Assembly: GCA_017507385.1 (NCBI GenBank)
Contig: JAFWAX010000032.1
Location: 1-64,000, forward strand
Direction: 5' to 3'
DNA: 64,000 bases
From: Bacteroidaceae bacterium
GTDB lineage: Bacteria > Bacteroidota > Bacteroidia > Bacteroidales > Bacteroidaceae
Both the position numbers and the translations under genes were made by a program. The notes beneath the pieces were generated by a model. That model had not been told where the DNA came from. It did not search any database and was given only the letters and a program-made list of their open reading frames with translations. Shown here one piece after another: positions 1 to 64,000 of this stretch (the stretch's first letter is position 1; each line of letters starts with the position of its first letter).

Positions 1-447
1 AACGTCACCATACATCTGCACAAAACGGCGGTAAGAGTCCCAAGCGAAACGTGGACGTCCTGTCTTGCGAATCATTCCTTCAACCACCTCGTCGTTGAGA
101 CCGAGGTTGAGGATTGTGTCCATCATACCTGGCATTGAAGCACGTGCGCCTGAACGTACTGAAACGAGGAGAGGATTTTCAACATCGCCGAACTTTGAGT
201 TCATCAATGTCTCCACATTCTTCACTGCATTCAGAACGTCTTCTTTCAACAACTCTACTACCTTGTCCTTTCCTACTTCGTAGTACTCATTGCACACGTC
301 TGTTGTGATAGTGAAACCTGGAGGAACTGGAACACCAATGAGGTTCATTTCAGCCAAGTTTGCACCTTTACCACCAAGCAGATTTCTCATGTCTGCCTTT
401 CCTTCGGCTTGTCCGTTACCGAAGGTGTAAACTCTTTTCTGAGCCAT
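1..447 (-). CDS. ppdK: Pyruvate, phosphate dikinase, N-terminal part (cut by window edge)
   Basis: PPDK interconverts pyruvate, ATP and phosphate with PEP, AMP and PPi in the cytosol. Only the first 149 residues lie in the window. They open with [16 protein letters not shown], then show the nucleotide-domain motif [10 protein letters not shown] and the stretch [18 protein letters not shown] that is typical of PPDK and separates it from PEP synthase. The start at 447 gives the usual N-terminus and sits about 140 nt downstream of a consensus promoter. Nothing suggests truncation other than the window edge. Confidence 0.95.
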
Positions 448-594
448 AATTTTACCGTTTTTTTAATTATTTAAGGTCATTAATATGTAATCAAAAACAC
501 TGAATTTGCTTTGTCTTAGTTTGATAGCATTTTAAGATACCTAAGTTATCAATTACAGAAGCCTTTTTCGAGGTTTCTCTTCACTAATATTGGG

Positions 595-626
595 CAAAGG
601 TAAGGCATTTCTGCATATTTAACAAA
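595..626 (-). promoter_or_regulatory. Promoter of ppdK
   Basis: On the minus strand TTTG (623-626) is followed 20 nt later by TACCTTTG (595-602), matching the Bacteroidetes primary-sigma consensus. Transcription should begin near 588, leaving a 5' leader of roughly 140 nt before the ppdK start. No obvious leader structure was found. Confidence 0.6.
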
Positions 627-655
627 AAAAAGGCACTTTTTTAATAAAAAAAGGC

Positions 656-1723
656 CTATTTCCCTGAAAGTTTACGCAATATGTCTTTATTAAGTTGTGT
701 TATGCGTTGCGTCTTGAGCAAATTTTCTTGTATCAACTCTTCCGTCTTGTTATACATATTCCAGAAGTGTTCTGTAATGAAATTCTGCACTCTCTGTTCC
801 ACGGCAGGCACCCCTTCCTCGACTGGACAAACGCACAGCAATCCGCCAGGAATAAGTTCAACATTCACTTCTTCGCCCGTCTGCATGGGATCGCCATCAA
901 AGTGGGCCACTCCCGGCTTGGAGCAATGGATGGTAACTTTCTGGCATTGAAAGGTCTTGATGCGTGAATTCTGCTCGATAGTTCCACTGAAAAGCTGTAT
1001 GGCAATCTGCGGTGCCTCGATAGCTGTGAAAGGCTCAATGATGGTCACATCCATGATGCCATCTCGTACAGATGCCGATGGGGCGATGTATGCGTTATTT
1101 CCATATTGCGAGGCATTAGCACACGAGATTAGAAACGCCTTGTGCACCTGATGTATCTCCTCTCCGCCCTCATTCTTCACGATTTCAACATCGTATGTTT
1201 CAGGATGATAACTCAGGCTACTGTTCAAAACGCTTTCCATGTAGGATACAGGCCCCCGCTTACCCGACTCCGCAAATTTCTGTGAAATGAATGCGTCGAA
1301 TCCCACTCCGCAAGTGCAGAAAAAAGGCCTGCCGTTCACAGTTCCGTAATCCATGCTTTGCACTAGGCCACGATTCAGAACCTTGATGGCCGACAGAGGA
1401 TCTGTAGGGATGCGCAAATGACGCGCCAATCCATTGCCAGAGCCAGAGGGAATGATGGCCAAAGCGGCATTCGTATGGATAAGTCCGCTTGCAACCTCGT
1501 TTACCGTTCCGTCACCACCAATTGAGCAAACGATGTCCGCTCCCCTTTCCACAGCTTCTTTTGCCAACTCTGTAGCGTGTCCCGTACGTTCCGTTTTCAC
1601 CACCTCGTAGTCATATAGGCTCTTGTCCAAATACTCATCGATGAGTCTCAGAACAAACTTCTTGCCTGACGTACCCGATATGGGATTAACGATGAAATTT
1701 ATCTTTTTTTTCCTTTCTTTCAT
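656..1723 (-). CDS. Diacylglycerol/sphingosine-type lipid kinase (YegS/DagK family)
   Basis: This is a cytosolic lipid kinase with a DAGK catalytic domain at the N-terminus (FIVNPISGTSG, then GGDGTVNEVASG, then PSGSGNGLARHL) and the usual beta-sandwich C-terminal domain. The start at 1723 (MKERKKKINFIVNP) gives the family N-terminus and an A-rich upstream region. Starts at 1747 and 1795 are also open. The gene is divergent from serine palmitoyltransferase, so a role in phosphorylating a sphingoid or ceramide-like lipid is possible, but the family also covers diacylglycerol and undecaprenol-type substrates, and the sequence does not decide this. Of the 428 nt between 1724 and 2151, only a -10-like box was recognised. 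Confidence 0.85.
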   Translation of the reverse strand: MKERKKKINFIVNPISGTSGKKFVLRLIDEYLDKSLYDYEVVKTERTGHATELAKEAVERGADIVCSIGGDGTVNEVASGLIHTNAALAIIPSGSGNGLARHLRIPTDPLSAIKVLNRGLVQSMDYGTVNGRPFFCTCGVGFDAFISQKFAESGKRGPVSYMESVLNSSLSYHPETYDVEIVKNEGGEEIHQVHKAFLISCANASQYGNNAYIAPSASVRDGIMDVTIIEPFTAIEAPQIAIQLFSGTIEQNSRIKTFQCQKVTIHCSKPGVAHFDGDPMQTGEEVNVELIPGGLLCVCPVEEGVPAVEQRVQNFITEHFWNMYNKTEELIQENLLKTQRITQLNKDILRKLSGK

Positions 1724-1975
1724 ATTTTTTGAAAGCAGCGCACTCATTATTAATATCTCATTTATAGCACCATTTCCAATAACGCCCCGTCTCAATATCT
1801 TGTTGTATTAAACCACAAGGCCGAATCATGATGAATGCGCATCCTAATAATTGTCAATCTTGAAAAACAGTACAAAATTACGACTTTTAGTCACAATTTC
1901 TCACAACATACAGATGTTTTTTTCTTTATTTCGTTTTTTTTCAATAAAACTTTCACTTTTTAACATCTTTTTTAT

Positions 1976-1983
1976 TACCTTTG
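1976..1983 (+). promoter_or_regulatory. Candidate -7 box upstream of serine palmitoyltransferase
   Basis: TACCTTTG followed by C matches the Bacteroidetes -7 element. No TTTG lies 19-20 nt upstream, so the -33 part is weak. A start near 1990 would give a leader of about 160 nt. Confidence 0.4.
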
Positions 1984-2151
1984 CACCAATTTTGAACTCT
2001 CTGTTTTCAACGCAACAGAGAAAGATAATAGAAAACAATAATAATAAATAGCAAGCTTTTTTGTGCAGGCTGAAGGTCTCCTGACGTTCATGCGCCCAGA
2101 ATCAGCGTGTGTCCATACAGCCATAAAAACACAAGAAGCAATCTTATTACT

Positions 2152-3339
2152 ATGGGGTTATTACAAGAAAGAATGAGTAAGTATAGAGAGCCTCAAAAGT
2201 ACATCGAGGCAGGTGTCTATCCTTACTTCAGAGAAATCGACAGCCATCAGGACACAGAGGTGACCATGAGCGGCAAAAAGGTGCTCATGTTTGGTTCAAA
2301 TTCCTACATGGGACTCACCTACGACAAGCGCATCTGCGAAGCAGCCATCAAGGCTATAGAGAAATACGGAACAGGATGTGCTGGCTCACGTTTCCTCAAC
2401 GGAACGCTCGACCTTCATATTCAGCTGGAAAAGGAACTGGCGGCGTTTGTCGGCAAAGACGAGGCACTTGTATATTCTACAGGATTCACCGTCAATTCCG
2501 GTGTGGTATCTTGCCTTACAGGAAGAAACGACTATATCATCGGCGATGATCGCAATCATGCTTCCATCGTTGATGGACGCAGGCTCTCTTTCTCGCAGTT
2601 CTTCCACTATAAGCACAACGACATGGAAGACCTCGAGCACCAGCTCATGCGATGCAATCCTGATTCACTCAAGCTCATCGTCATCGACGGACTTTTCTCC
2701 ATGGAAGGTGACTTGGCAAAACTGCCGGAAATCATTGAGTTGAAGAAGAAGTACAATGCAACAGTAATGGTTGACGAAGCACACGGACTTGGTGTATTTG
2801 GCGACCATGGACGTGGCGTATGCAGCCATTTCGGCGTGACAGAAGACGTTGACCTCATCATGGGTACATTTTCCAAGAGCCTTGCTTCAATCGGCGGATT
2901 CATCGCTGCCGACAGCGACACAATCAACTGGCTCCGCCACAACAGCCGCACTTACATTTTCAGTGCCAGCAACACTCCAGCAGCCACAGCAGCTGCACTT
3001 GAAGCACTTCATATCCTCCAGCAGGAACCTGAACGTCAGGAAAACCTCTGGAAGATTACCAACTATGCTCTCGGACAGTTCCAACAGGCGGGCTTTGAAA
3101 TTGGCGACACAGAGAGTCCAATCATTCCGCTCTATGTACGTGACGCTTTCAAGACATTCGAGGTCACTAAGAAGGCATTCGACAAGGGCGTGTTCGTCAA
3201 TTCAGTCGTTCCGCCAGCATGCGCACCACAAGACACGCTCATCCGTGTGGCACTTATGTCAACACATACCAAAGAGCAGGTTGACCGCTGCGTAGCTATC
3301 CTCGTCGATGTATTTAAGGAATTAGGCCTGCTGAAATAA
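2152..3339 (+). CDS. spt: Serine palmitoyltransferase (alpha-oxoamine synthase family)
   Basis: The enzyme condenses serine with a long-chain acyl-CoA to make 3-ketosphinganine, the first step of sphingolipid synthesis, which is characteristic of Bacteroidales. The 395-residue PLP fold-type I protein carries VDEAHGLG (Asp208, His211) and GTFSKSLAS with the PLP lysine at about residue 242. The start MGLLQERMSKYREPQ is typical of Bacteroidetes SPT; a further upstream ATG at 2107 would add an unrelated tail. Close relatives KBL and BioF share the fold, but KYREPQKYIEAGVYPYFR at the N-terminus fits SPT. Length is normal. Confidence 0.9.
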   Translation: MGLLQERMSKYREPQKYIEAGVYPYFREIDSHQDTEVTMSGKKVLMFGSNSYMGLTYDKRICEAAIKAIEKYGTGCAGSRFLNGTLDLHIQLEKELAAFVGKDEALVYSTGFTVNSGVVSCLTGRNDYIIGDDRNHASIVDGRRLSFSQFFHYKHNDMEDLEHQLMRCNPDSLKLIVIDGLFSMEGDLAKLPEIIELKKKYNATVMVDEAHGLGVFGDHGRGVCSHFGVTEDVDLIMGTFSKSLASIGGFIAADSDTINWLRHNSRTYIFSASNTPAATAAALEALHILQQEPERQENLWKITNYALGQFQQAGFEIGDTESPIIPLYVRDAFKTFEVTKKAFDKGVFVNSVVPPACAPQDTLIRVALMSTHTKEQVDRCVAILVDVFKELGLLK

Positions 3340-3344
3340 GATAA

Positions 3345-3461
3345 TTGTCCAATGGACATCAACCGTAAAAAAAACGGTGATAGGACAACAGCAGACTACT
3401 AAGAGATTAAGAAACAAAGTCATATACGTGTGGGATGAAGGGAAGCTAACAACTTCCCTTC
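3345..3461 (+). promoter_or_regulatory. Two hairpins between spt and serS
   Basis: A nested hairpin (TTGTCC 3345-3350 with GGACAA 3383-3388, and ACCGT 3362-3366 with ACGGT 3374-3378) is followed by a perfect 9-bp hairpin (GAAGGGAAG 3437-3445 with CTTCCCTTC 3453-3461). Neither is followed by a T-run, so they are not clear terminators. They lie in the spt-serS spacer and could be a processing site or a serS leader. Confidence 0.35.
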
Positions 3462-3484
3462 CCTATTCTCAAACAGAGAACATC

Positions 3485-4798
3485 ATGCTTACACTCAAGT
3501 TAATCACAGAAGAGAAAGAAAGAGTCATCAAAGGACTCGAAAAGAAACGCTTTGCTGGTGCAGCAGAAGCCATCGAAAAAGCCATAAGCATTGACAAGAA
3601 ACGACGTGAGACACAAACAAAGCTTGACGCTATTTTGGCCGAAAGCAAGAAGTTTGCCGCACAGATAGGACAGCTCATGAAGGCTGGCAAGAAAGAGGAA
3701 GCGGAAGCAGCGAAGGGAGAAGTAGCAAAACTCAAAGCCGAGGCAACACAACTCGAAGAAGCTAAAAGCGAAGCCGAGAAAGAACTCACAGCACATCTAT
3801 GCACCATCCCCAATATCCCTTACGACGAAGTGCCTGAAGGAACATGTGCAGAAGACAACGTGGTGGTGAAGTCATCCCTGCGCGAATGCAAGCCAGGCGA
3901 CACCGTAGGCAACTGGGACACCGTGCCAGGCAATGGAGAAGCAAAGCTCCCACATTGGGAACTTGCAAAAAAGTACAATCTCATCGACTTCGACCTTGGC
4001 GTTAAGATAACAGGTGCGGGATTCCCCGTCTATGTTGGAAAGGGAGCACAGCTTCAGCGTGCCCTCATCAACTTTTTCCTTGCAGAAGCCAACAAGGCTG
4101 GATACACAGAAATCATGCCACCAACAGTAGTGAACGCTGCATCCGGCTACGGCACAGGACAACTGCCCGACAAAGAAGGACAGATGTACCACTGCCAGCT
4201 TGACGACCTATATCTCATACCAACAGCCGAAGTGCCCGTGACCAACATCTACCGCGATGTCATCCTCGACGAGAAAGAGCTCCCCATCAAGAACTGCGCC
4301 TACACCCAGTGTTTCCGCCGCGAAGCTGGTTCCTACGGTAAAGATGTCCGCGGATTGAATCGTCTGCACGAGTTCTCTAAAATAGAGATTGTGCGCATCG
4401 ACACACCCGAGCACTCAGCAGAGAGCCACAAGGAAATGCTCGCCCACGTTGAAGGCCTGCTCCAAAAGCTCGAGCTTCCTTATCGCATCCTCCGTCTTTG
4501 CGGAGGCGACCAAAGTTTCACTTCTGCCATCTGCTACGACTTCGAGGTATATAGCGAGGCACAGGGACGCTGGCTCGAAGTATCGTCAGTCAGCAATTTC
4601 GACACATATCAGGCCAACCGCCTCAAATGCCGTTACCGTAATGCAGACAAGAAAGTGCAGCTCTGCCACACTCTCAACGGCTCAGCGCTCGCGCTTCCAC
4701 GCATTGTGGCATCGCTGCTCGAAAACAACCAAACTCCCGAAGGCATCCGCATTCCAAAGGCGCTTGTACCATACACGGGATTTGATATGATTAACTAA
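3485..4798 (+). CDS. serS: Seryl-tRNA synthetase
   Basis: This class II synthetase charges tRNA-Ser in the cytosol. The 437-residue protein has the N-terminal long antiparallel coiled-coil arm (about residues 25-105, rich in Lys, Glu and Ala), motif 2 at about 277-290 (FRREAGSYGKDVRGLNRLHEF) and motif 3 near 399 (NGSALALPRIVASLLEN). The start MLTLKLITEEKERV at 3485 is the normal N-terminus; an upstream in-frame ATG at 3377 would add 36 unrelated residues. A strong terminator follows. Confidence 0.97.
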   Translation: MLTLKLITEEKERVIKGLEKKRFAGAAEAIEKAISIDKKRRETQTKLDAILAESKKFAAQIGQLMKAGKKEEAEAAKGEVAKLKAEATQLEEAKSEAEKELTAHLCTIPNIPYDEVPEGTCAEDNVVVKSSLRECKPGDTVGNWDTVPGNGEAKLPHWELAKKYNLIDFDLGVKITGAGFPVYVGKGAQLQRALINFFLAEANKAGYTEIMPPTVVNAASGYGTGQLPDKEGQMYHCQLDDLYLIPTAEVPVTNIYRDVILDEKELPIKNCAYTQCFRREAGSYGKDVRGLNRLHEFSKIEIVRIDTPEHSAESHKEMLAHVEGLLQKLELPYRILRLCGGDQSFTSAICYDFEVYSEAQGRWLEVSSVSNFDTYQANRLKCRYRNADKKVQLCHTLNGSALALPRIVASLLENNQTPEGIRIPKALVPYTGFDMIN

Positions 4799-4816
4799 GC
4801 AACAAAGGATAAATGA

Positions 4817-4860
4817 AAGCAGAGCCATCTAACCTCAACGGCAGATGGCTCTGCTTTTTT
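4817..4860 (+). terminator. Rho-independent terminator of serS
   Basis: A perfect 12-bp stem (GCAGAGCCATCT 4819-4830 with AGATGGCTCTGC 4843-4854) is followed directly by six T residues. Confidence 0.9.
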
Positions 4861-4962
4861 GTATGTTATAATACATGAATACGAAAAAACTTTCCATCAT
4901 CTTTATTGCCATGATGGCATATCTAAAGATAAATAATTAATTCCCAATATTTTAGCATTAAA

Positions 4963-5000
4963 TTAGGCTCAGACAATCCGTACGGATGTTCCGAGCCTAA
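4963..5000 (-). terminator. Long imperfect palindrome downstream of ald
   Basis: A 38-nt near-palindrome of two 19-nt arms with three mismatches and no loop, running from TTAGGCTC to GAGCCTAA. It lies 27 nt beyond the ald stop and may end that transcript, although the following T-run on the minus strand is poor (AATTTAAT). A protein-binding or RNA-stability role is the alternative. Confidence 0.45.
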
Positions 5001-5026
5001 ATGTTATCAATTAGATTGATAGGCCG

Positions 5027-6136
5027 TCAAGCAAGTGCCAGCGGTTCGTATGGCAAGCCGAAGACGTCGGCAATGGCCTTGAATACAACCTTGCCCTCAA
5101 CGATGTTGAGTCCCTTTGCCAATGCTGAATCATCCTTGCATGCCTGTTGCCAGCCCTTGTCTGCCAAGGCTACAGCATAACGCAAAGTGGCGTTGGTCAA
5201 TGCCAATGTGGAAGTGTTGGAAATGGCACCTGGAATGTTTGCCACGCAGTAATGCACAATGCCGTCAACGGTATAAACGGGTTCGCTATGAGTAGTTGGT
5301 CGAGAAGTCTCGAAACATCCGCCTTGGTCAATAGCCACATCCACCATCACCGTACCAGGCTCCATCAGAGAGAGCATATCCTTCGTGATCAGGTGAGGTG
5401 TCTTGTCGCCAGGCACGAGCACGCTGCCTATCACAATGTCCACCGTGGGCAGCTGCTGACGAATGTTGTGACTTGAAGAATAAAGGGTGTGCACGTTTGC
5501 AGGAGTTTCTATGTCCAGCTGACGCAAACGAGGAAGCGAGATGTCTGTGATGGTAACATTGGCACCCAGACCTGCTGCCATCATAGCCGCAGCCTCGCCC
5601 ACGATGCCGCCACCCAAGACAAGCACGTTAGCTGGGCTTACGCCTGGCACGCCGCTGATGAGCTTGCCTTTTCCGCCTTTTGTTTTCTGCAAGTAATATG
5701 CTCCATTGAGCACCGCCATACATCCAGCCACTTCGCTCATAGGCTGCAACAGCGGCAGCGAGCCGTTAGGCAATTGCACCGTCTCGTATGCCAAGCATAC
5801 AGCCCCACTCTTCAGCATGGCTTCGGTCAGCTCTTTCTCGCTGGCGAAATGGAAATAGGTGAACAAGATTTGTCCTTTGCGTATCAGCTTGTATTCTGAC
5901 TCGATTGGTTCTTTCACCTTGACAATCATATCCGCCACTTCATAAACAGCTTCAATAGTAGGCAAGATGCAAGCACCTGCTTTTACATACTCTTCATCTG
6001 AGAATCCGCTTCCCTCGCCAGCTGCGCGCTGCACGAAGACTTCATGGCCATGAAGGCGCATTTCTGCCACTCCCGCTGGAGTCATGCCCACACGATTCTC
6101 GTTGTTCTTCATTTCTTTTGGAATTCCAACTTTCAT
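5027..6136 (-). CDS. ald: Alanine dehydrogenase
   Basis: This enzyme catalyses the NAD-dependent interconversion of L-alanine with pyruvate and ammonia. The 369-residue protein keeps the family landmarks at their canonical positions: Arg15 (NNENRVGMTP), Lys75 (VKVKEP), His96 (TYFHFA) and the Rossmann motif GGGIVG at 175-180. The start MKVGIPKEMKNNENRVG is the standard N-terminus. A TATTTTTG -7-type box lies upstream on the minus strand at 6192-6199. Transcription is probably monocistronic. Confidence 0.96.
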   Translation of the reverse strand: MKVGIPKEMKNNENRVGMTPAGVAEMRLHGHEVFVQRAAGEGSGFSDEEYVKAGACILPTIEAVYEVADMIVKVKEPIESEYKLIRKGQILFTYFHFASEKELTEAMLKSGAVCLAYETVQLPNGSLPLLQPMSEVAGCMAVLNGAYYLQKTKGGKGKLISGVPGVSPANVLVLGGGIVGEAAAMMAAGLGANVTITDISLPRLRQLDIETPANVHTLYSSSHNIRQQLPTVDIVIGSVLVPGDKTPHLITKDMLSLMEPGTVMVDVAIDQGGCFETSRPTTHSEPVYTVDGIVHYCVANIPGAISNTSTLALTNATLRYAVALADKGWQQACKDDSALAKGLNIVEGKVVFKAIADVFGLPYEPLALA

Positions 6137-6331
6137 GTATTTTTTGATTTTAGTGATTTACTTATTTATTTCTGCACGTTTTTGTACGGTGCAAAAATAC
6201 AAAAAAATATATAATTTTATACTTTCATGGTCAAAATAATTGCACTTTGCCTTGTTATTAAATCACATTTCATCAAAATTTATTGATAATAATCCACATG
6301 CCACCTGCATCTTTGTGTGATTCCCCAAAAA

Positions 6332-6394
6332 CGGTGTGCCCCACAGCGGCATGTCGGTGTGCCCCACATCGCTACATCGCTGTGGGGCACACCG
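6332..6394. repeat. 63-nt palindromic repeat, family A copy 1 (three 17-nt hairpin units)
   Basis: The element has three 17-nt units: CGGTGTGCCCCACAGCG (6332-6348), CGGTGTGCCCCACATCG (6355-6371) and, inverted, CGCTGTGGGGCACACCG (6378-6394). They are separated by the 6-nt spacers GCATGT and CTACAT. Each unit is a 7-3-7 hairpin; units 2 and 3 also pair with each other over 17 bp. The reverse complement aligns in full register with 54806-54868. It lies between ald and the nitroreductase terminator. Confidence 0.85.
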
Positions 6395-6414
6395 ATTTTA
6401 TGCTATTTCTCATG

Positions 6415-6456
6415 AAAAAAATCCCCAGTTTCGGAAATAGCATCCGCAAACTGAGG
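6415..6456 (-). terminator. Rho-independent terminator of the nitroreductase gene
   Basis: Read on the minus strand, CCTCAGTTT..CGG pairs with CCG..AACTGGGG (6423-6456) and is followed by seven T residues (A-run 6415-6421 on the plus strand). It lies about 40 nt past the nitroreductase stop and abuts the palindromic repeat. Confidence 0.8.
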
Positions 6457-6494
6457 ATAAATGTCATGTGTTACATTTTGTCCAGAAATGCTTA

Positions 6495-7232
6495 TTACAG
6501 AAAGCCTTGCGACTTAAGAGTTTCGAGCAAGCTTGCCGACATGGCTTCGTTGTCTTTCTTTGTGTAGCGGCAATCGGTGAACACCTGTGCGAGATTTTCC
6601 TTTCCGTTAATCTTGACAAACTGCTGATTCTCTTCAAGCTGTTCCTTGAAATAATAGATAATGTCCAACTGGTTGGGTGCATAATCTTGATAAGCCTCAT
6701 CGTGAATATAGGCAAGATGCGGCAATCGGTCAGGTTGTTCAGGATTCTCATCCGGCACGCCAAGCGTGATGGTTGCCACAGGGAATGTGAGCTTAGGCAT
6801 TTTCAGCAAATCTATGATTCCTTGAGGATTATAGAGGGTTGTGCCGAGATAGCAAGTTCCATAGCCAGCCTCTTCTGCCAATGAACAGAATGCCTGAACG
6901 TACAAAAGAGTGTCGCTCATTGCGTTGAAGAAGGAAAGGATGTTGTCATACCCTGCATTAGCATTGCGCAGCTCGCACCATTTGGTAAAGCGGTTGAAGT
7001 CGGCACAGAAAGTGAGCACAACCGGCGCGCCTTTCACCATGGGCTGTCCAAAGTGCAGAGGGGAAAGCTTTTCTTTCATTTCCTCCGAACGAGTGACAAT
7101 GACGCTATACAGCTGCATATTCCCCATTGTTGCTGCACGCGAAGCCTGATAAAGCAACGCCTCAAGTTTATCTGCCGGGATGTCTTCTTTCTTGTATTTA
7201 CGGATTGTGCGTCGATGGATGATTGATGTCAT
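6495..7232 (-). CDS. Nitroreductase family flavoprotein (NfsA/FRP-like)
   Basis: This is an FMN-dependent NAD(P)H oxidoreductase of the nitroreductase fold, 245 residues. The N-terminus IIHRRTIRKYKKEDIP and the motif ASRAATMGNMQLYS are the FMN-binding signature of the NfsA/flavin-reductase branch. EEAGYGTCYLGTTLYNPQGI fits the mid-domain helix, and the C-terminal arm is the extended form used in dimer exchange. The physiological substrate cannot be read from sequence. It has its own terminator and is divergent from the next gene. Confidence 0.85.
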   Translation of the reverse strand: MTSIIHRRTIRKYKKEDIPADKLEALLYQASRAATMGNMQLYSVIVTRSEEMKEKLSPLHFGQPMVKGAPVVLTFCADFNRFTKWCELRNANAGYDNILSFFNAMSDTLLYVQAFCSLAEEAGYGTCYLGTTLYNPQGIIDLLKMPKLTFPVATITLGVPDENPEQPDRLPHLAYIHDEAYQDYAPNQLDIIYYFKEQLEENQQFVKINGKENLAQVFTDCRYTKKDNEAMSASLLETLKSQGFL

Positions 7233-7300
7233 AATTGTTCTTGTTTTGATTGTTTTCAGTGAATTTCAGTTCAAAGTTAGTCATTTCTTTTGTCTTTTAT

Positions 7301-7331
7301 TTTGTCATGTCGAAAAACTCTCGTATTTTTG
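7301..7331 (+). promoter_or_regulatory. Consensus promoter for the RNR-related gene
   Basis: TTTG (7301-7304), exactly 19 nt, then TATTTTTG (7324-7331). This is a full match to the Bacteroidetes primary promoter form and puts the transcription start near 7338, about 30 nt before the start codon. Confidence 0.7.
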
Positions 7332-7368
7332 CCTTACTTAACAATTATTTTACAATAAAAAACATAAA

Positions 7369-8043
7369 ATGTCGTCTGTACAAACTTTATCGGAAACAAT
7401 ACTTGACATATTATCTGAATATGGAGAAGAGAAACTGAAGAAAGCTCTTGCTCCACAAACACAGGAATCAGAAGAGAATGAAGAGCGCACAGAACTCTTG
7501 TCGCTGCTCAACAACGAAATATACTCCTATCGCCCTCAATTCGAAATCACCGAAAAACGCCCTATCAGCTTGGAGTGCGATGTGGTGAAGTTTCAGAACA
7601 AGAAAGAGAAATGGGTTGCCTTTGTCGGCTTGCTGGACGGCTATCCTTACGAGATATTTACAGGCGTGCTCGATGATGATGATGGTATAGCCTTGCCCAA
7701 GACGGTGACAGGTGGATACATCATCAAGCACATCGAACCTGATGGCACCAAAAGGTATGACTTCACGTTTGCCAATCGCCGTGGATACAAGACAACAATA
7801 GAAGGTCTTTCAGAAAGATTCAATAAGGAATATTGGAATTACGCTAAGCTCATCAGCGGTATTCTTCGTTACAGAATGCCTCTAACAAATGTCATCAAAC
7901 TTGTTAGTTCTCTGCAACTTGAGAACGAAAACATCAACACTTGGGCAAATGGTGTGGCTCGAGCACTGAAAAAATATGTTTCAGGCGAAGAAGAGTGCAG
8001 CGAAGACGCCATGGCAAGAGAAGAGAACCGAAATGCAGAATAA
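7369..8043 (+). CDS. Stand-alone protein related to the C-terminal region of B12-dependent ribonucleotide reductase
   Basis: The 224-residue protein begins with an acidic/helical segment (about 1-60). From about residue 65 on it resembles the C-terminal region of adenosylcobalamin-dependent ribonucleotide reductases (NrdJ), with KWVAFVGLLDGYPYEIFTG, then GYKTTIEGLSERFNKEYWNY, then INTWANGVARALKKYV. No catalytic (alpha/beta)10 barrel, cobalamin site or active-site cysteines are present. It has its own consensus promoter and start, so it is a separate gene and not a broken end. It overlaps folB by 11 nt. A regulatory or accessory role for ribonucleotide reductase is an inference. Confidence 0.65.
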   Translation: MSSVQTLSETILDILSEYGEEKLKKALAPQTQESEENEERTELLSLLNNEIYSYRPQFEITEKRPISLECDVVKFQNKKEKWVAFVGLLDGYPYEIFTGVLDDDDGIALPKTVTGGYIIKHIEPDGTKRYDFTFANRRGYKTTIEGLSERFNKEYWNYAKLISGILRYRMPLTNVIKLVSSLQLENENINTWANGVARALKKYVSGEEECSEDAMAREENRNAE

Positions 8044-8389
8044 AATCATTATCGAAGGATTGAGACTGCACGCTTTCCATGGCGTCATGGCACAGGAAAG
8101 AAAAATAGGTGCCGACTTTATTATTCATGCAGAAATCGACACCGATTTTTCGGATGCCATGAAGCATGATGACCTGTCGGGAACCATCAGCTATGCAGAC
8201 TTGTTCCAAACCATCAAACGAGAGATGAGCATCCCCTCAAAGCTCGTAGAACATGCTGCCGGCCGTATCGCACAGGCAATCCTGTCTGAATACGCTGCAG
8301 CCAAAAGCGTCAAACTAAAACTCACGAAAGTAAATCCTCCCATGGGGGCTGAATGCCAGGGAGCAGGCGTAGAAATCGTACTTCCTTGA
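8033..8389 (+). CDS. folB: Dihydroneopterin aldolase
   Basis: FolB cleaves 7,8-dihydroneopterin in tetrahydrofolate synthesis. The 118-residue protein shows the family hallmarks IIIEGLRLHAFHGVMAQERKIG at the N-terminus, DLSGTISYADLF in the middle with the usual Tyr, LVEHAAGRIA, and the C-terminal KVNPPMGAECQGAGVEI with the conserved Lys. The start at 8033 overlaps the previous stop by 11 nt, suggesting translational coupling. Confidence 0.92.
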   Translation: MQNKIIIEGLRLHAFHGVMAQERKIGADFIIHAEIDTDFSDAMKHDDLSGTISYADLFQTIKREMSIPSKLVEHAAGRIAQAILSEYAAAKSVKLKLTKVNPPMGAECQGAGVEIVLP

Positions 8390-8421
8390 TTTGCAAACAA
8401 AAAAACTACAATAATACAAAC

Positions 8422-9918
8422 ATGATGACTTCTACAACAAACAAAATGACCAATTACCGCTGGGTGATTTGCGCCATGCTTTTCATTGCCACGATGGTAA
8501 ATTACATGGACCGTCAGGTTCTGTCTCTCACTTGGAAAGATTTTATTGCCCCAGACTTCCACTGGAACGACAACGACTATGGTAATATTACTTCCATATT
8601 CTCCCTTTTCTATGCTGTCATATCCTTATTTGCTGGAAAATTCATTGATTGGATGGGCACAAAAAAAGGCTACATTTGGGCCATCGTCATCTGGTCAATT
8701 GCAGCATGCCTTCATGCTGCGTGCGGATGGGTCACCATGCAGTGTGTTGGCATCGGTTCCTCAGAAGAACTCCGAGCTGTCGAAGCAGGAACAAAATTGG
8801 CACTCACTATCAGCACAATCAGCGTATGGCTGTTCCTCGCCTGCCGCATCATTCTTGCCACAGGCGAAGCAGGAAATTTCCCTGCCGCAATTAAGGTTAC
8901 AGCAGAGTTTTTCCCAAAGAAAGACCGCGCCTATGCTACCTCCATCTTCAATGCTGGCGCATCTGTAGGCGCATTGGCAGCTCCACTCACCATTCCAATT
9001 TTGGCAAATGCCACCAGTTGGGAAATGTCCTTCGTCATCATCGGTGCAATCGGATTCATCTGGGCAGGAGCATGGCTGTTCATGTATTCTGCTCCATCTC
9101 ATAGCCCTTATGTCAACAAAGCAGAACTTGCTTATATTGAATCAGATAAGAATGAAGGAGAAACACAATCAGCAGAAAAACAAGAAACTAAAGAAATCAA
9201 ATTTTCCATCCTCGACTGCTTCAAATATCGCCAAACTTGGGCTTTCATCGTTGGTAAGCTGATGACCGATGGTGTTTGGTGGTTCTTCCTGTTCTGGGCA
9301 CCAGCATATTTCTCCGAACTTGGCTACTCCACAAAAACCACAATGGGACAAATGCTCATCTTCTGCCTTTACCTGATTGTCACCGTTCTCTCCATTTATG
9401 GCGGCTATCTGCCAAAGCTCTTCGTGGAAAAGATGGGCATGAACCCTTATGCTGGCCGTATGCGCGCCATGCTTATCTTCGCTTTCTTGCCGATCTTCGC
9501 TATGTTTGCTCAGCCATTGGCAGGCATTTCCCCATGGTGGCCATGCGTCATCATCGGTTTGGCAGGAGCAGGACACCAAGCATGGTCAGCAAACCTTTAT
9601 TCCACGATTGGAGACATGTTCCCAAAATCAGCCATTGCAACAATTACAGGCATTGGCACCATGTTCGGTGGTCTCTGCTCATTTGCCATCAACAAGGGTT
9701 CTGGTATGCTTTTCACTTATGCAGAGGAACAAGGCGAAGCATTTAGCTTCATGAGCCAATTTGTATATGACGCTGACAGCCAACAATATGTCATCGAAGC
9801 CTGCACAGGAAAACCTGCTGGCTACTTGATTGTTTTCTGCTACTGCGCTGTTGCTTACCTCATCGGCTGGTTCATCATGAAAACACTCGTGCCTAAATAC
9901 AAGCCCATCACGAACTAA
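8422..9918 (+). CDS. MFS transporter, anion:cation symporter (hexuronate-type) family
   Basis: This is a 498-residue inner-membrane carrier with about 12 transmembrane helices. The opening YRWVICAMLFIATMVNYMDRQVLS is typical of ExuT/ACS-family sugar-acid transporters, and the loop-2 motif GKFIDWMGTKKGY fits MFS motif A. An acidic/polar central loop (about residues 240-270) separates the two halves. Hexuronate or another organic anion is the likely substrate, but neighbouring genes do not support one in particular. The start MMTSTTNKMTNYRW was chosen because the upstream extension overlaps folB. Confidence 0.8.
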   Translation: MMTSTTNKMTNYRWVICAMLFIATMVNYMDRQVLSLTWKDFIAPDFHWNDNDYGNITSIFSLFYAVISLFAGKFIDWMGTKKGYIWAIVIWSIAACLHAACGWVTMQCVGIGSSEELRAVEAGTKLALTISTISVWLFLACRIILATGEAGNFPAAIKVTAEFFPKKDRAYATSIFNAGASVGALAAPLTIPILANATSWEMSFVIIGAIGFIWAGAWLFMYSAPSHSPYVNKAELAYIESDKNEGETQSAEKQETKEIKFSILDCFKYRQTWAFIVGKLMTDGVWWFFLFWAPAYFSELGYSTKTTMGQMLIFCLYLIVTVLSIYGGYLPKLFVEKMGMNPYAGRMRAMLIFAFLPIFAMFAQPLAGISPWWPCVIIGLAGAGHQAWSANLYSTIGDMFPKSAIATITGIGTMFGGLCSFAINKGSGMLFTYAEEQGEAFSFMSQFVYDADSQQYVIEACTGKPAGYLIVFCYCAVAYLIGWFIMKTLVPKYKPITN

Positions 9919-9919
9919 C

Positions 9920-9972
9920 ATATAAGCAGCAGGTTCAAGAAGTTATGGAATTCTTGAACCTGCTGCTTATAT
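9920..9972 (+). terminator. Perfect 22-bp inverted repeat after the MFS gene
   Basis: Arms 9920-9941 and 9951-9972 are perfectly complementary (core AGCAGCAGGTTCAAGAA), with a 9-nt loop. It begins 2 nt after the MFS stop. It has no T-run, so it may block 3' exonucleases as well as, or instead of, ending transcription. Confidence 0.7.
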
Positions 9973-10019
9973 ACAAGTAAACAAGTTGAAAATCACATCA
10001 TCCTAACAGATACGGCACC

Positions 10020-10847
10020 ATGCAAAAGTTCCTATACCCCATCATTTACGTCATCATTTTCACAATCATGCAAGTTTTGGCAACCGTTGCTTTTCTGATT
10101 GCCGAACTTATTAAAAATCCCAATTTGCTGGAACCGTTCTATGCTTCAGGAGGAAAAGAAAGCGAATTGCTGAGAGCGATTGACCCCAATGCCTTTTCAT
10201 GGAGCATCATTATCAGTGGAATCATGACCGTAGCTATTATAGCCTTACTTCAAAAGAAGGAAAAAACGAACGCCATGAATCTGCATGTAGCAAATTGGAG
10301 GACTGGACTTATGGCAATGGCAGGTGCCGTTTTATGCATCTTTTCTATGAACATAGCCAGCGAATTTGCCAATCTGCCTGATAATATGGAGGAGCTCCAC
10401 ATTGACTTCGCCACCTCTCCAATAGGCTTGCTCTCGATGGCTCTGATTGGTCCAATCGTCGAAGAATATGTATTCAGAGAGAGCATTCTGGGTCACATGC
10501 TCCGAAAAAACGTATCAGCATGGACTGCTATAATCATTTCCGCACTCATATTTGGCATCATACATGCCAATCCAGCACAGATACCAGCCGCAACAGGAAT
10601 TGGAGTCGTGTTAGGCATCATTTACTATAAGACTGGCAACATTACCATACCCTGCATAATCCATATAGCCAACAACAGCATAGCGGCATGGGGACTATAT
10701 GAAATGGGGCCAGAATCAAAGAATTACAGCCTGGTAGAAGCTATAGGTGGCCACAACATTGCCTGCATATATATGATAATAAGCCTTGTATGCGGCATAG
10801 GACTGCTCTATTACTTTTGGAAACATTATCCTCAGACTCGCCCATGA
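10020..10847 (+). CDS. CPBP family intramembrane glutamic endopeptidase
   Basis: This is a 275-residue multi-spanning membrane protein of the CAAX-protease/Abi family. The catalytic EExxxR motif is EEYVFR at about 148-153, the second motif is FGIIHAN with His182, and the third is IIHIANNSIAAW with His217. Substrates in bacteria are mostly unknown. It overlaps sppA by 4 nt (ATGA), which suggests co-translation of two membrane proteases. Confidence 0.88.
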   Translation: MQKFLYPIIYVIIFTIMQVLATVAFLIAELIKNPNLLEPFYASGGKESELLRAIDPNAFSWSIIISGIMTVAIIALLQKKEKTNAMNLHVANWRTGLMAMAGAVLCIFSMNIASEFANLPDNMEELHIDFATSPIGLLSMALIGPIVEEYVFRESILGHMLRKNVSAWTAIIISALIFGIIHANPAQIPAATGIGVVLGIIYYKTGNITIPCIIHIANNSIAAWGLYEMGPESKNYSLVEAIGGHNIACIYMIISLVCGIGLLYYFWKHYPQTRP

Positions 10848-12628
10848 AGCAATTTATTAAATATGTATTAGCCACCATCATAGGTGTACTGGTATCAGTA
10901 GCCATTGTAACCTTGCTGGCAATGGTGGGATTAGTAAGTTTAGCTACAATAGGAAATACACCTATAACGATAAAAGACAACAGCGTGCTGGTCATCCAGC
11001 TACAAGGCATTATCAACGAGCGTAGCGAAGAAAATCCTTTTGCTGAATTGATTGGAAATGCGGCACTTGCAGAACAAGGATTGGACGATATCCTTTCTGC
11101 TATCGAACGCGCAAAGACCGAATCTAAAATTAAAGGCATCTATATTGAAGCTGGGACTTTCGCTGGAGCGATGCCCGCCACCTTGCAGGCAATTCGCAAC
11201 GCACTGGTAGATTTCAAGCAATCGGGCAAATTCATCGTGGCATACGGTGACATGTACACACAAGGCACCTATTATATCTGCTCTTGTGCTGATTCAGTAC
11301 TGGTCAATCCTCAAGGCATGATAGATTGGAGCGGACTGAGCAGCACGGTGGTTTATTATAAAGATTTGCTTGAAAAAATAGGCATTGACATGCAAGTCGC
11401 CAAAGTGGGTACCTACAAAAGCGCTGTCGAACCTTTCCTACAGAACGAGATGAGCGATGCCAATCGTGAACAAATAGAAACTTACAATCATGAAATATGG
11501 AACGAAATCACCAAAGATGTAAGTATAAGTAGAGGTATTTCCGTTCAAAAACTTAATGAACTGGCCGATTCTGCTATGCTGTTACAAACAGCTCAAAGAT
11601 ATTTTGACGAAAATTTGGTGGACATGTTAGCGTACAGCGATGCTGTACCACAGACCATTGCCAACATGATGAACGTATATTCAGCGGATGAATATAACAC
11701 CATCACTGTCAAAGAATTGGCTTCGGCTGTAGCAAGTCAACCCAAAGATACCAGTGGCAACATCATTGCCGTATATTATGCAGTAGGCGATATTGTCAAC
11801 GAACCATCTGGTAGCTACGCCTTATCCCCAGAAATCGCTGGCACAAAAGTTGTTAAAGACTTAAAGGATTTAGCAGAAGACAAAGACGTGAAAGCAGTCA
11901 TTCTGCGCATCAACTCTGGTGGAGGTTCTGCTTATGCAAGCGAACAGATTTGGCACCAAGTGATGAACATCAAGTCGAAAAAACCAATTATCGTCAGCAT
12001 GGGCGATATGGCAGCATCTGGAGGATACTACATCAGCTGTGCTGCAGATTACATTTATGCCGAACCAACCACCCTCACTGGTTCTATTGGCATTTTCGGC
12101 ATGTTCCCCAATGCAAGCGAATTACTGAACAACAAACTCGGCATACATTCCACCACTGTGAAAACTAACGAATTCGCAGATTTTGGAGATTTCACACGTC
12201 CGTTTACTAACCAAGAACGCATTGTTGCTCAAAATTACATCAACAATGGATATGAACTTTTCACTCGTCGCTGTGCTGATGGACGAAACATGGAACAAGA
12301 GAAAATTAAACAGATTGGAGAAGGAAGGGTATGGACTGGGCTACATGCACAGCAACTCGGACTTGTCGATGAGATGGGAGGATTAACAGAGTCCATAACA
12401 AAAGCAAAGGAATTGGCTGGAATTAACGATGCGACAGTCATCAGCTATCCACCTAAAGCTGAATTTATGGAAAGCCTTTGGGAAGAGATTGCTGGAAATA
12501 GCTATGCTGATACTCAAATCAAACAAGCATTAGGGGAATATTACGATTTTTATTCCGAAATCCAGCACACAAACAAGAGAATGGGAATACAGACTCGACT
12601 CCCCTATTATCTCATGTTTAATCTATAA
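10844..12628 (+). CDS. sppA: Signal peptide peptidase SppA, 67K type
   Basis: This 594-residue inner-membrane serine protease degrades leftover signal peptides. An N-terminal membrane anchor (about residues 5-30) precedes two tandem ClpP-like domains. The catalytic pair is Lys192 in KVGTYKSAVEPF and Ser392 in MGDMAASGGYYIS, matching the long E. coli-type enzyme. The start at 10844 overlaps the upstream protease stop by 4 nt; the longer in-frame start at 10790 would bury the anchor. Confidence 0.95.
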   Translation: MKQFIKYVLATIIGVLVSVAIVTLLAMVGLVSLATIGNTPITIKDNSVLVIQLQGIINERSEENPFAELIGNAALAEQGLDDILSAIERAKTESKIKGIYIEAGTFAGAMPATLQAIRNALVDFKQSGKFIVAYGDMYTQGTYYICSCADSVLVNPQGMIDWSGLSSTVVYYKDLLEKIGIDMQVAKVGTYKSAVEPFLQNEMSDANREQIETYNHEIWNEITKDVSISRGISVQKLNELADSAMLLQTAQRYFDENLVDMLAYSDAVPQTIANMMNVYSADEYNTITVKELASAVASQPKDTSGNIIAVYYAVGDIVNEPSGSYALSPEIAGTKVVKDLKDLAEDKDVKAVILRINSGGGSAYASEQIWHQVMNIKSKKPIIVSMGDMAASGGYYISCAADYIYAEPTTLTGSIGIFGMFPNASELLNNKLGIHSTTVKTNEFADFGDFTRPFTNQERIVAQNYINNGYELFTRRCADGRNMEQEKIKQIGEGRVWTGLHAQQLGLVDEMGGLTESITKAKELAGINDATVISYPPKAEFMESLWEEIAGNSYADTQIKQALGEYYDFYSEIQHTNKRMGIQTRLPYYLMFNL

Positions 12629-12808
12629 AAGGGAAATACACGCTTTTATCAGGCGAAGAATCATCTCTTTTTACAAGTGAAACGATTTAGAATAGGAATA
12701 TGGAAGAGAAAGTAAGTTCTTGACACAAAAACAAGATTACATATACTTTTTTAACGAATTGTAACAAATTCGTAATCACATATTCTTTATTTTTCCAACA
12801 GAATCACT

Positions 12809-12816
12809 TACCTTTG
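12809..12816 (+). promoter_or_regulatory. -7 box upstream of the Na/phosphate symporter
   Basis: TACCTTTG sits 30 nt before the start codon. The expected -33 position carries TTTA rather than TTTG. No operator was recognised in the 217 nt between sppA and this gene. Confidence 0.5.
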
Positions 12817-12846
12817 TACTCAAATTGAAACATAAAAAACTTACTA

Positions 12847-14541
12847 ATGGAAACATTTCAAGATTATTTCAATGTGTCGATGCAGTTGCTTGGTGCGCTG
12901 GCATTGCTTATTTATGGTATGAAAGTGATGAGCGAAGCGCTTCAGAAACTGGCAGGTCCACAACTTCGCCATATTCTGGGAGCAATGACAACCAATCGCT
13001 TCACAGGCATGCTCACAGGTGCTTTTGTCACTTGCGCGGTGCAATCATCATCTGCCACAACAGTCATGACTGTATCGTTTGTCAATGCAGGTTTGCTCAC
13101 TTTGGCACAAGCCATTTCTGTGATTATGGGTGCCAACATCGGAACGACACTGACGGCGTGGATTATGTCGTTAGGATATAATGTAGATCTCACCGTAGTT
13201 CTCTATCCAGCTTTCTTTATTGGCATTATTCTGATATACTTGCGTAAATATCGATATATCGGTGATTTCCTTTTTGGTATAGCATTCATGTTCCTTTCGC
13301 TTGTAACACTTAGTGCGACAGGTAAAGCTATGGATTTGGGTAACAATGAAGCAGTTGTATCTTTCTTTGCTTCATTTGACACCAATAGCTATTCAACAAT
13401 TTTCATCTTCCTTTTAATAGGAACTGTTATTACAGGAATTGTACAATCTTCCGCAGCCGTGATGGCCATCACCATTTTGCTGTGTTCAACAGGAGTTCTT
13501 CCTATATATTTGGGTATCGCTCTTGTCATGGGTGAAAACATCGGAACAACAGCAACTGCAAACTTGGCTGCATTAGGAGCAAACACACAGGCAAGACGAG
13601 CAGCATTGGCACACCTCCTCTTCAATGTCATTGGTGTGATATGGATTATGTGCGTATTCTATCCCTTCGTTAATATGGTATGTGACATAGTTGGCTACGA
13701 CCCAGAAGCAGGCGGACAGGCTCATTTACTCCCTATCACACTGGCCATGTTCCACACTTGTTTCAATGTGACAAACACTGCTGTATTGATTGGCTTCATT
13801 CCTGTTTTGGAACGTCTATGCTATTGGCTCATCAAAGACAACAAAAAAGAAGCAGAAAACTCTTTCAGACTTCAATATATTGGAAACAATATCATGCAAA
13901 CTCCTGAAATTGCAGTTCTTCAAGCTCAAAAGGAAACCATGCGCTTTGCAGAACGTGTATACAGTTTGTTTGAAATGGTTAAAACCATGCTTGATGAGAC
14001 CAACAAAGACAAATGTGCAAAATTATTCAGTCAAATAGAACAAGAAGAAGATTTTTCTGATAAACTGGAACTTGCTATTGCCCATTATTTGGAAAAAGTC
14101 AGCGACGCTCACCTCAGTGACGATACAAAGGATAAAATTCGCCAAATGATGCGAGAAATCAGTGAGTTAGAGAGTATTAGCGACTCTTGTTACAATCTGG
14201 CACGTTCATTCAATCGCTGTCAAGAGTTAAACTTAAAATTCACTCCTGAACTTACAGACAATGTACGCAAAATGATGCAACTCACAGACGATGCCTTAAA
14301 AGAAATGAATCTTTTGATTAAGGGTCCACGTGAGCAGCAGAACATGAACGAAACATTCCGTATTGAAAATGAAATCAATGGGCTTCGCAACAAGCTGAAA
14401 GCGGAAAACATCATTAATGTGGATAACAGAAAATATGATTATTCGCTCGGAACGATGTATATCGATATCATCAATGAATGCGAAAAACTTGGCGACTATG
14501 TTGTAAATGTGGTAGAAGCGAGACTTAAAAAGAATGTTTAA
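12847..14541 (+). CDS. Na/Pi symporter family protein with PhoU-like C-terminus
   Basis: This is a 564-residue membrane protein with two Na/Pi-cotransporter repeats, each carrying the QSS signature (VQSSSATTVMTVSFVNAGLL near 60-80 and VQSSAAVMAITILLCSTG near 200). A hydrophilic helical PhoU-like domain covers about residues 340-564. The family imports phosphate with sodium. A two-component pair follows directly, so phosphate-responsive control is plausible. A strong hairpin terminator separates this gene from the regulator. Confidence 0.88.
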   Translation: METFQDYFNVSMQLLGALALLIYGMKVMSEALQKLAGPQLRHILGAMTTNRFTGMLTGAFVTCAVQSSSATTVMTVSFVNAGLLTLAQAISVIMGANIGTTLTAWIMSLGYNVDLTVVLYPAFFIGIILIYLRKYRYIGDFLFGIAFMFLSLVTLSATGKAMDLGNNEAVVSFFASFDTNSYSTIFIFLLIGTVITGIVQSSAAVMAITILLCSTGVLPIYLGIALVMGENIGTTATANLAALGANTQARRAALAHLLFNVIGVIWIMCVFYPFVNMVCDIVGYDPEAGGQAHLLPITLAMFHTCFNVTNTAVLIGFIPVLERLCYWLIKDNKKEAENSFRLQYIGNNIMQTPEIAVLQAQKETMRFAERVYSLFEMVKTMLDETNKDKCAKLFSQIEQEEDFSDKLELAIAHYLEKVSDAHLSDDTKDKIRQMMREISELESISDSCYNLARSFNRCQELNLKFTPELTDNVRKMMQLTDDALKEMNLLIKGPREQQNMNETFRIENEINGLRNKLKAENIINVDNRKYDYSLGTMYIDIINECEKLGDYVVNVVEARLKKNV

Positions 14542-14562
14542 GACTACGCTTGAAATGTTTAT

Positions 14563-14610
14563 TTGACAATAAGTTCCGGCATTCATCCGGGACTTATTAG
14601 TCAAATTTTT
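14563..14610 (+). terminator. Terminator/attenuator between the symporter and the response regulator
   Basis: The left arm (TTGACAATAAGTTCCGG, 14563-14579) pairs with the right arm ending in GTCAA (14604), with one bulge and one G-U type pair, and is followed by ATTTTT. It ends only 10 nt before the regulator start, so expression of the two-component genes must come from read-through or from a promoter hidden in this stem. Confidence 0.75.
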
Positions 14611-14619
14611 ACAGGTGAC

Positions 14620-15303
14620 ATGAAACAAAAAAAAATACTGATAGTAGATGATGAGCAGGATTTATGTGATATCCTGCTCTTTAATCTTCAATCCGCAGGT
14701 TATGAAGTAGATACCGCCCATTCTGCAGAGGAAGCACTAACAAAGGATTTATCAAGCTTTTGTCTATTCCTCCTTGATGTCATGATGGAAGGAATGTCTG
14801 GCTTTGAATTAGCTAAAATTTTGAAGAGGCACCCTTCTTCTGCTGACATCCCCATTATATTCTTAACGGCAAAGGATGCGGAAGAGGATTTGCTGAAAGG
14901 TTTTGACATAGGGGCTGATGACTATATTGCAAAACCATTTTCCATCAAAGAGATAACGGCACGCATCAAAGCTGTATTAAATCGCAGAAATTCCCAAAAC
15001 ATTTCATCCCCAGACCTTTTGACATACAGTGGCATCTGCATGAACCTCACAAAAAAAACAGTCACCATAGATGGGGAACCTGCCACACTGACAAAAACCG
15101 AATTTGAACTTCTCCGACTATTCATGCAGCACCGAGGAAGGGTTTTCACTCGACAACAGGTTATAGAAAAAGTTTGGCCGCAAGAAGTCATTGTAACAGA
15201 CCGTACCGTTGACGTTAACATTACACGAATGCGCAAAAAAATCGGGAAGTATTCATCTAACATCATCGCAAGGCAAGGATACGGTTATCTTTTTGAAGAA
15301 TAA
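14620..15303 (+). CDS. OmpR/PhoB-family response regulator
   Basis: This is a 227-residue DNA-binding response regulator. The receiver domain (about 1-120) has the acidic pair DDEQD, phospho-acceptor Asp53 in LLDVMME, Thr in FLTAKDAEEDLLKGFDIGADDY and Lys in AKPF. The winged-helix domain (about 130-225) has TKTEFELLRLFMQHRGRVFTR and DRTVDVNITRMRKKIG, typical of the OmpR/PhoB class. The start MKQKKILIVDDEQD is standard. The gene pairs with the kinase 9 nt downstream. Phosphate sensing is inferred only from the symporter next door. Confidence 0.93.
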   Translation: MKQKKILIVDDEQDLCDILLFNLQSAGYEVDTAHSAEEALTKDLSSFCLFLLDVMMEGMSGFELAKILKRHPSSADIPIIFLTAKDAEEDLLKGFDIGADDYIAKPFSIKEITARIKAVLNRRNSQNISSPDLLTYSGICMNLTKKTVTIDGEPATLTKTEFELLRLFMQHRGRVFTRQQVIEKVWPQEVIVTDRTVDVNITRMRKKIGKYSSNIIARQGYGYLFEE

Positions 15304-15312
15304 ATAATTAAC

Positions 15313-16242
15313 ATGAAGAAAAGGAAGAAGATAACAGAAGGGCACAAGATGTTCTTCAATGTAATGGGGGTGTTCCTTATCTATACCCTTATATTCTTGC
15401 TTTTCAAAAATTACGAACAAAACTACCTGCCACCCTACAACGAAACAGACGACATCCATCTGCTCATATTTTGCGGTTTCTTCATGATTGGATTGGCATG
15501 GATTATGTACTATTATGCCAAACGAATGAACAAGCGCATCAGCCATGAACAAAGACAAAAAGAAACATTGATGCGCAGAGAACTGACACAGAACATCTCT
15601 CACGAACTCAAAACCCCTGTTGCCAGTATCCTCGGATTTACAGAAACTATTCTCGAAAATCCCACCATGCCCGAAGATACAAAGATGCAATTTGTAACTC
15701 GTACCAATGCACAAGCGCAACGATTGGCTTCACTTCTACAAGATATTTCTATGCTCAACCGCATGGACTATGCTGCCAATGTTCTTACCATCGAACGAAT
15801 CAATGTCTCAAACATTGTTTCTGAAATTATACAAGAAATAGAACTTGACCTAAACAAGAAAAACATGTTTTCTAAAAATTATCTCCCAGAAAACATACTG
15901 ATAAAAGGGAATACTTCTATGATATACAGCATATTCCGCAATCTATTTGAAAACGCCATCAACTATGCTGGAAATGGAACAACTATAGAAATTTCGGCAG
16001 AAGAACATCCCACCAAGTGGCATTTCATATTCAGCGATAATGGACAGGGGATTCCTTCTGAACATTTGCCACGAATTTTCGAACGCTTTTACAGAATCGA
16101 CAAAGGACGAAGCCGCGCTCTCGGTGGAACAGGGCTGGGACTTGCCATCATCAAGAATGCCATACAGCTGCATGGGGGCAAGATTACTGCATCTTCAACG
16201 GAAGGCGGAGGCCTACGTTTTGATTTTACGTTGAAAAAATAA
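15313..16242 (+). CDS. Membrane histidine kinase (PhoR-like, short)
   Basis: This 309-residue kinase has two N-terminal transmembrane segments (about 14-34 and 50-70) with a periplasmic loop of only some 15-20 residues and no PAS domain. The HisKA domain carries the phospho-accepting His97 in NISHELKTPVASILGF. The HATPase domain shows NLFENAINYA, FSDNGQGIP and ALGGTGLGLAIIKN. The minimal sensor suggests that it reads a membrane partner instead of a soluble ligand; the symporter/PhoU protein upstream is a candidate. Confidence 0.92.
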   Translation: MKKRKKITEGHKMFFNVMGVFLIYTLIFLLFKNYEQNYLPPYNETDDIHLLIFCGFFMIGLAWIMYYYAKRMNKRISHEQRQKETLMRRELTQNISHELKTPVASILGFTETILENPTMPEDTKMQFVTRTNAQAQRLASLLQDISMLNRMDYAANVLTIERINVSNIVSEIIQEIELDLNKKNMFSKNYLPENILIKGNTSMIYSIFRNLFENAINYAGNGTTIEISAEEHPTKWHFIFSDNGQGIPSEHLPRIFERFYRIDKGRSRALGGTGLGLAIIKNAIQLHGGKITASSTEGGGLRFDFTLKK

Positions 16243-16272
16243 TAAAATCCTTCTTATAAATTTACTATCTAT

Positions 16273-17220
16273 ATGGTTAAAATAGCACAACAACTGACAG
16301 ACTTGGTGGGCAACACACCATTACTCCAACTTAACACCTATTCAGCTGCGGAACAATTGCAAACAAACATTATTGCCAAACTGGAATATTTCAATCCTGC
16401 TGGTTCTGTCAAAGACCGCGTAGCACTCGCTATGATTGAAGACGCAGAAAAGAAAAAACTCATAAAGCCTGGAGCAACAATCATAGAACCCACATCAGGA
16501 AATACGGGCGTAGGATTAGCATTAGCCTGTGCTGTAAAAGGCTACAAACTAATCCTCACGATGCCAGAAACCATGTCAGTAGAGAGGCGCAACCTTGTAA
16601 AAGCCTATGGTGCATCCGTAGTTTTGACTCCTGGAAGCACGGGCATGAAAGGAGCCATAGAAAAAGCAGAAGAACTACGCAACAACACCTCTGGCTCCAT
16701 CATCCTGCAACAGTTTGAAAACCCTGCAAACCCTGCCGCACACTATGCCACAACAGCCGAAGAAATCTGGCGAGACACAGATGGAAAGATTGATGTATTC
16801 ATTGCTGGCGTTGGAACAGGAGGAACCATCAGCGGCATAGGAAAAAGACTCAAAGAACTCAATCCTTCCATCTACATCGTGGCTGTAGAGCCAGAATCAT
16901 CTGCCGTTCTTAGCGGAGAAGCACCTGGAGTTCACGGCATACAGGGCATCGGGGCTGGTTTCATTCCAAAGACATTCGACCCCAATGTCGTTGACGAAAT
17001 CTTCAAAGTTCCTACTGATGCGGCAATTTTACACAGCCGTAAAGTAGCAGCTACAGAAGGGCTTCTGGTTGGAATATCATCAGGTGCAGCCATTTATGCC
17101 TCCACTCAAATAGCAAAAAATCCTGCAAACAAAGGGGAAATCATTGTAACACTCCTTCCCGACACAGGAGAGCGCTATCTCTCCACTTCTCTTTACGATT
17201 TCGAGAATTATCCACTCTAA
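16273..17220 (+). CDS. cysK: Cysteine synthase A (O-acetylserine sulfhydrylase)
   Basis: This PLP enzyme makes cysteine from O-acetylserine and sulfide. The 315-residue protein has the PLP lysine in NPAGSVKDRVAL (about residue 46), the substrate loop TSGNTGVGLA, the phosphate-binding GVGTGGTISGIG and the C-terminal GISSGAA. It is complete and of normal length. It starts 30 nt after the kinase and ends at a strong terminator, so it may be read with the two-component genes. Confidence 0.96.
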   Translation: MVKIAQQLTDLVGNTPLLQLNTYSAAEQLQTNIIAKLEYFNPAGSVKDRVALAMIEDAEKKKLIKPGATIIEPTSGNTGVGLALACAVKGYKLILTMPETMSVERRNLVKAYGASVVLTPGSTGMKGAIEKAEELRNNTSGSIILQQFENPANPAAHYATTAEEIWRDTDGKIDVFIAGVGTGGTISGIGKRLKELNPSIYIVAVEPESSAVLSGEAPGVHGIQGIGAGFIPKTFDPNVVDEIFKVPTDAAILHSRKVAATEGLLVGISSGAAIYASTQIAKNPANKGEIIVTLLPDTGERYLSTSLYDFENYPL

Positions 17221-17237
17221 CTTATACAAATATCGAC

Positions 17238-17285
17238 AAAAGTACCATTCGACAGGCATCACACCATGAACGAATGGTACTTTTT
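17238..17285 (+). terminator. Rho-independent terminator of cysK
   Basis: AAAAGTACCATTCG (17238-17251) pairs perfectly with CGAATGGTACTTTT (17271-17284) and runs into TTTTT. Confidence 0.9.
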
Positions 17286-17358
17286 CTACTTTTATTTTTA
17301 TTGTTTAACATTTCTTCGTACCTTTGTGCCCACATTTCAATTTTTTGAAAAGAAGAAA

Positions 17359-18228
17359 ATGGAAATCATCAATTCAGTAAAGGAACTCAAGGCCAAGGTT
17401 TCTGCCCTGAGAAGTGATAACAAAACCGTTGGGCTCGTACCAACGATGGGAGCGCTCCATGCAGGACACGCGTCCTTAGCAAGTCGATGTGTGAAGGAAA
17501 ACGATGCAACAGTAGTAAGCGTATTCGTCAATCCGACTCAATTCAACGACAAGAACGACCTTGCGGCCTATCCTCGCACAATGGATGCCGACTGCGCACT
17601 GCTCGAAAGCATCGGTGTCGATTATGTGTTTGCTCCAACAGTCGAAGAGGTTTATCCTGAACCAGACACTCGCATTTTTTCCTACCCTCCCACCGACACA
17701 GTGATGGAAGGTGCATTTCGTCCAGGGCACTTCAATGGTGTTTGCCAGATTGTCAGCAAACTTTTCATGTTTGTCGAGCCAGACCGTTCATACTTTGGAG
17801 AGAAAGATTTTCAGCAAATTTCAGTCATCCAAGCCATGGTTTCCGACTATGTCGCTCGTGGCGAAGCATGGGCAAAACGCCTTTCCATCTGCCCCTGCCC
17901 CATCGTTCGTGAAGAAGATGGACTTGCCCTTTCTTCTCGCAACACACTATTGACCGATGAAGAACGTGCTATCGCGCCAAACATCTATAAATCCCTGAAA
18001 TCCAGCATCGAATATAGCCACACCCACACTATAGAAGAAACCCGCCAGTTTGTTATTGACAACATTAACGCTATAGAAGGACTTGAAGTACAATACTATG
18101 ACATTGTGGATGCGCTCACTCTCAGAAGCATCTCTTCTTGGGACGATGCTGAGCACATCCAAGGCTGCATCACAGTTTTCTGTGGCGTCACCCCAATCCG
18201 ACTCATCGACAACATCAACTACAAATAA
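17359..18228 (+). CDS. panC: Pantothenate synthetase (pantoate--beta-alanine ligase)
   Basis: The enzyme joins pantoate and beta-alanine using ATP in coenzyme A synthesis. The 289-residue protein has [15 protein letters not shown] with the HIGH-like signature, [17 protein letters not shown], the catalytic region [15 protein letters not shown] and GEKDFQQ, and the SSRN motif. The start [14 protein letters not shown] at 17359 is the normal N-terminus; in-frame codons upstream overlap the promoter region (TACCTTTG 17319-17326). panD follows 9 nt downstream, so the two form a pathway operon. Confidence 0.96.
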
Positions 18229-18237
18229 CAGAGGACC

Positions 18238-18588
18238 ATGCAGATAGAAGTATTGAAATCGAAACTGCACTGCGTCAAGGTGACAGAAGCCAATCTCAAC
18301 TATATGGGCAGCATCACCATCGACGAAGACCTCATGGATGCCGTTGGCATCATCGCAGGCGAAAGAGTATTCATTGTCAACAACAACAATGGCGAACGCT
18401 TTGACACCTACGTCATCCGTGGCGAGCGAGGCAGTGGCTGCATCTGTCTTAACGGCGCTGCTGCACGCAAAGTCCAAGTAGGCGACATCATTATCATCAT
18501 GTCCTATGCCCTCATGGACTTCGAAGAAGCCAAGACATTCCAGCCCAAAGTGGTCTTTCCCGACCAGAACACAAACAAACTCCTGTGA
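18238..18588 (+). CDS. panD: Aspartate 1-decarboxylase
   Basis: PanD makes beta-alanine, the partner substrate of PanC. The 116-residue proenzyme has the self-cleavage site Gly24-Ser25 in NYMGSITID, where Ser25 becomes the pyruvoyl cofactor, and the usual Lys9, Tyr22 and Arg54-type framework. The stop codon lies inside the stem of the terminator that ends the panCD operon. Confidence 0.96.
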
Positions 18589-18610
18589 GCCTCACTCACA
18601 GGAGTTTTTT
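18577..18610 (+). terminator. Rho-independent terminator of panCD
   Basis: AAACTCCTGTGAG (18577-18589) pairs perfectly with CTCACAGGAGTTT (18595-18607), followed by more T. The panD stop TGA (18586-18588) is part of the left arm. Confidence 0.88.
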
Positions 18611-18624
18611 GTTTGTAAACTTTC

Positions 18625-18945
18625 TCATCCCTTAAATACATATTCTCTATGATATTCAAGATACTTTTCTCGTTGTTCATCAATCAGGAAAAACAGAGAT
18701 AATTGATTTTCTTTAATTCCAATTCTTTCTTTTACTTGCCGAGAAAGCCAATTTGAAACGAACACCCGCTTATCACAACTAAACGTTGTGTATCCTCTAT
18801 CAAATAATTTATCATAAAGCGGCGAAAAAATAAAACCATTATAAACACGAGTTCGATATAAAGAGTCGCTTTGCGAGAAATCATACTCTTCCCCAATCTT
18901 ACAAAAACACAAATGATATTTCGAATAGAGTATGATTTGACTCCG
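18625..18945 (-). pseudogene. C-terminal remnant of an HNH-type (HNH_2) endonuclease
   Basis: The readable frame ends in a sequence typical of the C-terminus of HNH_2 endonucleases: NGFIFSPLYDKLFDRGYTTF, then REKYLEYHREYVFKG. The N-terminal domain and the first half of the HNH site are missing. The frame opens after an in-frame stop near 18946, without a convincing start or promoter. It is probably the leftover of a defence or mobile nuclease gene. The adjacent DNA contains no other part of it. Confidence 0.6.
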
Positions 18946-19025
18946 TCAATCTAAAGATTCTGCTTCACAGAGGTACTACAAAAAACATATTTTTGTTATA
19001 TCGAACTTGCGTTTTGATAACGTAT

Positions 19026-19065
19026 CGTACCCTTCGAGTACGGCATGGCGCATCCCTCGGATACG
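19026..19065. repeat. Palindromic repeat, family B copy 1 (two 17-nt units)
   Basis: CGTACCCTTCGAGTACG (19026-19042), spacer GCATGG, CGCATCCCTCGGATACG (19049-19065). Each unit is a 7-3-7 hairpin, and the layout matches 44512-44551, which has spacer CCATGG. No third unit was found on either side. Confidence 0.7.
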
Positions 19066-19530
19066 CTTTTTGTGCCCTTTCCCCTCCAAAATTCCAAATC
19101 GTTGATACTCAGACATGTCGCCCGTGTCGGAAATAATAGGCACAGGGTGTTCGTATTATTATGCGCACGGTGTCTGAAACCTTGTCTGCGCGGTGTGCGT
19201 TTGCAGCCACTTGCCCAGCCCTCCTCAAAAAGAAAAGAGGCGCAAGGTGAAAATGCCTTGTGCCTCCGTGCTGAAGTGTCAGCGTCTGACAAGTGTCGTG
19301 AACGTTTGGAAAGGCGAGTTCGGGAGAAGAGAGTTTCCTAAAAAGTAGTGTAAAGCGCAGGGAAATGACATAGGGAAAAGATATAGAGAACAGCGGAAGA
19401 AAAGGAGGGTGTGAGATTATGGGTACAGAGAAAATGAACAAAATACATTGAGACCTTTTGCTTGAAAGTTTTTTCAAATACATCTTTCACATTTTTCTTG
19501 ACATACATAGGAAATAAGAGAAAAATCATG
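19066..19530. other. Non-coding stretch with hairpins
   Basis: I see no supportable gene here, although both strands contain open frames of about 100 codons without family resemblance. The part 19126-19330 is richer in G+C than its surroundings. It holds a hairpin GAGGC..CAAGG / CCTTG..GCCTC (19239-19268) that is followed by TTTTCTTTTT on the minus strand, and a short TGTCAG/CTGACA hairpin near 19276-19290. A minus-strand transcript ending near 19225 is possible but no promoter for it was found. Confidence 0.35.
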
Positions 19531-19538
19531 TATCTTTG
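19531..19538 (+). promoter_or_regulatory. -7 box of the low-molecular-weight phosphatase gene
   Basis: TATCTTTG lies 17 nt before the start codon, so the leader would be only about 10 nt. There is no TTTG at the standard -33 spacing. Confidence 0.45.
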
Positions 19539-19555
19539 TAAATAAAAAGAAGAAG

Positions 19556-20017
19556 ATGAAACGAATACTTTTCATTTGCCTTGGCAATATATGCAGATCT
19601 CCTATGGCTGAAGCCATCATGCGGAAACTTGTGAAGGAAAAAGGTGTTGCTGAAGAATACGAAATTGATTCGGCAGGACTGATTGGCTACCACGAGGGGG
19701 AAGGTTCTGACCCTCGCATGAAAAGCCATGCTTATCGGCGTGGATACTTGCTGAACCACATCTCTCGCCCAATCAGAGAAACTGACTTCGACGAGTTTGA
19801 CCACATCATCTGCATGGATGACAGCAACTGGGAACGGCTGCATCGGCTGGCTCCAACGCTGGAAGCGGCTGAAAAGATTGAGCGCATGACGGACTATTGC
19901 CGCTCACATGTCATTGATCATGTGCCTGACCCCTATTATGGTGGAGCGCAAGGATTTGAGAATGTCATCGACATCCTTGAGGACGCATGCCAAGGGCTGC
20001 TGGAATCGCTCGAATAG
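19556..20017 (+). CDS. Low-molecular-weight protein tyrosine phosphatase
   Basis: This 153-residue cytosolic phosphatase has the P-loop CLGNICRS at residues 8-15 (nucleophile Cys8, Arg14) close to the N-terminus, as in the family, and the general-acid loop VPDPYYGG. Bacterial members often act on tyrosine kinases of polysaccharide export or on arginine phosphate. Nothing next to this gene identifies the partner. The start MKRILFICLGNICRSP is unambiguous. Confidence 0.93.
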   Translation: MKRILFICLGNICRSPMAEAIMRKLVKEKGVAEEYEIDSAGLIGYHEGEGSDPRMKSHAYRRGYLLNHISRPIRETDFDEFDHIICMDDSNWERLHRLAPTLEAAEKIERMTDYCRSHVIDHVPDPYYGGAQGFENVIDILEDACQGLLESLE

Positions 20018-20080
20018 GCTTTTCGGGTGGAAGGCTGAAAGATTTTATGTGAACAGGAAGGCTGTTTACCACAAAATGAT

Positions 20081-20088
20081 TATCTTTG
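20081..20088 (+). promoter_or_regulatory. -7 box directly upstream of the cytidine deaminase start
   Basis: TATCTTTG followed by CC. With the usual spacing transcription would start at about 20094-20095, at the ATG itself, so the deaminase mRNA may be leaderless or nearly so. Confidence 0.4.
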
Positions 20089-20093
20089 CCTGC

Positions 20094-20576
20094 ATGAAAG
20101 AATTTGACATCAACATACGCATCAAAGTAAAACAGGAGGATGAACTGTCTGCCATGGAGAGCATCCTTCTTGACAAGGCTCGCCAAGCCACCTATCGCAG
20201 CTACTCACCTTATTCTCGCTTCTCTGTAGGAGCGGCAGTGGAACTGGAGGATGGCAGCATCGTGGCGGGCAGCAATCAAGAGAATGCCGCCTACCCGTCT
20301 GGCCTTTGCGCTGAACGTACCTGCATGTTCTATGCCAATTCTCGTTACCCGGACTCCCCTATCCGACGGCTCTGCATCGCTGCACGCAACACTGATGGCA
20401 ATTTCACGCTACGGCCAGTCGCTCCTTGTGGCGCCTGCCGGCAAGCGCTGCTGGAGGCCGAGCAGCGTGCAGGCAAGGACATAGAGATTCTGCTCTATGG
20501 CACAGAGTGCATCTATTGCGTTGACAGCGTGCATGCGCTGCTTCCGCTTTGCTTTGACGGTAGTTTTTTAGAATGA
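20094..20576 (+). CDS. cdd: Cytidine deaminase
   Basis: This zinc enzyme deaminates cytidine and deoxycytidine for pyrimidine salvage. The 160-residue protein has the substrate strand YSPYSRFSVGAA, the zinc-site motif CAER (with NAAYPSGLCAERT) and the second zinc motif PCGACRQAL. The start MKEFDINIRIKV gives the usual Bacteroidetes N-terminus; upstream in-frame ATGs lie inside or before a -7 promoter box. The gene is followed after 26 nt by the AddA-like gene. Confidence 0.94.
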   Translation: MKEFDINIRIKVKQEDELSAMESILLDKARQATYRSYSPYSRFSVGAAVELEDGSIVAGSNQENAAYPSGLCAERTCMFYANSRYPDSPIRRLCIAARNTDGNFTLRPVAPCGACRQALLEAEQRAGKDIEILLYGTECIYCVDSVHALLPLCFDGSFLE

Positions 20577-20602
20577 CCCTTTTTATGCCCATTTGCTGAC
20601 TT

Positions 20603-23600
20603 ATGCAACCATTAAGAATTTATAAGGCTTCGGCCGGTTCTGGAAAGACGTTCACCTTGGCTGTTGAATACATCTCCCTGCTGGCCATCAACCCGATGGA
20701 ATATCAAAACATCCTGGCTGTGACCTTCACCAACAAGGCTACTGCCGAGATGAAACAGCGCATCTTGGGAACGCTCTACGGCATTGCGCATGGATTGAAA
20801 AGCAGCGACGGATATGTCGAGAAGATATTGGAGAGCCTGAAAGAAAAGGCAACCCTGCCTCAGTATCAAGAAGAGCCCTATCGCTCAGCACTGAGAGAGA
20901 TGGACTGCCACAAACTGAGACTGCGCGCAAAGGAGGCTTTGGCTAACATCATACACGACTACAGCCGCTTCCACATCACAACCATCGACTCGTTCTTCCA
21001 GAGCATTGTTCGCGAAATTGCCTACGAACTGGAACTTTCTACAAAGCTGAAGGTGGAGCTGGACGAAACAGAGGTGCTTTCCAATGCTGTGGAACAGATA
21101 ATAGAGCAGCTGAAAGAGGACTCAAGCGAATTCCGTACCATCATCGAGTTCATCGAGGAGAAAATCAGAGAAAACCGTTCGTGGCAAGTCGAAGAGACTG
21201 TAAAGGAGTTTGGCAGCAACATTTTCAAGGAAAAATACCTGATTCATGGCGAAGAGATGCGCAAGCAGATAACGGACTTCGGCGCCATCTTCAAATATCG
21301 CAATGTCATCAACGACTATCTGAGCCAGAAGAAGCAGGATGTCATCAATCTGGGCATCCAGATGAAGCAAGCCTATGAAAGCATAGGAATGACGGAAAAG
21401 GACGGCAGCAAGAGTGTCGTCACATTCATAGAGAAGGTGTGCGCCTACCAAATAACAGAGCCAACCAATAATGCCAAAGGTACATTCTCTGACACTATAG
21501 AGGAGCACATCACAAACAGCGAAAAGTGGTTCAAGAAGGGGTCGAAGAATCAAGCATGGCTCAAGCCGCGCGTTGAACTGACGCTGATGCCTTTGCTGGC
21601 AGAAACCTTCAAGGCACACGACGAATATGTCAGCCATTTGCTTACTGTCCATGCCATAGGCCAGCACCTCTACTCGCTGATGCTGCTCAACAAGATTAGC
21701 CAGACGGTGAAATCGCTGAATGAGGAGAGCAGCCGATTCCTCCTTTCTGAAACAGCCAATTTCCTGCGCAATGTCATCAACAACCAAGACATTCCTTTCA
21801 TCTACGAAAAGACTGGTGCTGTCATCAAGCACATCATGATTGATGAATTTCAAGATACCTCCACCCTGCAATGGAGCAACTTCAAACCGCTCATCCTGAA
21901 CAGCCTTGCCACCGATGGTTCATGCCTGATTGTGGGTGACGTGAAGCAGAGCATCTACCGATTCCGTAACTCTGACTGGCAGATACTGAACAGCATAGAA
22001 CAAGACGAAGAACTTAAGAACCACATGGGGAAAATCCCTGCCACGTACAATTTCCGTTCTTCAAGAAATGTGGTGGAATTCAACAATGAGCTGTTCAAGA
22101 ATGCAGTCAACATCATGAAGGAAGACTGCCCTGCCCTCTCCTTAGCTTATGGCGATGTGAAACAGATAGCCAAGAAAGAAGAACATGCGGGTTTTGTACG
22201 GATAGAGAACATCGACTATCACAGCATCGACACGGAAAACCTGCCTGCGACTTGGGCGAAAGAAACAGCTGAGAACTATCATGAAGCAACCTTGCAGCGC
22301 ATTCAACTATCAGTCAAAGAACTAATAGACAATGGCGTGAAAGCCAACGATATTACAATTCTCATACGGACCAACAATGAAGTACAGCTCATCAGCGATT
22401 ACTTCAATCAACACCCTGATGTGGTCAACGTAAAGATTGTGTCTGACGATGCCTTCAGGCTCGATGCTTCGCCAGCCATCAACATCATCATTTGTGCATT
22501 GAGAGTGCTGGCCGAGCCAAGCAGCTCGCTGCATCTCGCCGCTCTCACCTATCATGCCTCCTCTATTCCGTCAGCCTTCAATCAGGAGGAGCAGGAAAAG
22601 ATGCGATACCTTCCCATCGCAGAGCAAGTCGAACGCATTTATCAAATGTTCAACCTCGACCAGTTACCCCATCAGGACGCCTACCTCTTCTTCTTCAACG
22701 ATCTGATAGAGCAGTTCTGTCAGGAAAACCTCACAGACCTCGATACATTCTTGCAAGCGTGGGATGAGAAACTTTGCGAGAAGACCATTCCCAACGGAAC
22801 GGCAGATGGCGTGCGCATCATGACGATGCACAAGTCTAAGGGTTTGGAATTCTCCAGTGTCATCATTCCATCATGTTCGTGGTCCATCAAGCCCAAAGAC
22901 AAAGAAGTGATATGGTGTATGCCCAAGCAAGCGCCTTACAACATGATGCCGCTTCTTCCCATCAGCGTCAATCGAGCCAAGAACAACAGCATTTTTGCCG
23001 ATGACAGAAAAGAAGAAGAGTTGAAAACACTAGTGGACAATATCAATGTATTGTATGTAGCATTCACTCGTGCCAAGAATAACCTCATCATACTGACAGG
23101 CAACAAGTTGGGAGAAACATTGAATGAGAATGCACCCATAGAAAGCGCGCAGTCATTCCTCATCAGGTCTATCCCTGAGCAGATGCAGAAAAGCGATATT
23201 GATGGCGTTATCACCCGTTATGAGCTGGGGGCTATCGTTCCCACTCAGGCTCCAAAAGAAGAAAAGGAAAAGAACGTCATGGAGTGCGAATACGACTCAT
23301 TGCCCGTATCGTTCGTCTCACATCCGTCAGCAGCGACATTTCGCCAAAGCTACGAGTCAGACCTGTTCATCACCCAAGACTCTCCCAATCCACGCTCGCA
23401 GAAGCATGCAGAACGCATCCGTCTCATCAGTTTAGGAAATCTCTATCACAGCATATTCCAGCACATCCACATTCCCAATGATGTGCCCCATGCCGTCCAA
23501 ATGCTGAAATCAAAAGGATGCTTTGGTACATTGCTCGATGCGAAGGAAGCACAGGTTACCGTTACCAAACTGATTGAAGGCATTGCAGAGAATCACCCCG

Positions 23601-23896
23601 AATGGTTCTCGCCCGAATGGCAAACACTTAACGAGCGCGCCATCCTCTACCTCGAGAACAAAATACTGAAAACCAAGCGACCAGACCGCGTCATTGTCAA
23701 AGGGAACCAAGCCATCATCATCGACTACAAGACAGCACAAGGCGTCATCAAGACAGAAGCAGACGGGTGCCTTGTCGCTCCCAAGGACAACAGGGAACAA
23801 CTGGAAAACTACAAAGAGCTGCTGCAGCAGATTGGCTATACGAACGTAAAAGCCTTCTTGTGGTACATACTTGATAATATCATTATTCCTATATAA
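20603..23896 (+). CDS. UvrD-like helicase/nuclease (AddA/RecB-like)
   Basis: This 1097-residue ATP-dependent DNA helicase-nuclease acts in double-strand-break processing. The superfamily 1 motifs are Walker A ASAGSGKTFTL (about 9-19), TFTNKATAEMKQRI, a DEFQDTS Walker B (about 414-420), GDVKQSIYRFRNSD and VYVAFTRAKNNL-like motif VI (LYVAFTRAKNNLII). The C-terminal RecB-type nuclease has GNLYHSIFQH, then PDRVIVKG and IIDYKTAQG. Together with the AddB-like protein at 25614 it should form an AddAB/RexAB-like complex, although the two genes are split by a CotH gene. Confidence 0.92.
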   Translation: MQPLRIYKASAGSGKTFTLAVEYISLLAINPMEYQNILAVTFTNKATAEMKQRILGTLYGIAHGLKSSDGYVEKILESLKEKATLPQYQEEPYRSALREMDCHKLRLRAKEALANIIHDYSRFHITTIDSFFQSIVREIAYELELSTKLKVELDETEVLSNAVEQIIEQLKEDSSEFRTIIEFIEEKIRENRSWQVEETVKEFGSNIFKEKYLIHGEEMRKQITDFGAIFKYRNVINDYLSQKKQDVINLGIQMKQAYESIGMTEKDGSKSVVTFIEKVCAYQITEPTNNAKGTFSDTIEEHITNSEKWFKKGSKNQAWLKPRVELTLMPLLAETFKAHDEYVSHLLTVHAIGQHLYSLMLLNKISQTVKSLNEESSRFLLSETANFLRNVINNQDIPFIYEKTGAVIKHIMIDEFQDTSTLQWSNFKPLILNSLATDGSCLIVGDVKQSIYRFRNSDWQILNSIEQDEELKNHMGKIPATYNFRSSRNVVEFNNELFKNAVNIMKEDCPALSLAYGDVKQIAKKEEHAGFVRIENIDYHSIDTENLPATWAKETAENYHEATLQRIQLSVKELIDNGVKANDITILIRTNNEVQLISDYFNQHPDVVNVKIVSDDAFRLDASPAINIIICALRVLAEPSSSLHLAALTYHASSIPSAFNQEEQEKMRYLPIAEQVERIYQMFNLDQLPHQDAYLFFFNDLIEQFCQENLTDLDTFLQAWDEKLCEKTIPNGTADGVRIMTMHKSKGLEFSSVIIPSCSWSIKPKDKEVIWCMPKQAPYNMMPLLPISVNRAKNNSIFADDRKEEELKTLVDNINVLYVAFTRAKNNLIILTGNKLGETLNENAPIESAQSFLIRSIPEQMQKSDIDGVITRYELGAIVPTQAPKEEKEKNVMECEYDSLPVSFVSHPSAATFRQSYESDLFITQDSPNPRSQKHAERIRLISLGNLYHSIFQHIHIPNDVPHAVQMLKSKGCFGTLLDAKEAQVTVTKLIEGIAENHPEWFSPEWQTLNERAILYLENKILKTKRPDRVIVKGNQAIIIDYKTAQGVIKTEADGCLVAPKDNREQLENYKELLQQIGYTNVKAFLWYILDNIIIPI

Positions 23897-23910
23897 TAAC
23901 TAACTAACAA

Positions 23911-25560
23911 ATGAAAACAAAGAGAACCGCTTTTTTGCTGACCATGCTTGCCAGCATGACAACAGCCACACCGACCTCTGCACAGTTTGAAGGATTCGGC
24001 ATGGGCGGATTCAATATGGGGAACTTCAACATGGAGGAGATGATGCCCAAAGTGAAGCACACCAAGATGGAACAGCTGGAGTCCAATCTGCCTGTCATCA
24101 CCATTACCACCAATACCCCTCTGAATGCCCAGAAGAAAGTCGGTGCCAAGATGAGTATCGGAGATTACGAAGGAGACATCGGCATCAAGCTGCGTGGAAA
24201 CAGCTCGCTATCTTTCAACCAAAAGAAATACACCATTGAAACAAGAGATGAAAACGGGAACGAGCTAAAGGCGGCTCTGCTGGACATGCCTGCAGGCAAA
24301 GACTGGGTGCTCCTCGCACCCTACAACGATGTGTCGATGGCGCGCGACCCACTCGCCTTCCAGCTGTGGAGAGACATGGGACATTGGGCACCACGCACAC
24401 AAATGGTCGAGGTGCTGATGGATGGTGAATACCTTGGCGTCTATATCCTCTCAGAAGCAATCAAGCGAGGCTCTTCACGCGTCAACATTCCCAAACTGCA
24501 AGCGGAAGACACTGAGGGCATCAACCTGACAGGCGGATACATCCTACGCATCGATACCTATAACGAGGAGGACGCCACATTCCCCTCTAAAGTGCCAGGC
24601 ATTGGAGAAGGGAGCATGAACAGCCAGATTACATGGTCATGCATCTATCCTAAAAAAAAGAATCTGCAGCCAGAACAAATGGCTTACATCCAGAACTACA
24701 TCGACGAGATGGAGCAAGCCATTCAATCAGAGAATTTTGCAGACCCTCAGCAAGGTTATGCAAAATACATTGACGTGCCCTCGTTTGTCGACTACTTCAT
24801 CCATACAGAACTGAGCTTAAATGCTGATGGATACAAAAGAAGCGCCTACTTCTACAAGGAGCGGCAGAATGCTGACGGTACAGGGGGAAAGCTCTTTGCT
24901 GGACCGGTTTGGGACTACAACTTGGCTTATGGGAATTGTAATTTCTGCAATGCGGACAAAATCGACGCATGGTGCTACGAAGGAGGCAACACACAACCAA
25001 CCCCAGCCTTGTGGCAGCGATTGCTGCAAGACCCAGCTTTCCGAAAGGCTGTAAAGGAACGCTATCAGTCATTACGAAAGACTATTCTAAGCAATAAAGC
25101 CATCATCGACTACATAGACCAGCATGCTCAACTCGTGGCGCAGGCAAAAGATCGCCACTTCAAAGAATATCCAGAACTGCTGGAGAACGAACATGTAAAG
25201 AAGGACAACGAACGCCAGACACAAAAGGATGGACAGCAACCACAAGGTATGTTTGGAGGATTTGGAATGTTTGGCCGATTTGGTGGATTTGGAGGACAAG
25301 GCGGATTTGGAGGTTTCCCCATGATGCAAGGCGGAGGATTTGGAGGAGGCAATGCTATCTCATGGTTTGCCGCCTATCGCGTAAGTTCTTACGAAGAGGA
25401 AATAAAAATTCTCAAACAATGGCTTGCTAACCGCCTCGACTTTCTCGATCAAAACATAGACCGTTTCGACAAGGACTTCGAACCACGCATACAGAAACCT
25501 GCCGAGAGAGCGCCCATGAACAACGGCGGATTTCCCTTCTTCCCTTTTCCTGGTATATAA
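23911..25560 (+). CDS. Secreted CotH kinase family protein with Gly/Phe-rich insert
   Basis: This 549-residue protein has a signal peptide (about 1-24, ending PTSAQ). The CotH domain is recognised by GIKLRGNSSLSFNQKKYTIE, DWVLLAPYNDVSMARD, GEYLGVYILSEAIKRGSSR and GPVWDYNLAYGN. CotH proteins are atypical protein kinases, known from spore coats, and in Bacteroidetes are often exported. Residues about 445-480 form a low-complexity run of GGFG/FGG units, and a shorter Gly/Phe/Met run follows the signal peptide. The gene sits 14 nt after the AddA-like gene and 53 nt before the AddB-like gene, an unexpected position. Confidence 0.88.
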   Translation: MKTKRTAFLLTMLASMTTATPTSAQFEGFGMGGFNMGNFNMEEMMPKVKHTKMEQLESNLPVITITTNTPLNAQKKVGAKMSIGDYEGDIGIKLRGNSSLSFNQKKYTIETRDENGNELKAALLDMPAGKDWVLLAPYNDVSMARDPLAFQLWRDMGHWAPRTQMVEVLMDGEYLGVYILSEAIKRGSSRVNIPKLQAEDTEGINLTGGYILRIDTYNEEDATFPSKVPGIGEGSMNSQITWSCIYPKKKNLQPEQMAYIQNYIDEMEQAIQSENFADPQQGYAKYIDVPSFVDYFIHTELSLNADGYKRSAYFYKERQNADGTGGKLFAGPVWDYNLAYGNCNFCNADKIDAWCYEGGNTQPTPALWQRLLQDPAFRKAVKERYQSLRKTILSNKAIIDYIDQHAQLVAQAKDRHFKEYPELLENEHVKKDNERQTQKDGQQPQGMFGGFGMFGRFGGFGGQGGFGGFPMMQGGGFGGGNAISWFAAYRVSSYEEEIKILKQWLANRLDFLDQNIDRFDKDFEPRIQKPAERAPMNNGGFPFFPFPGI

Positions 25561-25613
25561 ACAGCTCTAAATAGTATTTACTTTTGCAAACAACAGTTTA
25601 GCATCCTCATAAC

Positions 25614-28600
25614 ATGACACCATTCCTGAAACTTGTGGCAGATGACCTTTACAGAAAGCTTGGAGGCAATTTCCAAGACACCTGTATCATCTTTCCTAAT
25701 AAACGTGCATCGCTTTTCTTTACAGAATATCTGTGGAGCAACAGCAATGGCGAAACGATGTGGACGCCAGAATACACCAGCATCAGCGAGTTGTTTGCAA
25801 GCCTGTCAGATTATACTACAGGGGACTCTATCTTTCTTGTCTTGAAGCTTTGGGAGGTGTACAGGGAGAAAATGCAACCCACCAAGCCGCTCGACCAGTT
25901 GTATGCACTGATGGAGACGATGTTGAGCGACTTCCAGGACATCGATAACAACATGGTCGATCCGTCGAAATTGTTCCTGAATATTGCGGAACTGAAAGAG
26001 ATGACAGACTTTTCATTTCTAGAAGACGAACAGCGTGAGGCCATTGAATTATTTTTTGGAAAGTTCTTTACAGAACGTAATGCAAACACGCCGCTAAAAA
26101 GCCAGTTCAAAACGCTGTGGAACAAAATGACGGAACTATATGAGGCTTATCAAGCAGCACTGCTCGATACGGAAGAGGAGCCAATGCTTTATGAAGGCAT
26201 GCTGAAGCGCAAGGTTGTCGAAGCATTGACAGGAAAGGATGAGGATGCAAGAATGCGTGTAGATGCAAGGCTATCCGCAAAGACTTACGTAGCAGTCGGC
26301 TTCAACGTGCTGAACAAGACAGAAATGGAGCTATTCCGCTACATCAAGCAAAATCGTGATGCCAAGTTTTATTGGGACTATGACATCGCCTACACAAAGC
26401 CTTTCATACACAACGGAGAAAGAGGGACAAAAAGACCAGAAGGAGTACTAAGTAAGTATGAGGCCGGGCAATTCATTTTAGGAAACATTAGGTTACTTGG
26501 CAATGAGTTTGAGGGGCAAGACCTGTTTAACAATATGCGCCAACCCAAGAAAATATCCTTCATTCAATCACCAACAGAAAATGCACAGACACGCTACATC
26601 AATGAGTGGATGAAAGTTCACGTGGGAAATGACAAGCCGTTAAAAGAATCGGCTGTCATTTTATGTAACGAGAATCTACTGCAACCCGTATTGTATAGCA
26701 TCGGCGAAACAGATACCATCAACGTAACAATGGGTTATCCGCTAACCGAAACGCCCGCCTATTCGTTGGTACAGGCTTTGCTGGAACTACAGATGCACGG
26801 CCACACCATGTCTGGCGCATGGAGACACAAAAACGTTGCAGCAGTACTGAAGCATTCGTTTATCCAAAAGCTAGCAGGTAAAGATTGCAACGAAAAGTTA
26901 CATGAACTAAAGAAGAAAAACGTTGTGTTTCCTGGACCAGAACGATTTGCTGATAACGAAATCATGCAACGCATCTTCACACATGTAACAGGTAAGAATT
27001 TGACATCATATCTGGCAGACATCATTTCTATGGTGGGGCACAGCTACCAAACTCATAAGAGTGACGAAGACAACTCACTGCAAATCTACAAAGAATGCAT
27101 TTTTACAGCATATACCATCATTAACCGCATCCACACGTTGCAAGAAGGACACACTGCACTGGCTGTGAACGATGAGACGCAGGCACGCCTCATCCTGCAG
27201 CTGATGAGTCAAGCAACTATTCCGTTCCATGGCGAACCTGCCATCGGACTACAAGTGATGGGGCTGTTAGAAACCCGCAATATTGACTTCAGAAATATCA
27301 TCATGCTCTCTGTCAATGAAGGCCAAATGCCCAAAGGAGACAAACGAACTTCTCTCATCCCCTATACACTACGCGCTGCCTACGGCTTGACCACCATAGA
27401 ACGAGAAGTAAGCTTATACGCCTATTATTATTACCGATTGCTACAGCGCGCTGAAAACGTCACCCTCCTTTACAACTCAAGCACAGAGGGAGGGGGAAAA
27501 GGAGAAATGTCCCGTTTCATGCTTCAAACGCTCGCAGAAAAAGAAGAACTCTTCGGACATGATCAAGAAATCGAATTGAAGGCTTTTACTGCTTCTAGCG
27601 AAACCTTAAAAATTGAGGCTATTAGCGTGAAAAAAGACGCAGAAGTGATGAAGAGTCTGCATCAGCGATTCAACGAAGAACGCATTCTTTCTCCTTCAGC
27701 CATTAACACCTACATGAAGTGTCCGCTCAAGTTTTACTTCACCTATGTAGCAAGAATACGCCCTGAAGATGAGGTGTCGGACGATGTAGACAAAGCGATG
27801 TTTGGCACCATCTTTCACGATGCCATGCACCATCTCTACGAACCATACGAAGGAAGGCCATTCCATAGCAGCGAAGTCAAGAAGCTGGCTGAAGACGAGA
27901 CCTTGATAATCCAGATGCTTAACAATGCCTTTGCTATCAATCTCTTCCATTATCCAGAAACAGACACCAACGGCAAGCACATCAACTACGGAAGAGAAAA
28001 GAAACTGCAACTCAATGGAACACAGCTCATCAATCGCCATGTTATCAAGGATTTTATCATCAATCAGATAAAAGCAGACGCGCAGATGGCTGAAGATTTA
28101 GAGAAACAAGGAGGATGGTGGCAAATCGTCAGCCAAGAAACCACTTATACCACAACACATCGTGGTCTCCTTTTTGGCGGTATTATCGACAGGCTCGACT
28201 TGCTTCACACCCCAGACGGAGACCGCATCCGAATCGTTGACTATAAAACCAGCAGCAAGCAGCATTCGACAAAAACGGTAAATGAACTCTTCGACCTTGA
28301 GAAATGCACAGGGAATTATCACATCATGCAAACCCTGTATTACTGCATGGTCTTAACTGCTCCTTCTTCCCCCTACGCCAACATTCCTGTCGTGCCCGCC
28401 CTCATGTATTGTGCAAAAAACTACGGAAACAACTACTCTGGCATTGTCAAACTCACCTCTCCAGATGTAGACAAAAAGAAGGAAATAGAAGATTTCAAGC
28501 AAGAATACGAAGAAGAGTATAGAAGTCTGCTGGAACAGAAAATCGATGAAATCTTTACGCCTTACGAGGAGAATACTCCCCATGGCATTTTCTCGCAATG

Positions 28601-28682
28601 CTCTGATGAACAGAATTGTGCATTCTGTGATTTCCTTTCCTTCTGCCAGCGACATCCTTCCGATTCGTATAGTACGCATTAG
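25614..28682 (+). CDS. PD-(D/E)XK nuclease family protein (AddB-like)
   Basis: This 1022-residue partner subunit has a degenerate helicase-like N-terminal half (CIIFPNKRASLFFTEYLW near residue 20, where Walker A would be) and a C-terminal RecB-family nuclease. The nuclease region shows LSPSAINTYMKCPLKFYF, GTIFHDAMHHLYEP, and RIVDYKTSSKQ with the catalytic Asp and Lys. Cysteines in the C-terminal part (QCSDEQNCAFCDFLSFC) fit the iron-sulfur staple of AddB-type nucleases. It most likely works with the protein at 20603. Confidence 0.88.
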   Translation: MTPFLKLVADDLYRKLGGNFQDTCIIFPNKRASLFFTEYLWSNSNGETMWTPEYTSISELFASLSDYTTGDSIFLVLKLWEVYREKMQPTKPLDQLYALMETMLSDFQDIDNNMVDPSKLFLNIAELKEMTDFSFLEDEQREAIELFFGKFFTERNANTPLKSQFKTLWNKMTELYEAYQAALLDTEEEPMLYEGMLKRKVVEALTGKDEDARMRVDARLSAKTYVAVGFNVLNKTEMELFRYIKQNRDAKFYWDYDIAYTKPFIHNGERGTKRPEGVLSKYEAGQFILGNIRLLGNEFEGQDLFNNMRQPKKISFIQSPTENAQTRYINEWMKVHVGNDKPLKESAVILCNENLLQPVLYSIGETDTINVTMGYPLTETPAYSLVQALLELQMHGHTMSGAWRHKNVAAVLKHSFIQKLAGKDCNEKLHELKKKNVVFPGPERFADNEIMQRIFTHVTGKNLTSYLADIISMVGHSYQTHKSDEDNSLQIYKECIFTAYTIINRIHTLQEGHTALAVNDETQARLILQLMSQATIPFHGEPAIGLQVMGLLETRNIDFRNIIMLSVNEGQMPKGDKRTSLIPYTLRAAYGLTTIEREVSLYAYYYYRLLQRAENVTLLYNSSTEGGGKGEMSRFMLQTLAEKEELFGHDQEIELKAFTASSETLKIEAISVKKDAEVMKSLHQRFNEERILSPSAINTYMKCPLKFYFTYVARIRPEDEVSDDVDKAMFGTIFHDAMHHLYEPYEGRPFHSSEVKKLAEDETLIIQMLNNAFAINLFHYPETDTNGKHINYGREKKLQLNGTQLINRHVIKDFIINQIKADAQMAEDLEKQGGWWQIVSQETTYTTTHRGLLFGGIIDRLDLLHTPDGDRIRIVDYKTSSKQHSTKTVNELFDLEKCTGNYHIMQTLYYCMVLTAPSSPYANIPVVPALMYCAKNYGNNYSGIVKLTSPDVDKKKEIEDFKQEYEEEYRSLLEQKIDEIFTPYEENTPHGIFSQCSDEQNCAFCDFLSFCQRHPSDSYSTH

Positions 28683-28714
28683 AGTTGCTTGTAAAAAATG
28701 AACATTCAAACCAT

Positions 28715-29629
28715 ATGGAAAAGTTTGAAATCAACATCCTCGGCTGTGGTGCAGCCCTTCCAACACCACGCAGACTTAGCTCCTCACAGATTGTCAACAT
28801 CCGTGAGAAGCTGTTCATGCTCGACTGCGCTGAAGGGGCACAAATGGCATTACGACGTTCAAGGCTAAGCTTCTCGCATTTGCAAGCCATCTTCCTCACT
28901 CACTTGCATGGCGACCACGTGTTTGGGCTCATGGGACTTTTATCAACCTTCGGGCTGCTCGGCCGCATTCAAGATTTGCACATCTATGGACCTCAAGATC
29001 TGCAACGTGTATTCCAGCCACAAATCGACTACTTCTGTGCAGATTCCCCTTATCAAATCATACTCCACGAAGTAGACTCCAAAACTCCTCAGATTATCTA
29101 CGAAGACCGTTCAGTCGTCATCTCAACCCTACCGCTCAAGCATCGTATTCCATGCTGCGGCTATCTCTTCCGTGAAAAACCAACCCCACGACATATTCGG
29201 CGGGACGTCATCGACTTCTATCAGATACCCATCTCACAGATTAACAATATCAAGGCAGGACTGGATTGGACCACAGAAGACGGAACGTTCATCCCTAATG
29301 ACCGCCTGACGACTCCCCCCGACCCTGTCCGTTCTTATGCCTACTGCACCGACACAGCCTATCGTCCTCAATTAGCAGAAATGTTGAAAGACGTGACCTG
29401 CATTTATCACGAGGGAACATTCACCCAAGAACATGAGATACTTGCAAAGAAAACCTTCCACAGCACAGCTGCACAAGCAGCACAAATAGCACTCGATGCT
29501 CAAGCCTGTCGCCTCATTATCGGTCACTTTTCTTCACGATACAAATCAGAAGACGTTCTCCTCCATGAAGCTCAACAAATATTTCCCAACACAATCCTTG
29601 CAGAAGACGGAATGAAAGTTGTGCTATAA
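28715..29629 (+). CDS. rnz: Ribonuclease Z
   Basis: This metallo-beta-lactamase-fold endonuclease matures tRNA 3' ends. The 304-residue protein carries the zinc motif LTHLHGDH (His63, His65, Asp67, His68), YCTDTAY, CIYHEGTF and the late HFSSRY motif of RNase Z. The start MEKFEINILGCGAALPTP at 28715 is the family N-terminus. Confidence 0.95.
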   Translation: MEKFEINILGCGAALPTPRRLSSSQIVNIREKLFMLDCAEGAQMALRRSRLSFSHLQAIFLTHLHGDHVFGLMGLLSTFGLLGRIQDLHIYGPQDLQRVFQPQIDYFCADSPYQIILHEVDSKTPQIIYEDRSVVISTLPLKHRIPCCGYLFREKPTPRHIRRDVIDFYQIPISQINNIKAGLDWTTEDGTFIPNDRLTTPPDPVRSYAYCTDTAYRPQLAEMLKDVTCIYHEGTFTQEHEILAKKTFHSTAAQAAQIALDAQACRLIIGHFSSRYKSEDVLLHEAQQIFPNTILAEDGMKVVL

Positions 29630-29667
29630 AGGCAAGTTTCCTAATCATAACATGAAAACTCATCAAC

Positions 29668-29699
29668 AAAAAAAGGCTGGGAATCTCCAGCCTTTTTTT
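29668..29699. terminator. Bidirectional terminator between rnz and the DUF1573 gene
   Basis: AAAAAAAGGCTGG and CCAGCCTTTTTTT flank a 6-nt loop. T-runs exist on both strands, serving the two convergent genes. Confidence 0.9.
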
Positions 29700-29723
29700 G
29701 TTGCCCCCAAAGTCAGCAAATGC

Positions 29724-30152
29724 TTATTTTTCTGCTTTCGTTTCTTTCTCTGTTTTCTTGCTTACAGGGACATCGGTCATGTCACCTACCACAAAGATTC
29801 TTGCCAGTTCATCCTTACAGTTTGAAATGATGGTAATGTACTGTTTGAAACGACCCGGCATCTTATTTGACCCATCATATACCACAGAGATTTCGCCAGA
29901 AGCACCAGGAGCAATAAAGTCCTTAGGATAATTTGCAACAGTACAACCACAACTTACACGCACAGAATTGATGACAAGTTTAGCCTTTCCCACATTGGTG
30001 AACTTAAACACACACTTACGAACAGGTTCGTCCATAGAAAAAGTTCCCAAATCAACAGTTGTCTTCTCAAACTTAATCTCAGGATATTTCTTAGCTTGTA
30101 CACCAAGCGTCAAGGCGAAAAACGCCAACAACATCAATAGTTTTGTCTTCAT
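29724..30152 (-). CDS. DUF1573 domain-containing secreted protein
   Basis: This 142-residue protein has a signal peptide (about 1-20) and a single DUF1573 immunoglobulin-like domain: FEKTTVDLGTF, then KFTNVGKAKLVI, then VSCGCTVANYPKDFIAPG, then YDGSNKMPGRFKQYITI. Such proteins are abundant in Bacteroidetes and their function is not established. The C-terminal tail (KKTEKETKAEK) is charged. The gene is divergent from yidC. Confidence 0.88.
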   Translation of the reverse strand: MKTKLLMLLAFFALTLGVQAKKYPEIKFEKTTVDLGTFSMDEPVRKCVFKFTNVGKAKLVINSVRVSCGCTVANYPKDFIAPGASGEISVVYDGSNKMPGRFKQYITIISNCKDELARIFVVGDMTDVPVSKKTEKETKAEK

Positions 30153-30308
30153 ATAGTCTTATCTGTATTTGTTTGTTGTGCAAAAGTAACACAAAATCCC
30201 ATTAAAAAGATAAAAGTCGCCTGAATTTCAGTTTTTTTTTGTAATTTTGCACGATTTTTGTGCCAATAAGGCATGATTTCATAACAGGAAACAAAACTAT
30301 TAATTATA

Positions 30309-32207
30309 ATGATGAATAAAAACACACTTACAGGTTTCGTTTTGATGGCTCTTGTCGTCTTTGGTTTCGCAGCATACGAGAACCACTCTCGCAGCATTCA
30401 GGCAGAAGAGATGCGCATACAAGACTCCATCAATGCCGTAAACTATGCTAAAGAAGTAAAAGAAGAACAAAAGAAAGCTGAAAAAATCGCAGAGGAAATT
30501 GCAGATACGCTCAATCCTCTTTTCGAAGCACGCACAGGAAAGGCAGGAGTCACTGTCATCGAGAACGAGCTGCTGAAAGTCACGCTAACAAATCTGGGCG
30601 GTCAGATGCAGAAAGTGGAGATGAAAGACAGCACCTACAAAAGCCAAGATGGCAGCAACATCGTCCTGTTCGACAGGGAAGAGCAGAACATGCGCTTCTT
30701 GTTAGACGGTAAAACAGCCAACATCATCACCGACGAGCTCTTTTTCACACCGACAGACATAACAGAAAGTGGTGTGACAATGCACTTGCCTATCGCTAAC
30801 GGCTCAATCGACATCATCTACTCGCTCAAGCCCAACTCATACATCCTCGACATGGATGTAAAGGCAAACAACCTCGAAGGCTTCTTCCCATCCAACACCA
30901 AGTCCATGCAAATAGAATGGACAGAGGATATGAGGCAGCAAGAAAAAGGCTACGACTTCGAAACTCGTTATGCCACCATCACCTACAGAGACACAAACGG
31001 TGACACACAAGAGCTGTCAGTAACAGGTAGCGATGCAGAAGAGGATGAGTTTGAAGAAAAAGCTGAATGGATTGCCTACAAGACTCAGTTTTTCAGCCAG
31101 ATATTCATAGCAGATTCCCCATTCAGCATCAACAGCATGTCCTCATCACAGCTCGAGAAAGGCTCTGGCTATCTGAAAACCTACCAGACCAGCCTCACAA
31201 CAGCATTCGACACAAAGGGAATCAAGCCAAGCAGTTTCCATTTCTACCTTGGTCCTAACAAGTTCTCCACCTTGGCAAAGAACGAGGAACTCCTTGCGTC
31301 AGAAGAAGACCTCGACCTGCAATCCCTCGTATACATGGGCTGGCCAGTCATCAAGTGGATCAACCGCTTCGTCTTCCTCTATGCCTTTGACTTCCTCACA
31401 GGACTCGGCTTGAACATGGGAATTGTTTTGGTGCTTCTCACCCTCATCGTGAAAATCATCGTATTCCCACTGATGAAGAAATCCTACCTCTCTTCAGCCA
31501 ACATGCGCGTGTTGCGCCCTAAGATGGACGAAATCAGCGCCAAGTATCCCAAGCCAGAAGATGCCATGCTGAAGCAGCAGGAAATCATGAAACTCTATAG
31601 CGAATACGGTGTAAGTCCTATGGGCGGATGCATGCCAATGCTCATTCAGATGCCAATCTGGATTGCCCTGTTCAACTTCATCCCTAACTACATAGAGATG
31701 CGTGGCGAGTCATTCCTTTGGGCAGACGATCTCTCCACCTATGACGACGTCATCAACTGGGGCTTCAACATCTGGGGCATCGGCGACCACATCTCCATCT
31801 TCTGCGTCCTCTGGTGCGTGGCAACCGTTGCAAGTTCCATCGTCACTCAACGCCAGCAACAGTACTCCATGACCGCAGAGCAACAGCAACAAATGAAAAT
31901 GATGAAATGGATGATGTATCTCATGCCACTCATCTTCTTCTTCTCATTCAACAGCTACAGCTCTGGACTCAACTGGTACTACTTCATCTCCTCATTAGTG
32001 AGCGTGCTCATGATGTGGGTTCTGCGCAAGACCACAGACGACAACAAGCTGCTGGCCAAACTGGAGAAGCGCCATGCTGAACGCAAAGCAAGTGCCGGAG
32101 ACAAGAAAAAGACATCAAGCATTATGGAACGCTTGCAGGCTATGCAGGAAAAACAGATGGAAATTCTCAAGCAGCAGCAAGAAGAAAGAAATAAACAAAA
32201 GAACTAA
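30309..32207 (+). CDS. yidC: Membrane protein insertase YidC
   Basis: YidC inserts and folds inner-membrane proteins. The 632-residue protein has an N-terminal anchor (about 5-22), a large periplasmic domain (about 60-350) and a conserved core of about five helices: PVIKWINRFVFLYAFDFLTG, the cytoplasmic loop KPEDAMLKQQEIMKLYSEYG, GCMPMLIQMPIWIALFNF and SGLNWYYFISSLVS. The C-terminus is Lys/Gln-rich. Start codons at 30309 and 30312 are adjacent. The expected upstream partner pyrG, common in related genomes, is not next to it here. Confidence 0.95.
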   Translation: MMNKNTLTGFVLMALVVFGFAAYENHSRSIQAEEMRIQDSINAVNYAKEVKEEQKKAEKIAEEIADTLNPLFEARTGKAGVTVIENELLKVTLTNLGGQMQKVEMKDSTYKSQDGSNIVLFDREEQNMRFLLDGKTANIITDELFFTPTDITESGVTMHLPIANGSIDIIYSLKPNSYILDMDVKANNLEGFFPSNTKSMQIEWTEDMRQQEKGYDFETRYATITYRDTNGDTQELSVTGSDAEEDEFEEKAEWIAYKTQFFSQIFIADSPFSINSMSSSQLEKGSGYLKTYQTSLTTAFDTKGIKPSSFHFYLGPNKFSTLAKNEELLASEEDLDLQSLVYMGWPVIKWINRFVFLYAFDFLTGLGLNMGIVLVLLTLIVKIIVFPLMKKSYLSSANMRVLRPKMDEISAKYPKPEDAMLKQQEIMKLYSEYGVSPMGGCMPMLIQMPIWIALFNFIPNYIEMRGESFLWADDLSTYDDVINWGFNIWGIGDHISIFCVLWCVATVASSIVTQRQQQYSMTAEQQQQMKMMKWMMYLMPLIFFFSFNSYSSGLNWYYFISSLVSVLMMWVLRKTTDDNKLLAKLEKRHAERKASAGDKKKTSSIMERLQAMQEKQMEILKQQQEERNKQKN

Positions 32208-32217
32208 TTAATACGCA

Positions 32218-32271
32218 TTTAGAGTTAGAAGCCCCAACTGCCATTCCGCGCAGACGGCTTCTAACTCTAAA
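32218..32271 (+). terminator. 16-bp inverted repeat after yidC
   Basis: TTTAGAGTTAGAAGCC (32218-32233) pairs perfectly with GGCTTCTAACTCTAAA (32256-32271) over a 22-nt loop. A third, direct copy of TAACTCTAAA follows near 32283. There is no T-run. Confidence 0.6.
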
Positions 32272-32302
32272 CGCATCAATACTAACTCTAAAATTCAATA
32301 CA

Positions 32303-33913
32303 ATGGCAAAACATGGACATCCTCAAGGACTCTACCTGCTCTTCGTGACCGAAATGGCAGAACGCTTCAGCTACTACGGCATGCGAGCACTCTTCGTCCT
32401 CTATCTCGTCGCTGCATTCTTCGACAGCGCTGAGGCAAGCCAAATCTATGGTTCCTACACAGGACTCGTTTACCTCACCCCACTGCTGGGCGGATACATC
32501 GCCGACCGCTACTGGGGCAACCGCCGCTCCATCATCGTAGGCGGAACCGTTATGGCATTAGGACAATTCCTCATGTTCGCATCAGCCTGCTTCGTGCAGC
32601 AAAGTATCTTCACCGACCCCACAACTGGCGGTGTCATCAGCGAGTCTGTCAATAACAACCTCTCACTCACCCTCATGTTTGCAGGACTTACAGCGCTCAT
32701 CATCGGAAACGGTTTCTTCAAGCCCAACATCTCCACCATGGTGGGCGACCTTTACGCGCCACAAGACCGCCGCAAGGATTCTGCCTTCACCATCTTTTAT
32801 ATGGGTATCAACGTCGGCGCATTCATCGCTCCACTCGTATGCGGTTCTATCGCCTCAGGTGGCAACTGGATGAATCCTGGCGCATTCAAGTGGGGATTCT
32901 TCTGCGCAGGCGTAGCCATGGTGCTGTCCATCGTTGTCTTCATCATCGGTAAAAACAAATACCTCAAGACCCCAGACGGACTCGCTATCGGACTCCCTCC
33001 TGCACAAAGCCAGCTGCTGCAACAGAAAGAGACCCAAGCAAAAGCTGAAGATGCAGCACCAAAAGCCAAGAATTCACCTCTTCGCCTGTGGGGATGCCTG
33101 CTGGGAGCCATCACGCTGTTCGCTGTGTTCTCTTTAGATGTCAACAACTTCAATGACTACATCTCAGCAGCCATCTACGCCATTTCCATCGCACTCCCAG
33201 TCTTCATCATCACAGACAGAGGATTGACCACAGTCGAGAAAATGCGCATCGGTGTCATCTACATCATCGCAGTCTTCGTCATCTTCTTCTGGAGCGCCTT
33301 TGAGCAGGCAGGCTCATCACTGACCATCTTCGCTGATCAGCAGTGCGACCGCACCATCGGCGACTGGGAAATGCCAACCACATGGTTCCAGTCTATCAAT
33401 CCAATTGTTGTAGTCACCTTCGCCCCCATCATGGCAACCCTTTGGGAAACACTCGCCAAATACAAGCTCGAGCCAGCATCACCAGTGAAGCAAGCAATCG
33501 GTCTCCTGCTCCTCGCCATCGGATATGCCATCATCGCCTTTGGCACAGATGGACTCGGCGAAGGACAGAAAGCATCTATGTGGTGGCTCTTTGCTCTCTA
33601 CTTCACTCACACAATCGGTGAACTCTCCCTCTCTCCTATTGGACTTTCTATGGTCAACAAACTCTCCCCTGCTCACCTCGCATCCCTCCTCATGGGTGTA
33701 TGGTTCATGAGCAACGCTGCCAGCAACATCCTTGCCGGCGAGCTTGCCACACTTCTTCCTATAGCAGGACAGCCTGTTCGTTCATTCCTCGGTTTTGAAA
33801 TCGCAACACTCACCGACTTCTTCACCCTCTTCGCTGTCATGGCAGGCGTTGCAGCAATCCTCCTGTTTGCTCTTTGCCCACTATTGAAGAAGATGATGAA
33901 AGGCGTAGAATAA
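32303..33913 (+). CDS. POT family proton-coupled oligopeptide transporter
   Basis: This 536-residue inner-membrane protein has about 14 transmembrane helices. The first-helix signature EMAERFSYYGMRALFVLYL with the ExxER-type motif and LGGYIADRYWGNRR identify the peptide transporter (PTR2/POT) family, and FYMGINVGAFIAPLVCG is the second PTR signature. It imports di- and tripeptides with protons. A terminator follows. Confidence 0.93.
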   Translation: MAKHGHPQGLYLLFVTEMAERFSYYGMRALFVLYLVAAFFDSAEASQIYGSYTGLVYLTPLLGGYIADRYWGNRRSIIVGGTVMALGQFLMFASACFVQQSIFTDPTTGGVISESVNNNLSLTLMFAGLTALIIGNGFFKPNISTMVGDLYAPQDRRKDSAFTIFYMGINVGAFIAPLVCGSIASGGNWMNPGAFKWGFFCAGVAMVLSIVVFIIGKNKYLKTPDGLAIGLPPAQSQLLQQKETQAKAEDAAPKAKNSPLRLWGCLLGAITLFAVFSLDVNNFNDYISAAIYAISIALPVFIITDRGLTTVEKMRIGVIYIIAVFVIFFWSAFEQAGSSLTIFADQQCDRTIGDWEMPTTWFQSINPIVVVTFAPIMATLWETLAKYKLEPASPVKQAIGLLLLAIGYAIIAFGTDGLGEGQKASMWWLFALYFTHTIGELSLSPIGLSMVNKLSPAHLASLLMGVWFMSNAASNILAGELATLLPIAGQPVRSFLGFEIATLTDFFTLFAVMAGVAAILLFALCPLLKKMMKGVE

Positions 33914-33960
33914 ACCGAATTAAACATACTTTTATTCTCGACAGCGAAAAGCAACAAAAA

Positions 33961-34005
33961 AGACATCCGCAATGCCAGGCAAAGGTGTTGCGGATATCTT
34001 TTTTT
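33961..34005 (+). terminator. Rho-independent terminator of the peptide transporter
   Basis: AGACATCCGCAA (33961-33972) pairs with TTGCGGATATCT (33988-33999) with one mismatch, and is followed by a run of T. Confidence 0.85.
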
Positions 34006-34071
34006 ATGAAGAGCCAGACAGTTCCCCGTCAGAATCTCTTATGCAGCAACTTGGCTATCGACTTGAACCAA

Positions 34072-34602
34072 TTACAGCTTAGTCATGTGGTAGCCCATTC
34101 TTTTCAACTGCATAGCAGCGCCAAACAGGTAAAGTTGGTGCAGACATGAGACATAAGCATTAAAAGCCTCCTTAGTTCCTGGCTCGATATTCTGATGACG
34201 AAGAGCATTGTAAACACGGGAAGCACATTCTCCAACCAGTTTCTCCAGCAAAGCATAGTCGTTCCCACTCAGCAAAAGCACCTCTTCACGAATATATTCA
34301 TCCATGCTGTCATAGCCTCGCTTATCCCTCATGTACACATATAAATCGTCTATTTTTGTATAAGATTCCCATTCCGTATCCCAAAACTTTGCGACAGCCA
34401 TGCCTATATACATCATCCAACCAAGTGAGGCAGACGGGAAATCATTAAATTCTCTTATCCCATCAGGGAGATAGGATTTGGCAATCTCCTCCCATCTATC
34501 TTCCATGTCAGGACACTCAGGCAGACGCTCATCCATCTCCTTTATCGCAAGGAGATAATGATGCAGGTCTTGGTGCAACTTATCTTCAAATGTCAGTTCC
34601 AT
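34072..34602 (-). CDS. Conserved hypothetical protein (Bacteroidales type)
   Basis: A 176-residue acidic, soluble, mostly helical protein without a signal peptide or recognised motif. Aromatic and Asp/Glu-rich stretches (LGWMMYIGMAVAKFWDTEW, then YDSMDEYIREEVLLL) and a Leu/Gln helix at the C-terminus suggest an all-alpha fold. I cannot assign a function. It marks the edge of the core chromosome before the accessory region. Confidence 0.7.
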   Translation of the reverse strand: MELTFEDKLHQDLHHYLLAIKEMDERLPECPDMEDRWEEIAKSYLPDGIREFNDFPSASLGWMMYIGMAVAKFWDTEWESYTKIDDLYVYMRDKRGYDSMDEYIREEVLLLSGNDYALLEKLVGECASRVYNALRHQNIEPGTKEAFNAYVSCLHQLYLFGAAMQLKRMGYHMTKL

Positions 34603-35262
34603 AATTATTTCTAAATATTATTGATTATATAAACTCCTATCTCAAAGGATTAAGCGGTCTCATATTTCTCTTAAAAGATAATCTCAAAGAAAGATATTTG
34701 ATTTCCCTTGGACAGATAAACAAAAGTACCAATAAATTCAGAAAAACTCAACCTTTCTATGAAAAATTTTACATATTGACGCATTTTGATGCTTACCTAT
34801 CAGAAACGCCTAACTCTATACTAAGGTTACGTTGCAAATGGCAAAATTATTAGTATTTCCCAATTTCCTGTTCGACTTTATACATATATTGACGTGGATG
34901 CACATATATAAATTCGCTGCCCATTGCTGCAGAAAAAGAAGAAAGGTGTAGAATAAATTTGAGGAAAATAAAAAACGATAGACCTAATCATCAGGTCACC
35001 TATTCAAACAATGGCAAAGAGGGTATTCCCCCTTGCCTTTGTCTTTTATCATATTTTCTTTCAACCTACATGAGTTCAGCGAAACAAAGTTCGGCATAAT
35101 TAATTTGTATTCCTTGCATTTCCTACATGCTCACCGTGTGCATAATATTTAAAACATCATGTTTGAAAAATTTCGCACACGGTTTATTAAACATTAAGTA
35201 GGCGGTAAGGACAAAATGAGATGAATTAAAGTTTAATCTCAATCCTTTTTCATCACAATTAT
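34603..35262. other. AT-rich non-coding stretch at the edge of the accessory island
   Basis: About 660 nt without a supportable gene. It contains a terminator-like hairpin (GGCAA..GGG / CCC..TTGCC, 35013-35036, then TTTGTCTTTT) and a nested palindrome (CCGTGTGC 35134-35141 with GCACACGG 35175-35182, with AAACAT/ATGTTT inside). These could be leftovers of an earlier insertion; no direct repeats or recombinase gene were found. Confidence 0.5.
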
Positions 35263-35293
35263 TTTGTATTCTCCCCACTTAATTGTAACTTTG
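35263..35293 (+). promoter_or_regulatory. Consensus promoter of the methyltransferase/nuclease module
   Basis: TTTG (35263-35266), exactly 19 nt, then TAACTTTG (35286-35293). Transcription should start near 35300, giving a leader of about 310 nt before the methyltransferase start. Confidence 0.75.
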
Positions 35294-35299
35294 CAATCA

Positions 35300-35600
35300 A
35301 GTATCGGCAAATCGTCACATCATGACGCTTGCAAAAGCAAGATGGAGCCTCGGCGGAGGTGCTGGTACGAACATATTAGAATTATTAACAAGCGTTTGCT
35401 GTTATTCGGAATTGCTTCAAGAACCTGAGAAATTCAAACAAGTCCAGTCCGAAAGAATAAGTCGCAAACGCCTATGCGTTTAGCATGGGCGTGACTTATC
35501 TGGACTGGTAGGCAATTCTCAGGGCCTTTGAAGCATGGATGATGAACGTCCGTGCTTTCTTTTGCCCTGTTGCCTACCTCCGAAGATAAGCACACGCAGA
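35300..35600 (+). ncRNA. Structured leader or non-coding RNA upstream of the methyltransferase
   Basis: Several strong stems are visible: CTTGC/GCAAG (35328-35341). A long compound hairpin is formed by AGTCCAG 35441-35447 with CTGGACT 35500-35506, ATAAGTC 35457-35463 with GACTTAT 35493-35499, and ACGCC..ATGC with GCAT..GGCGT closing on loop GTTTA. A second compound hairpin is formed by GGTAGGCAA 35507-35515 with TTGCCTACC 35570-35578, CAGGGC with GCCCTG, and AAGCATGGA with TCCGTGCTT followed by TCTTTT. CCTGAGAA (35424-35431) can pair with TTCTCAGG (35516-35523), competing with the second hairpin. This looks like an attenuator or switch, or an independent RNA; I do not recognise the class. Confidence 0.55.
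35322..35483 (+). CDS. Possible 53-codon leader ORF
   Basis: An ATG about 20 nt after the predicted transcription start opens 53 codons (beginning MTLAKARWSLGGGAGTN, ending RISRKRLCV). It overlaps the structured leader and ends inside the loop-side of the first compound hairpin. It has no known relatives that I can name. It may be a leader peptide or chance. Confidence 0.2.
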   Translation: MTLAKARWSLGGGAGTNILELLTSVCCYSELLQEPEKFKQVQSERISRKRLCV

Positions 35601-35611
35601 AAGTATGGCCT

Positions 35612-36718
35612 ATGGCAAATACAAACCTTGCTAACGCAAAGAATGCGAAGAACGACGAGTTCTACACACAGTATGCTGACATTCAAAAGGAAATAAACGC
35701 CTATCTGGATTATAACCCCGATGTGTTTCGTGACAAGACGGTACTCTTACCATGCGATGACCCCGAATGGAGCAACTTCACAAAGTTCTTTGCACAGAAC
35801 TTTGAGCTGCTGGGCTTGAAAAAGCTGATTTCCACCAGTTATGCACCAGATTCGAAGAAGTTCAAGGCTGGTTACCAACTCACACTCTTTGAGACGGAAG
35901 CACCTCAATTTGACCCGCAAAAGACCCAAACACACGGAAAGATTTTTGTTTTAAATCGTGATGTAACTAGTGACAACCGCATTGACATAAACGACTTGCA
36001 ATGGCAATACTTGGAGGGTGACGGGGATTTCCGCAGCAATGAGATTAAAGCACTCAGGGATAAGGCAGACATTATAGTGACCAATCCTCCTTTTTCGCTA
36101 TTTAGAGAGTTTATGGCATGGATTATGGATGCAAGAAAGAAGTTTTTGATTATCGGAAACATGAATGCCATTACTTACAAAGAAGTATTTCCTCTCATCA
36201 AGGATAATCTTGTTTGGCTTGGAGCGACAGGATTCGTTACAGATATGGTGTTTGGTGTCCCCAAAGGAACTATTGTTAAAGAAAGTGATAAAAAGAAAGC
36301 GGAGCGCCTTGGTTATGTTGGTGATTACACCCGACTGGGAAATTCATGCTGGTTTACTAATATTGACCATGGAAGACGACATCGGCCACAGCAATTAATG
36401 ACGATGGAAGAAAACCTTAAGCATAGCAAACATAAGGTCATTCGAGAAAATAAAAAATATGATAAATACGACAATTATGATGCAATAGAAATAGCATATT
36501 CTGACGCGATTCCATGTGACTATACAGAAGCGATGGGAGTGCCCATATCATTCATTGACAGATATTGTCCAGAACAATTTGAAATACTTGGAGCATCTGA
36601 AAGTGAGGGAAAAGGCTTTTCCAATGGATTATGGAAAGAAGAAAGTGGAATAGCCCAACCCTTAGTAAAAGGAGAGAAAATATACAAAAGATTGTTTATC
36701 AAAAAGAAAGAAGCATGA
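35612..36718 (+). CDS. Adenine-specific DNA methyltransferase, EcoRI family
   Basis: This 368-residue protein resembles M.EcoRI-type N6-adenine methyltransferases. The N-terminal ANAKNAKNDEFYTQYADIQKEI and the segment VLLPCDDPEWSNFTKFF are typical of the family, with DIIVTNPPFSLFREF carrying the catalytic NPPF motif (158-161). The start at 35612 gives this N-terminus; the ATG at 35552 would begin inside the structured leader. The stop overlaps the next start by ATGA. Methylation of adenine within a short palindrome is the expected activity; the recognition site is unknown. Confidence 0.9.
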   Translation: MANTNLANAKNAKNDEFYTQYADIQKEINAYLDYNPDVFRDKTVLLPCDDPEWSNFTKFFAQNFELLGLKKLISTSYAPDSKKFKAGYQLTLFETEAPQFDPQKTQTHGKIFVLNRDVTSDNRIDINDLQWQYLEGDGDFRSNEIKALRDKADIIVTNPPFSLFREFMAWIMDARKKFLIIGNMNAITYKEVFPLIKDNLVWLGATGFVTDMVFGVPKGTIVKESDKKKAERLGYVGDYTRLGNSCWFTNIDHGRRHRPQQLMTMEENLKHSKHKVIRENKKYDKYDNYDAIEIAYSDAIPCDYTEAMGVPISFIDRYCPEQFEILGASESEGKGFSNGLWKEESGIAQPLVKGEKIYKRLFIKKKEA

Positions 36719-37884
36719 AAACCACACTAGAAATATATACTGTTAAGCAGATTTGCGACGGCTTCGAATATAATGAACTAGAAGGAAAAGGTCTGTATGG
36801 CTTGGCCGGTCAATTGACCATTCAGCCTGAATATCAGCGCAACTACATCTATGCAGATGGAAAGAAAGACGTAGCTGTGATAGAGTCGGTATTGAAAGGC
36901 TATCCTCTGGGATTACTTTACTTCAACAAAGTAGAGGACAGACGTTTGGAAGTGCTGGATGGACAGCAACGCATCACTTCATTAGGACGTTTTATCAAAA
37001 ATAAATTTGCCGTACAACAGAATGGCATGGAACAAATCTTTGATGGATTAAACAAGGAGAAGCAACAAAAAATACTCAATACGGAATTACTCGTATACAT
37101 CTGTGAGGGTGAGGGTGACAACGCAGAGGAGGAAATCAAGGAGTGGTTTAAGACCATCAACATTGCAGGCATTCCATTGAACAAACAAGAGGAATTGAAT
37201 GCTGTTTATAGCGGAAAATTCGTCACGCTATGCAAGGCTGAGTTCAGCAACTCGCAGAATGCCAACATTCAAAAATGGGAATCATACGTAAAAGGCCCTG
37301 CCAATCGTCAGCAATTCTTGGCTACAGCTTTGGAATGGGTGAGTAAAGGGAATGTGGACGGTTATATGTCTGCCCATCGCCACGACGAGAACATCAACGA
37401 GATTAAAACTTACTTCAACACGGTGATTGACTGGGTGGACAGCAAGTTCGATGATGTGTATAATGAAATGCAGGGCTTGAACTGGGGCGAACTGTATGAG
37501 CGTTTCCACAACCAGCCGTTGAATCACGCAAAACTGTCGCAAGAAGTACGTGAATTGATACAAGACGATTATGTTACCAATAGGAAAGGCATCTTCGAGT
37601 ATGTGCTCGGAGGTTGTCTAGACACAAAGCTATTGAATATACGCTTATTCGACAAAACAACTATGCGTAAAGTATATCAACAACAGACCGAAAAAGCTAA
37701 AGTACAGAAAGTTTCCAATTGTCCCTATTGTGCCATTGGTCATGATGCCAATTTCCAACGCATTTGGAAACAAGAGGAAATGGATGCTGACCATGTAGCG
37801 GCATGGAGCAAAGGCGGAAGTACGGACATCAAGAACTGTCAAATGTTGTGCAAGACACATAATAGAGCAAAAGGGAATAAATAA
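36715..37884 (+). CDS. DUF262 plus HNH endonuclease
   Basis: This 389-residue protein has an N-terminal DUF262 (ParB/sulfiredoxin-like nucleotide-dependent) domain with IQPEYQRNYIYADGKKD and LEVLDGQQRITSLGRF (DGQQR at 82-86), and a C-terminal HNH domain with CPYCAIGH, then ADHVAAWSKGGSTDIKNCQMLCKTHNRAKGNK. The architecture is that of GmrSD-like and related anti-phage nucleases. Translation is coupled to the methyltransferase through a 4-nt overlap, so it is the likely restriction partner in place of an EcoRI-type endonuclease. Confidence 0.88.
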   Translation: MKTTLEIYTVKQICDGFEYNELEGKGLYGLAGQLTIQPEYQRNYIYADGKKDVAVIESVLKGYPLGLLYFNKVEDRRLEVLDGQQRITSLGRFIKNKFAVQQNGMEQIFDGLNKEKQQKILNTELLVYICEGEGDNAEEEIKEWFKTINIAGIPLNKQEELNAVYSGKFVTLCKAEFSNSQNANIQKWESYVKGPANRQQFLATALEWVSKGNVDGYMSAHRHDENINEIKTYFNTVIDWVDSKFDDVYNEMQGLNWGELYERFHNQPLNHAKLSQEVRELIQDDYVTNRKGIFEYVLGGCLDTKLLNIRLFDKTTMRKVYQQQTEKAKVQKVSNCPYCAIGHDANFQRIWKQEEMDADHVAAWSKGGSTDIKNCQMLCKTHNRAKGNK

Positions 37885-37920
37885 TAAAGTTACAGAATCA
37901 TTCTTTTATAATTTACCCAG

Positions 37921-37953
37921 CATAAAAAAGGAGTTGCACACAATGCAACTCCT
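37921..37953 (-). terminator. Terminator downstream of valS, also facing the DUF262 gene
   Basis: AGGAGTTGCA (37929-37938) pairs perfectly with TGCAACTCCT (37944-37953). On the minus strand it is followed by TTTTTT, ending valS; on the plus strand only a weak T-rich tail follows. Confidence 0.85.
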
Positions 37954-37971
37954 TCATATTTAAGATTATAT

Positions 37972-40704
37972 TTATTTCTTGAGCTTTGCAATGCTTTCCG
38001 TCAGAGCGGCAATCTTTGTTTCGGCATCACTTTGTTTCTTGCGTTCCAACTCTACCACTTGGGCAGGTGCGTTGGCTACGAAACGTTCGTTGGAGAGTTT
38101 CTTCTGCACGCCCACGAGGAAGCCCTGCAGGTGCTTCAGCTCTGCTTCCATCTTTTGGATTTCAGCTTCCGTGTCAATCAAGTTGCCCAACTGAACAGCA
38201 TATTCAGTTGTTCCCAACATGAAGGCAGAAGTGCCGTCGCTCTTAGCCTGAACATTCTGAATCTCAGCAAGTGAAGCCATCTTCTTGATGATTGCGTTAA
38301 GGGCTGGACACGGGGTTACGTTTTTACCAGCATCTGCGGACTGAACAATCTCAAGGGTGAGAGGTTCACGTGGAGAGATGTTCTTGCTCTGACGAACTGC
38401 ACGCACTCCTGAGATAATCTGCTTAGCCTCTTCATACTGTGCCATGAGCTGCGCATCTTCTGCTGTTGGCGCATCAAGCACAAGCGTGTCAACCATGATG
38501 CTTTCGCCACCCTTGCGCTCTGCGATGTGCTGATAGAGCTCTTCGGTGATGAATGGCATGAAAGGATGAATAATTTTCATCAACTGCTCAAAGAACTGGA
38601 GAGTTGCCTTGAATGTTGCGGCATCAATAGGTGCCTGATATGCAGGTTTAATCATTTCAAGATACCAGCCAGAGAACTCATCGGTAAATAACTTGAATAC
38701 AGCCATTAGCGCCTCGTTGAGACGATACTTAGAGTAGAGGTCATTGATTTCTGCCACCGCAGTCTTAATAACTGCTTCCATCCATGCAATGGTTCTCTTG
38801 TTCTCCATAGGCTGTTCCAATGTCTCTGCAACCTCCCAGCCCTTCACCAGTCGGAAGGCATTCCAAATCTTGTTGCAGAATGCTGCACCCTGCTGACAGA
38901 GCTGCTCATCGAAGAGGATGTCATTTCCTGCTGGTGCAGAGAGAAGCATACCCATACGCACACCGTCTGCTCCATACTTGTCAATCAACCCAAGCGGATC
39001 TGGTGAATTACCAAGTGATTTTGACATCTTACGACCAAGTTTGTCTCGTACAATACCAGTAAAATACACATTGCGGAAAGGAACATCTTTCATATACTCC
39101 TCACCTGCCATAATCATACGAGCAACCCAGAAGAAGATGATATCTGGTCCAGTAACAAGGTCGGCTGTTGGATAATAGTAACTAATTTCCTCATTTCCTG
39201 GATTGTTGATACCATCAAACAGAGAAACTGGCCAAAGCCATGAAGAGAACCATGTGTCGAGTGCATCTTCATCGCGAACAAGCTGATCTATGGTGATATT
39301 CTCATAGCCTGATATTTTCTTGGCTTCTTCCAACGCCTCTTCTGCTGTAAAGGCAACTACAAACTTCTCCTCTTCCCCCTCAGTTGTTGGCAGGAAGTAA
39401 GCCGGGATGCGATGTCCCCACCATAGCTGACGGCTGATGCACCAATCCTGAATATTCTCGAGCCAGTTACGGTATGTTGTGACATATTTTGTCGGATAGA
39501 ACTTAATTTTACCTTCAAGAACAGGAGGAAGGGCAATGTCGGCAAAATGCTTCATTGAGAGGAACCACTGCTTGCAGAGGCGTGGTTCAACAGCTGTATC
39601 CTGATTACGCTCCGAGTAGCCCACTTTATTGTCATAGTCTTCAACCTTTTCCAGCAGAGATGCCTCCTGAAGGTCGATGGCAATCTGCTTGCGTACATCC
39701 ATACGGTCTTCCCCAACATAAAGTCCAGCAGCCTCAGAGAGCGTTCCATCGGGATTGAATATGTCGATTGTCTCAAGATTATGAGTCTTGCCAAGTGCGT
39801 AGTCGTTTACGTCGTGAGCAGGGGTAACCTTCAGACAGCCAGTTCCGAATTCGATGTCAACATAGCGGTCCTCAATGACAGGAATGACACGGTTAACTAA
39901 CGGGACAACAACCTTATGTCCACGAAGCCATTGATTCTTAGGATCCTTAGGGTTCACACACATCGCCGTGTCACCCATTATTGTTTCAGGACGCGTGGTG
40001 GCAACAACGGCATAATATCTACCATTTTCATCCTGATGAATTACCTCACCCTCTTCGCCAGATGGGCATACAGGATTAGTGTCGGCATCAGCCACATAGT
40101 AACGAAGATGATAAAGTTTACTCTTCTCATCACGATATATGACCTCTTCCGTAGAAAGAACGGTCTGAGCCTTTGGGTCCCAGTTCACCATGCGGAGTCC
40201 ACGATAAATTAGTCCCTTTTTGTAGAGATCAACAAACACCTTGAGAACACTCTCACTACGAAGTTCGTCCATTGTGAAAGCAGTACGGTCCCAATCGCAA
40301 GATGCGCCCAAACGACGTAACTGTTTAAGGATAATACCTCCGTGTTCGTCAGTCCATTCCCATGCGTGCTTGAGGAATTCCTCACGTGTAAGGTCACGCT
40401 TCTTGATGCCCTGCTCTGCAAGACGATTCACCACCTTTGCCTCGGTTGCAATAGAAGCATGGTCTGTTCCAGGCACCCAGCAAGCATTCTTTCCATCTAT
40501 GCGTGCCTTACGGATAAGAATGTCCTGAATGGTGTTGTTGAGCATGTGTCCCATGTGAAGTACACCTGTCACATTTGGGGGAGGGATCACAATGGTGTAT
40601 GGCTGGCGGCCATCGGGCTTACTTGCAAACAGTTTGTGGTCAATCCAATACTGGTACCACTTGCCCTCTACTTCAGAAGGATTATAATTTTTTGCTAATT
40701 CCAT
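37972..40704 (-). CDS. valS: Valyl-tRNA synthetase
   Basis: This 910-residue class I synthetase has the HIGH motif HMGHMLNN (near residue 50), a full editing domain (about 170-380), the KMSKS motif [16 protein letters not shown] and a C-terminal coiled-coil arm (about 840-910, Lys/Glu-rich) that is characteristic of ValRS. The start [20 protein letters not shown] is standard. It lies 18 nt after the permease gene upstream, so they may share a transcript. Confidence 0.97.
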
Positions 40705-40722
40705 ATAATTTTATTTTAATTT

Positions 40723-41970
40723 TTATTCAAATCTAATGGTGTCTGATGGCTTTCCAAGGCTAATGAGGTGTGAACTTCCCCGTATTACAAGCGTAGCAAC
40801 CAGCACAGTCAAAACGTTTACTGCAAGAATGAACAACCAGTCAAATGCAATCGGAACTACATCAATGTAATAGACTGACGCATCAAGCTTGACAAGACGA
40901 TACTCTTGCTGCAGCCAACACAGAAGCAAGCCTACCGCATTACCCAACAGTAACCCTCTGCCTACCAGCATGATGCTGAAATTGCTGAATATCTTGCGTA
41001 CAATGCCGTTGGTCGCCCCCAACACTTTCAATGTCCCTATCATGTTGATACGCTCAAGCATAATGATAAGCAATCCGCTGGCAACAGTAAAGGCACTCAC
41101 CAGCATCATCAGGACGAGAATCATCGTTACATTCATGTCTAAAACTGACAACCACGCAAAGGTATGCTCTGCAATGGTCTTGATGCTGAAAACTCCGTAA
41201 GTCACACCGTTGCGGTCAGTACCACGACAGAACTGCTGAAGTTGACGCGTCAACTCTTCCACCTTATCGAAGTTATGCACTGTTATCTCCAATCCCGACG
41301 ATTCATCCTTCTCCCAGTTGTTCAATCTGCGTACTGTATATATATCAGTGATGACATAATTTTCATCGTAGTCGTTCATGTGAGTCTCAAACACCCCCGC
41401 AATGGTCAGGCGTCGCGCCCTCATCTCCTCTTCTCCCATGAAGTAGGCAAAAATTCTGTCCCCAGCCTCGACACCAAGGTCTGATGCCACCTTGCGAGAA
41501 ATCACAATCTGGTTAGAAGATTCCTCCGAAGAGAACTGCGGCATCTCGCCTTCCACCAGACAGCTTTTCAAGAACTCCGTATCGTAGTCTTCGCCTATTC
41601 CCTTGAAATTCAATCCACAGAAGTCATCATCTGTTTTCAGTACACCCAGCTTATTGGCAAACATCTGCACATGCTTGATTCCCGGCACACTTTTCACAGC
41701 ATGGAGCAAGGTATCATTCGTCAGCACAGGCAAAATCTCATACCGCTGGTTCTGTGTCAGACTAACCATCTGAATGTGGCTTCCGAAGCCCATCACCTTC
41801 GAGCTAACCTCTCGCTTGAATCCAAGTACGACGGCAAGGCTAATCAGCATGACCATCATTCCAACCGCCACTCCGAACATCGCTATACGAACAGCAGGAC
41901 GAGAAAAATGCTCCCCGTCGGCTGCACGATCTGCAAATATTCGTCTGGCTATGAAGAACTCGAAAGACAC
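40723..41970 (-). CDS. LolC/LolE-type ABC transporter permease
   Basis: This 415-residue membrane protein of the FtsX/MacB permease family has one N-terminal helix (about 27-50), a large periplasmic domain and three C-terminal helices (about 275-400). The N-terminus FEFFIARRIF and the RPAVRIAMFGVAVGMMVML helix fit lipoprotein-releasing permeases that move lipoproteins to the outer membrane. The LolD-type ATPase is not adjacent. Confidence 0.85.
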   Translation of the reverse strand: MSFEFFIARRIFADRAADGEHFSRPAVRIAMFGVAVGMMVMLISLAVVLGFKREVSSKVMGFGSHIQMVSLTQNQRYEILPVLTNDTLLHAVKSVPGIKHVQMFANKLGVLKTDDDFCGLNFKGIGEDYDTEFLKSCLVEGEMPQFSSEESSNQIVISRKVASDLGVEAGDRIFAYFMGEEEMRARRLTIAGVFETHMNDYDENYVITDIYTVRRLNNWEKDESSGLEITVHNFDKVEELTRQLQQFCRGTDRNGVTYGVFSIKTIAEHTFAWLSVLDMNVTMILVLMMLVSAFTVASGLLIIMLERINMIGTLKVLGATNGIVRKIFSNFSIMLVGRGLLLGNAVGLLLCWLQQEYRLVKLDASVYYIDVVPIAFDWLFILAVNVLTVLVATLVIRGSSHLISLGKPSDTIRFE

Positions 41971-41996
41971 CTTTTCACACTTTACGTCTCACGGAG

Positions 41997-43202
41997 TCAC
42001 TCGTTCTCCACTCGTCCAGGATAAGCCTCCAGCGCCTTTCTCAGCACGAAGAGGGCACGAACAAGGTCTTCCTTCTTCAGCACATAGGCAATACGCACCT
42101 CATTCTTTCCTGCACCCGGAGTTGTGTAGAAACCTGAAGCTGGAGCCATCATCACAGTCTCGCCCTCATAATCGAAGTCAGAAAGACACCATGCACAAAA
42201 CTTCTCGCAATCGTCCACAGGCAGACGTGCCACCGTATAGAATGCACCCATTGGGATGGGAGAATATACACCAGGTATGCGGTTCAATCCATCAATCAGG
42301 CACTTACGTCTCTCTACATACTCATCATAAATGTCACGCGAATATTCTTCGGGAGCATCCAGACTCGCCTCAGCTGCAATCTGTCCGATAAGCGGAGGGC
42401 TCAAGCGTGCCTGACAGAACTTCATTACCGCCTTGCGAATCTCCTCATTCTTCGTAATGAGCGCACCAATGCGGATTCCGCACTCGCTGTAACGCTTTGA
42501 CACTGAATCAATCAGCACCACATTCTGCTCAACTCCTTCTAAGTGGCAGGCAGAGATATAAGGCGAGCCTGTGTAGATAAACTCGCGATACACCTCGTCT
42601 GAAAAGAGATACAAATCATACTTCTTCACCAGATCACGAATCTGGTTCATCTCACGACGCGTATAGAGGTAGCCCGTCGGGTTGTTTGGGTTGCAGATGA
42701 GAATTGCACGCGTACGTTCATTTATCAGTTCCTCAAACTTCTCAACTTTTGGCAGCGAGAAACCCTCTTCAATTGTCGTAGCAATGGTACGAATCACCGC
42801 ACCTGCTGAAATGGCAAACGCCATATAGTTGGCATAGGCTGGTTCTGGGACAATGATTTCATCGCCAGGATTCAGGCAGGCTAAGAAAGCGAACAGAACA
42901 GCTTCGCTTCCTCCGCTGGTGATGATAATGTCATCAGCCGTCAGCCGAATGTCAAACTTTGCATAATAGTCAACCAATTTCTTGCGATAGCTGAGGTACC
43001 CCTGTGACGGACTGTACTCCAGAATCTTGCGGTCTATGTTCTTGATAGCATCCAGTGCCACCTGCGGAGTTGGCAAGTCTGGCTGTCCGATGTTCAGATG
43101 ATACACCTTCACTCCGCGCGCCTTAGCGTCCTCTGCTAAAGGAGCCAGCTTGCGGATAGGCGAACTCGGCATCTCATTTCCACGTATTGATATTTGAGGC
43201 AT
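41997..43202 (-). CDS. PLP-dependent aminotransferase (class I/II, AspC-like)
   Basis: This 401-residue fold-type I aminotransferase shows NIGQPDLPTPQ, ITSGGSEAVLFAF, NPNNPTGYLY, SDEVYREF (Asp202) and the PLP lysine at about 236 in DSVSKRYSECGIRIG. Family members transaminate aspartate, aromatic or branched amino acids; the exact substrate is not readable. It is divergent from the amidase gene, and 27 nt separate it from the permease downstream. Confidence 0.9.
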   Translation of the reverse strand: MPQISIRGNEMPSSPIRKLAPLAEDAKARGVKVYHLNIGQPDLPTPQVALDAIKNIDRKILEYSPSQGYLSYRKKLVDYYAKFDIRLTADDIIITSGGSEAVLFAFLACLNPGDEIIVPEPAYANYMAFAISAGAVIRTIATTIEEGFSLPKVEKFEELINERTRAILICNPNNPTGYLYTRREMNQIRDLVKKYDLYLFSDEVYREFIYTGSPYISACHLEGVEQNVVLIDSVSKRYSECGIRIGALITKNEEIRKAVMKFCQARLSPPLIGQIAAEASLDAPEEYSRDIYDEYVERRKCLIDGLNRIPGVYSPIPMGAFYTVARLPVDDCEKFCAWCLSDFDYEGETVMMAPASGFYTTPGAGKNEVRIAYVLKKEDLVRALFVLRKALEAYPGRVENE

Positions 43203-43327
43203 ATCTGATTAGATGTTGTTATTTCTTATGATTGAACAGTACAATAATTATGCAAAGTTACGAATTTCTTGCGGCAAAATATCCCTATATAAAAAAGAAT
43301 TTCTAAATTTGTGAAAAATTTGCCACC

Positions 43328-44206
43328 ATGAAAGTTGGATTGATACAAAACAAGTGCTGCGCAAACGTCAGCCAAAACATCGAGCACATGGCTCAGAGCA
43401 TTCGTCAAGCTGCAGCAGACGGAGCCGAACTCATCATACTTCAGGAATTGCACAATTCACTGTATTTCTGCCAAGAGGAAAACACACAGATGTTCGACCT
43501 TGCAGAGCCTATCCCTGGACCATCTACAGACATCTACGGAAAGCTCGCCAAAGAACTTTCCGTTGTGATTGTCACTTCACTCTTCGAAAAAAGAGCACCT
43601 GGCCTCTATCACAACACAGCGGTCGTATTGGAAAAAGACGGCTCCATTGCAGGGAAATACCGAAAAATGCACATACCCGACGACCCTGCCTATTACGAGA
43701 AATTCTATTTTACTCCCGGCGACATAGGCTTTCATCCCATCGACACAAGCGTTGGCCGATTAGGAGTGCAAGTGTGTTGGGATCAATGGTATCCCGAAGG
43801 AGCGCGGCTCATGGCACTGCAGGGAGCAGAATTGCTCATCTACCCTACGGCCATCGGCTACGAATCGTCCGATACAGAAGCAGAACAGACTCGCCAACGA
43901 GAAGCATGGATGACTGTACAAAGAGGTCATGCCGTAGCTAACGGATTGCCTGTCATTGCCGTCAACCGCACAGGACACGAAACGGATCCAACAGGACAGA
44001 CTCGCGGCATCCAGTTCTGGGGCAGCAGTTTCATCGCAGGACCGCAAGGAGAACTGCTCTATTGCGCACCTAAAGACGAGGAGGCAGTGGCTGTGATTGA
44101 CATTGACATGAAACGTTGCGAGAATGTGCGCCGCTGGTGGCCATTCCTGCGCGACCGCCGCATCGAAGAATTTGGCCAACTGAGCAAACGCTACATCGAC
44201 GAATGA
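43328..44206 (+). CDS. aguB: Nitrilase-family amidase, N-carbamoylputrescine amidase-like
   Basis: This 292-residue carbon-nitrogen hydrolase has the Glu-Lys-Cys triad at Glu40 (IILQELHNSLYF), Lys112 (YRKMHIPDDP) and Cys149 (VQVCWDQWYPEGARL). The sequence around these residues and LYHNTAVVLEKDG fit N-carbamoylputrescine amidase in the agmatine-to-putrescine route. The partner agmatine deiminase (aguA) is not next to it. The end overlaps the following small membrane protein gene by 4 nt. Confidence 0.85.
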   Translation: MKVGLIQNKCCANVSQNIEHMAQSIRQAAADGAELIILQELHNSLYFCQEENTQMFDLAEPIPGPSTDIYGKLAKELSVVIVTSLFEKRAPGLYHNTAVVLEKDGSIAGKYRKMHIPDDPAYYEKFYFTPGDIGFHPIDTSVGRLGVQVCWDQWYPEGARLMALQGAELLIYPTAIGYESSDTEAEQTRQREAWMTVQRGHAVANGLPVIAVNRTGHETDPTGQTRGIQFWGSSFIAGPQGELLYCAPKDEEAVAVIDIDMKRCENVRRWWPFLRDRRIEEFGQLSKRYIDE

Positions 44207-44475
44207 AAACTATTCTCAAAAGAATAAAAAAATGGCTCCAGTCGCTATCACCGCGCACTGGAGCCATTGTGCTTATCCTCTGTCTGCCCTGCTACCTCAT
44301 ATCCTTCATCCAGATGCTGTTTCCCCTCAACATCGAGACAAAAAGCATCCTGTGGACCATCTTCTTCGGATTAGCCAAAACCTTCCAGTACGCAGGCATT
44401 ACCATCCTTGGAGCTGAAGGTTACAGAAGGCTAAAGAAACACATCAAGCCAAAGTGGTACAGACGGAACAAATGA
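44203..44475 (+). CDS. Small membrane protein of unknown function
   Basis: This 90-residue basic protein has two predicted transmembrane helices (about 20-42 and 50-72) between Lys/Arg-rich ends (KRIKKW, KKHIKPKWYRRNK). It begins with an ATGA overlap to the amidase gene, so it is probably co-translated. I know no function; an envelope partner or a transport accessory is possible. Confidence 0.65.
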   Translation: MKTILKRIKKWLQSLSPRTGAIVLILCLPCYLISFIQMLFPLNIETKSILWTIFFGLAKTFQYAGITILGAEGYRRLKKHIKPKWYRRNK

Positions 44476-44488
44476 AAAAGCAATTAAC

Positions 44489-44551
44489 CGTACCCCTCGG
44501 GTACGACGCACCGCACCCCTCGAGTCCGCCATGGCGTACCCGAGGGGTGCG
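44489..44551. repeat. 63-nt palindromic repeat, family B copy 2 (three 17-nt units)
   Basis: CGTACCCCTCGGGTACG (44489-44505), spacer ACGCAC, CGCACCCCTCGAGTCCG (44512-44528), spacer CCATGG, CGTACCCGAGGGGTGCG (44535-44551). Unit length 17, spacer 6 and total 63 are the same as in family A. Unit 1 is a perfect 7-3-7 hairpin. It lies between convergent gene ends. Confidence 0.85.
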
Positions 44552-44625
44552 GTTATATAGAAAGACACATTAGAACATTGTCTCAATAAATTTGAGCACA
44601 GTCTAATTCACTGAACACACGTTTT

Positions 44626-45792
44626 TTATTTCAAATTCTTCCACAAGTTAGGGAGGAAACGATAATACAGCAAGTGTTTCCATGCCACCAAATCATGAGC
44701 ACCATTGCTGCCTACATAGTATTCGTGCTTGATGCCCATCTCGTCCAACTCTTCGTGCAGCTTCTGATGGCGAGCCATCGGACCCGTTTCATGTGTACCT
44801 GCACCCAGGAAGAGGTAGTCAATCTTGTCGTTGACATCCTTATCGTACAGAGCGGGAGTTTCCTTGATATCAATGGCAGAGCTTAACAGACCAAAATTAG
44901 CAAAAAGATCAAGGCAACGGAAGCCTACGTATTGTGACAGACGTCCTCCCATGGACAAGCCGCTGATGGCACGTGCCTTGCGGTCTTTGATGACATTGTA
45001 ACGCGATTCGATGTAAGGGATGATGCTTTTACGGTATTCTTCCTCCATCATCGGAAAAGCCAATTCTGTGTGTTTGGGATGCATGCGTGTCACCATCTGG
45101 TCGTTAGGGAAGACAACAATCATCGGTTCGGCCTTGCCTTCAGCAATGAGGTTGTCAAGAATAAAGTTGGCCTTGCCATGCATGACCCAAGTTTCGGTCA
45201 AGTCACCCGACCCTCCCATAAGGTAGAGCGTGGGATATTTTTTCTCTGGATCATAATTAGCTGGTGTATAGACAATCATGTCGCGCACCCCTTTCGTCAC
45301 CTCAGAATAGTAGTAATGCGTGGTGAGACTTCCGTGAGGCACATTGGGCTTAGCATCATAGAAGGCCGGTTCTTCTCCGTGAACCTGCAAGATGCTGAAT
45401 GCCGGCATGGCTGCATGGCCTATGTAAGTATTGTTAGGGTCAACATTCTGCACACCATCGACGATGAAATAATAGAAATAGATTTCGGGGGTCAATGGGC
45501 CAATGGTAAGAGTCCACAAGCCATCAGCATCTTTGGTAAAGGGTACACGTTTACGGGCATCGGCTCCAACGAACATGTTACCGGTAAGCAGCACCTCTTC
45601 GGCCTTTGGGGCATGAAGGCGAAAAGTTACCGTATGGTCGTCATGAACTTCTGGCGAAATAACATTGCAACTGAACGGAGTGATGTTTTCCGTATTTTTC
45701 TGAGGTGCCCAATCAACGTTGACGTGTGATTGTTGGGCACAAAGCGCAGTGGCGCATAGGAGCATCCACAATGATAACGCATACTTTTTCAT
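44626..45792 (-). CDS. Secreted esterase with N-terminal E-set domain (enterochelin/feruloyl esterase-like)
   Basis: This 388-residue exported protein has a signal peptide (1-19), an immunoglobulin-like E-set/CBM48-type domain (about 40-140) and an alpha/beta-hydrolase of the esterase D family. The nucleophile is Ser280 in ISGLSMGGRLSQY and the late histidine lies in NGAHDLVAWK (near 370). This architecture occurs in feruloyl/acetyl xylan esterases of Bacteroidetes. No xylan-utilisation genes are adjacent, so the substrate is open. Confidence 0.85.
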   Translation of the reverse strand: MKKYALSLWMLLCATALCAQQSHVNVDWAPQKNTENITPFSCNVISPEVHDDHTVTFRLHAPKAEEVLLTGNMFVGADARKRVPFTKDADGLWTLTIGPLTPEIYFYYFIVDGVQNVDPNNTYIGHAAMPAFSILQVHGEEPAFYDAKPNVPHGSLTTHYYYSEVTKGVRDMIVYTPANYDPEKKYPTLYLMGGSGDLTETWVMHGKANFILDNLIAEGKAEPMIVVFPNDQMVTRMHPKHTELAFPMMEEEYRKSIIPYIESRYNVIKDRKARAISGLSMGGRLSQYVGFRCLDLFANFGLLSSAIDIKETPALYDKDVNDKIDYLFLGAGTHETGPMARHQKLHEELDEMGIKHEYYVGSNGAHDLVAWKHLLYYRFLPNLWKNLK

Positions 45793-45951
45793 ACAATAAT
45801 AGTTATTTTATTAGCGATAATAGGTGTTATTTATGCAAAAGTAAGTTATATTTGCTAAATGACAAAGAAATCTCAAAAAAATAGTCTCATAAACAGGTAA
45901 TAATGCAACAATAAGAACGAAAGCTCAAGACCTACGCCTGTGGTTGAATCT

Positions 45952-46009
45952 AAAAAGTTAATCCATCACCTTGCTATTAAAACACATCAAGCAAAGTAAT
46001 GGATTAACT
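45952..46009 (-). terminator. Terminator downstream of the GHL10 gene
   Basis: AGTTAATCCAT (45956-45966) pairs with ATGGATTAACT (45999-46009), with an inner TTGCT/AGCAA stem. On the minus strand it is followed by TTTTT. Confidence 0.75.
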
Positions 46010-46033
46010 CCTTAACTTCTTAAATTTCAATTC

Positions 46034-47515
46034 TTACTTCACTTTCACCTTGACGGGTTTTGACTCGTTGTGCAGGCGGTCAAGCGCCGTCACCACATAT
46101 ACCGTACCACGTTCTGCTGAGGGAAGTTGGCATGAGAGCTGGCTTGTGATGAGGAAAAGGTTTGAAGAAGACTCCAAATTGATTTTCTCACCTGCTGCAA
46201 ACTTGTAGATAGCATATTGACGTGCTTTATCCATCTCTCTCTTTGCCTTAGGAGATGCCCATGTGAGAATGCCCTGTTCGGCGAGCTTCACTTTCCGTGG
46301 TTTCTTGGGAGCTTTCAAGTCAATGTAAGGCATGAGCGGCTGCAGAGCAGGGGTCGAATGGTAAACCTGCTCCAGCACGGTGCGATAGTTACCAGGGTTA
46401 TCGACCACAGCAGCTGCATACCACTGACAAGAGCCCTTTACGTTTGACATAGAACGCTGCAAGTCATACTTGGCCGGCATCTGGTGGGAAGCTGGATTAC
46501 GGGGGTCAACCCCCTTGACCGTACGCTCCACATCTTGCCCGATGAATAGAGGTCGCTGACCGCAGTAGTCATTCCACCACTTGATGAGCACCTCGTAATC
46601 GGCTGCTTTCGTTCCGAGATTCCAATATATTTGAGGTATGTTATAATCAACCCATCCATTTTCCACCCAACAAACAATGTCAGCATACAAGTCATCGAAG
46701 TTCTCCGTTCCGTTGGTGGCGCTTCCCTCTTTTGAGTTCACGCCAGAAGGATTATTGCGGTAGATGCCGAAAGGAGACACACCGAACTTTACCCATGGTT
46801 TTATATCGCGAATGAGGAAATGAAGGTCGCGGATGAGCAGATTGACATTGTCACGCCGCCAGTCCTCGATGGAAGCAAATCCTCTTGGATCCGCTCTGTA
46901 GAAACGTTCATCGGGAATTTCAACACCTGCAACGGGATATGGGTAGAAGTAGTCATCCATGTGAATACCATCAACATCGTAGTTCTGCAGAATATCTTCC
47001 ACTACCATGCAGGTGTAGGTACGGTTGGCTTCAAGAGCTGGATTGAAAATGTAAAGTCCGTCATATTCAAACATACGCTCTGGATGACGTACAGCGGGAT
47101 GATTGGATGCAAGTTCATTGGTAAACTTAGTCTTGGCACGATAGGGATTAATCCAAGCATGACACTCCATCTCGCGCTGATGGCATTGCTCTATCATCCA
47201 CGCCAGAGGATCCCAACCATCGGAAGGTGCAGTTCCCTGCTTTCCTGTGAGATAGCGCGACCATGGTTCGTAACTTGACTTGTAGAGGGCGTCGCCTTCT
47301 GCACGCACTTGGAAAAGAATGGCATTAATGCCACACTCCTGCAGCACATCGAGCTGAGAAGAGAGCATCTGCCGAATCTGAGCAGGCGTTTTGCCGATGT
47401 ATTGCCCATTAACACATTGTATCCACGCACCGCGAAACTCACGCTTGGGGTTTGCGGCTGCAAGGGAAGTCCAGAACGAGCAACAAAAAACTAATAGTAA
47501 AAGTATCTTTTTCAT
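46034..47515 (-). CDS. Secreted GHL10/DUF187-type glycoside hydrolase
   Basis: This 493-residue exported protein has a signal peptide (about 1-20), a (beta/alpha)8 domain of the glycosyl-hydrolase-like 10 family (REFRGAWIQCVNGQY, INAILFQVRAEGDALYKS, ECHAWINPYRAK, VDGIHMDDYFYPYPV, VKFGVSPFGIYRNN) and a fibronectin-like C-terminal region. Family members are suspected to act on peptidoglycan or other envelope glycans. The gene lies in a run of same-strand envelope hydrolases. Confidence 0.85.
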   Translation of the reverse strand: MKKILLLLVFCCSFWTSLAAANPKREFRGAWIQCVNGQYIGKTPAQIRQMLSSQLDVLQECGINAILFQVRAEGDALYKSSYEPWSRYLTGKQGTAPSDGWDPLAWMIEQCHQREMECHAWINPYRAKTKFTNELASNHPAVRHPERMFEYDGLYIFNPALEANRTYTCMVVEDILQNYDVDGIHMDDYFYPYPVAGVEIPDERFYRADPRGFASIEDWRRDNVNLLIRDLHFLIRDIKPWVKFGVSPFGIYRNNPSGVNSKEGSATNGTENFDDLYADIVCWVENGWVDYNIPQIYWNLGTKAADYEVLIKWWNDYCGQRPLFIGQDVERTVKGVDPRNPASHQMPAKYDLQRSMSNVKGSCQWYAAAVVDNPGNYRTVLEQVYHSTPALQPLMPYIDLKAPKKPRKVKLAEQGILTWASPKAKREMDKARQYAIYKFAAGEKINLESSSNLFLITSQLSCQLPSAERGTVYVVTALDRLHNESKPVKVKVK

Positions 47516-47547
47516 AAAAACTTATTTTCCTTAATCAGCATTCTCTC

Positions 47548-48780
47548 TTACAGAAATGGAGTGAGCAAATTGCCCAACCAGCCCTGAAACTGCTTGCCTA
47601 TCGAACGAGTCTTCCAATATCCTTTCTCCATTCGTGTGGATGTCTTCAGTTGGTCGTTGAACAACTGCGTGAGCTCTGCTGTCACCTTTTTACTGAAAAT
47701 GACAGCATTGACTTCATAGTCGCAGCGCAGGGAACGAGCATCCATGTTGCTTGAACCGATGGTGCAGTAAAGGTCATCGACCATCATAATCTTGGTATGG
47801 TGGAAACCGCCATGGAAGAGAAACACGTTGGCTCCTCGCTTGGCCAGATTGTTTCCAACATAATGGGAAGCTTCAGGAGTGAGAGGAATGTCGCTCTTGG
47901 CCGATAACAATATCTGTACATCGACTCCTCTGTCAATGGCATTCTTCAAGGCCTTTCGTACTTTATGCGTAGGAACGAAATACGGACTGATGAGGAGGAC
48001 TTTGTGCTGCGCAGTGTTGAGCATCTCTGCAAAAAGGTCACGGATCGCATCTGAGCTGTGAGGCGGATGACGATCTACAATGGCCAGACGCAGCTGGTCA
48101 CCACTCTGATGATGCGTTGGAAAATACTTTTCGCCACTCAGGTATTCACCTGTCTCATCCGTCCACATACGGCAGAAGATAGCATGCAGTTCATTGACCA
48201 CTGGTCCTTCCACACGCATGTGCATGTCGTGCCAAGGTCCAATCTCAGGGATTCCTTCGATGTAATAATCAGCCACATTCATGCCACCAGTATAAGCAAT
48301 GCGTCCGTCAATGATAACGATTTTTCGGTGATCGCGAGGTATGATATGATTAACCCATGGGAAGCGAATCGGATCAAATTTAACCAGCTGGATGCCAAGC
48401 GAGCAGATGGAATCATGCATCTGGCGGCTGATGGGCTTATTATTGGACGAATTGCCAAATGCGTCGTAAAGCGCACGTACCTCGACACCTTCTTTGACTT
48501 TTTGGGCAAGCAGATGGAAGAGAAGTCCTGCTATAGAGTCGTTCCTGAAATTGAAATACTCAAGATGGATGAAAGATTTTGCTTCACGAACTGCTTCAAA
48601 CAAGTCAACGAACTTATCGTGCCCTGTCTTGAGCAGCTTCACGGAATTCCCATCATACACCTTAATGCCCCGATCACGCAGATGCTGCATCATGACCGCA
48701 TCGGAAGTCTGGGCGCACAGCGTGGTATAAAAAAGAAATGTGACAGTACTGAAAATAAATAATACTAAGAATCGTCTCAT
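47548..48780 (-). CDS. Phospholipase D-family cardiolipin synthase-like protein
   Basis: This 410-residue protein has two HKD motifs: His151-Lys153-Asp158 (DHRKIVIIDG) and His328-Lys330-Asp335 (HHTKIMMVDD), each followed by the family glycine/serine signature (GGMN, GSSNMDARS). Cardiolipin synthases normally carry two N-terminal membrane helices; here there is one hydrophobic segment that looks like a signal peptide (about 1-23), so the catalytic part is probably periplasmic. Cardiolipin synthesis from phosphatidylglycerol is the best guess. Confidence 0.82.
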   Translation of the reverse strand: MRRFLVLFIFSTVTFLFYTTLCAQTSDAVMMQHLRDRGIKVYDGNSVKLLKTGHDKFVDLFEAVREAKSFIHLEYFNFRNDSIAGLLFHLLAQKVKEGVEVRALYDAFGNSSNNKPISRQMHDSICSLGIQLVKFDPIRFPWVNHIIPRDHRKIVIIDGRIAYTGGMNVADYYIEGIPEIGPWHDMHMRVEGPVVNELHAIFCRMWTDETGEYLSGEKYFPTHHQSGDQLRLAIVDRHPPHSSDAIRDLFAEMLNTAQHKVLLISPYFVPTHKVRKALKNAIDRGVDVQILLSAKSDIPLTPEASHYVGNNLAKRGANVFLFHGGFHHTKIMMVDDLYCTIGSSNMDARSLRCDYEVNAVIFSKKVTAELTQLFNDQLKTSTRMEKGYWKTRSIGKQFQGWLGNLLTPFL

Positions 48781-48790
48781 CTATCTGTAA

Positions 48791-49603
48791 TTACTTCCTC
48801 TTTGACTGCTTCTCGCGTTTATTTTTCTTGCCTAATTTGTTTCCGTTCTTTTTCATGTCCTTTTTAGGGAACATTTTCTTACTAAAGGCTTTCGCTTTGC
48901 GGCCTTTCTTCATGTCTTTCTTCACAAAAGCATCAACCTGCTCTGCAATGGCTTTCATGCCTGCAATAGAAGGATGACCAGCCTTCTTTTCAATGTCTTG
49001 CAATTCAATGACAGGAACGTTGTAGTGAGCGCAGATATTCTTGACAGAAGAGTCGATGGCATCTGAGAGTTCACTGTTCAGGATGAAATAAATCTTCACG
49101 CCCAGATACCGCTTCGTCATGTAATCGAGCATCTTAGCTAATGAAGGACGGAAAGACTTCAAATCATCTTTTGTCCATCCTGAATACTTGTACTCACCTA
49201 TAGGTGCAGGAACCCATGAGTCGTTAGTAGCACCAAACACGAAAATGATATCGGGATTACCAAGATTAGAAGAACGAGTCACGAAAGAACGTGGGGTATA
49301 ATCCGCTCCGCCATAACCAGAAGAGGATATGGTTGAACCACTGTAGGAATTGTTCATGCACAGACGCCAGTCATTCTTCTTTATAAGCTGATGCCACCAA
49401 GTGTCTTCTACAGCAACGACATCGTTATCAACCTGCTGTCTGTCTAAAAAATACCATGCTTCATTGTGACTTGGAGTCAAGTAGCCTTCAAAAGTCGAAT
49501 AGCTGTCACCGAAAATAGTTACAGACAATCCACTACCTTTCTGAGCCAAAGAAATGGAAAAAGTAAAGATTGAGACAAAAAGGGTTAAAGCTAACTTTTT
49601 CAT
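48791..49603 (-). CDS. Secreted SGNH/GDSL hydrolase with Lys-rich tail
   Basis: This 270-residue exported protein has a signal peptide (about 1-20), the block I motif FGDSYSTFEG with the nucleophile Ser, IIFVFGATNDSW (block III Asn) and a late region near NVPVIELQD. The last 40 residues are dominated by Lys, Met and Gly (KKDMKKNGNKLGKKNKREK), a disordered cationic tail that could bind the cell wall, LPS or nucleic acid. The substrate is unknown. It lies 10 nt before the synthase gene on the same strand. Confidence 0.82.
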   Translation of the reverse strand: MKKLALTLFVSIFTFSISLAQKGSGLSVTIFGDSYSTFEGYLTPSHNEAWYFLDRQQVDNDVVAVEDTWWHQLIKKNDWRLCMNNSYSGSTISSSGYGGADYTPRSFVTRSSNLGNPDIIFVFGATNDSWVPAPIGEYKYSGWTKDDLKSFRPSLAKMLDYMTKRYLGVKIYFILNSELSDAIDSSVKNICAHYNVPVIELQDIEKKAGHPSIAGMKAIAEQVDAFVKKDMKKGRKAKAFSKKMFPKKDMKKNGNKLGKKNKREKQSKRK

Positions 49604-49607
49604 AACC

Positions 49608-50273
49608 TTACCAGTTTATAGTTTTAATTTCATTTTGTTGAAGATATTGATTACAAAGACTAAAATGATGGTTACCAAAGAATCCTCGATAGGCAGACAA
49701 TGGAGAAGGATGAGCTGACTTCAGCACATAATGCTTGGAGGAATCGATAAGTTTCGCTTTGCTCTGGGCAAAACTGCCCCAAAGAATAAAGACGACGTGC
49801 TCTTTCTTCTCGCTAACCATCCGTATGACTGCATCAGTGAATGTTTCCCAGCCCTTTCCTTGATGACTCGCTGCCGCATGGGCACGAACAGTCAGCGTAG
49901 CATTGAGTAGAAGAACTCCCTGCTGTGCCCACCTCGTCAAGTTCCCTGATGCTGGGATTGGAGTACCAATGTCTGACTGAATTTCTACAAAGATGTTGCG
50001 AAGCGAAGGAGGGAAAGGAACACCCTCATTGACAGAGAAGCATAGTCCGTGAGCTTGCCCCGGCTCATGATAAGGATCCTGCCCTATCAGCACAACTCTC
50101 ACATCTTCCCAAGGGCAAAGATTGAAAGCATTGAATATCATCGGCCCTGGAGGATAGCAAATGCCATTTGCGTATTCTGATTTCACAAACTTAATAAGCT
50201 GCTCAAAATAAGGTTTATCAAATTCTTCCTGCAACCTCTCAAGCCACGATTTCTCTATGTTGACTTTTGCCAT
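49608..50273 (-). CDS. ung: Uracil-DNA glycosylase
   Basis: Family 1 UDG removes uracil from DNA. The 221-residue protein contains the water-activating loop [18 protein letters not shown] (Asp66), [21 protein letters not shown] and the C-terminal [13 protein letters not shown]. It is complete and of normal length. It sits 4 nt before the SGNH hydrolase gene. Confidence 0.96.
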
Positions 50274-50297
50274 GTTTCAATCTTTAGTCATTTTCTA

Positions 50298-50564
50298 TCA
50301 CTCAACCAAACCAGCCTCTGCCCATGAAGCAACCAGGCTTTTCACATCTTCTGCCGCACATGTCTGCTCCACCTCATATTCCTCCAAAAGCAGCCTTACC
50401 AACTCCTCTTCTGAAAAATCCCGACCTACAACCTTATCCCAAAGCAAAGCTGCCGATTCGTTAAGAGTGATAACCTTCGTAAAGTCGATATTTTCCTTAC
50501 CATGCGCAATGATGATATTTTCACCACAAATATTACGCATTTCAAAACCTTCTTTAATCTTCAT
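50298..50564 (-). CDS. PqqD-family small protein
   Basis: This 88-residue winged-helix protein of the PqqD/RRE superfamily has MKIKEGFEMRNICGENIIIAHG, then the characteristic ITLNESAALLWDKVVG and EEELVRLLLEEYEVEQ. PqqD proteins bind leader peptides and deliver them to modifying enzymes. The start at 50564 gives the family N-terminus and leaves 4 nt to the peptidase gene upstream. It is the last gene of a five-gene minus-strand cluster. No radical SAM enzyme or precursor peptide is adjacent. Confidence 0.82.
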   Translation of the reverse strand: MKIKEGFEMRNICGENIIIAHGKENIDFTKVITLNESAALLWDKVVGRDFSEEELVRLLLEEYEVEQTCAAEDVKSLVASWAEAGLVE

Positions 50565-50568
50565 ATAA

Positions 50569-51057
50569 TTAATCTTTATTGAATTTACTTTTCCACCTGT
50601 TTGGCCATTGGTGCAGCCACACAAGCCTGTAGAATGCCAACAGGTAACGACGCATGGGATACAAGCGTGGCCACACAGCAGAATACAGTCTCCACCATCG
50701 CGACGTAGCCACCGTGTAGGTGACACCTTTTCTTATCACTTGCAACAGCTTTGCCCTCAGCTTTTCTTCGGGGAAGCATTCTGTACCTTCGACATTCCCG
50801 TCGCCACGCATCGTTATCATCCCCTCCGAAATCCGTTCTACACGATGACACACAAAATGCCCTTCCGACAATTCCGCAAGAACCACATCGCCCACACGAA
50901 CGGAATCAGCCTTTCCCAAGACCAGCTTATCTCTCCCATCCTCTATGAACGGACGCATGCTGTCGCCACGCGCCACAATGGTTGCAGTATGTCCTTCTTC
51001 TATCAAGCGAATGATTTGAGGCAAGAAAACGCTGTTGTCAACCGTAAATTTATGCAT
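50569..51057 (-). CDS. S24/S26 signal-peptidase-like serine protease
   Basis: This 162-residue protein has the signal-peptidase box IVARGDSMRPFIEDGRDKLVL with the nucleophile Ser33. In place of the bacterial Lys it has VCHRVERI (His71), followed by MRGDGN. This Ser-His arrangement resembles the archaeal/ER type (S26B). A hydrophobic/aromatic C-terminal segment (about 118-150) may hold it at the membrane. It overlaps the kinase gene upstream by 8 nt. It probably processes the exported product of this cluster; that is an inference. Confidence 0.75.
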   Translation of the reverse strand: MHKFTVDNSVFLPQIIRLIEEGHTATIVARGDSMRPFIEDGRDKLVLGKADSVRVGDVVLAELSEGHFVCHRVERISEGMITMRGDGNVEGTECFPEEKLRAKLLQVIRKGVTYTVATSRWWRLYSAVWPRLYPMRRYLLAFYRLVWLHQWPNRWKSKFNKD

Positions 51058-51952
51058 GCTCTTTTTTACCAGAAAGTGTTGTGTAACTGAGACGGCAGGC
51101 GTCTTCGTCGGGCAAATTCTCCAAGAAAAACACAGGAACCTGTTCCAGCACCTTGCTCACAGTATCGCATACACCTACATAATCCCGACGATCCCATTTC
51201 ATCACCGAGCATGAAGGCAGCAACGATGCGAACGCATCTACGATGCTCATGCGTTCAATCCTGTTATACGGAGCCTGTTTCAGCTGCAAGAAGCCTTTCA
51301 CAATCGCATCTTCATTTTTGTAGCAAGGCGTTTTACCGCTCCAAGGAGAACCATAAACACGCACTCTGCCGTCATTGCATACACGCACAACCGGATTGTC
51401 GTCGTTAAGAAGTTCTGCCCCAGGAATATATCTCAACCAATTAGCCGTATGAGTACTCTTTCCCGTACCGCTGACTCCAAGACAGAGATACCCATCGCCG
51501 TCCTTCTGCATCACGGAGGCGTGCATGAGCAGCGTCATCCTGCTTGCACCTGCAAAAGCATACATCATCATTAAAGCATTGTTCAAGCCGAATGAGCGCA
51601 TGCCGTCATCACCATTCAGGCATACTCTTGCCGAAGTGAAGTCGGGCAAAGCCTGAATCAGGCAGCAATGCCTACCCGATACGTCGCTGACAAGAATCTG
51701 ATAAGAGCCATCATCCAGCACATATACGCCATGATTGTTTCCTCCACAGTCAAACTGCCCTATCTCCACCCCCTTCCGATCAGGTCTCCAGCTATCATCC
51801 ACAACTAATTCAAAGAGCAAGCTGTCAATTCCCTCCATGTCTATAATCCTAAAAGGGTCACTCGACTTGAGCAATGCTGCAGAATTACGTTCGTCACGAA
51901 AATCCACGCTATAACAATGTCCACCAACTTTATAGAACTCTTTCATTTTCAC
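51050..51952 (-). CDS. HPr-kinase-like serine kinase (HprK-related)
   Basis: This 300-residue protein carries a P-loop at 159-167 (GVSGTGKST), preceded by LLMHASVM (His144), as in the C-terminal domain of HPr kinase, and followed by ELLNDDNPVVRV with acidic residues and GSPWSGKTPCY. The HPr-specific N-terminal domain is replaced by an unrelated region of about 125 residues. Such HprK relatives occur with PqqD-like proteins in peptide-modification clusters, where some phosphorylate peptides. It overlaps its neighbours by 8 and 4 nt. Confidence 0.82.
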   Translation of the reverse strand: MKMKEFYKVGGHCYSVDFRDERNSAALLKSSDPFRIIDMEGIDSLLFELVVDDSWRPDRKGVEIGQFDCGGNNHGVYVLDDGSYQILVSDVSGRHCCLIQALPDFTSARVCLNGDDGMRSFGLNNALMMMYAFAGASRMTLLMHASVMQKDGDGYLCLGVSGTGKSTHTANWLRYIPGAELLNDDNPVVRVCNDGRVRVYGSPWSGKTPCYKNEDAIVKGFLQLKQAPYNRIERMSIVDAFASLLPSCSVMKWDRRDYVGVCDTVSKVLEQVPVFFLENLPDEDACRLSYTTLSGKKEHA

Positions 51953-53259
51953 TTGCCTCCATCTTTCTTGTCTTGTTCAAATTCCCACACATATTGAGCC
52001 CATCCTGTTTCCGCAAATGCTGCATTGTAATTCATCGTCACATATTCATCATATATTTTGCGAGGTACAAACATCGACAATCCGCAACATTGAGATTCAT
52101 TGATGTACACTTTTCCTTTCTCGTTATCGCTATACCAATAGCCGGCATGCTTGCAGTTTACGACCTTTGACACCTCATGCAACCATGACTCATATTCCGT
52201 CTCATCCAGTATCTGCTGCATCACGCCTTGCATGTCGAATAGGTCAGGACTTCCAAAGCCCCATTCTTCACAGCGAAAATAATTCAGCAAAGAATTGTAT
52301 GGAAGAGAAAAGAGCGCATCCTTATGCTTTGCCAACAGCTCTTTCATGTAAGCTGAATATGCGGGTAAATGCTCTGTGTTCACAGCAGAAATGACGATGC
52401 CATAGGGATTGCCTTGGTTACAATACTGAGCGTAGTACGCATTCACCATCTCATCCGCATAAGCATCCTTCTTGAACATTGCCCTCACCATTGTTGTATA
52501 ATAAGCACCAGGTCCAGGAATCTCTGCTGGAGATGCGACAATATAGCGAGCGGCATTCCGCAACTCGTAAGCATTCTCTACACACTGCATCATGCACGCA
52601 TCAAAAAGAATGAAATCCACTCCCCCCTTTTCTTCAAGGGCACAAGCCATATCGGCAATATCCATCTGATTGCCAGGAATGCGTGTGGCCGAGTTTTTTC
52701 CATTGTCCAATCCGAATGCCCGCCTCCTTGTGTCAGAAGATAGAGATGTGTCGCCAGAGTATGTGGAGGGTATCCATCCTGAAGCGTGCGACCACATCAC
52801 CAACCCGTAACTGTCTGCTGGATAGTACGTCTGAACATAATCCACGAAATCCGAAAGTACCGAAGCTGAAGCTGAATTAAGCTCGTCTGTATATGTTTTC
52901 ACGGGATTCAGTTCTGAAAGGCTAAAAGCTTTCACGTTTCTGTCAAGCACATAGATGCGAGGCAATGACACATCGTCCAAAAATATCACCAAACGGTCGT
53001 GAGCATACGGCGTCATGTCCTTCATGCCTGCTATCATTTCGCGGATATCGACAGCAGCAGCCCCCGACAGGTCATTCTCTGCCGCCATATACACCATCAC
53101 TGTCCTGCTGGGTGCGTATGACGAATCAGGAAGAACTTCTTCCTCTTCCTGCTGATCTGAATCAGAGCATGATGATAACCAACAAGTTGCAATAACGCAT
53201 AAAAGCATTATTGCAACCGTTCTCCCTTCTGCTATGATATGTCGGAATCCCTTACTCAT
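51949..53259 (-). CDS. Clostripain-family (C11) cysteine peptidase lipoprotein
   Basis: This 436-residue predicted lipoprotein has a hydrophobic signal ending in a lipobox WLSSC (Cys31). The C11 caspase-like fold shows TVMVYMAAENDLSG, the catalytic His158 in MWSHASGW and Cys222 in FDACMMQCVENAYE. These enzymes cleave after Arg or Lys and often self-process. The start at 53259 overlaps the upstream stop by 8 nt; a start at 53271 is also possible. The stop overlaps the kinase start by 4 nt. Within this cluster it could mature or activate a peptide. Confidence 0.88.
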   Translation of the reverse strand: MSKGFRHIIAEGRTVAIMLLCVIATCWLSSCSDSDQQEEEEVLPDSSYAPSRTVMVYMAAENDLSGAAAVDIREMIAGMKDMTPYAHDRLVIFLDDVSLPRIYVLDRNVKAFSLSELNPVKTYTDELNSASASVLSDFVDYVQTYYPADSYGLVMWSHASGWIPSTYSGDTSLSSDTRRRAFGLDNGKNSATRIPGNQMDIADMACALEEKGGVDFILFDACMMQCVENAYELRNAARYIVASPAEIPGPGAYYTTMVRAMFKKDAYADEMVNAYYAQYCNQGNPYGIVISAVNTEHLPAYSAYMKELLAKHKDALFSLPYNSLLNYFRCEEWGFGSPDLFDMQGVMQQILDETEYESWLHEVSKVVNCKHAGYWYSDNEKGKVYINESQCCGLSMFVPRKIYDEYVTMNYNAAFAETGWAQYVWEFEQDKKDGGK

Positions 53260-53668
53260 CTTGTAGCACATCCACTGGATGCCTGAACTTGAAGTCAGCG
53301 TCGTTCAATATGACAACCTTTTTTTCTGGATTATCCAAATAAAACTTCTTAACCTTATAGAGTTCTTTAGAGAGTTTTTTACGTTTTTCTGAATAGAAAA
53401 CACAAGAAGTCTGATTGGCCAGATACAGTCTGTCTTCCAGAAACGACTCCAACTGATAGCTGAAAGCTGCGCGGTATGGCAAAAACGATGTCTTCTTTTT
53501 CAAATCTATGCTATCAACTTCATGGATAGCTGTGATATAAACAACAGAATCCGTCAGCTGCTGGCTCACACCAAACAAATAGATTTTCCCTGTTCCCTTT
53601 ACCATCTCTTGAGCTACAGACGTGAAAGCCATCAACAGAAACAGCATTGCAAAAACGCATCTCTTCAT
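53252..53668 (-). CDS. Secreted hypothetical protein (Bacteroidales)
   Basis: This 138-residue protein has a signal peptide (about 1-19, ending SVAQ). The mature part opens with MVKGTGKIYLFGVSQQLTDSVVYITAIHEVDS and is basic (SEKRKKLSKELYKVKKFYL). I recognise similar short exported proteins in other Bacteroidales but no function. It is the first gene of the clostripain/HprK/PqqD run and overlaps the next start, so it may be a substrate or an assembly partner. Confidence 0.7.
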   Translation of the reverse strand: MKRCVFAMLFLLMAFTSVAQEMVKGTGKIYLFGVSQQLTDSVVYITAIHEVDSIDLKKKTSFLPYRAAFSYQLESFLEDRLYLANQTSCVFYSEKRKKLSKELYKVKKFYLDNPEKKVVILNDADFKFRHPVDVLQDE

Positions 53669-53758
53669 ATCATTTCTTTACTTTTGAATTGTATTTAGGA
53701 TTCTGATTGTCAAGCTTCATTGCATAATGACCAAGCCCACAACCCTTCTGCACCATCA

Positions 53759-54628
53759 TCATCCGAGATATGTTTTCAGAAGGCGGCTCTTAGACTGTGT
53801 ACGGAGACGGCGAATGGCTTTTTCCTTGATTTGCCTTACACGTTCACGAGTAAGATTGAAACGGTCGCCTATTTCTTCCAAAGTCTTTTCTGGCTCACCT
53901 AAGCCGAAAAACATTTTGATAATCTCTTTTTCACGAGTTGTCAGCGTATCAAGCGCACGTTCTATTTCACGCTGCAAAGACTCTGTCACCAGCGTCTTGT
54001 CTGCCGACGGAGAATCTGGATTAGAAAGCACGTCAAGCAAGCTGTTGTCTTCTCCTTCCACAAAGGGCGCATCAACACTGATATGACGACCGCTCTGCTT
54101 CATGGTATCAGCAACCTTGTCCACAGGAAGGTCCAGCTGCATTGCGAGTTCCTCTGGTGAAGGACGGCGCTCATTCTCCTGCTCAAACTTGGAGAAAGCC
54201 TTTCCTATCTTTGCCAATGAGCCCACCTGATTCAACGGCAAACGCACAATACGGCTCTGCTCTGCCAATGCCTGCAGAATGCTCTGACGAATCCACCACA
54301 CAGCATAGCTGATAAACTTAAATCCTCGTGTCTCGTCAAACTTCTCTGCAGCTTTAATCAAACCTAAGTTTCCCTCATTGATGAGGTCAGGCAAACTCAA
54401 GCCCTGATTCTGATACTGCTTTGCCACAGACACGACGAAACGCAAGTTGGCTTTGGTCAACTTCTCAAGAGCACGACGGCCTTCCACACCTCCCTTGCGA
54501 ATCTTGGCAGCAAGTTCAACCTCTTCTTCTACAGTAATTAACTCCTCACGACCGATTTCCTGCAAGTACTTATCCAGCGAAGCACTTTCACGGTTCGTGA
54601 TTGACTTGGTGATTTTTAATTGTCTCAT
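53759..54628 (-). CDS. rpoD: Primary sigma factor RpoD (sigma-70, short Bacteroidetes form)
   Basis: This 289-residue sigma factor has no region 1.1. It opens [26 protein letters not shown], then region 2 with [33 protein letters not shown] and [10 protein letters not shown], region 3, and region 4 with [16 protein letters not shown] and the helix-turn-helix [27 protein letters not shown]. It is expected to read the TTTG/TAnnTTTG promoters seen across this window. The start at 54628 is the family N-terminus; 54652 would add eight residues. Confidence 0.96.
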
Positions 54629-54805
54629 AGAAATTTTGCAAAATTCATACAAAGATAGGACTTTTTTAAGGCATTTTCAAAACTTTCACATAAATTATTC
54701 CATAAAAAGGTTAAAAACGGACTTTCACCTCTTGTTCATGTGCACTTTTGTCCATTGAAAATAACTTTTTCTCGCCATTCCACACATCTAAAGCTTACCA
54801 CAAAA

Positions 54806-54868
54806 CGGTGTGCCCCACATCGAATCATCGTTATGGGGCACATCGAGATGTCGGTGTGGGGCACACCG
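54806..54868. repeat. 63-nt palindromic repeat, family A copy 2
   Basis: CGGTGTGCCCCACATCG (54806-54822), spacer AATCAT, CGTTATGGGGCACATCG (54829-54845), spacer AGATGT, CGGTGTGGGGCACACCG (54852-54868). It is the reverse-complement arrangement of the copy at 6332-6394, with the same length and register. It lies between rpoD and a minus-strand terminator. Confidence 0.85.
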
Positions 54869-54885
54869 TTTATAAGGCATTTCAG

Positions 54886-54919
54886 AAAAAAGAGGGCACT
54901 CCTTAATGGAATGCCCTCT
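54886..54919 (-). terminator. Terminator of the candidate non-coding RNA
   Basis: AGAGGGCA (54891-54898) pairs with TGCCCTCT (54912-54919), with an inner TCC/GGA. On the minus strand it is followed by five or more T residues. Confidence 0.85.
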
Positions 54920-55200
54920 TGCAGGAAGCGGGGAGGAGATGTGATGAAACTCCGACGTAATAAGATTTGAGCATTTGCCGCCCTTTGTAATCCACCGACT
55001 CAAAGGTTTCCAGAAACCGAAGCTCCATATTCAACGACATGGCGACTTCTGGGTTGTGGCCCGCCATTAGACGGCAAAATCATCTCGGTTTCAATAAATA
55101 ATTTGATGAGTATCCCGATCGATCCTGTACCCCCGCTATATGTTTATTTCCATCTTTGTTCCCAAACACGCTTGCTTGGCAGACTTCCATATTTCTTATT
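54886..55200 (-). ncRNA. Candidate non-coding RNA between htrA and rpoD
   Basis: A near-consensus minus-strand promoter (55206-55237) and a strong terminator (54886-54919) define a transcript of about 310 nt without a convincing coding frame. It contains an 8-bp stem, GAAACCGA (plus strand 55013-55020) with TCGGTTTC (55085-55092), closing a G+C-rich arm with GGCG..CGCC pairs, and a TTTGAG/CTCAAA stem (54966-54971 with 54999-55004). It could be a 6S-like or another Bacteroidales-specific RNA; it lacks tmRNA and RNase P landmarks. I cannot name the family from sequence alone. Confidence 0.6.
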
Positions 55201-55205
55201 TTTAG

Positions 55206-55237
55206 CAAAGGTAAGTCTTTTCGATGAAAAATGCAAG
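55206..55237 (-). promoter_or_regulatory. Promoter of the candidate non-coding RNA
   Basis: On the minus strand CTTG (55234-55237), 20 nt, then TACCTTTG (55206-55213) followed by C. The start would be near 55200. Confidence 0.65.
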
Positions 55238-55287
55238 GAATTTCGGAAAAAAATCCCAATCCCTTGCATTTTTAACATTCAGCAAAA

Positions 55288-56811
55288 TCAATCATCCAAC
55301 TGGATAGCGAACGACATGGATCTGCCAGCAGGGGTCTTTCCCCATATCCAGAGAGTGCGCTCATCACTTGCCTGTGCATTCCTGAATACTGCTTCCAAGT
55401 CAGCTTTTGTCCTGATATTGTGGTTGTTGACTTTCAGGATGATGAAATTTTCCGGCATGCCCGCATCTTTCAGATAGCCCGCCTTCAGCGAAGTAACCTG
55501 TATGCCGTATGGCATGTTGAGATTTTGCTTCTGCTTGTCTGTCAGCTCTTTGAATTCAGCACCAAGCAAATCTATGTTCTGTGCCTTTACCACATTCGTG
55601 TTGCCTTTTGCATTGCGGAAAGTAACGGTTACCGTTCTCTCCTTCTTATCGCGGATGTAACCCACCTTAGCCTTGTCGCCAGGACGATACTGGGTTGTTG
55701 CCTCCTGCAATTCTGACATTTGCTTAATAGCCTTGCCATCAACAGACACGATGATGTCGCCCTTCTGAATGCCTGCTTCGGCAGCAGCACCGCCCTCAAC
55801 AGCCTCATCCACATACACACCATCAACAGTTCCGAAATCAGCCTTGAAATCACTATTCTTAGACTTCTCCCTCGTTACATAATCATGCAACGTCATTCCG
55901 CTGATGCCAAACATAGCACGCTGGACGGTACCAAATGAGCGGAGATCGGTCACCACTTTTTTCATGATGGTCGTAGGAATGGCAAAACCATAGCCCGTGA
56001 ACGAACCTGTCTGCGAATAGAGCATCGCGTTGATTCCCACCAATTCGCCTCGAACATTCACCAGCGCACCTCCAGAATTGCCCTGATTGATAGCAGCATC
56101 TGTCTGAATAAATGACTCTATTCCATTCCTGTTTGCGTGAAGATTGCGAGCTTTAGCCGAAACTATGCCAGCAGTCACAGTCGAAGTAAGATTGAAAGGA
56201 TTACCAACAGCAAGAACCCATTCACCAACTTTCAAATTGTCAGAATCACCTATGACAATAGCAGGAAGGCCTGTTGCCTCTACTTTCAGCAAAGCAAGAT
56301 CCGTGTCACTATCGAGACCTATGACACGTGCAGTAAACTCCCTGTTGTCATTCAACGTAATAGTAATTTCATCAGCATTTTCTACAACGTGATTATTAGT
56401 AACGATGTATCCATCTTCAGAAATAATGACTCCCGAACCTGCCGCTTCACGTTTAGGCGTCTGCATTTGCCGACGTTGAGTTCCGCCTTGTCCGCGTCCG
56501 AAGAAATCCTCAAAGAAATCCGCAAATGGGTCTTGATATTCTATCGTCCTGGTCTTACTAACCTGTACACATTTAATATAAACAACTGCATTGCAAGCCT
56601 TCTCGGCAGCCTCAGTCAAATCAACCGGCTGCGACACGGGCAAAGCCGTATTGGACAATCGCATCAGCTTTGGTTGTTCCATCGTTAATTCCTGTACAGG
56701 CAATTCCTTTTCATTCGTTTTCTGTGCATACGAATACACGCATGCTCCTGTCAATCCTGAAAAGAAAGCCACACCAACCAATGCACCATAAAATTTTGTT
56801 TTTTGTTTCAT
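55288..56811 (-). CDS. htrA: Periplasmic serine protease HtrA/DegP (Do family)
   Basis: This 507-residue protein has an N-terminal membrane/signal segment (about 9-29), a trypsin-like domain with the triad His141 (TNNHVVENADEI), Asp171 (DSDTDLALLKV) and Ser246 (NQGNSGGALVN), a first PDZ domain (about 330-420) and a second, divergent PDZ-like region to the end. It handles misfolded envelope proteins. A Phe/Gly-rich loop (FADFFEDFFGRGQGG) near 97-110 corresponds to the LA loop. Confidence 0.95.
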   Translation of the reverse strand: MKQKTKFYGALVGVAFFSGLTGACVYSYAQKTNEKELPVQELTMEQPKLMRLSNTALPVSQPVDLTEAAEKACNAVVYIKCVQVSKTRTIEYQDPFADFFEDFFGRGQGGTQRRQMQTPKREAAGSGVIISEDGYIVTNNHVVENADEITITLNDNREFTARVIGLDSDTDLALLKVEATGLPAIVIGDSDNLKVGEWVLAVGNPFNLTSTVTAGIVSAKARNLHANRNGIESFIQTDAAINQGNSGGALVNVRGELVGINAMLYSQTGSFTGYGFAIPTTIMKKVVTDLRSFGTVQRAMFGISGMTLHDYVTREKSKNSDFKADFGTVDGVYVDEAVEGGAAAEAGIQKGDIIVSVDGKAIKQMSELQEATTQYRPGDKAKVGYIRDKKERTVTVTFRNAKGNTNVVKAQNIDLLGAEFKELTDKQKQNLNMPYGIQVTSLKAGYLKDAGMPENFIILKVNNHNIRTKADLEAVFRNAQASDERTLWIWGKTPAGRSMSFAIQLDD

Positions 56812-57420
56812 AGTCTTTGTGTTGTTTTATTATTTGTTAATTAGTAATTTATTAATTCTGCATTCGACGTTTCACATTCTCCTGTTTCATGTTTTTCAGT
56901 GGTAAACATTCATTCAACCAAACGGTCTCTAAAAGCAGGAAAATGCCTATTTTATTCGATTTCGGCAACAAAATAACAACAAAAAGACACGTCATCCAAA
57001 CATTTTCAAAAAGTTTTTTCATTTCATTGAAATAGTTTAACAAATGCCACCCAATTGTTAACAGCTATTAAGAATACCCGTTAACAAATTCACAATTCAT
57101 TAACGATTCGTGTCAATCCAACACATCCCGCCGGATTCACCTTGCGCACCCCCTCTCCTTGCCCACTCCACACCCTCATGAGCTCATCAATAAACCTCAG
57201 CATTCGCCATTCCCCCTACCGCAATTACGCTACGCCCTCCATCATCATTACGTTACACCCTGCATCGCAATTACGCTGCGCTCTCCACCATTCATACCCA
57301 TTCTTCTGCACAACAGCCTAATCAATTCATCTTACATAATGCCTCTACCCCTCATTGTCCCTATAGCAGTTCCAAAAACATCACATTCAACCACAAAAAT
57401 AAAAAAAACAATCCTTTCAT
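56812..57420. other. Non-coding stretch upstream of htrA
   Basis: About 600 nt without a supportable gene. It holds the htrA leader, TTGTTAAC-like motifs in both orientations near 57051-57095 that could be operator sites, a C-rich stretch, and a short tandem repeat at 57220-57288. Open frames here have no family resemblance. Confidence 0.45.
57220..57288. repeat. Three tandem 23-nt repeats
   Basis: Units 57220-57242, 57243-57265 and 57266-57288 share the pattern xxCxATTACGyTrCrCyCTsCAy. The first and third begin CGCAATTACGCT. The period equals the 17+6 period of the palindromic repeats, but these units are not hairpins. Confidence 0.6.
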
Positions 57421-57451
57421 TTTGACTTGTCTATGCTTAGTCGTATCTTTG
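57421..57451 (+). promoter_or_regulatory. Consensus promoter of the Mrr patch
   Basis: TTTG (57421-57424), exactly 19 nt, then TATCTTTG (57444-57451) followed by C. The start would be near 57458, about 23 nt before the first coding frame. Confidence 0.7.
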
Positions 57452-57480
57452 CAAACGGAAAAGAAAAGGTGACCATAAAT

Positions 57481-57642
57481 ATGGCAAAGATACAAATACC
57501 TACAGTTTTACCTTATAACAGTAAGAGTGCCACAAGCATTTACGAGTACAGCAAAGGGTTATTAGGCAACACGCTAAGAGATTTTGTTTGGGAAGGTTAT
57601 GAACCCAAGAAAGGCAAAGGTGCCTTGGGACAGATGGCCTAG
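57481..57642 (+). pseudogene. Truncated Sau3AI/MutH-like endonuclease (N-terminal remnant)
   Basis: A 53-codon frame reading MAKIQIPTVLPYNSKSA, then SIYEYSKGLLGNTLRDFVW and KGKGALGQM. The middle and end resemble the N-terminus of Sau3AI/MutH-type endonucleases (SIxEYAKxLxGKTLRE, then KGxxGQ) just before the catalytic region. A stop follows immediately, so the catalytic DxnExK part is missing. It still has a consensus promoter, which now probably drives the two genes downstream. Confidence 0.55.
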
Positions 57643-57671
57643 AATATACTAACCGATGTTACTGCATAATT

Positions 57672-58016
57672 ATGAGAAAAGAGTATACGAATGATGATGT
57701 ATATGATTTCCTTGCGAAGGAATGCCGACACAGTCCTGAGTTATGGGAAAAATTTGGAGAAGGTATTCTTTCCCACGTGAAAGATGTGGACTTCTGGGAT
57801 TCATTATCCGAACATTTGGATTGCCTCCGAGTATGCAACGAGTGCAGGAAACCAATGATTGTAGGTTATGTGGTTAATGGATGCGACACCTACTGTTCTG
57901 ACGAATGCATGCACAAACGCCTGTCTGGCCAAGAATACAAAGAGCTCTATGACGATGGTAATGGCGATACTTATTGGACTGTCTGGTACGAAGATTCTAT
58001 AACATATAAACGCTAA
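57672..58016 (+). CDS. Cys-rich protein of unknown function
   Basis: This 114-residue acidic protein has a putative metal knuckle: CNECRKPMIVGYVVNG, then CDTYCSDECMHKRL, giving CxxC and CxxxCxxxC spacing like a FCS/MYM-type zinc finger. The N-terminal part is helical (DDVYDFLAKECRHSPELWEK). It lies 29 nt after the truncated frame and 20 nt before the Mrr gene, so it may belong to the same transcript. Function unknown. Confidence 0.6.
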   Translation: MRKEYTNDDVYDFLAKECRHSPELWEKFGEGILSHVKDVDFWDSLSEHLDCLRVCNECRKPMIVGYVVNGCDTYCSDECMHKRLSGQEYKELYDDGNGDTYWTVWYEDSITYKR

Positions 58017-58036
58017 CAAGTAAATAATACAACTAT

Positions 58037-58897
58037 ATGGCCAAGAAACAATCAATTACAAAGAATTGTCCTCCAATTCAATTCTTCTTTGTACCAACGC
58101 TGAAAGCATTGGATGAACTTGGAGGTTCTGGTTCAAACGAGGAAATATATAATCGGGTGTTAATCATGACGAAACTACCGACCAAGGTCATTGACATAAT
58201 GCATAATTTTACGATGACAGAGGTTGAGTATAGGTTGTTTTGGGCAAGAACTTATTTGAAAAATTATGGTGCCATTGAAAACAGCAAGCACAAAGTGTGG
58301 GCGTTAACTACCAAAGGTGCAAAAATGCTGAAAAATGATAATATAGACCCCAAAGATATATATAATTTCACCACAAAGAAGCGTGGTAAAAAAGATATAT
58401 CTTCTGAAGAAGATGTGGTTGAAACTGAATCTGTCAACTGGAGAGAACAAATAACAGATATTCTTCAGCATCTCAACCCTTATGCGTTTGAAAGACTGGC
58501 TCAAAGACTACTCCGCGAATGCGGTTTTTCTGATGTACAAGTAACAAAACGTTCAGGTGATGGCGGTATTGATGGAACTGGTAAACTCCGTATACAAGGA
58601 ATATTTAGTTTCAATGTAGCTTTCCAGTGCAAAAGGTACAAGGGTCAAGTTGGCGCTGCTACGATACGCGATTTCAGAGGTTCGCTTGGTACGAACATCG
58701 AAAAAGGTGTTCTCATAACCACTGGAGCCTTCACAAAAGCCGCAAAAGAAGAAGCTTCTAGTGAAGGAAAAAGATTAATTGATTTGATGGACGGAGAAGA
58801 GTTAATAAACAAATTGGCAGAATATGGAATAGGGCTGAACGAAGTAAAATCATATGAAGTTGACGAAGATTTCTTCAATTCTTTGATAGAACAATAA
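58037..58897 (+). CDS. mrr: Mrr-type restriction endonuclease (type IV)
   Basis: This 286-residue protein has an N-terminal winged-helix Mrr_N domain (about 10-105) and a C-terminal restriction-endonuclease-fold domain: YAFERLAQRLLRECGFSDVQVT, the catalytic GDGGIDG (Asp179) and FQCKRYKG (Gln197, Lys199), then GVLITTGAFTKAAKEEA. Mrr enzymes cut DNA carrying foreign methylation. It could therefore react to adenine methylation such as that made by the methyltransferase at 35612, unless the target sites differ. Confidence 0.92.
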   Translation: MAKKQSITKNCPPIQFFFVPTLKALDELGGSGSNEEIYNRVLIMTKLPTKVIDIMHNFTMTEVEYRLFWARTYLKNYGAIENSKHKVWALTTKGAKMLKNDNIDPKDIYNFTTKKRGKKDISSEEDVVETESVNWREQITDILQHLNPYAFERLAQRLLRECGFSDVQVTKRSGDGGIDGTGKLRIQGIFSFNVAFQCKRYKGQVGAATIRDFRGSLGTNIEKGVLITTGAFTKAAKEEASSEGKRLIDLMDGEELINKLAEYGIGLNEVKSYEVDEDFFNSLIEQ

Positions 58898-59036
58898 TTT
58901 CCGCCCAAGAGTTTGCCCAAATGGCAATATCATAAAGGTTCCCCAAAGATTAACCATGTATCTAAAGAGGGACATGAATATGTATTACACCCTCATATCA
59001 TATTGTCATGTACTTTGTATAACCTCATTTTTCAAG

Positions 59037-59792
59037 TCATCCTTGCCTCAAAAACTCTTCAGCTTTGGCTATCGTGTCGAGCTTGCCTACATCGAGGAGT
59101 TGAAGTTGCGAATCATAACAGCACCGAATATCCACTTGGTGACAAATGCTAAGATAAAAATCGATAATGGAGAACTTTCCTTGCCAGGCATCCATAAGGG
59201 GAAGAAGAGAAGGATGAAAAACTTGTATGCCTGAATAAGCAAACTTTTGAAAGTGTGAATCAATCGTTGACAACTGATAATCTTTCTCTAATGATTTGAT
59301 TTCTGGATATGGCGACTTGATTTCTCCTGTTGCGACATTTGTCCAACCGACGAGACGACTTGCATCATCAAAAAGGAGATAGCGTTGCGTATTGCGCTGA
59401 GATACAAGCAAAAGCGTGGAGTTTACGCCATTATAAAGAGAAAGAAGATCTGCATTAGAGAGAATGTCAACATTGTGGACAAGAATTGGGGCTTCATGAG
59501 AAAAAAGGGTCGCAGCTTGCTTAAGTCCCCCGCCTGTTTCAAGCAGCATATCTGTCTCATCGCTAAACTTGATATTGACACCAAAGGCATCGTTCGTTTC
59601 AACAAAATCAATAATTTGTTGAGCAAAATGATGCACATTGATAACGATTTCATTTACACCTACTCCCTTCAATTTCTCGATGAGAATTTGTATAAGCGGT
59701 TTTCCACAAATGGGCACCATTGCTTTAGGCATAGTATCTGTTAGAGGTTTAAGACGAGTGCCAAGACCGGCTGCGAAAATGAGTGCATTCAT
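59037..59792 (-). CDS. Nucleotidyltransferase, MurU-like
   Basis: This 251-residue protein has the sugar-nucleotidyltransferase signature NALIFAAGLGTRLKPLTDTMPKAMVPICGKP at the N-terminus, with NVHHFAQQI and LETGGGLKQAA, and the metal-site region VHNVDILSN. Its neighbour is an AmgK-like kinase, so the likely reaction is UTP plus MurNAc-alpha-1-phosphate to UDP-MurNAc (peptidoglycan recycling). Mannose-1-phosphate guanylyltransferase is the alternative. It starts 25 nt after the kinase gene. Confidence 0.8.
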   Translation of the reverse strand: MNALIFAAGLGTRLKPLTDTMPKAMVPICGKPLIQILIEKLKGVGVNEIVINVHHFAQQIIDFVETNDAFGVNIKFSDETDMLLETGGGLKQAATLFSHEAPILVHNVDILSNADLLSLYNGVNSTLLLVSQRNTQRYLLFDDASRLVGWTNVATGEIKSPYPEIKSLEKDYQLSTIDSHFQKFAYSGIQVFHPSLLPLMDAWQGKFSIIDFYLSICHQVDIRCCYDSQLQLLDVGKLDTIAKAEEFLRQG

Positions 59793-59817
59793 AATCGTGA
59801 AGAATAAAAATTCAGGA

Positions 59818-61332
59818 TTAAGGTGTTAGAATTTGGGTGATTCCTTGTTCACGATGGGAGACACGAACCTCTACACCAAACTTTTCACAAATGTGTTCTG
59901 CTACATGCTGCGCACTATAAACGGAACGATGGCGTCCACCTGTACAGCCAAAGGAAATTTGCATATTAGCAAAACCTCGATCTTTGAAGCGTGCCACATG
60001 AAAATCGACAATCTTATAAACACTATCGAGAAAGGCAAGTATTTCCCCATCGGCTTCGAGGAAGTCAATCACAGGTTGGTCAAGACCTGTAAAAGGCTTG
60101 TACTCATCATAACGTCCTGGGTTATGCGTACTTCGGCAATCAAACACATAGCCTCCCCCATTGCCTGTTTCATCTTCTGGAATGCCTTTCTTGAACGAAA
60201 AGGAGAAGACACGGACAACAAGTGGCGTTGATTTTTGCTTATTAAGGTATGTATTATCGTTTTGCAGATAAGCCGCCACTTTGGCTTTCTTCGCAGCCTC
60301 TTCTTCCCGGCTTGCTTCTTCTTGAGCATTAAGGGAAATGAGTTCCTGAGCAACCTCTTTGAGATACGGGTATGACTCACATACTCCCAACGCCAATTCA
60401 CTTCTTAAATTACTGATGGCCAAAGGTATGCTATTTGCAAAATACGTTTTCTTTTCCCAAAGACCCCGATAACCATAAGCACCAAGAACCTGAAGGATAC
60501 GGAAAAGGACAAAAAGATGCAAACGCTTCAAAAACACTTCTTTATCAATAGTCTTATAAGGTTGCAAAGCCTCAAGATATTCATCTATCAAGAGATTGCG
60601 TTCTGAATTGGAAAATCTCGCTGACGACTGCCATAAAAAAGAAGCCACATCATAAAAAATAGGACCTCGACGACCTCCTTGAAAGTCTATAAAATAAGGC
60701 TCCCCCTCTTTTAGCATGACATTGCGTGACTGAAAATCACGATAAAGGAAGGTGTTTTCCTGTTCTGCAAGGATGTCATCTGCCAAATGTTCAAAATCTT
60801 GCTGCAATTTGAACTCATTGAATTCCAATCCCTTCAATTTCAAAAAGCAATACTTGAAATAATTGAGGTCAAACATGACACTCGTCCTATCCATCTCTTG
60901 CTGAGGATAGCAATGCTTAAAAAGATTGTTTGCACTTTCATTCACAACAGGCAAAAACTGAAAACGCGGCAACAGTTTGATGGTTGCACGTAAAGCTGCA
61001 AGTGCCTCTTCGTCTAATGTGCCATCGCTCTGACGATGCTGCAACATCAATGAATACAACGATTCATCTCCACAATCTTCTTGCAAATAAACCATTCTAT
61101 CATCTGAGACTAACAACACTTCTGGAACAGGCAAATTTCCTTGTCTAAATATTTGTGCCAACCCCAGAAATGCTTCGTTCTCTTCCTTATTAGTTCCTAT
61201 AACTGCGATTAAGCTGCTCGTTTCATCCGTAACTCGGAAGTAACGACGATTGCTGCCAGCTCCAGCTAAAGGAATAACACATTGAGGATTATGTCCAGTC
61301 AAACGTTGATAGATTTGGTAAACTCTTTCCAT
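59818..61332 (-). CDS. AmgK-like sugar kinase fused to a RapZ C-terminal domain
   Basis: This 504-residue two-domain protein has an aminoglycoside-phosphotransferase-type kinase (about 1-330): IPLAGAGSNRRYFRVTD, FLYRDFQSRNVMLKEG with the catalytic Asp and Asn, and YFIDFQGGRRGPIFYD with the metal Asp. After an Ala/Lys/Glu linker comes a RapZ C-terminal domain (about 365-504): RVFSFSFKKGIPEDETG, VFDCRSTHNPGR, FGCTGGRHRSVY. RapZ C-domains bind glucosamine-6-phosphate or regulatory RNAs. The start at 61332 leaves 2 nt after the permease stop. Confidence 0.85.
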   Translation of the reverse strand: MERVYQIYQRLTGHNPQCVIPLAGAGSNRRYFRVTDETSSLIAVIGTNKEENEAFLGLAQIFRQGNLPVPEVLLVSDDRMVYLQEDCGDESLYSLMLQHRQSDGTLDEEALAALRATIKLLPRFQFLPVVNESANNLFKHCYPQQEMDRTSVMFDLNYFKYCFLKLKGLEFNEFKLQQDFEHLADDILAEQENTFLYRDFQSRNVMLKEGEPYFIDFQGGRRGPIFYDVASFLWQSSARFSNSERNLLIDEYLEALQPYKTIDKEVFLKRLHLFVLFRILQVLGAYGYRGLWEKKTYFANSIPLAISNLRSELALGVCESYPYLKEVAQELISLNAQEEASREEEAAKKAKVAAYLQNDNTYLNKQKSTPLVVRVFSFSFKKGIPEDETGNGGGYVFDCRSTHNPGRYDEYKPFTGLDQPVIDFLEADGEILAFLDSVYKIVDFHVARFKDRGFANMQISFGCTGGRHRSVYSAQHVAEHICEKFGVEVRVSHREQGITQILTP

Positions 61333-61334
61333 TT

Positions 61335-62546
61335 TCACTCTTTCCTTTTCCAAAGGCTAATCACCTTATTTCTAATTACCATGAAATGAATAACACTAAC
61401 AATCACCAACAAAAGTGTTCCAACCAAAAGGGCGGGAAAAACGCCTTGCACATCTATATCAGGGAAAACATATCCCAAACAGTCTATATATATAGTTCTC
61501 ACTATCAACATAATAGCAACAGCAAGTATCAACACTAACACGTTAAGAGAGATAGCCATCACCTGATAAGGAAACGAAACTTTTGCTGGAGAATAACCAA
61601 GCAGCAATAAATTCTCGAGTTTCATGCTATTTTTTTGTACAAGCAAGAAAATACTCAACATCAAAATATAAAACGAGAGAATACTAATAACAAAGCCAAC
61701 TCCCATTACAATACTCACAATCAGGCGTAAAACAAAAGTAGTTTTCGATGCATCCAACTTATCTTCATCCGTCTCATAACCATTCTCTTGCAAATAAGTT
61801 ACGATACGTTCATCAGCAGGATTTTCCACTTCTACAATAAGACGAGTAGGATTTTTCACCGCATTCGGATTCATATACTCTTCATTTGCCCATTGCATAA
61901 AGGTTTCAGGCACAAGAATGGTATTCAGACGTGATGAGAAGCCAACAATGCGACCCCAAAATTCACGAGTTTCATCATTGCTGCCAATCAGAATCTTCAA
62001 TCTCATAGCCCCAAGAATCCCCTCACTAAGTTTAGGCAATCCTTTACCCTGAGCATAACCGAAATTATAAAGGTCGAGATAGTTCTTTGGCAAAATAATG
62101 GGAATCTCATCATCCCCCTCCACATAGTTCCAAGCATCACTTTTCACATCAACAAATTCATCGGGAACACTCTCGAAGAACATCTCTGTGGAGAAATTCA
62201 CAAACCCTTCCACATCGAAACGTGCCTTCACATTGAACGAGCTGGGTGTGAAAGCACCTATGCGCTCCACGAAATCCTCATTATTCAACTCCTCAATTTC
62301 CGCACTACTGAATGTATTGTTCTTACCCGTCAACCCCGAAAGTGCACCTATTTTCTTGTTGACAATCAGATAGTCAGCCTTCATAAAACTATCCCCATTG
62401 TCAAGTGTCTTATAATCAATATAGAACTGCACACCCAGCAAGATGATAGCCACACCCACCAGATTGGCAAAGAAGAACCCCACGAACTGTGGGATGCTGA
62501 TGTGCTGCCGCAAAAGTTTCCATACCAGTTTCATCTTCATCACCAT
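61335..62546 (-). CDS. FtsX-like ABC transporter permease
   Basis: This 403-residue membrane protein has an N-terminal helix (about 22-42), an extracytoplasmic domain (about 45-270) and three C-terminal helices (near 275-300, 325-350 and 365-392), the MacB/FtsX layout. It abuts the ATPase gene directly and follows the DUF4836 gene, so the three probably form one unit. Substrate unknown. Alternative starts exist at codons 3 and 5. Confidence 0.78.
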   Translation of the reverse strand: MVMKMKLVWKLLRQHISIPQFVGFFFANLVGVAIILLGVQFYIDYKTLDNGDSFMKADYLIVNKKIGALSGLTGKNNTFSSAEIEELNNEDFVERIGAFTPSSFNVKARFDVEGFVNFSTEMFFESVPDEFVDVKSDAWNYVEGDDEIPIILPKNYLDLYNFGYAQGKGLPKLSEGILGAMRLKILIGSNDETREFWGRIVGFSSRLNTILVPETFMQWANEEYMNPNAVKNPTRLIVEVENPADERIVTYLQENGYETDEDKLDASKTTFVLRLIVSIVMGVGFVISILSFYILMLSIFLLVQKNSMKLENLLLLGYSPAKVSFPYQVMAISLNVLVLILAVAIMLIVRTIYIDCLGYVFPDIDVQGVFPALLVGTLLLVIVSVIHFMVIRNKVISLWKRKE

Positions 62547-63191
62547 TTATAGGTTAAACACTCTTTCATACTCCAGATTGATATGCTTGCCAATGCTGGT
62601 AGCAATGATGGCAGCTCCTTGCTTCTTAGCTTCGGCGGCCATGATGCGTCCCATGATTTCAGCATTGGTGTCATCGAGGTGGCTGATGGGCTCATCTACA
62701 AACAGGAAATCGAAGGGCTGGCACAAGGCGCGTATCAACGCCACACGCTGCTGTTGCCCGAACGACATGCGTTCCACTTTGACACCAAGTTTATCGATAA
62801 TGCCCAGCATCTCAAACCACTCCTTTATTTGTTTTTTCTTCTGAAAACCTGTCAGTTTGTTCTTGATTTGTACATTCTCCAAGGCCGTCAGTTCGGGAAA
62901 CAAACGAAGTTCCTGCCACAAGAGGGAAAAGTGATTTTTGCGGATGTCTGTCCACTTTTCCACAGAATATCCGCTGATGTCTTCACCATCAAAGAGTATC
63001 AGCCCCTGATAGTCGTGGCGATACCCATAAATATAACTGCACAGCGACGATTTACCCGTGCCCGAATTGGCTTCCACCAGATACAGCTTGCCCTTCTCGA
63101 ATGTCACGTCCTGATTCCAGATGTCGCTTACGATATCCGTGCGGTTCTGAAACACATTGGGCAATGTATGGATTAGTTCTATCTTATTCAT
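62547..63191 (-). CDS. ABC transporter ATP-binding protein
   Basis: This 214-residue ATPase shows a Walker A variant EANSGTGKSSLCSYIYG, Q-loop LLWQELRLFPELTALENV, the signature MSFGQQQRVALIRAL (consensus LSGGQ altered to MSFGQ) and Walker B FLFVDEPISHLDD. The start at 63191 overlaps the upstream stop by 4 nt. It pairs with the FtsX-like permease that follows. Confidence 0.88.
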   Translation of the reverse strand: MNKIELIHTLPNVFQNRTDIVSDIWNQDVTFEKGKLYLVEANSGTGKSSLCSYIYGYRHDYQGLILFDGEDISGYSVEKWTDIRKNHFSLLWQELRLFPELTALENVQIKNKLTGFQKKKQIKEWFEMLGIIDKLGVKVERMSFGQQQRVALIRALCQPFDFLFVDEPISHLDDTNAEIMGRIMAAEAKKQGAAIIATSIGKHINLEYERVFNL

Positions 63192-64000
63192 TGAAGTATT
63201 TGTTTCAAGAAGTTCTCGTCCATGTTCTTCTGTTCGATGGTCAGCACCATTCCGTTTGCTGACCATGATTGCAAGATGATGCTCTTTATATGGAGATAAT
63301 GACCCCATATCTGCGATAACAAAGCTATGCTGCTCACTCCACCATCTCTTCCCAATGCCTCCAGATTCAGAAGCAAGAACATTTGACTTCTCTTAATCTT
63401 ACCCTCGTATGGCTTCAATAAGGCACCGGTAGATTTCTTCGACTGATTGAATGCCTGAACAGTTCCCCAATAGAGGTCATCATCCAAAACACCCCAATCA
63501 TACATCTGTCCATCCACCGTGAGCAGATATTGATTTTTCCCCTTGTCCTTCATCTCGATGCCAAAATCCTTATGGCTTTCCTTCCAGTCATCCACATCGG
63601 CAAGGAAGTTCGAGTTGTCCAATTGGGCATACATCATGTGTTCCACTTTATTCCCGTCGAGTTCTGAAGCCGAGAGTTCCAGAGAGACATCTCCATCTAT
63701 CGCCTGAAGCATCTGCCCTACATCAACAGCCCGTTCAGAGACAAACAGCAAGCCGTTCAGCGTCTTATTCGCCTTGATTTTCTCAAGCAGCCACTTGCCT
63801 TTCACACCTGCACCAAGCCAAATCACGGCATTATCTGACACCTTGTCAAGATAACGACCATCTATCTTTTTCATGTTTTCATTCGCCCCATCAATCAACT
63901 TCTGTGCCTCGTCGGTCTTGGCTATCAGATTCGTCGTGAGGGTCGCCTCGCCCTTACCAAAGTTGAGGTCTGCCACAACATCCACGTCTGAAGGTCTGAC
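63188..64000 (-). CDS. DUF4836 family protein, C-terminal part (cut by window edge)
   Basis: The visible 270 residues are open to the window edge, with no start codon required inside. Segments such as DVVADLNFGKGEATLTTNLIAK, NAVIWLGAGVKGKWLLEKI and LLTVDGQMYDWGVLDDDLYWG fit the Bacteroidetes DUF4836 family, which is usually exported as lipoproteins; the N-terminus is outside. It overlaps the ATPase start by 4 nt, suggesting that it is the extracytoplasmic partner of this ABC system. Confidence 0.7.
   Translation of the reverse strand, partial: VRPSDVDVVADLNFGKGEATLTTNLIAKTDEAQKLIDGANENMKKIDGRYLDKVSDNAVIWLGAGVKGKWLLEKIKANKTLNGLLFVSERAVDVGQMLQAIDGDVSLELSASELDGNKVEHMMYAQLDNSNFLADVDDWKESHKDFGIEMKDKGKNQYLLTVDGQMYDWGVLDDDLYWGTVQAFNQSKKSTGALLKPYEGKIKRSQMFLLLNLEALGRDGGVSSIALLSQIWGHYLHIKSIILQSWSANGMVLTIEQKNMDENFLKQILQ

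Follow-up and report, generated by a model that had tools for sequence, protein, structure and literature searches.

Two forward-strand genes, one for an EcoRI-type adenine methyltransferase (M) and one for a DUF262-HNH nuclease (R), lie behind a promoter and a structured leader (Table 1) in the 64,000-nucleotide stretch of DNA analysed here (the window; contig JAFWAX010000032.1, assembly GCA_017507385.1, Bacteroidaceae bacterium). Residues 5 to 366 of M match Pfam EcoRI_methylase (PF13651; 6e-121), and the NPPF motif is invariant in the aligned M sequences. In R, Pfam found GmrSD_N/DUF262 (PF03235; 1e-19) and HNH (PF01844; 3e-8), with HNH_5 sub-threshold; D359-H360, N374, H382-N383 and K386 of the HNH domain are invariant in 23 aligned sequences. 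R starts within the stop of M (ATGA), and both open reading frames and Pfam agree with an earlier note on this DNA, which had described such a coupled pair. The pair neighbours a minus-strand open reading frame (34072 to 34602) and adjoins a convergent one (37972 to 40704, minus strand, 910 aa), which we take to be valyl-tRNA synthetase.

Table 1. Positions of the genes, domains and leader elements in the window
Feature	Positions	Strand	Basis
Promoter (−33 TTTTG, 35262-35266; −7 TAACTTTG, 35286-35293)	35262-35293	+	Read from sequence
Structured 5' leader RNA, ~310 nt	35300-35611	+	Covariance-model R1 match, 35347-35604
Leader segment A, pairing with D or with B (35464-35471 and upstream)	35391-35410	+	
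P1 5' strand, CCTGAGA	35424-35430	+	Covariation
Segments B and C with intervening hairpin (P3/P4)	35457-35500	+	Alignment
P1 3' strand, TCTCAGG (pseudoknotted with A:B)	35517-35523	+	Covariation
Hairpin P5, then U-rich tract (terminator-like)	35533-35563	+	Covariation
Segment D, 14 nt before ATG of M	35579-35597	+	Read from sequence
M, EcoRI-type adenine methyltransferase	35612-36718	+	ORF, 368 aa; Pfam EcoRI_methylase
NPPF motif of M, residues 158-161			
V1, first exchangeable cassette of M, residues 201-240	36212-36331	+	Locus comparison
V2, second exchangeable cassette of M, residues 321-368	36572-36715	+	Locus comparison
R, DUF262-HNH nuclease	36715-37884	+	ORF, 389 aa; Pfam domains
DGQQR motif, DUF262/ParB-like domain of R, residues 82-86	36958-36972	+	Invariant, 23 aligned sequences
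HNH domain of R, residues 336-389	37720-37881	+	Pfam; alignment

Linkage of M and R

The earlier note had staked its reading on the two genes being found together elsewhere, and they are: M precedes R in 77 of the 80 R loci, with a gap of 40 nt or less in 49/60 loci and a 4-nt overlap in 22/60. Methyltransferase and endonuclease genes are thus adjacent, as in Type II systems, and both proteins already have PADLOC models, a Type II methyltransferase for M and a Type II enzyme for R. The pair is therefore not unusual. Nor does the note's premise that an EcoRI-type methyltransferase normally accompanies an EcoRI endonuclease hold in these genomes: among 22 EcoRI_methylase matches in 149 Bacteroidales genomes (window included), 16 have the DUF262-HNH nuclease in the same locus and 2 the EcoRI endonuclease, a family that exceeded its cut-off in 2/395 Bacteroidota genomes of another sample. 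Pfam did not find the EcoRI endonuclease domain (PF02963) in R, nor was it matched in the window's genome (78% complete).

By the criteria of this analysis, 16/81 loci (window included) are without an intact M, some owing to contig ends, and in some loci genes are inserted between M and R. Both observations would suit a system in which M, with its exchangeable cassettes, serves mainly in epigenetic regulation and R is secondary or decaying; this we regard as very improbable, given that R is better conserved than M and keeps its catalytic residues invariant in the 23 aligned sequences.

A fold model of R weakly resembled BrxU, ParB, sulfiredoxin and an HNH enzyme; BrxU ranked first, and even the best match lay above E 0.001. 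No useful sequence relatives were found in the PDB, and a close-relative search found no relatives of R on viral contigs. GmrSD, BrxU and SspE share the DUF262 fold (PMC4619093 and PMC12707154, in excerpt). With the BrxU ranking, this would fit a modification-dependent Type IV nuclease acting on foreign modified DNA, with the neighbouring M masking or marking host DNA. We consider that quite unlikely, as the second domain of R is PF01844 HNH, not the DUF1524 of GmrD, which Pfam did not find in R, and as the tight linkage and ATGA coupling to M would be left unexplained. GmrSD enzymes, to our knowledge, act without a partner methyltransferase, which also counts against a Type IV reading.

Promoter and leader RNA

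The motifs ahead of the pair form a promoter of the Bacteroidetes type, with transcription probably starting at about 35300; a scan for sigma-70-type promoters did not list TTTTG/TAACTTTG. Of 80 related leaders, 48 carry the −7 motif TAnnTTTG at 25 to 140 nt ahead of the model start (for the most part 20 to 80 nt ahead), against a mean of 6.6 and a maximum of 15 in mononucleotide shuffles. A 33-nt match to this stretch is found elsewhere in the genome, directly ahead of another open reading frame, which we read as pyrH, so the stretch is a generic promoter.

The leader can form mutually exclusive helices, A:B versus A:D/B:C, and carries P5 with its U tract (a putative attenuator). In an alignment of 34 sequences, all 7 pairs of P1 are kept in 34/34, and a single pair shows as many as 19 double changes. 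The first A:B helix is paired in 96% of cells (double changes in 4/8 pairs; continuation 85% and 78%), the A:D helices in 85 to 98%, and P5 in 90% (double changes in 6/8 pairs); a terminator scan with a loop limit of 8 did not list P5. The covariation score was 0.339 versus 0.196 in shuffles (reached in 0/500), which relatedness alone can exceed; P1, however, has many double changes. Promoter and structured leader, both claimed in the earlier note, are thus borne out by motifs and covarying alignment; what had escaped it is that the long, structured leader is an RNA family.

The family occurs in 119/393 Bacteroidales genomes, and outside the window's family 21 of 39 matches of at least 70 bits stand ahead of DNA methyltransferases that belong to several restriction types. 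It looks new: no Rfam 15 model matches the leader in the window or in 32 other loci, which set aside a known RNA, and in locus L178 a DUF805 RNA match overlaps its last 21 nt. A small gene was also rejected, the 53-aa frame from 35322 in the window not being kept in six relatives. As to carriage by phages or plasmids, a 401-nt query matched neither plasmids nor phages at E 1e-5, and no exact copy of a 19-nt leader core was found in viral contigs, where diverged copies are possible. The leader is not an obligate part of the pair, since R1 matched at E ≤ 0.001 in 14/81 loci, 9 of which are in the model, and since in some loci a mechanically called open reading frame of at least 130 aa ends within 110 nt upstream of M; of 13 weaker R1 matches, 10 are likewise no more than about 350 nt ahead of M. 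Nor is the leader specific to restriction, weaker matches being found also in front of acyltransferases, small HTH proteins and secreted-looking proteins.

Cassette exchange beside a constant nuclease

Across 60 loci with both genes intact, mean pairwise identity was 0.28 for V1 and 0.39 for V2, against 0.69 to 0.89 for the other segments of M and 0.79 for R. Among 54 locus pairs (not independent of one another) with R more than 92% identical, V1 fell below 50% in 47, V2 in 41 and either in 51; in L015 and L020, V1 is down to 12% identical beside R at 99%. R tracks residues 1 to 200 of M (r = 0.84). With M-core relatedness removed, V1 and R (r = 0.017, p = 0.35) and V2 and R (r = −0.10, p = 0.91) are uncorrelated; the weak positive correlations before removal (0.118, p = 0.017, and 0.156, p = 0.041, respectively) are expected from shared ancestry.

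Pattern typing of 65 M (failing for V1 in 14 and V2 in 3) gave 12 V1 and 17 V2 types at a 55% clustering threshold, in 26 combinations among the 49 M typed for both. In a second subfamily, V2 is 20 to 33% identical against 75 to 88% for R (with the exception of L216/L217, V2 79%), and V1 is much alike among close members; plasmid loci of Actinomycetota and Bacilli repeat the cassette variation in part. When 81 loci were searched for spare V2 anchors, L007 and L019 had two (inside M in both), 69 loci had one, and 10 had none, M being missing there or the pattern overly strict. The cassettes shuffle independently of R, which looks new.

Six M with an EcoRI-type endonuclease as neighbour, drawn from Bacteroidota, E. 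coli and Leuconostoc, served as a control, with L249 (a Rhodococcus EcoRI-type pair, M not extracted) and, for V2, L236 (a broken gene) left out. More than 60% identity was kept in V1 in 15/15 pairs and in V2 in 10/10, whereas in the DUF262-HNH set at core identities of 0.7 to 0.9 this held for 241/1866 pairs in V1 and 299/1866 in V2. EcoRI-like V1 occurs in DUF262-HNH-paired M (L256, L257), as does EcoRI-like V2 (L216, L217). That V1 and V2 read the DNA target is suggested by how variable they are, by their location after NPPF and by the comparison with EcoRI.

In an ordinary Type II system, R itself would recognise the site of M and the V1/V2 differences would leave that site unchanged. The PADLOC models and the close M-R linkage fit this; the near-identical R of L015/L020 beside such different V1, and the retention of both cassettes by EcoRI-paired M, speak against it, and we hold it to be improbable. 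Cassettes that vary while R stays constant form an evolutionary pattern that would argue against R recognising by itself the site that M recognises. Since R is constant while the cassettes shuffle, and these are nearly frozen with EcoRI-type partners, M is probably what gives R its sequence specificity, in a Type I- or BREX-like logic contained in two genes. The earlier note's choice, a nuclease either blocked or activated by methylation, misses this exchange, the most telling observation, which fits a third logic with M as specificity subunit for R.

Proposed mechanism and comparison with known systems

We favour, as the likelier account though with real reservation, a two-gene restriction-modification system in which M is both modification enzyme and specificity subunit for R, with its own promoter and leader-set expression. 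M would read its target through V1 and V2 and methylate it in host DNA. R, lacking matched recognition of its own, would be recruited to M, or licensed by it, where M has bound a target that is unmethylated; its ParB/Srx-fold DGQQR domain would use NTP and act as the switch, and its HNH domain would cut. One cassette swap would then alter modification and restriction together, making the swap survivable. Transcription from the operon's own promoter would pass through a bistable leader RNA that has a terminator-like hairpin and that most likely determines how strongly the operon as a whole is expressed. DNA reading by V1 and V2, an M-R complex, NTP use, cleavage and attenuation in the leader are all inferred.

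A nuclease sensing unmethylated or M-bound sites may also do so without contacting M. R might have little sequence specificity, DUF262 sensing methylation state or M activity generally, so that the pattern of M marks gives specificity with no complex. The constancy of R across cassettes agrees with this, as does the NTP requirement of GmrSD cleavage (PMC4619093, in excerpt); self-cutting would, by argument, be hard to avoid at the many sites left unmethylated by every V1/V2 combination, and we judge such general sensing rather unlikely.

If instead M programs R, new specificities would be gained by swapping cassettes some 40 residues long, an answer to how specificity evolves without suicide and an easily reprogrammed nuclease. 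The EcoRI methyltransferase targets GAATTC, and cassettes shared with that enzyme of known target permit half-site predictions. Tentatively, we also entertain a joint claim: that two mix-and-match cassettes in M program a DUF262-HNH effector that stays constant, and that a Bacteroidota-wide leader sensing a ligand or state governs restriction systems unrelated to one another (Types I, II, IIG and III). The former would yield many specificities from few parts; the latter would place DNA defence in a major gut phylum under a shared RNA control, and touches the long-standing question of when restriction-modification genes are expressed on entry into a new host.

In the EcoRI system, M is of the same family (PF13651) with the same V1/V2 layout, but the nuclease is PF02963 rather than DUF262-HNH and the cassettes are nearly frozen rather than shuffled. 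GmrSD, BrxU and SspE (DUF262 with DUF1524) resemble R in joining a DUF262 domain (GmrS) bearing DGQQR to a His-Me-finger nuclease domain in one protein; R differs in its PF01844 HNH domain, its 389 aa and its coupling to a methyltransferase in a restriction-modification-like operon. JUMPstart and UpxY-controlled leaders are 5' leader elements, as is the DUF805 RNA, although no Rfam model matches the present leader itself in the window or the 32 other loci. LlaJI, as described in excerpts of PMC12707154, likewise sets a McrBC-like, Type IV-related nuclease in a restriction-modification context, acting with methyltransferases on unmodified DNA; it reads its site through a B3 domain, whereas Pfam found no further domain in R beside DUF262 and HNH. 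Type I restriction-modification and BREX (PglX) differ in that the present system has two genes, no helicase or translocase domain in M or R (Pfam), no separate S subunit and an EcoRI-type M. With them (PMC12707154, in excerpt) it shares exchangeable units on the modification side, which would be target readers, beside a constant nuclease: one effector and many specificities.

Operon, partner genes and prior annotation

The gene of an EcoRI-type adenine methyltransferase (M, 368 aa) and that of a DUF262-HNH nuclease (R, 389 aa) lie behind one promoter and a leader. Missing from the sigma-70 scan output, the promoter is of the type whose −7 motif (TAnnTTTG) precedes 48 of 80 related leaders (mononucleotide shuffles: mean, 6.6; maximum, 15). 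PADLOC models matched M (Type II methyltransferase) and R (Type II restriction enzyme, full-length match), so existing annotation already treats the pair as a candidate restriction system. Plasmid annotations from Actinomycetota, Bacilli, and Proteobacteria include it too; on a plasmid of Macrococcoides canis (L250), the DUF262-paired methyltransferase lies ~1 kb from a gene annotated as mef(F).

Operon features and flanking elements in the window
Feature	Position	Strand	Basis or context
Inverted repeat	35133-35183		5' of promoter; arms of 25 nt (84% complementary) around a 1-nt loop; possible terminator or binding site
Bacteroidetes-type promoter	35262-35293	+	5' of M/R operon
Leader, ~310 nt		+	Between promoter and M
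M, EcoRI-type adenine methyltransferase	35612-36718	+	ORF and domain match
R, DUF262-HNH nuclease	36715-37884	+	ORF and domain match; ATGA overlap with M
Terminator-like hairpin	37927-37955	−	Between R and a convergent, valyl-tRNA synthetase-like gene

Scanning genomes with R as query gave 85 relatives (80 loci retained), mostly from Bacteroidales (many from rumen), with others from Pelagibacteraceae, Patescibacteria, and Clostridiales. M lay upstream of R in 77 of the 80; of the other three, two end at the contig end, and in L048 R begins 786 nt into the contig. Where both genes were intact (60 loci, window included), the gap was ≤40 nt in 49, of which 22 share the window's 4-nt overlap, and larger in 11 (>300 nt in 10). 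The junction is an insertion point for other genes, which are tightly packed in the same orientation: in the eight loci examined for inserts (L007, L010, L019, L022, L023, L029, L041, and L070), these encode ORF6N, DUF1016/YhcG PDDEXK nuclease, Fic, or unassigned proteins.

The earlier note held that such a methyltransferase normally accompanies an EcoRI endonuclease, which the M-side search of 149 Bacteroidales genomes contradicts: out of 22 EcoRI_methylase matches (19 genomes), 16, window included, had R in the same locus, and in two an EcoRI-type endonuclease takes its place (identified by Pfam in L231 and by resemblance in L236). The remainder were another fragment of the L236 gene (L242), a partial match (L238), and two below the cut-off (L240 and L243). 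In L236/L242 (G335:C101), a transposase-like frame splits the methyltransferase gene, and the adjoining endonuclease frame is open. In a separate sample, 2 of 395 Bacteroidota genomes had an above-cut-off match to the EcoRI endonuclease family.

Exchangeable cassettes in the methyltransferase

Identity to the window's M was ~0.9 for residues 1 to 80 but 0.27 to 0.41 in V1 (residues 201 to 240) and 0.23 to 0.41 in V2 (321 to 368); for R, the mean was 0.80 (minimum, 0.56 at residues 261 to 280). Across 60 loci, M residues 1 to 200 varied with R (r, 0.84). The cassettes correlated weakly with R (V1, 0.118, p 0.017; V2, 0.156, p 0.041), as shared ancestry predicts, and not after relatedness in M residues 1 to 200 was removed (V1, 0.017, p 0.35; V2, −0.10, p 0.91); before this removal, V1-V2 correlation was also weakly positive (0.097, p 0.010). 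V1 and V2 track neither one another nor R closely. Among 54 locus pairs with R >92% identical, V1 or V2 was <50% in 51, including L032/L033 (R rounding to 1.00; V1, 0.38; V2, 0.32) and L015/L020 (R, 0.99; V1, 0.12; V2, 0.32).

Clustering at 55% identity gave 12 V1 and 17 V2 types; the 49 M in which both cassettes were typed show 26 combinations. Distantly related M share types: that of the window's V2 is also present in L084 and L098 (each M 48% identical to the window's). In closer members of a second subfamily, R was 75 to 88%, V1 74 to 97%, and V2 20 to 33% identical (exception, L216/L217, V2 79%); the more distant L219 differs in V1 as well. The M frames of L007 (1938-3395; 486 residues) and L019 (1579-2994; 472 residues) each hold two tandem V2 cassettes, the first of the window's type; the arrangement may represent a spare cassette or an intermediate of recombination.

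Recognition by R itself would leave M unable to change its cassettes freely. As a control, six M beside EcoRI-type endonucleases from Bacteroidota, E. coli, and Leuconostoc (assigned by annotation, L247 and L248; Pfam, L231 and L244; PF02963 search, L245; and resemblance, L236) had V1 identity of at least 0.70 in 15/15 pairs and V2 of at least 0.77 in 10/10, despite core identity of 0.58 to 0.88. DUF262-HNH-paired M with core identity of 0.7 to 0.9 exceeded 0.6 in V1 in 241 and in V2 in 299 of 1,866 pairs. Pairs in this comparison are interdependent, and a control of six M is small. EcoRI-endonuclease-adjacent M keep their cassettes, as expected where the endonuclease has its own recognition. 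EcoRI-like V1 (L256 and L257) and V2 (L216 and L217) occur in R-paired M, so cassettes of partly known meaning are present in the DUF262-HNH system too.

Structure and distribution of the leader

The leader alignment held 34 sequences, nine from R loci and 25 found by searching the DNA of 301 genomes in the window's family (32 positive). Helix P1 was retained in 34/34, one pair showing as many as 19 double changes; a second covarying helix joins segments A and B, and helices A:D and B:C are mutually exclusive with it. Shifting helix partners by 1 to 3 columns lowered paired cells from 91 to 94% to 33 to 46%. The structure was guided by the alignment, and relatedness among its sequences inflates shuffle tests. 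Downstream of hairpin P5 come a U-rich tract and then segment D, 14 nt 5' of the ATG in the window. We tentatively read this anatomy as an attenuator or bistable switch; the main alternative is a trans-acting RNA.

The covariance model (R1) matched 14 of 81 R loci (E ≤ 0.001; nine of them in the model), and some loci leave little space for a leader. Of the conserved co-occurrence that the earlier note suggested searching for, the protein linkage stands, but the leader is optional.

R1 matched 119/393 Bacteroidales genomes (own included; E ≤ 0.001; up to five candidates scored per genome) and 18/295 others in a phylum-wide sample (E ≤ 1e-4), with 3 to 15 matches per genome (E ≤ 0.01) in eight genomes searched more fully. 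For the 68 matches of ≥60 bits from the Bacteroidales scan outside the window's family (several sharing a genome and thus not independent; one not fetched), the first gene downstream was a restriction methyltransferase in 25, defence-like in 2 (L115, DarT domain; L169, SNF2-type helicase like PLD-helicase L147), small HTH in 4, something else in 34, and no frame in 2; L155 was assigned because its start is nearly identical to that of L119, and L148 was assigned via a weak truncated match. Eight of the 34 were family scanned and the rest judged by frame start, so the count of 25 may be low. The methyltransferases (MmeI-like, HsdM, C5, EcoRI-type, HSDR_N-N6 fusions, and Type III) followed 21/39 matches at ≥70 bits and 4/29 at 60 to 70 bits. 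As background, eight genomes (2.2 to 4.2 Mb) gave 48 N6_Mtase matches, and we estimate all methyltransferase families together at less than ~1% of genes. R1, built mostly from restriction-gene leaders, is biased toward similar ones at high scores, but this alone is insufficient to explain unrelated methyltransferase families.

Weaker matches (55 to 25 bits) in the window's own genome (G000) were C1:3977-4218 (5' of a glycosyltransferase-like gene), C7:25178-25511 (5' of a small HTH protein), C60:97101-97445 (NusG/UpxY-like gene 127 nt downstream; all three judged from the ORFs), C81:59845-60089, and C26:26890-27100. A small HTH-like protein (70 to 90 residues) recurs directly 3' of matches in several genomes (L117, L122, L127, L154, L168, L177, and L202). 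In L178, an Rfam DUF805 RNA match (290-355) shares 21 nt with the 3' end of the leader match (56-310), with a second DUF805 RNA at 1254-1322. In positive genomes outside the order (L260 to L270), one or two leader matches (E ≤ 1e-4) lie 5' of genes for secreted-looking or unknown proteins; the family may therefore not have served defence originally.

Proposed mechanism and known systems

The M-R pair is a known annotation; as far as could be checked, the cassette logic and leader family are undescribed, no title or abstract start among the matches listed from open-licence PMC literature describing either. In passages of the review PMC12707154, hairpins and antisense RNAs restrict access to REase starts, and neither riboswitch nor leader nor attenuat- appears there as a term.

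DGQQR (a DUF262/ParB-like motif) and the HNH residues of R are invariant in 23 aligned sequences. Its structure model (mean pLDDT, 81; pTM, 0.58) weakly resembles BrxU, ParB/Noc, sulfiredoxin, and an HNH nicking enzyme, with no fold-search match at E ≤ 0.001. Whereas GmrSD enzymes combine DUF262 with DUF1524 (PMC4619093), R lacks DUF1524 by domain search.

On the simplest reading, by analogy, M would act as the specificity subunit of the effector R: it would contact R and supply its specificity, and R would use NTP and cleave DNA. Passages of PMC12707154 describe LlaJI as a Type IV-related nuclease within an RM system and term the BREX methyltransferase a master of ceremonies. As a specificity subunit, M would resemble HsdS/HsdM and BREX PglX, which serve their effectors.
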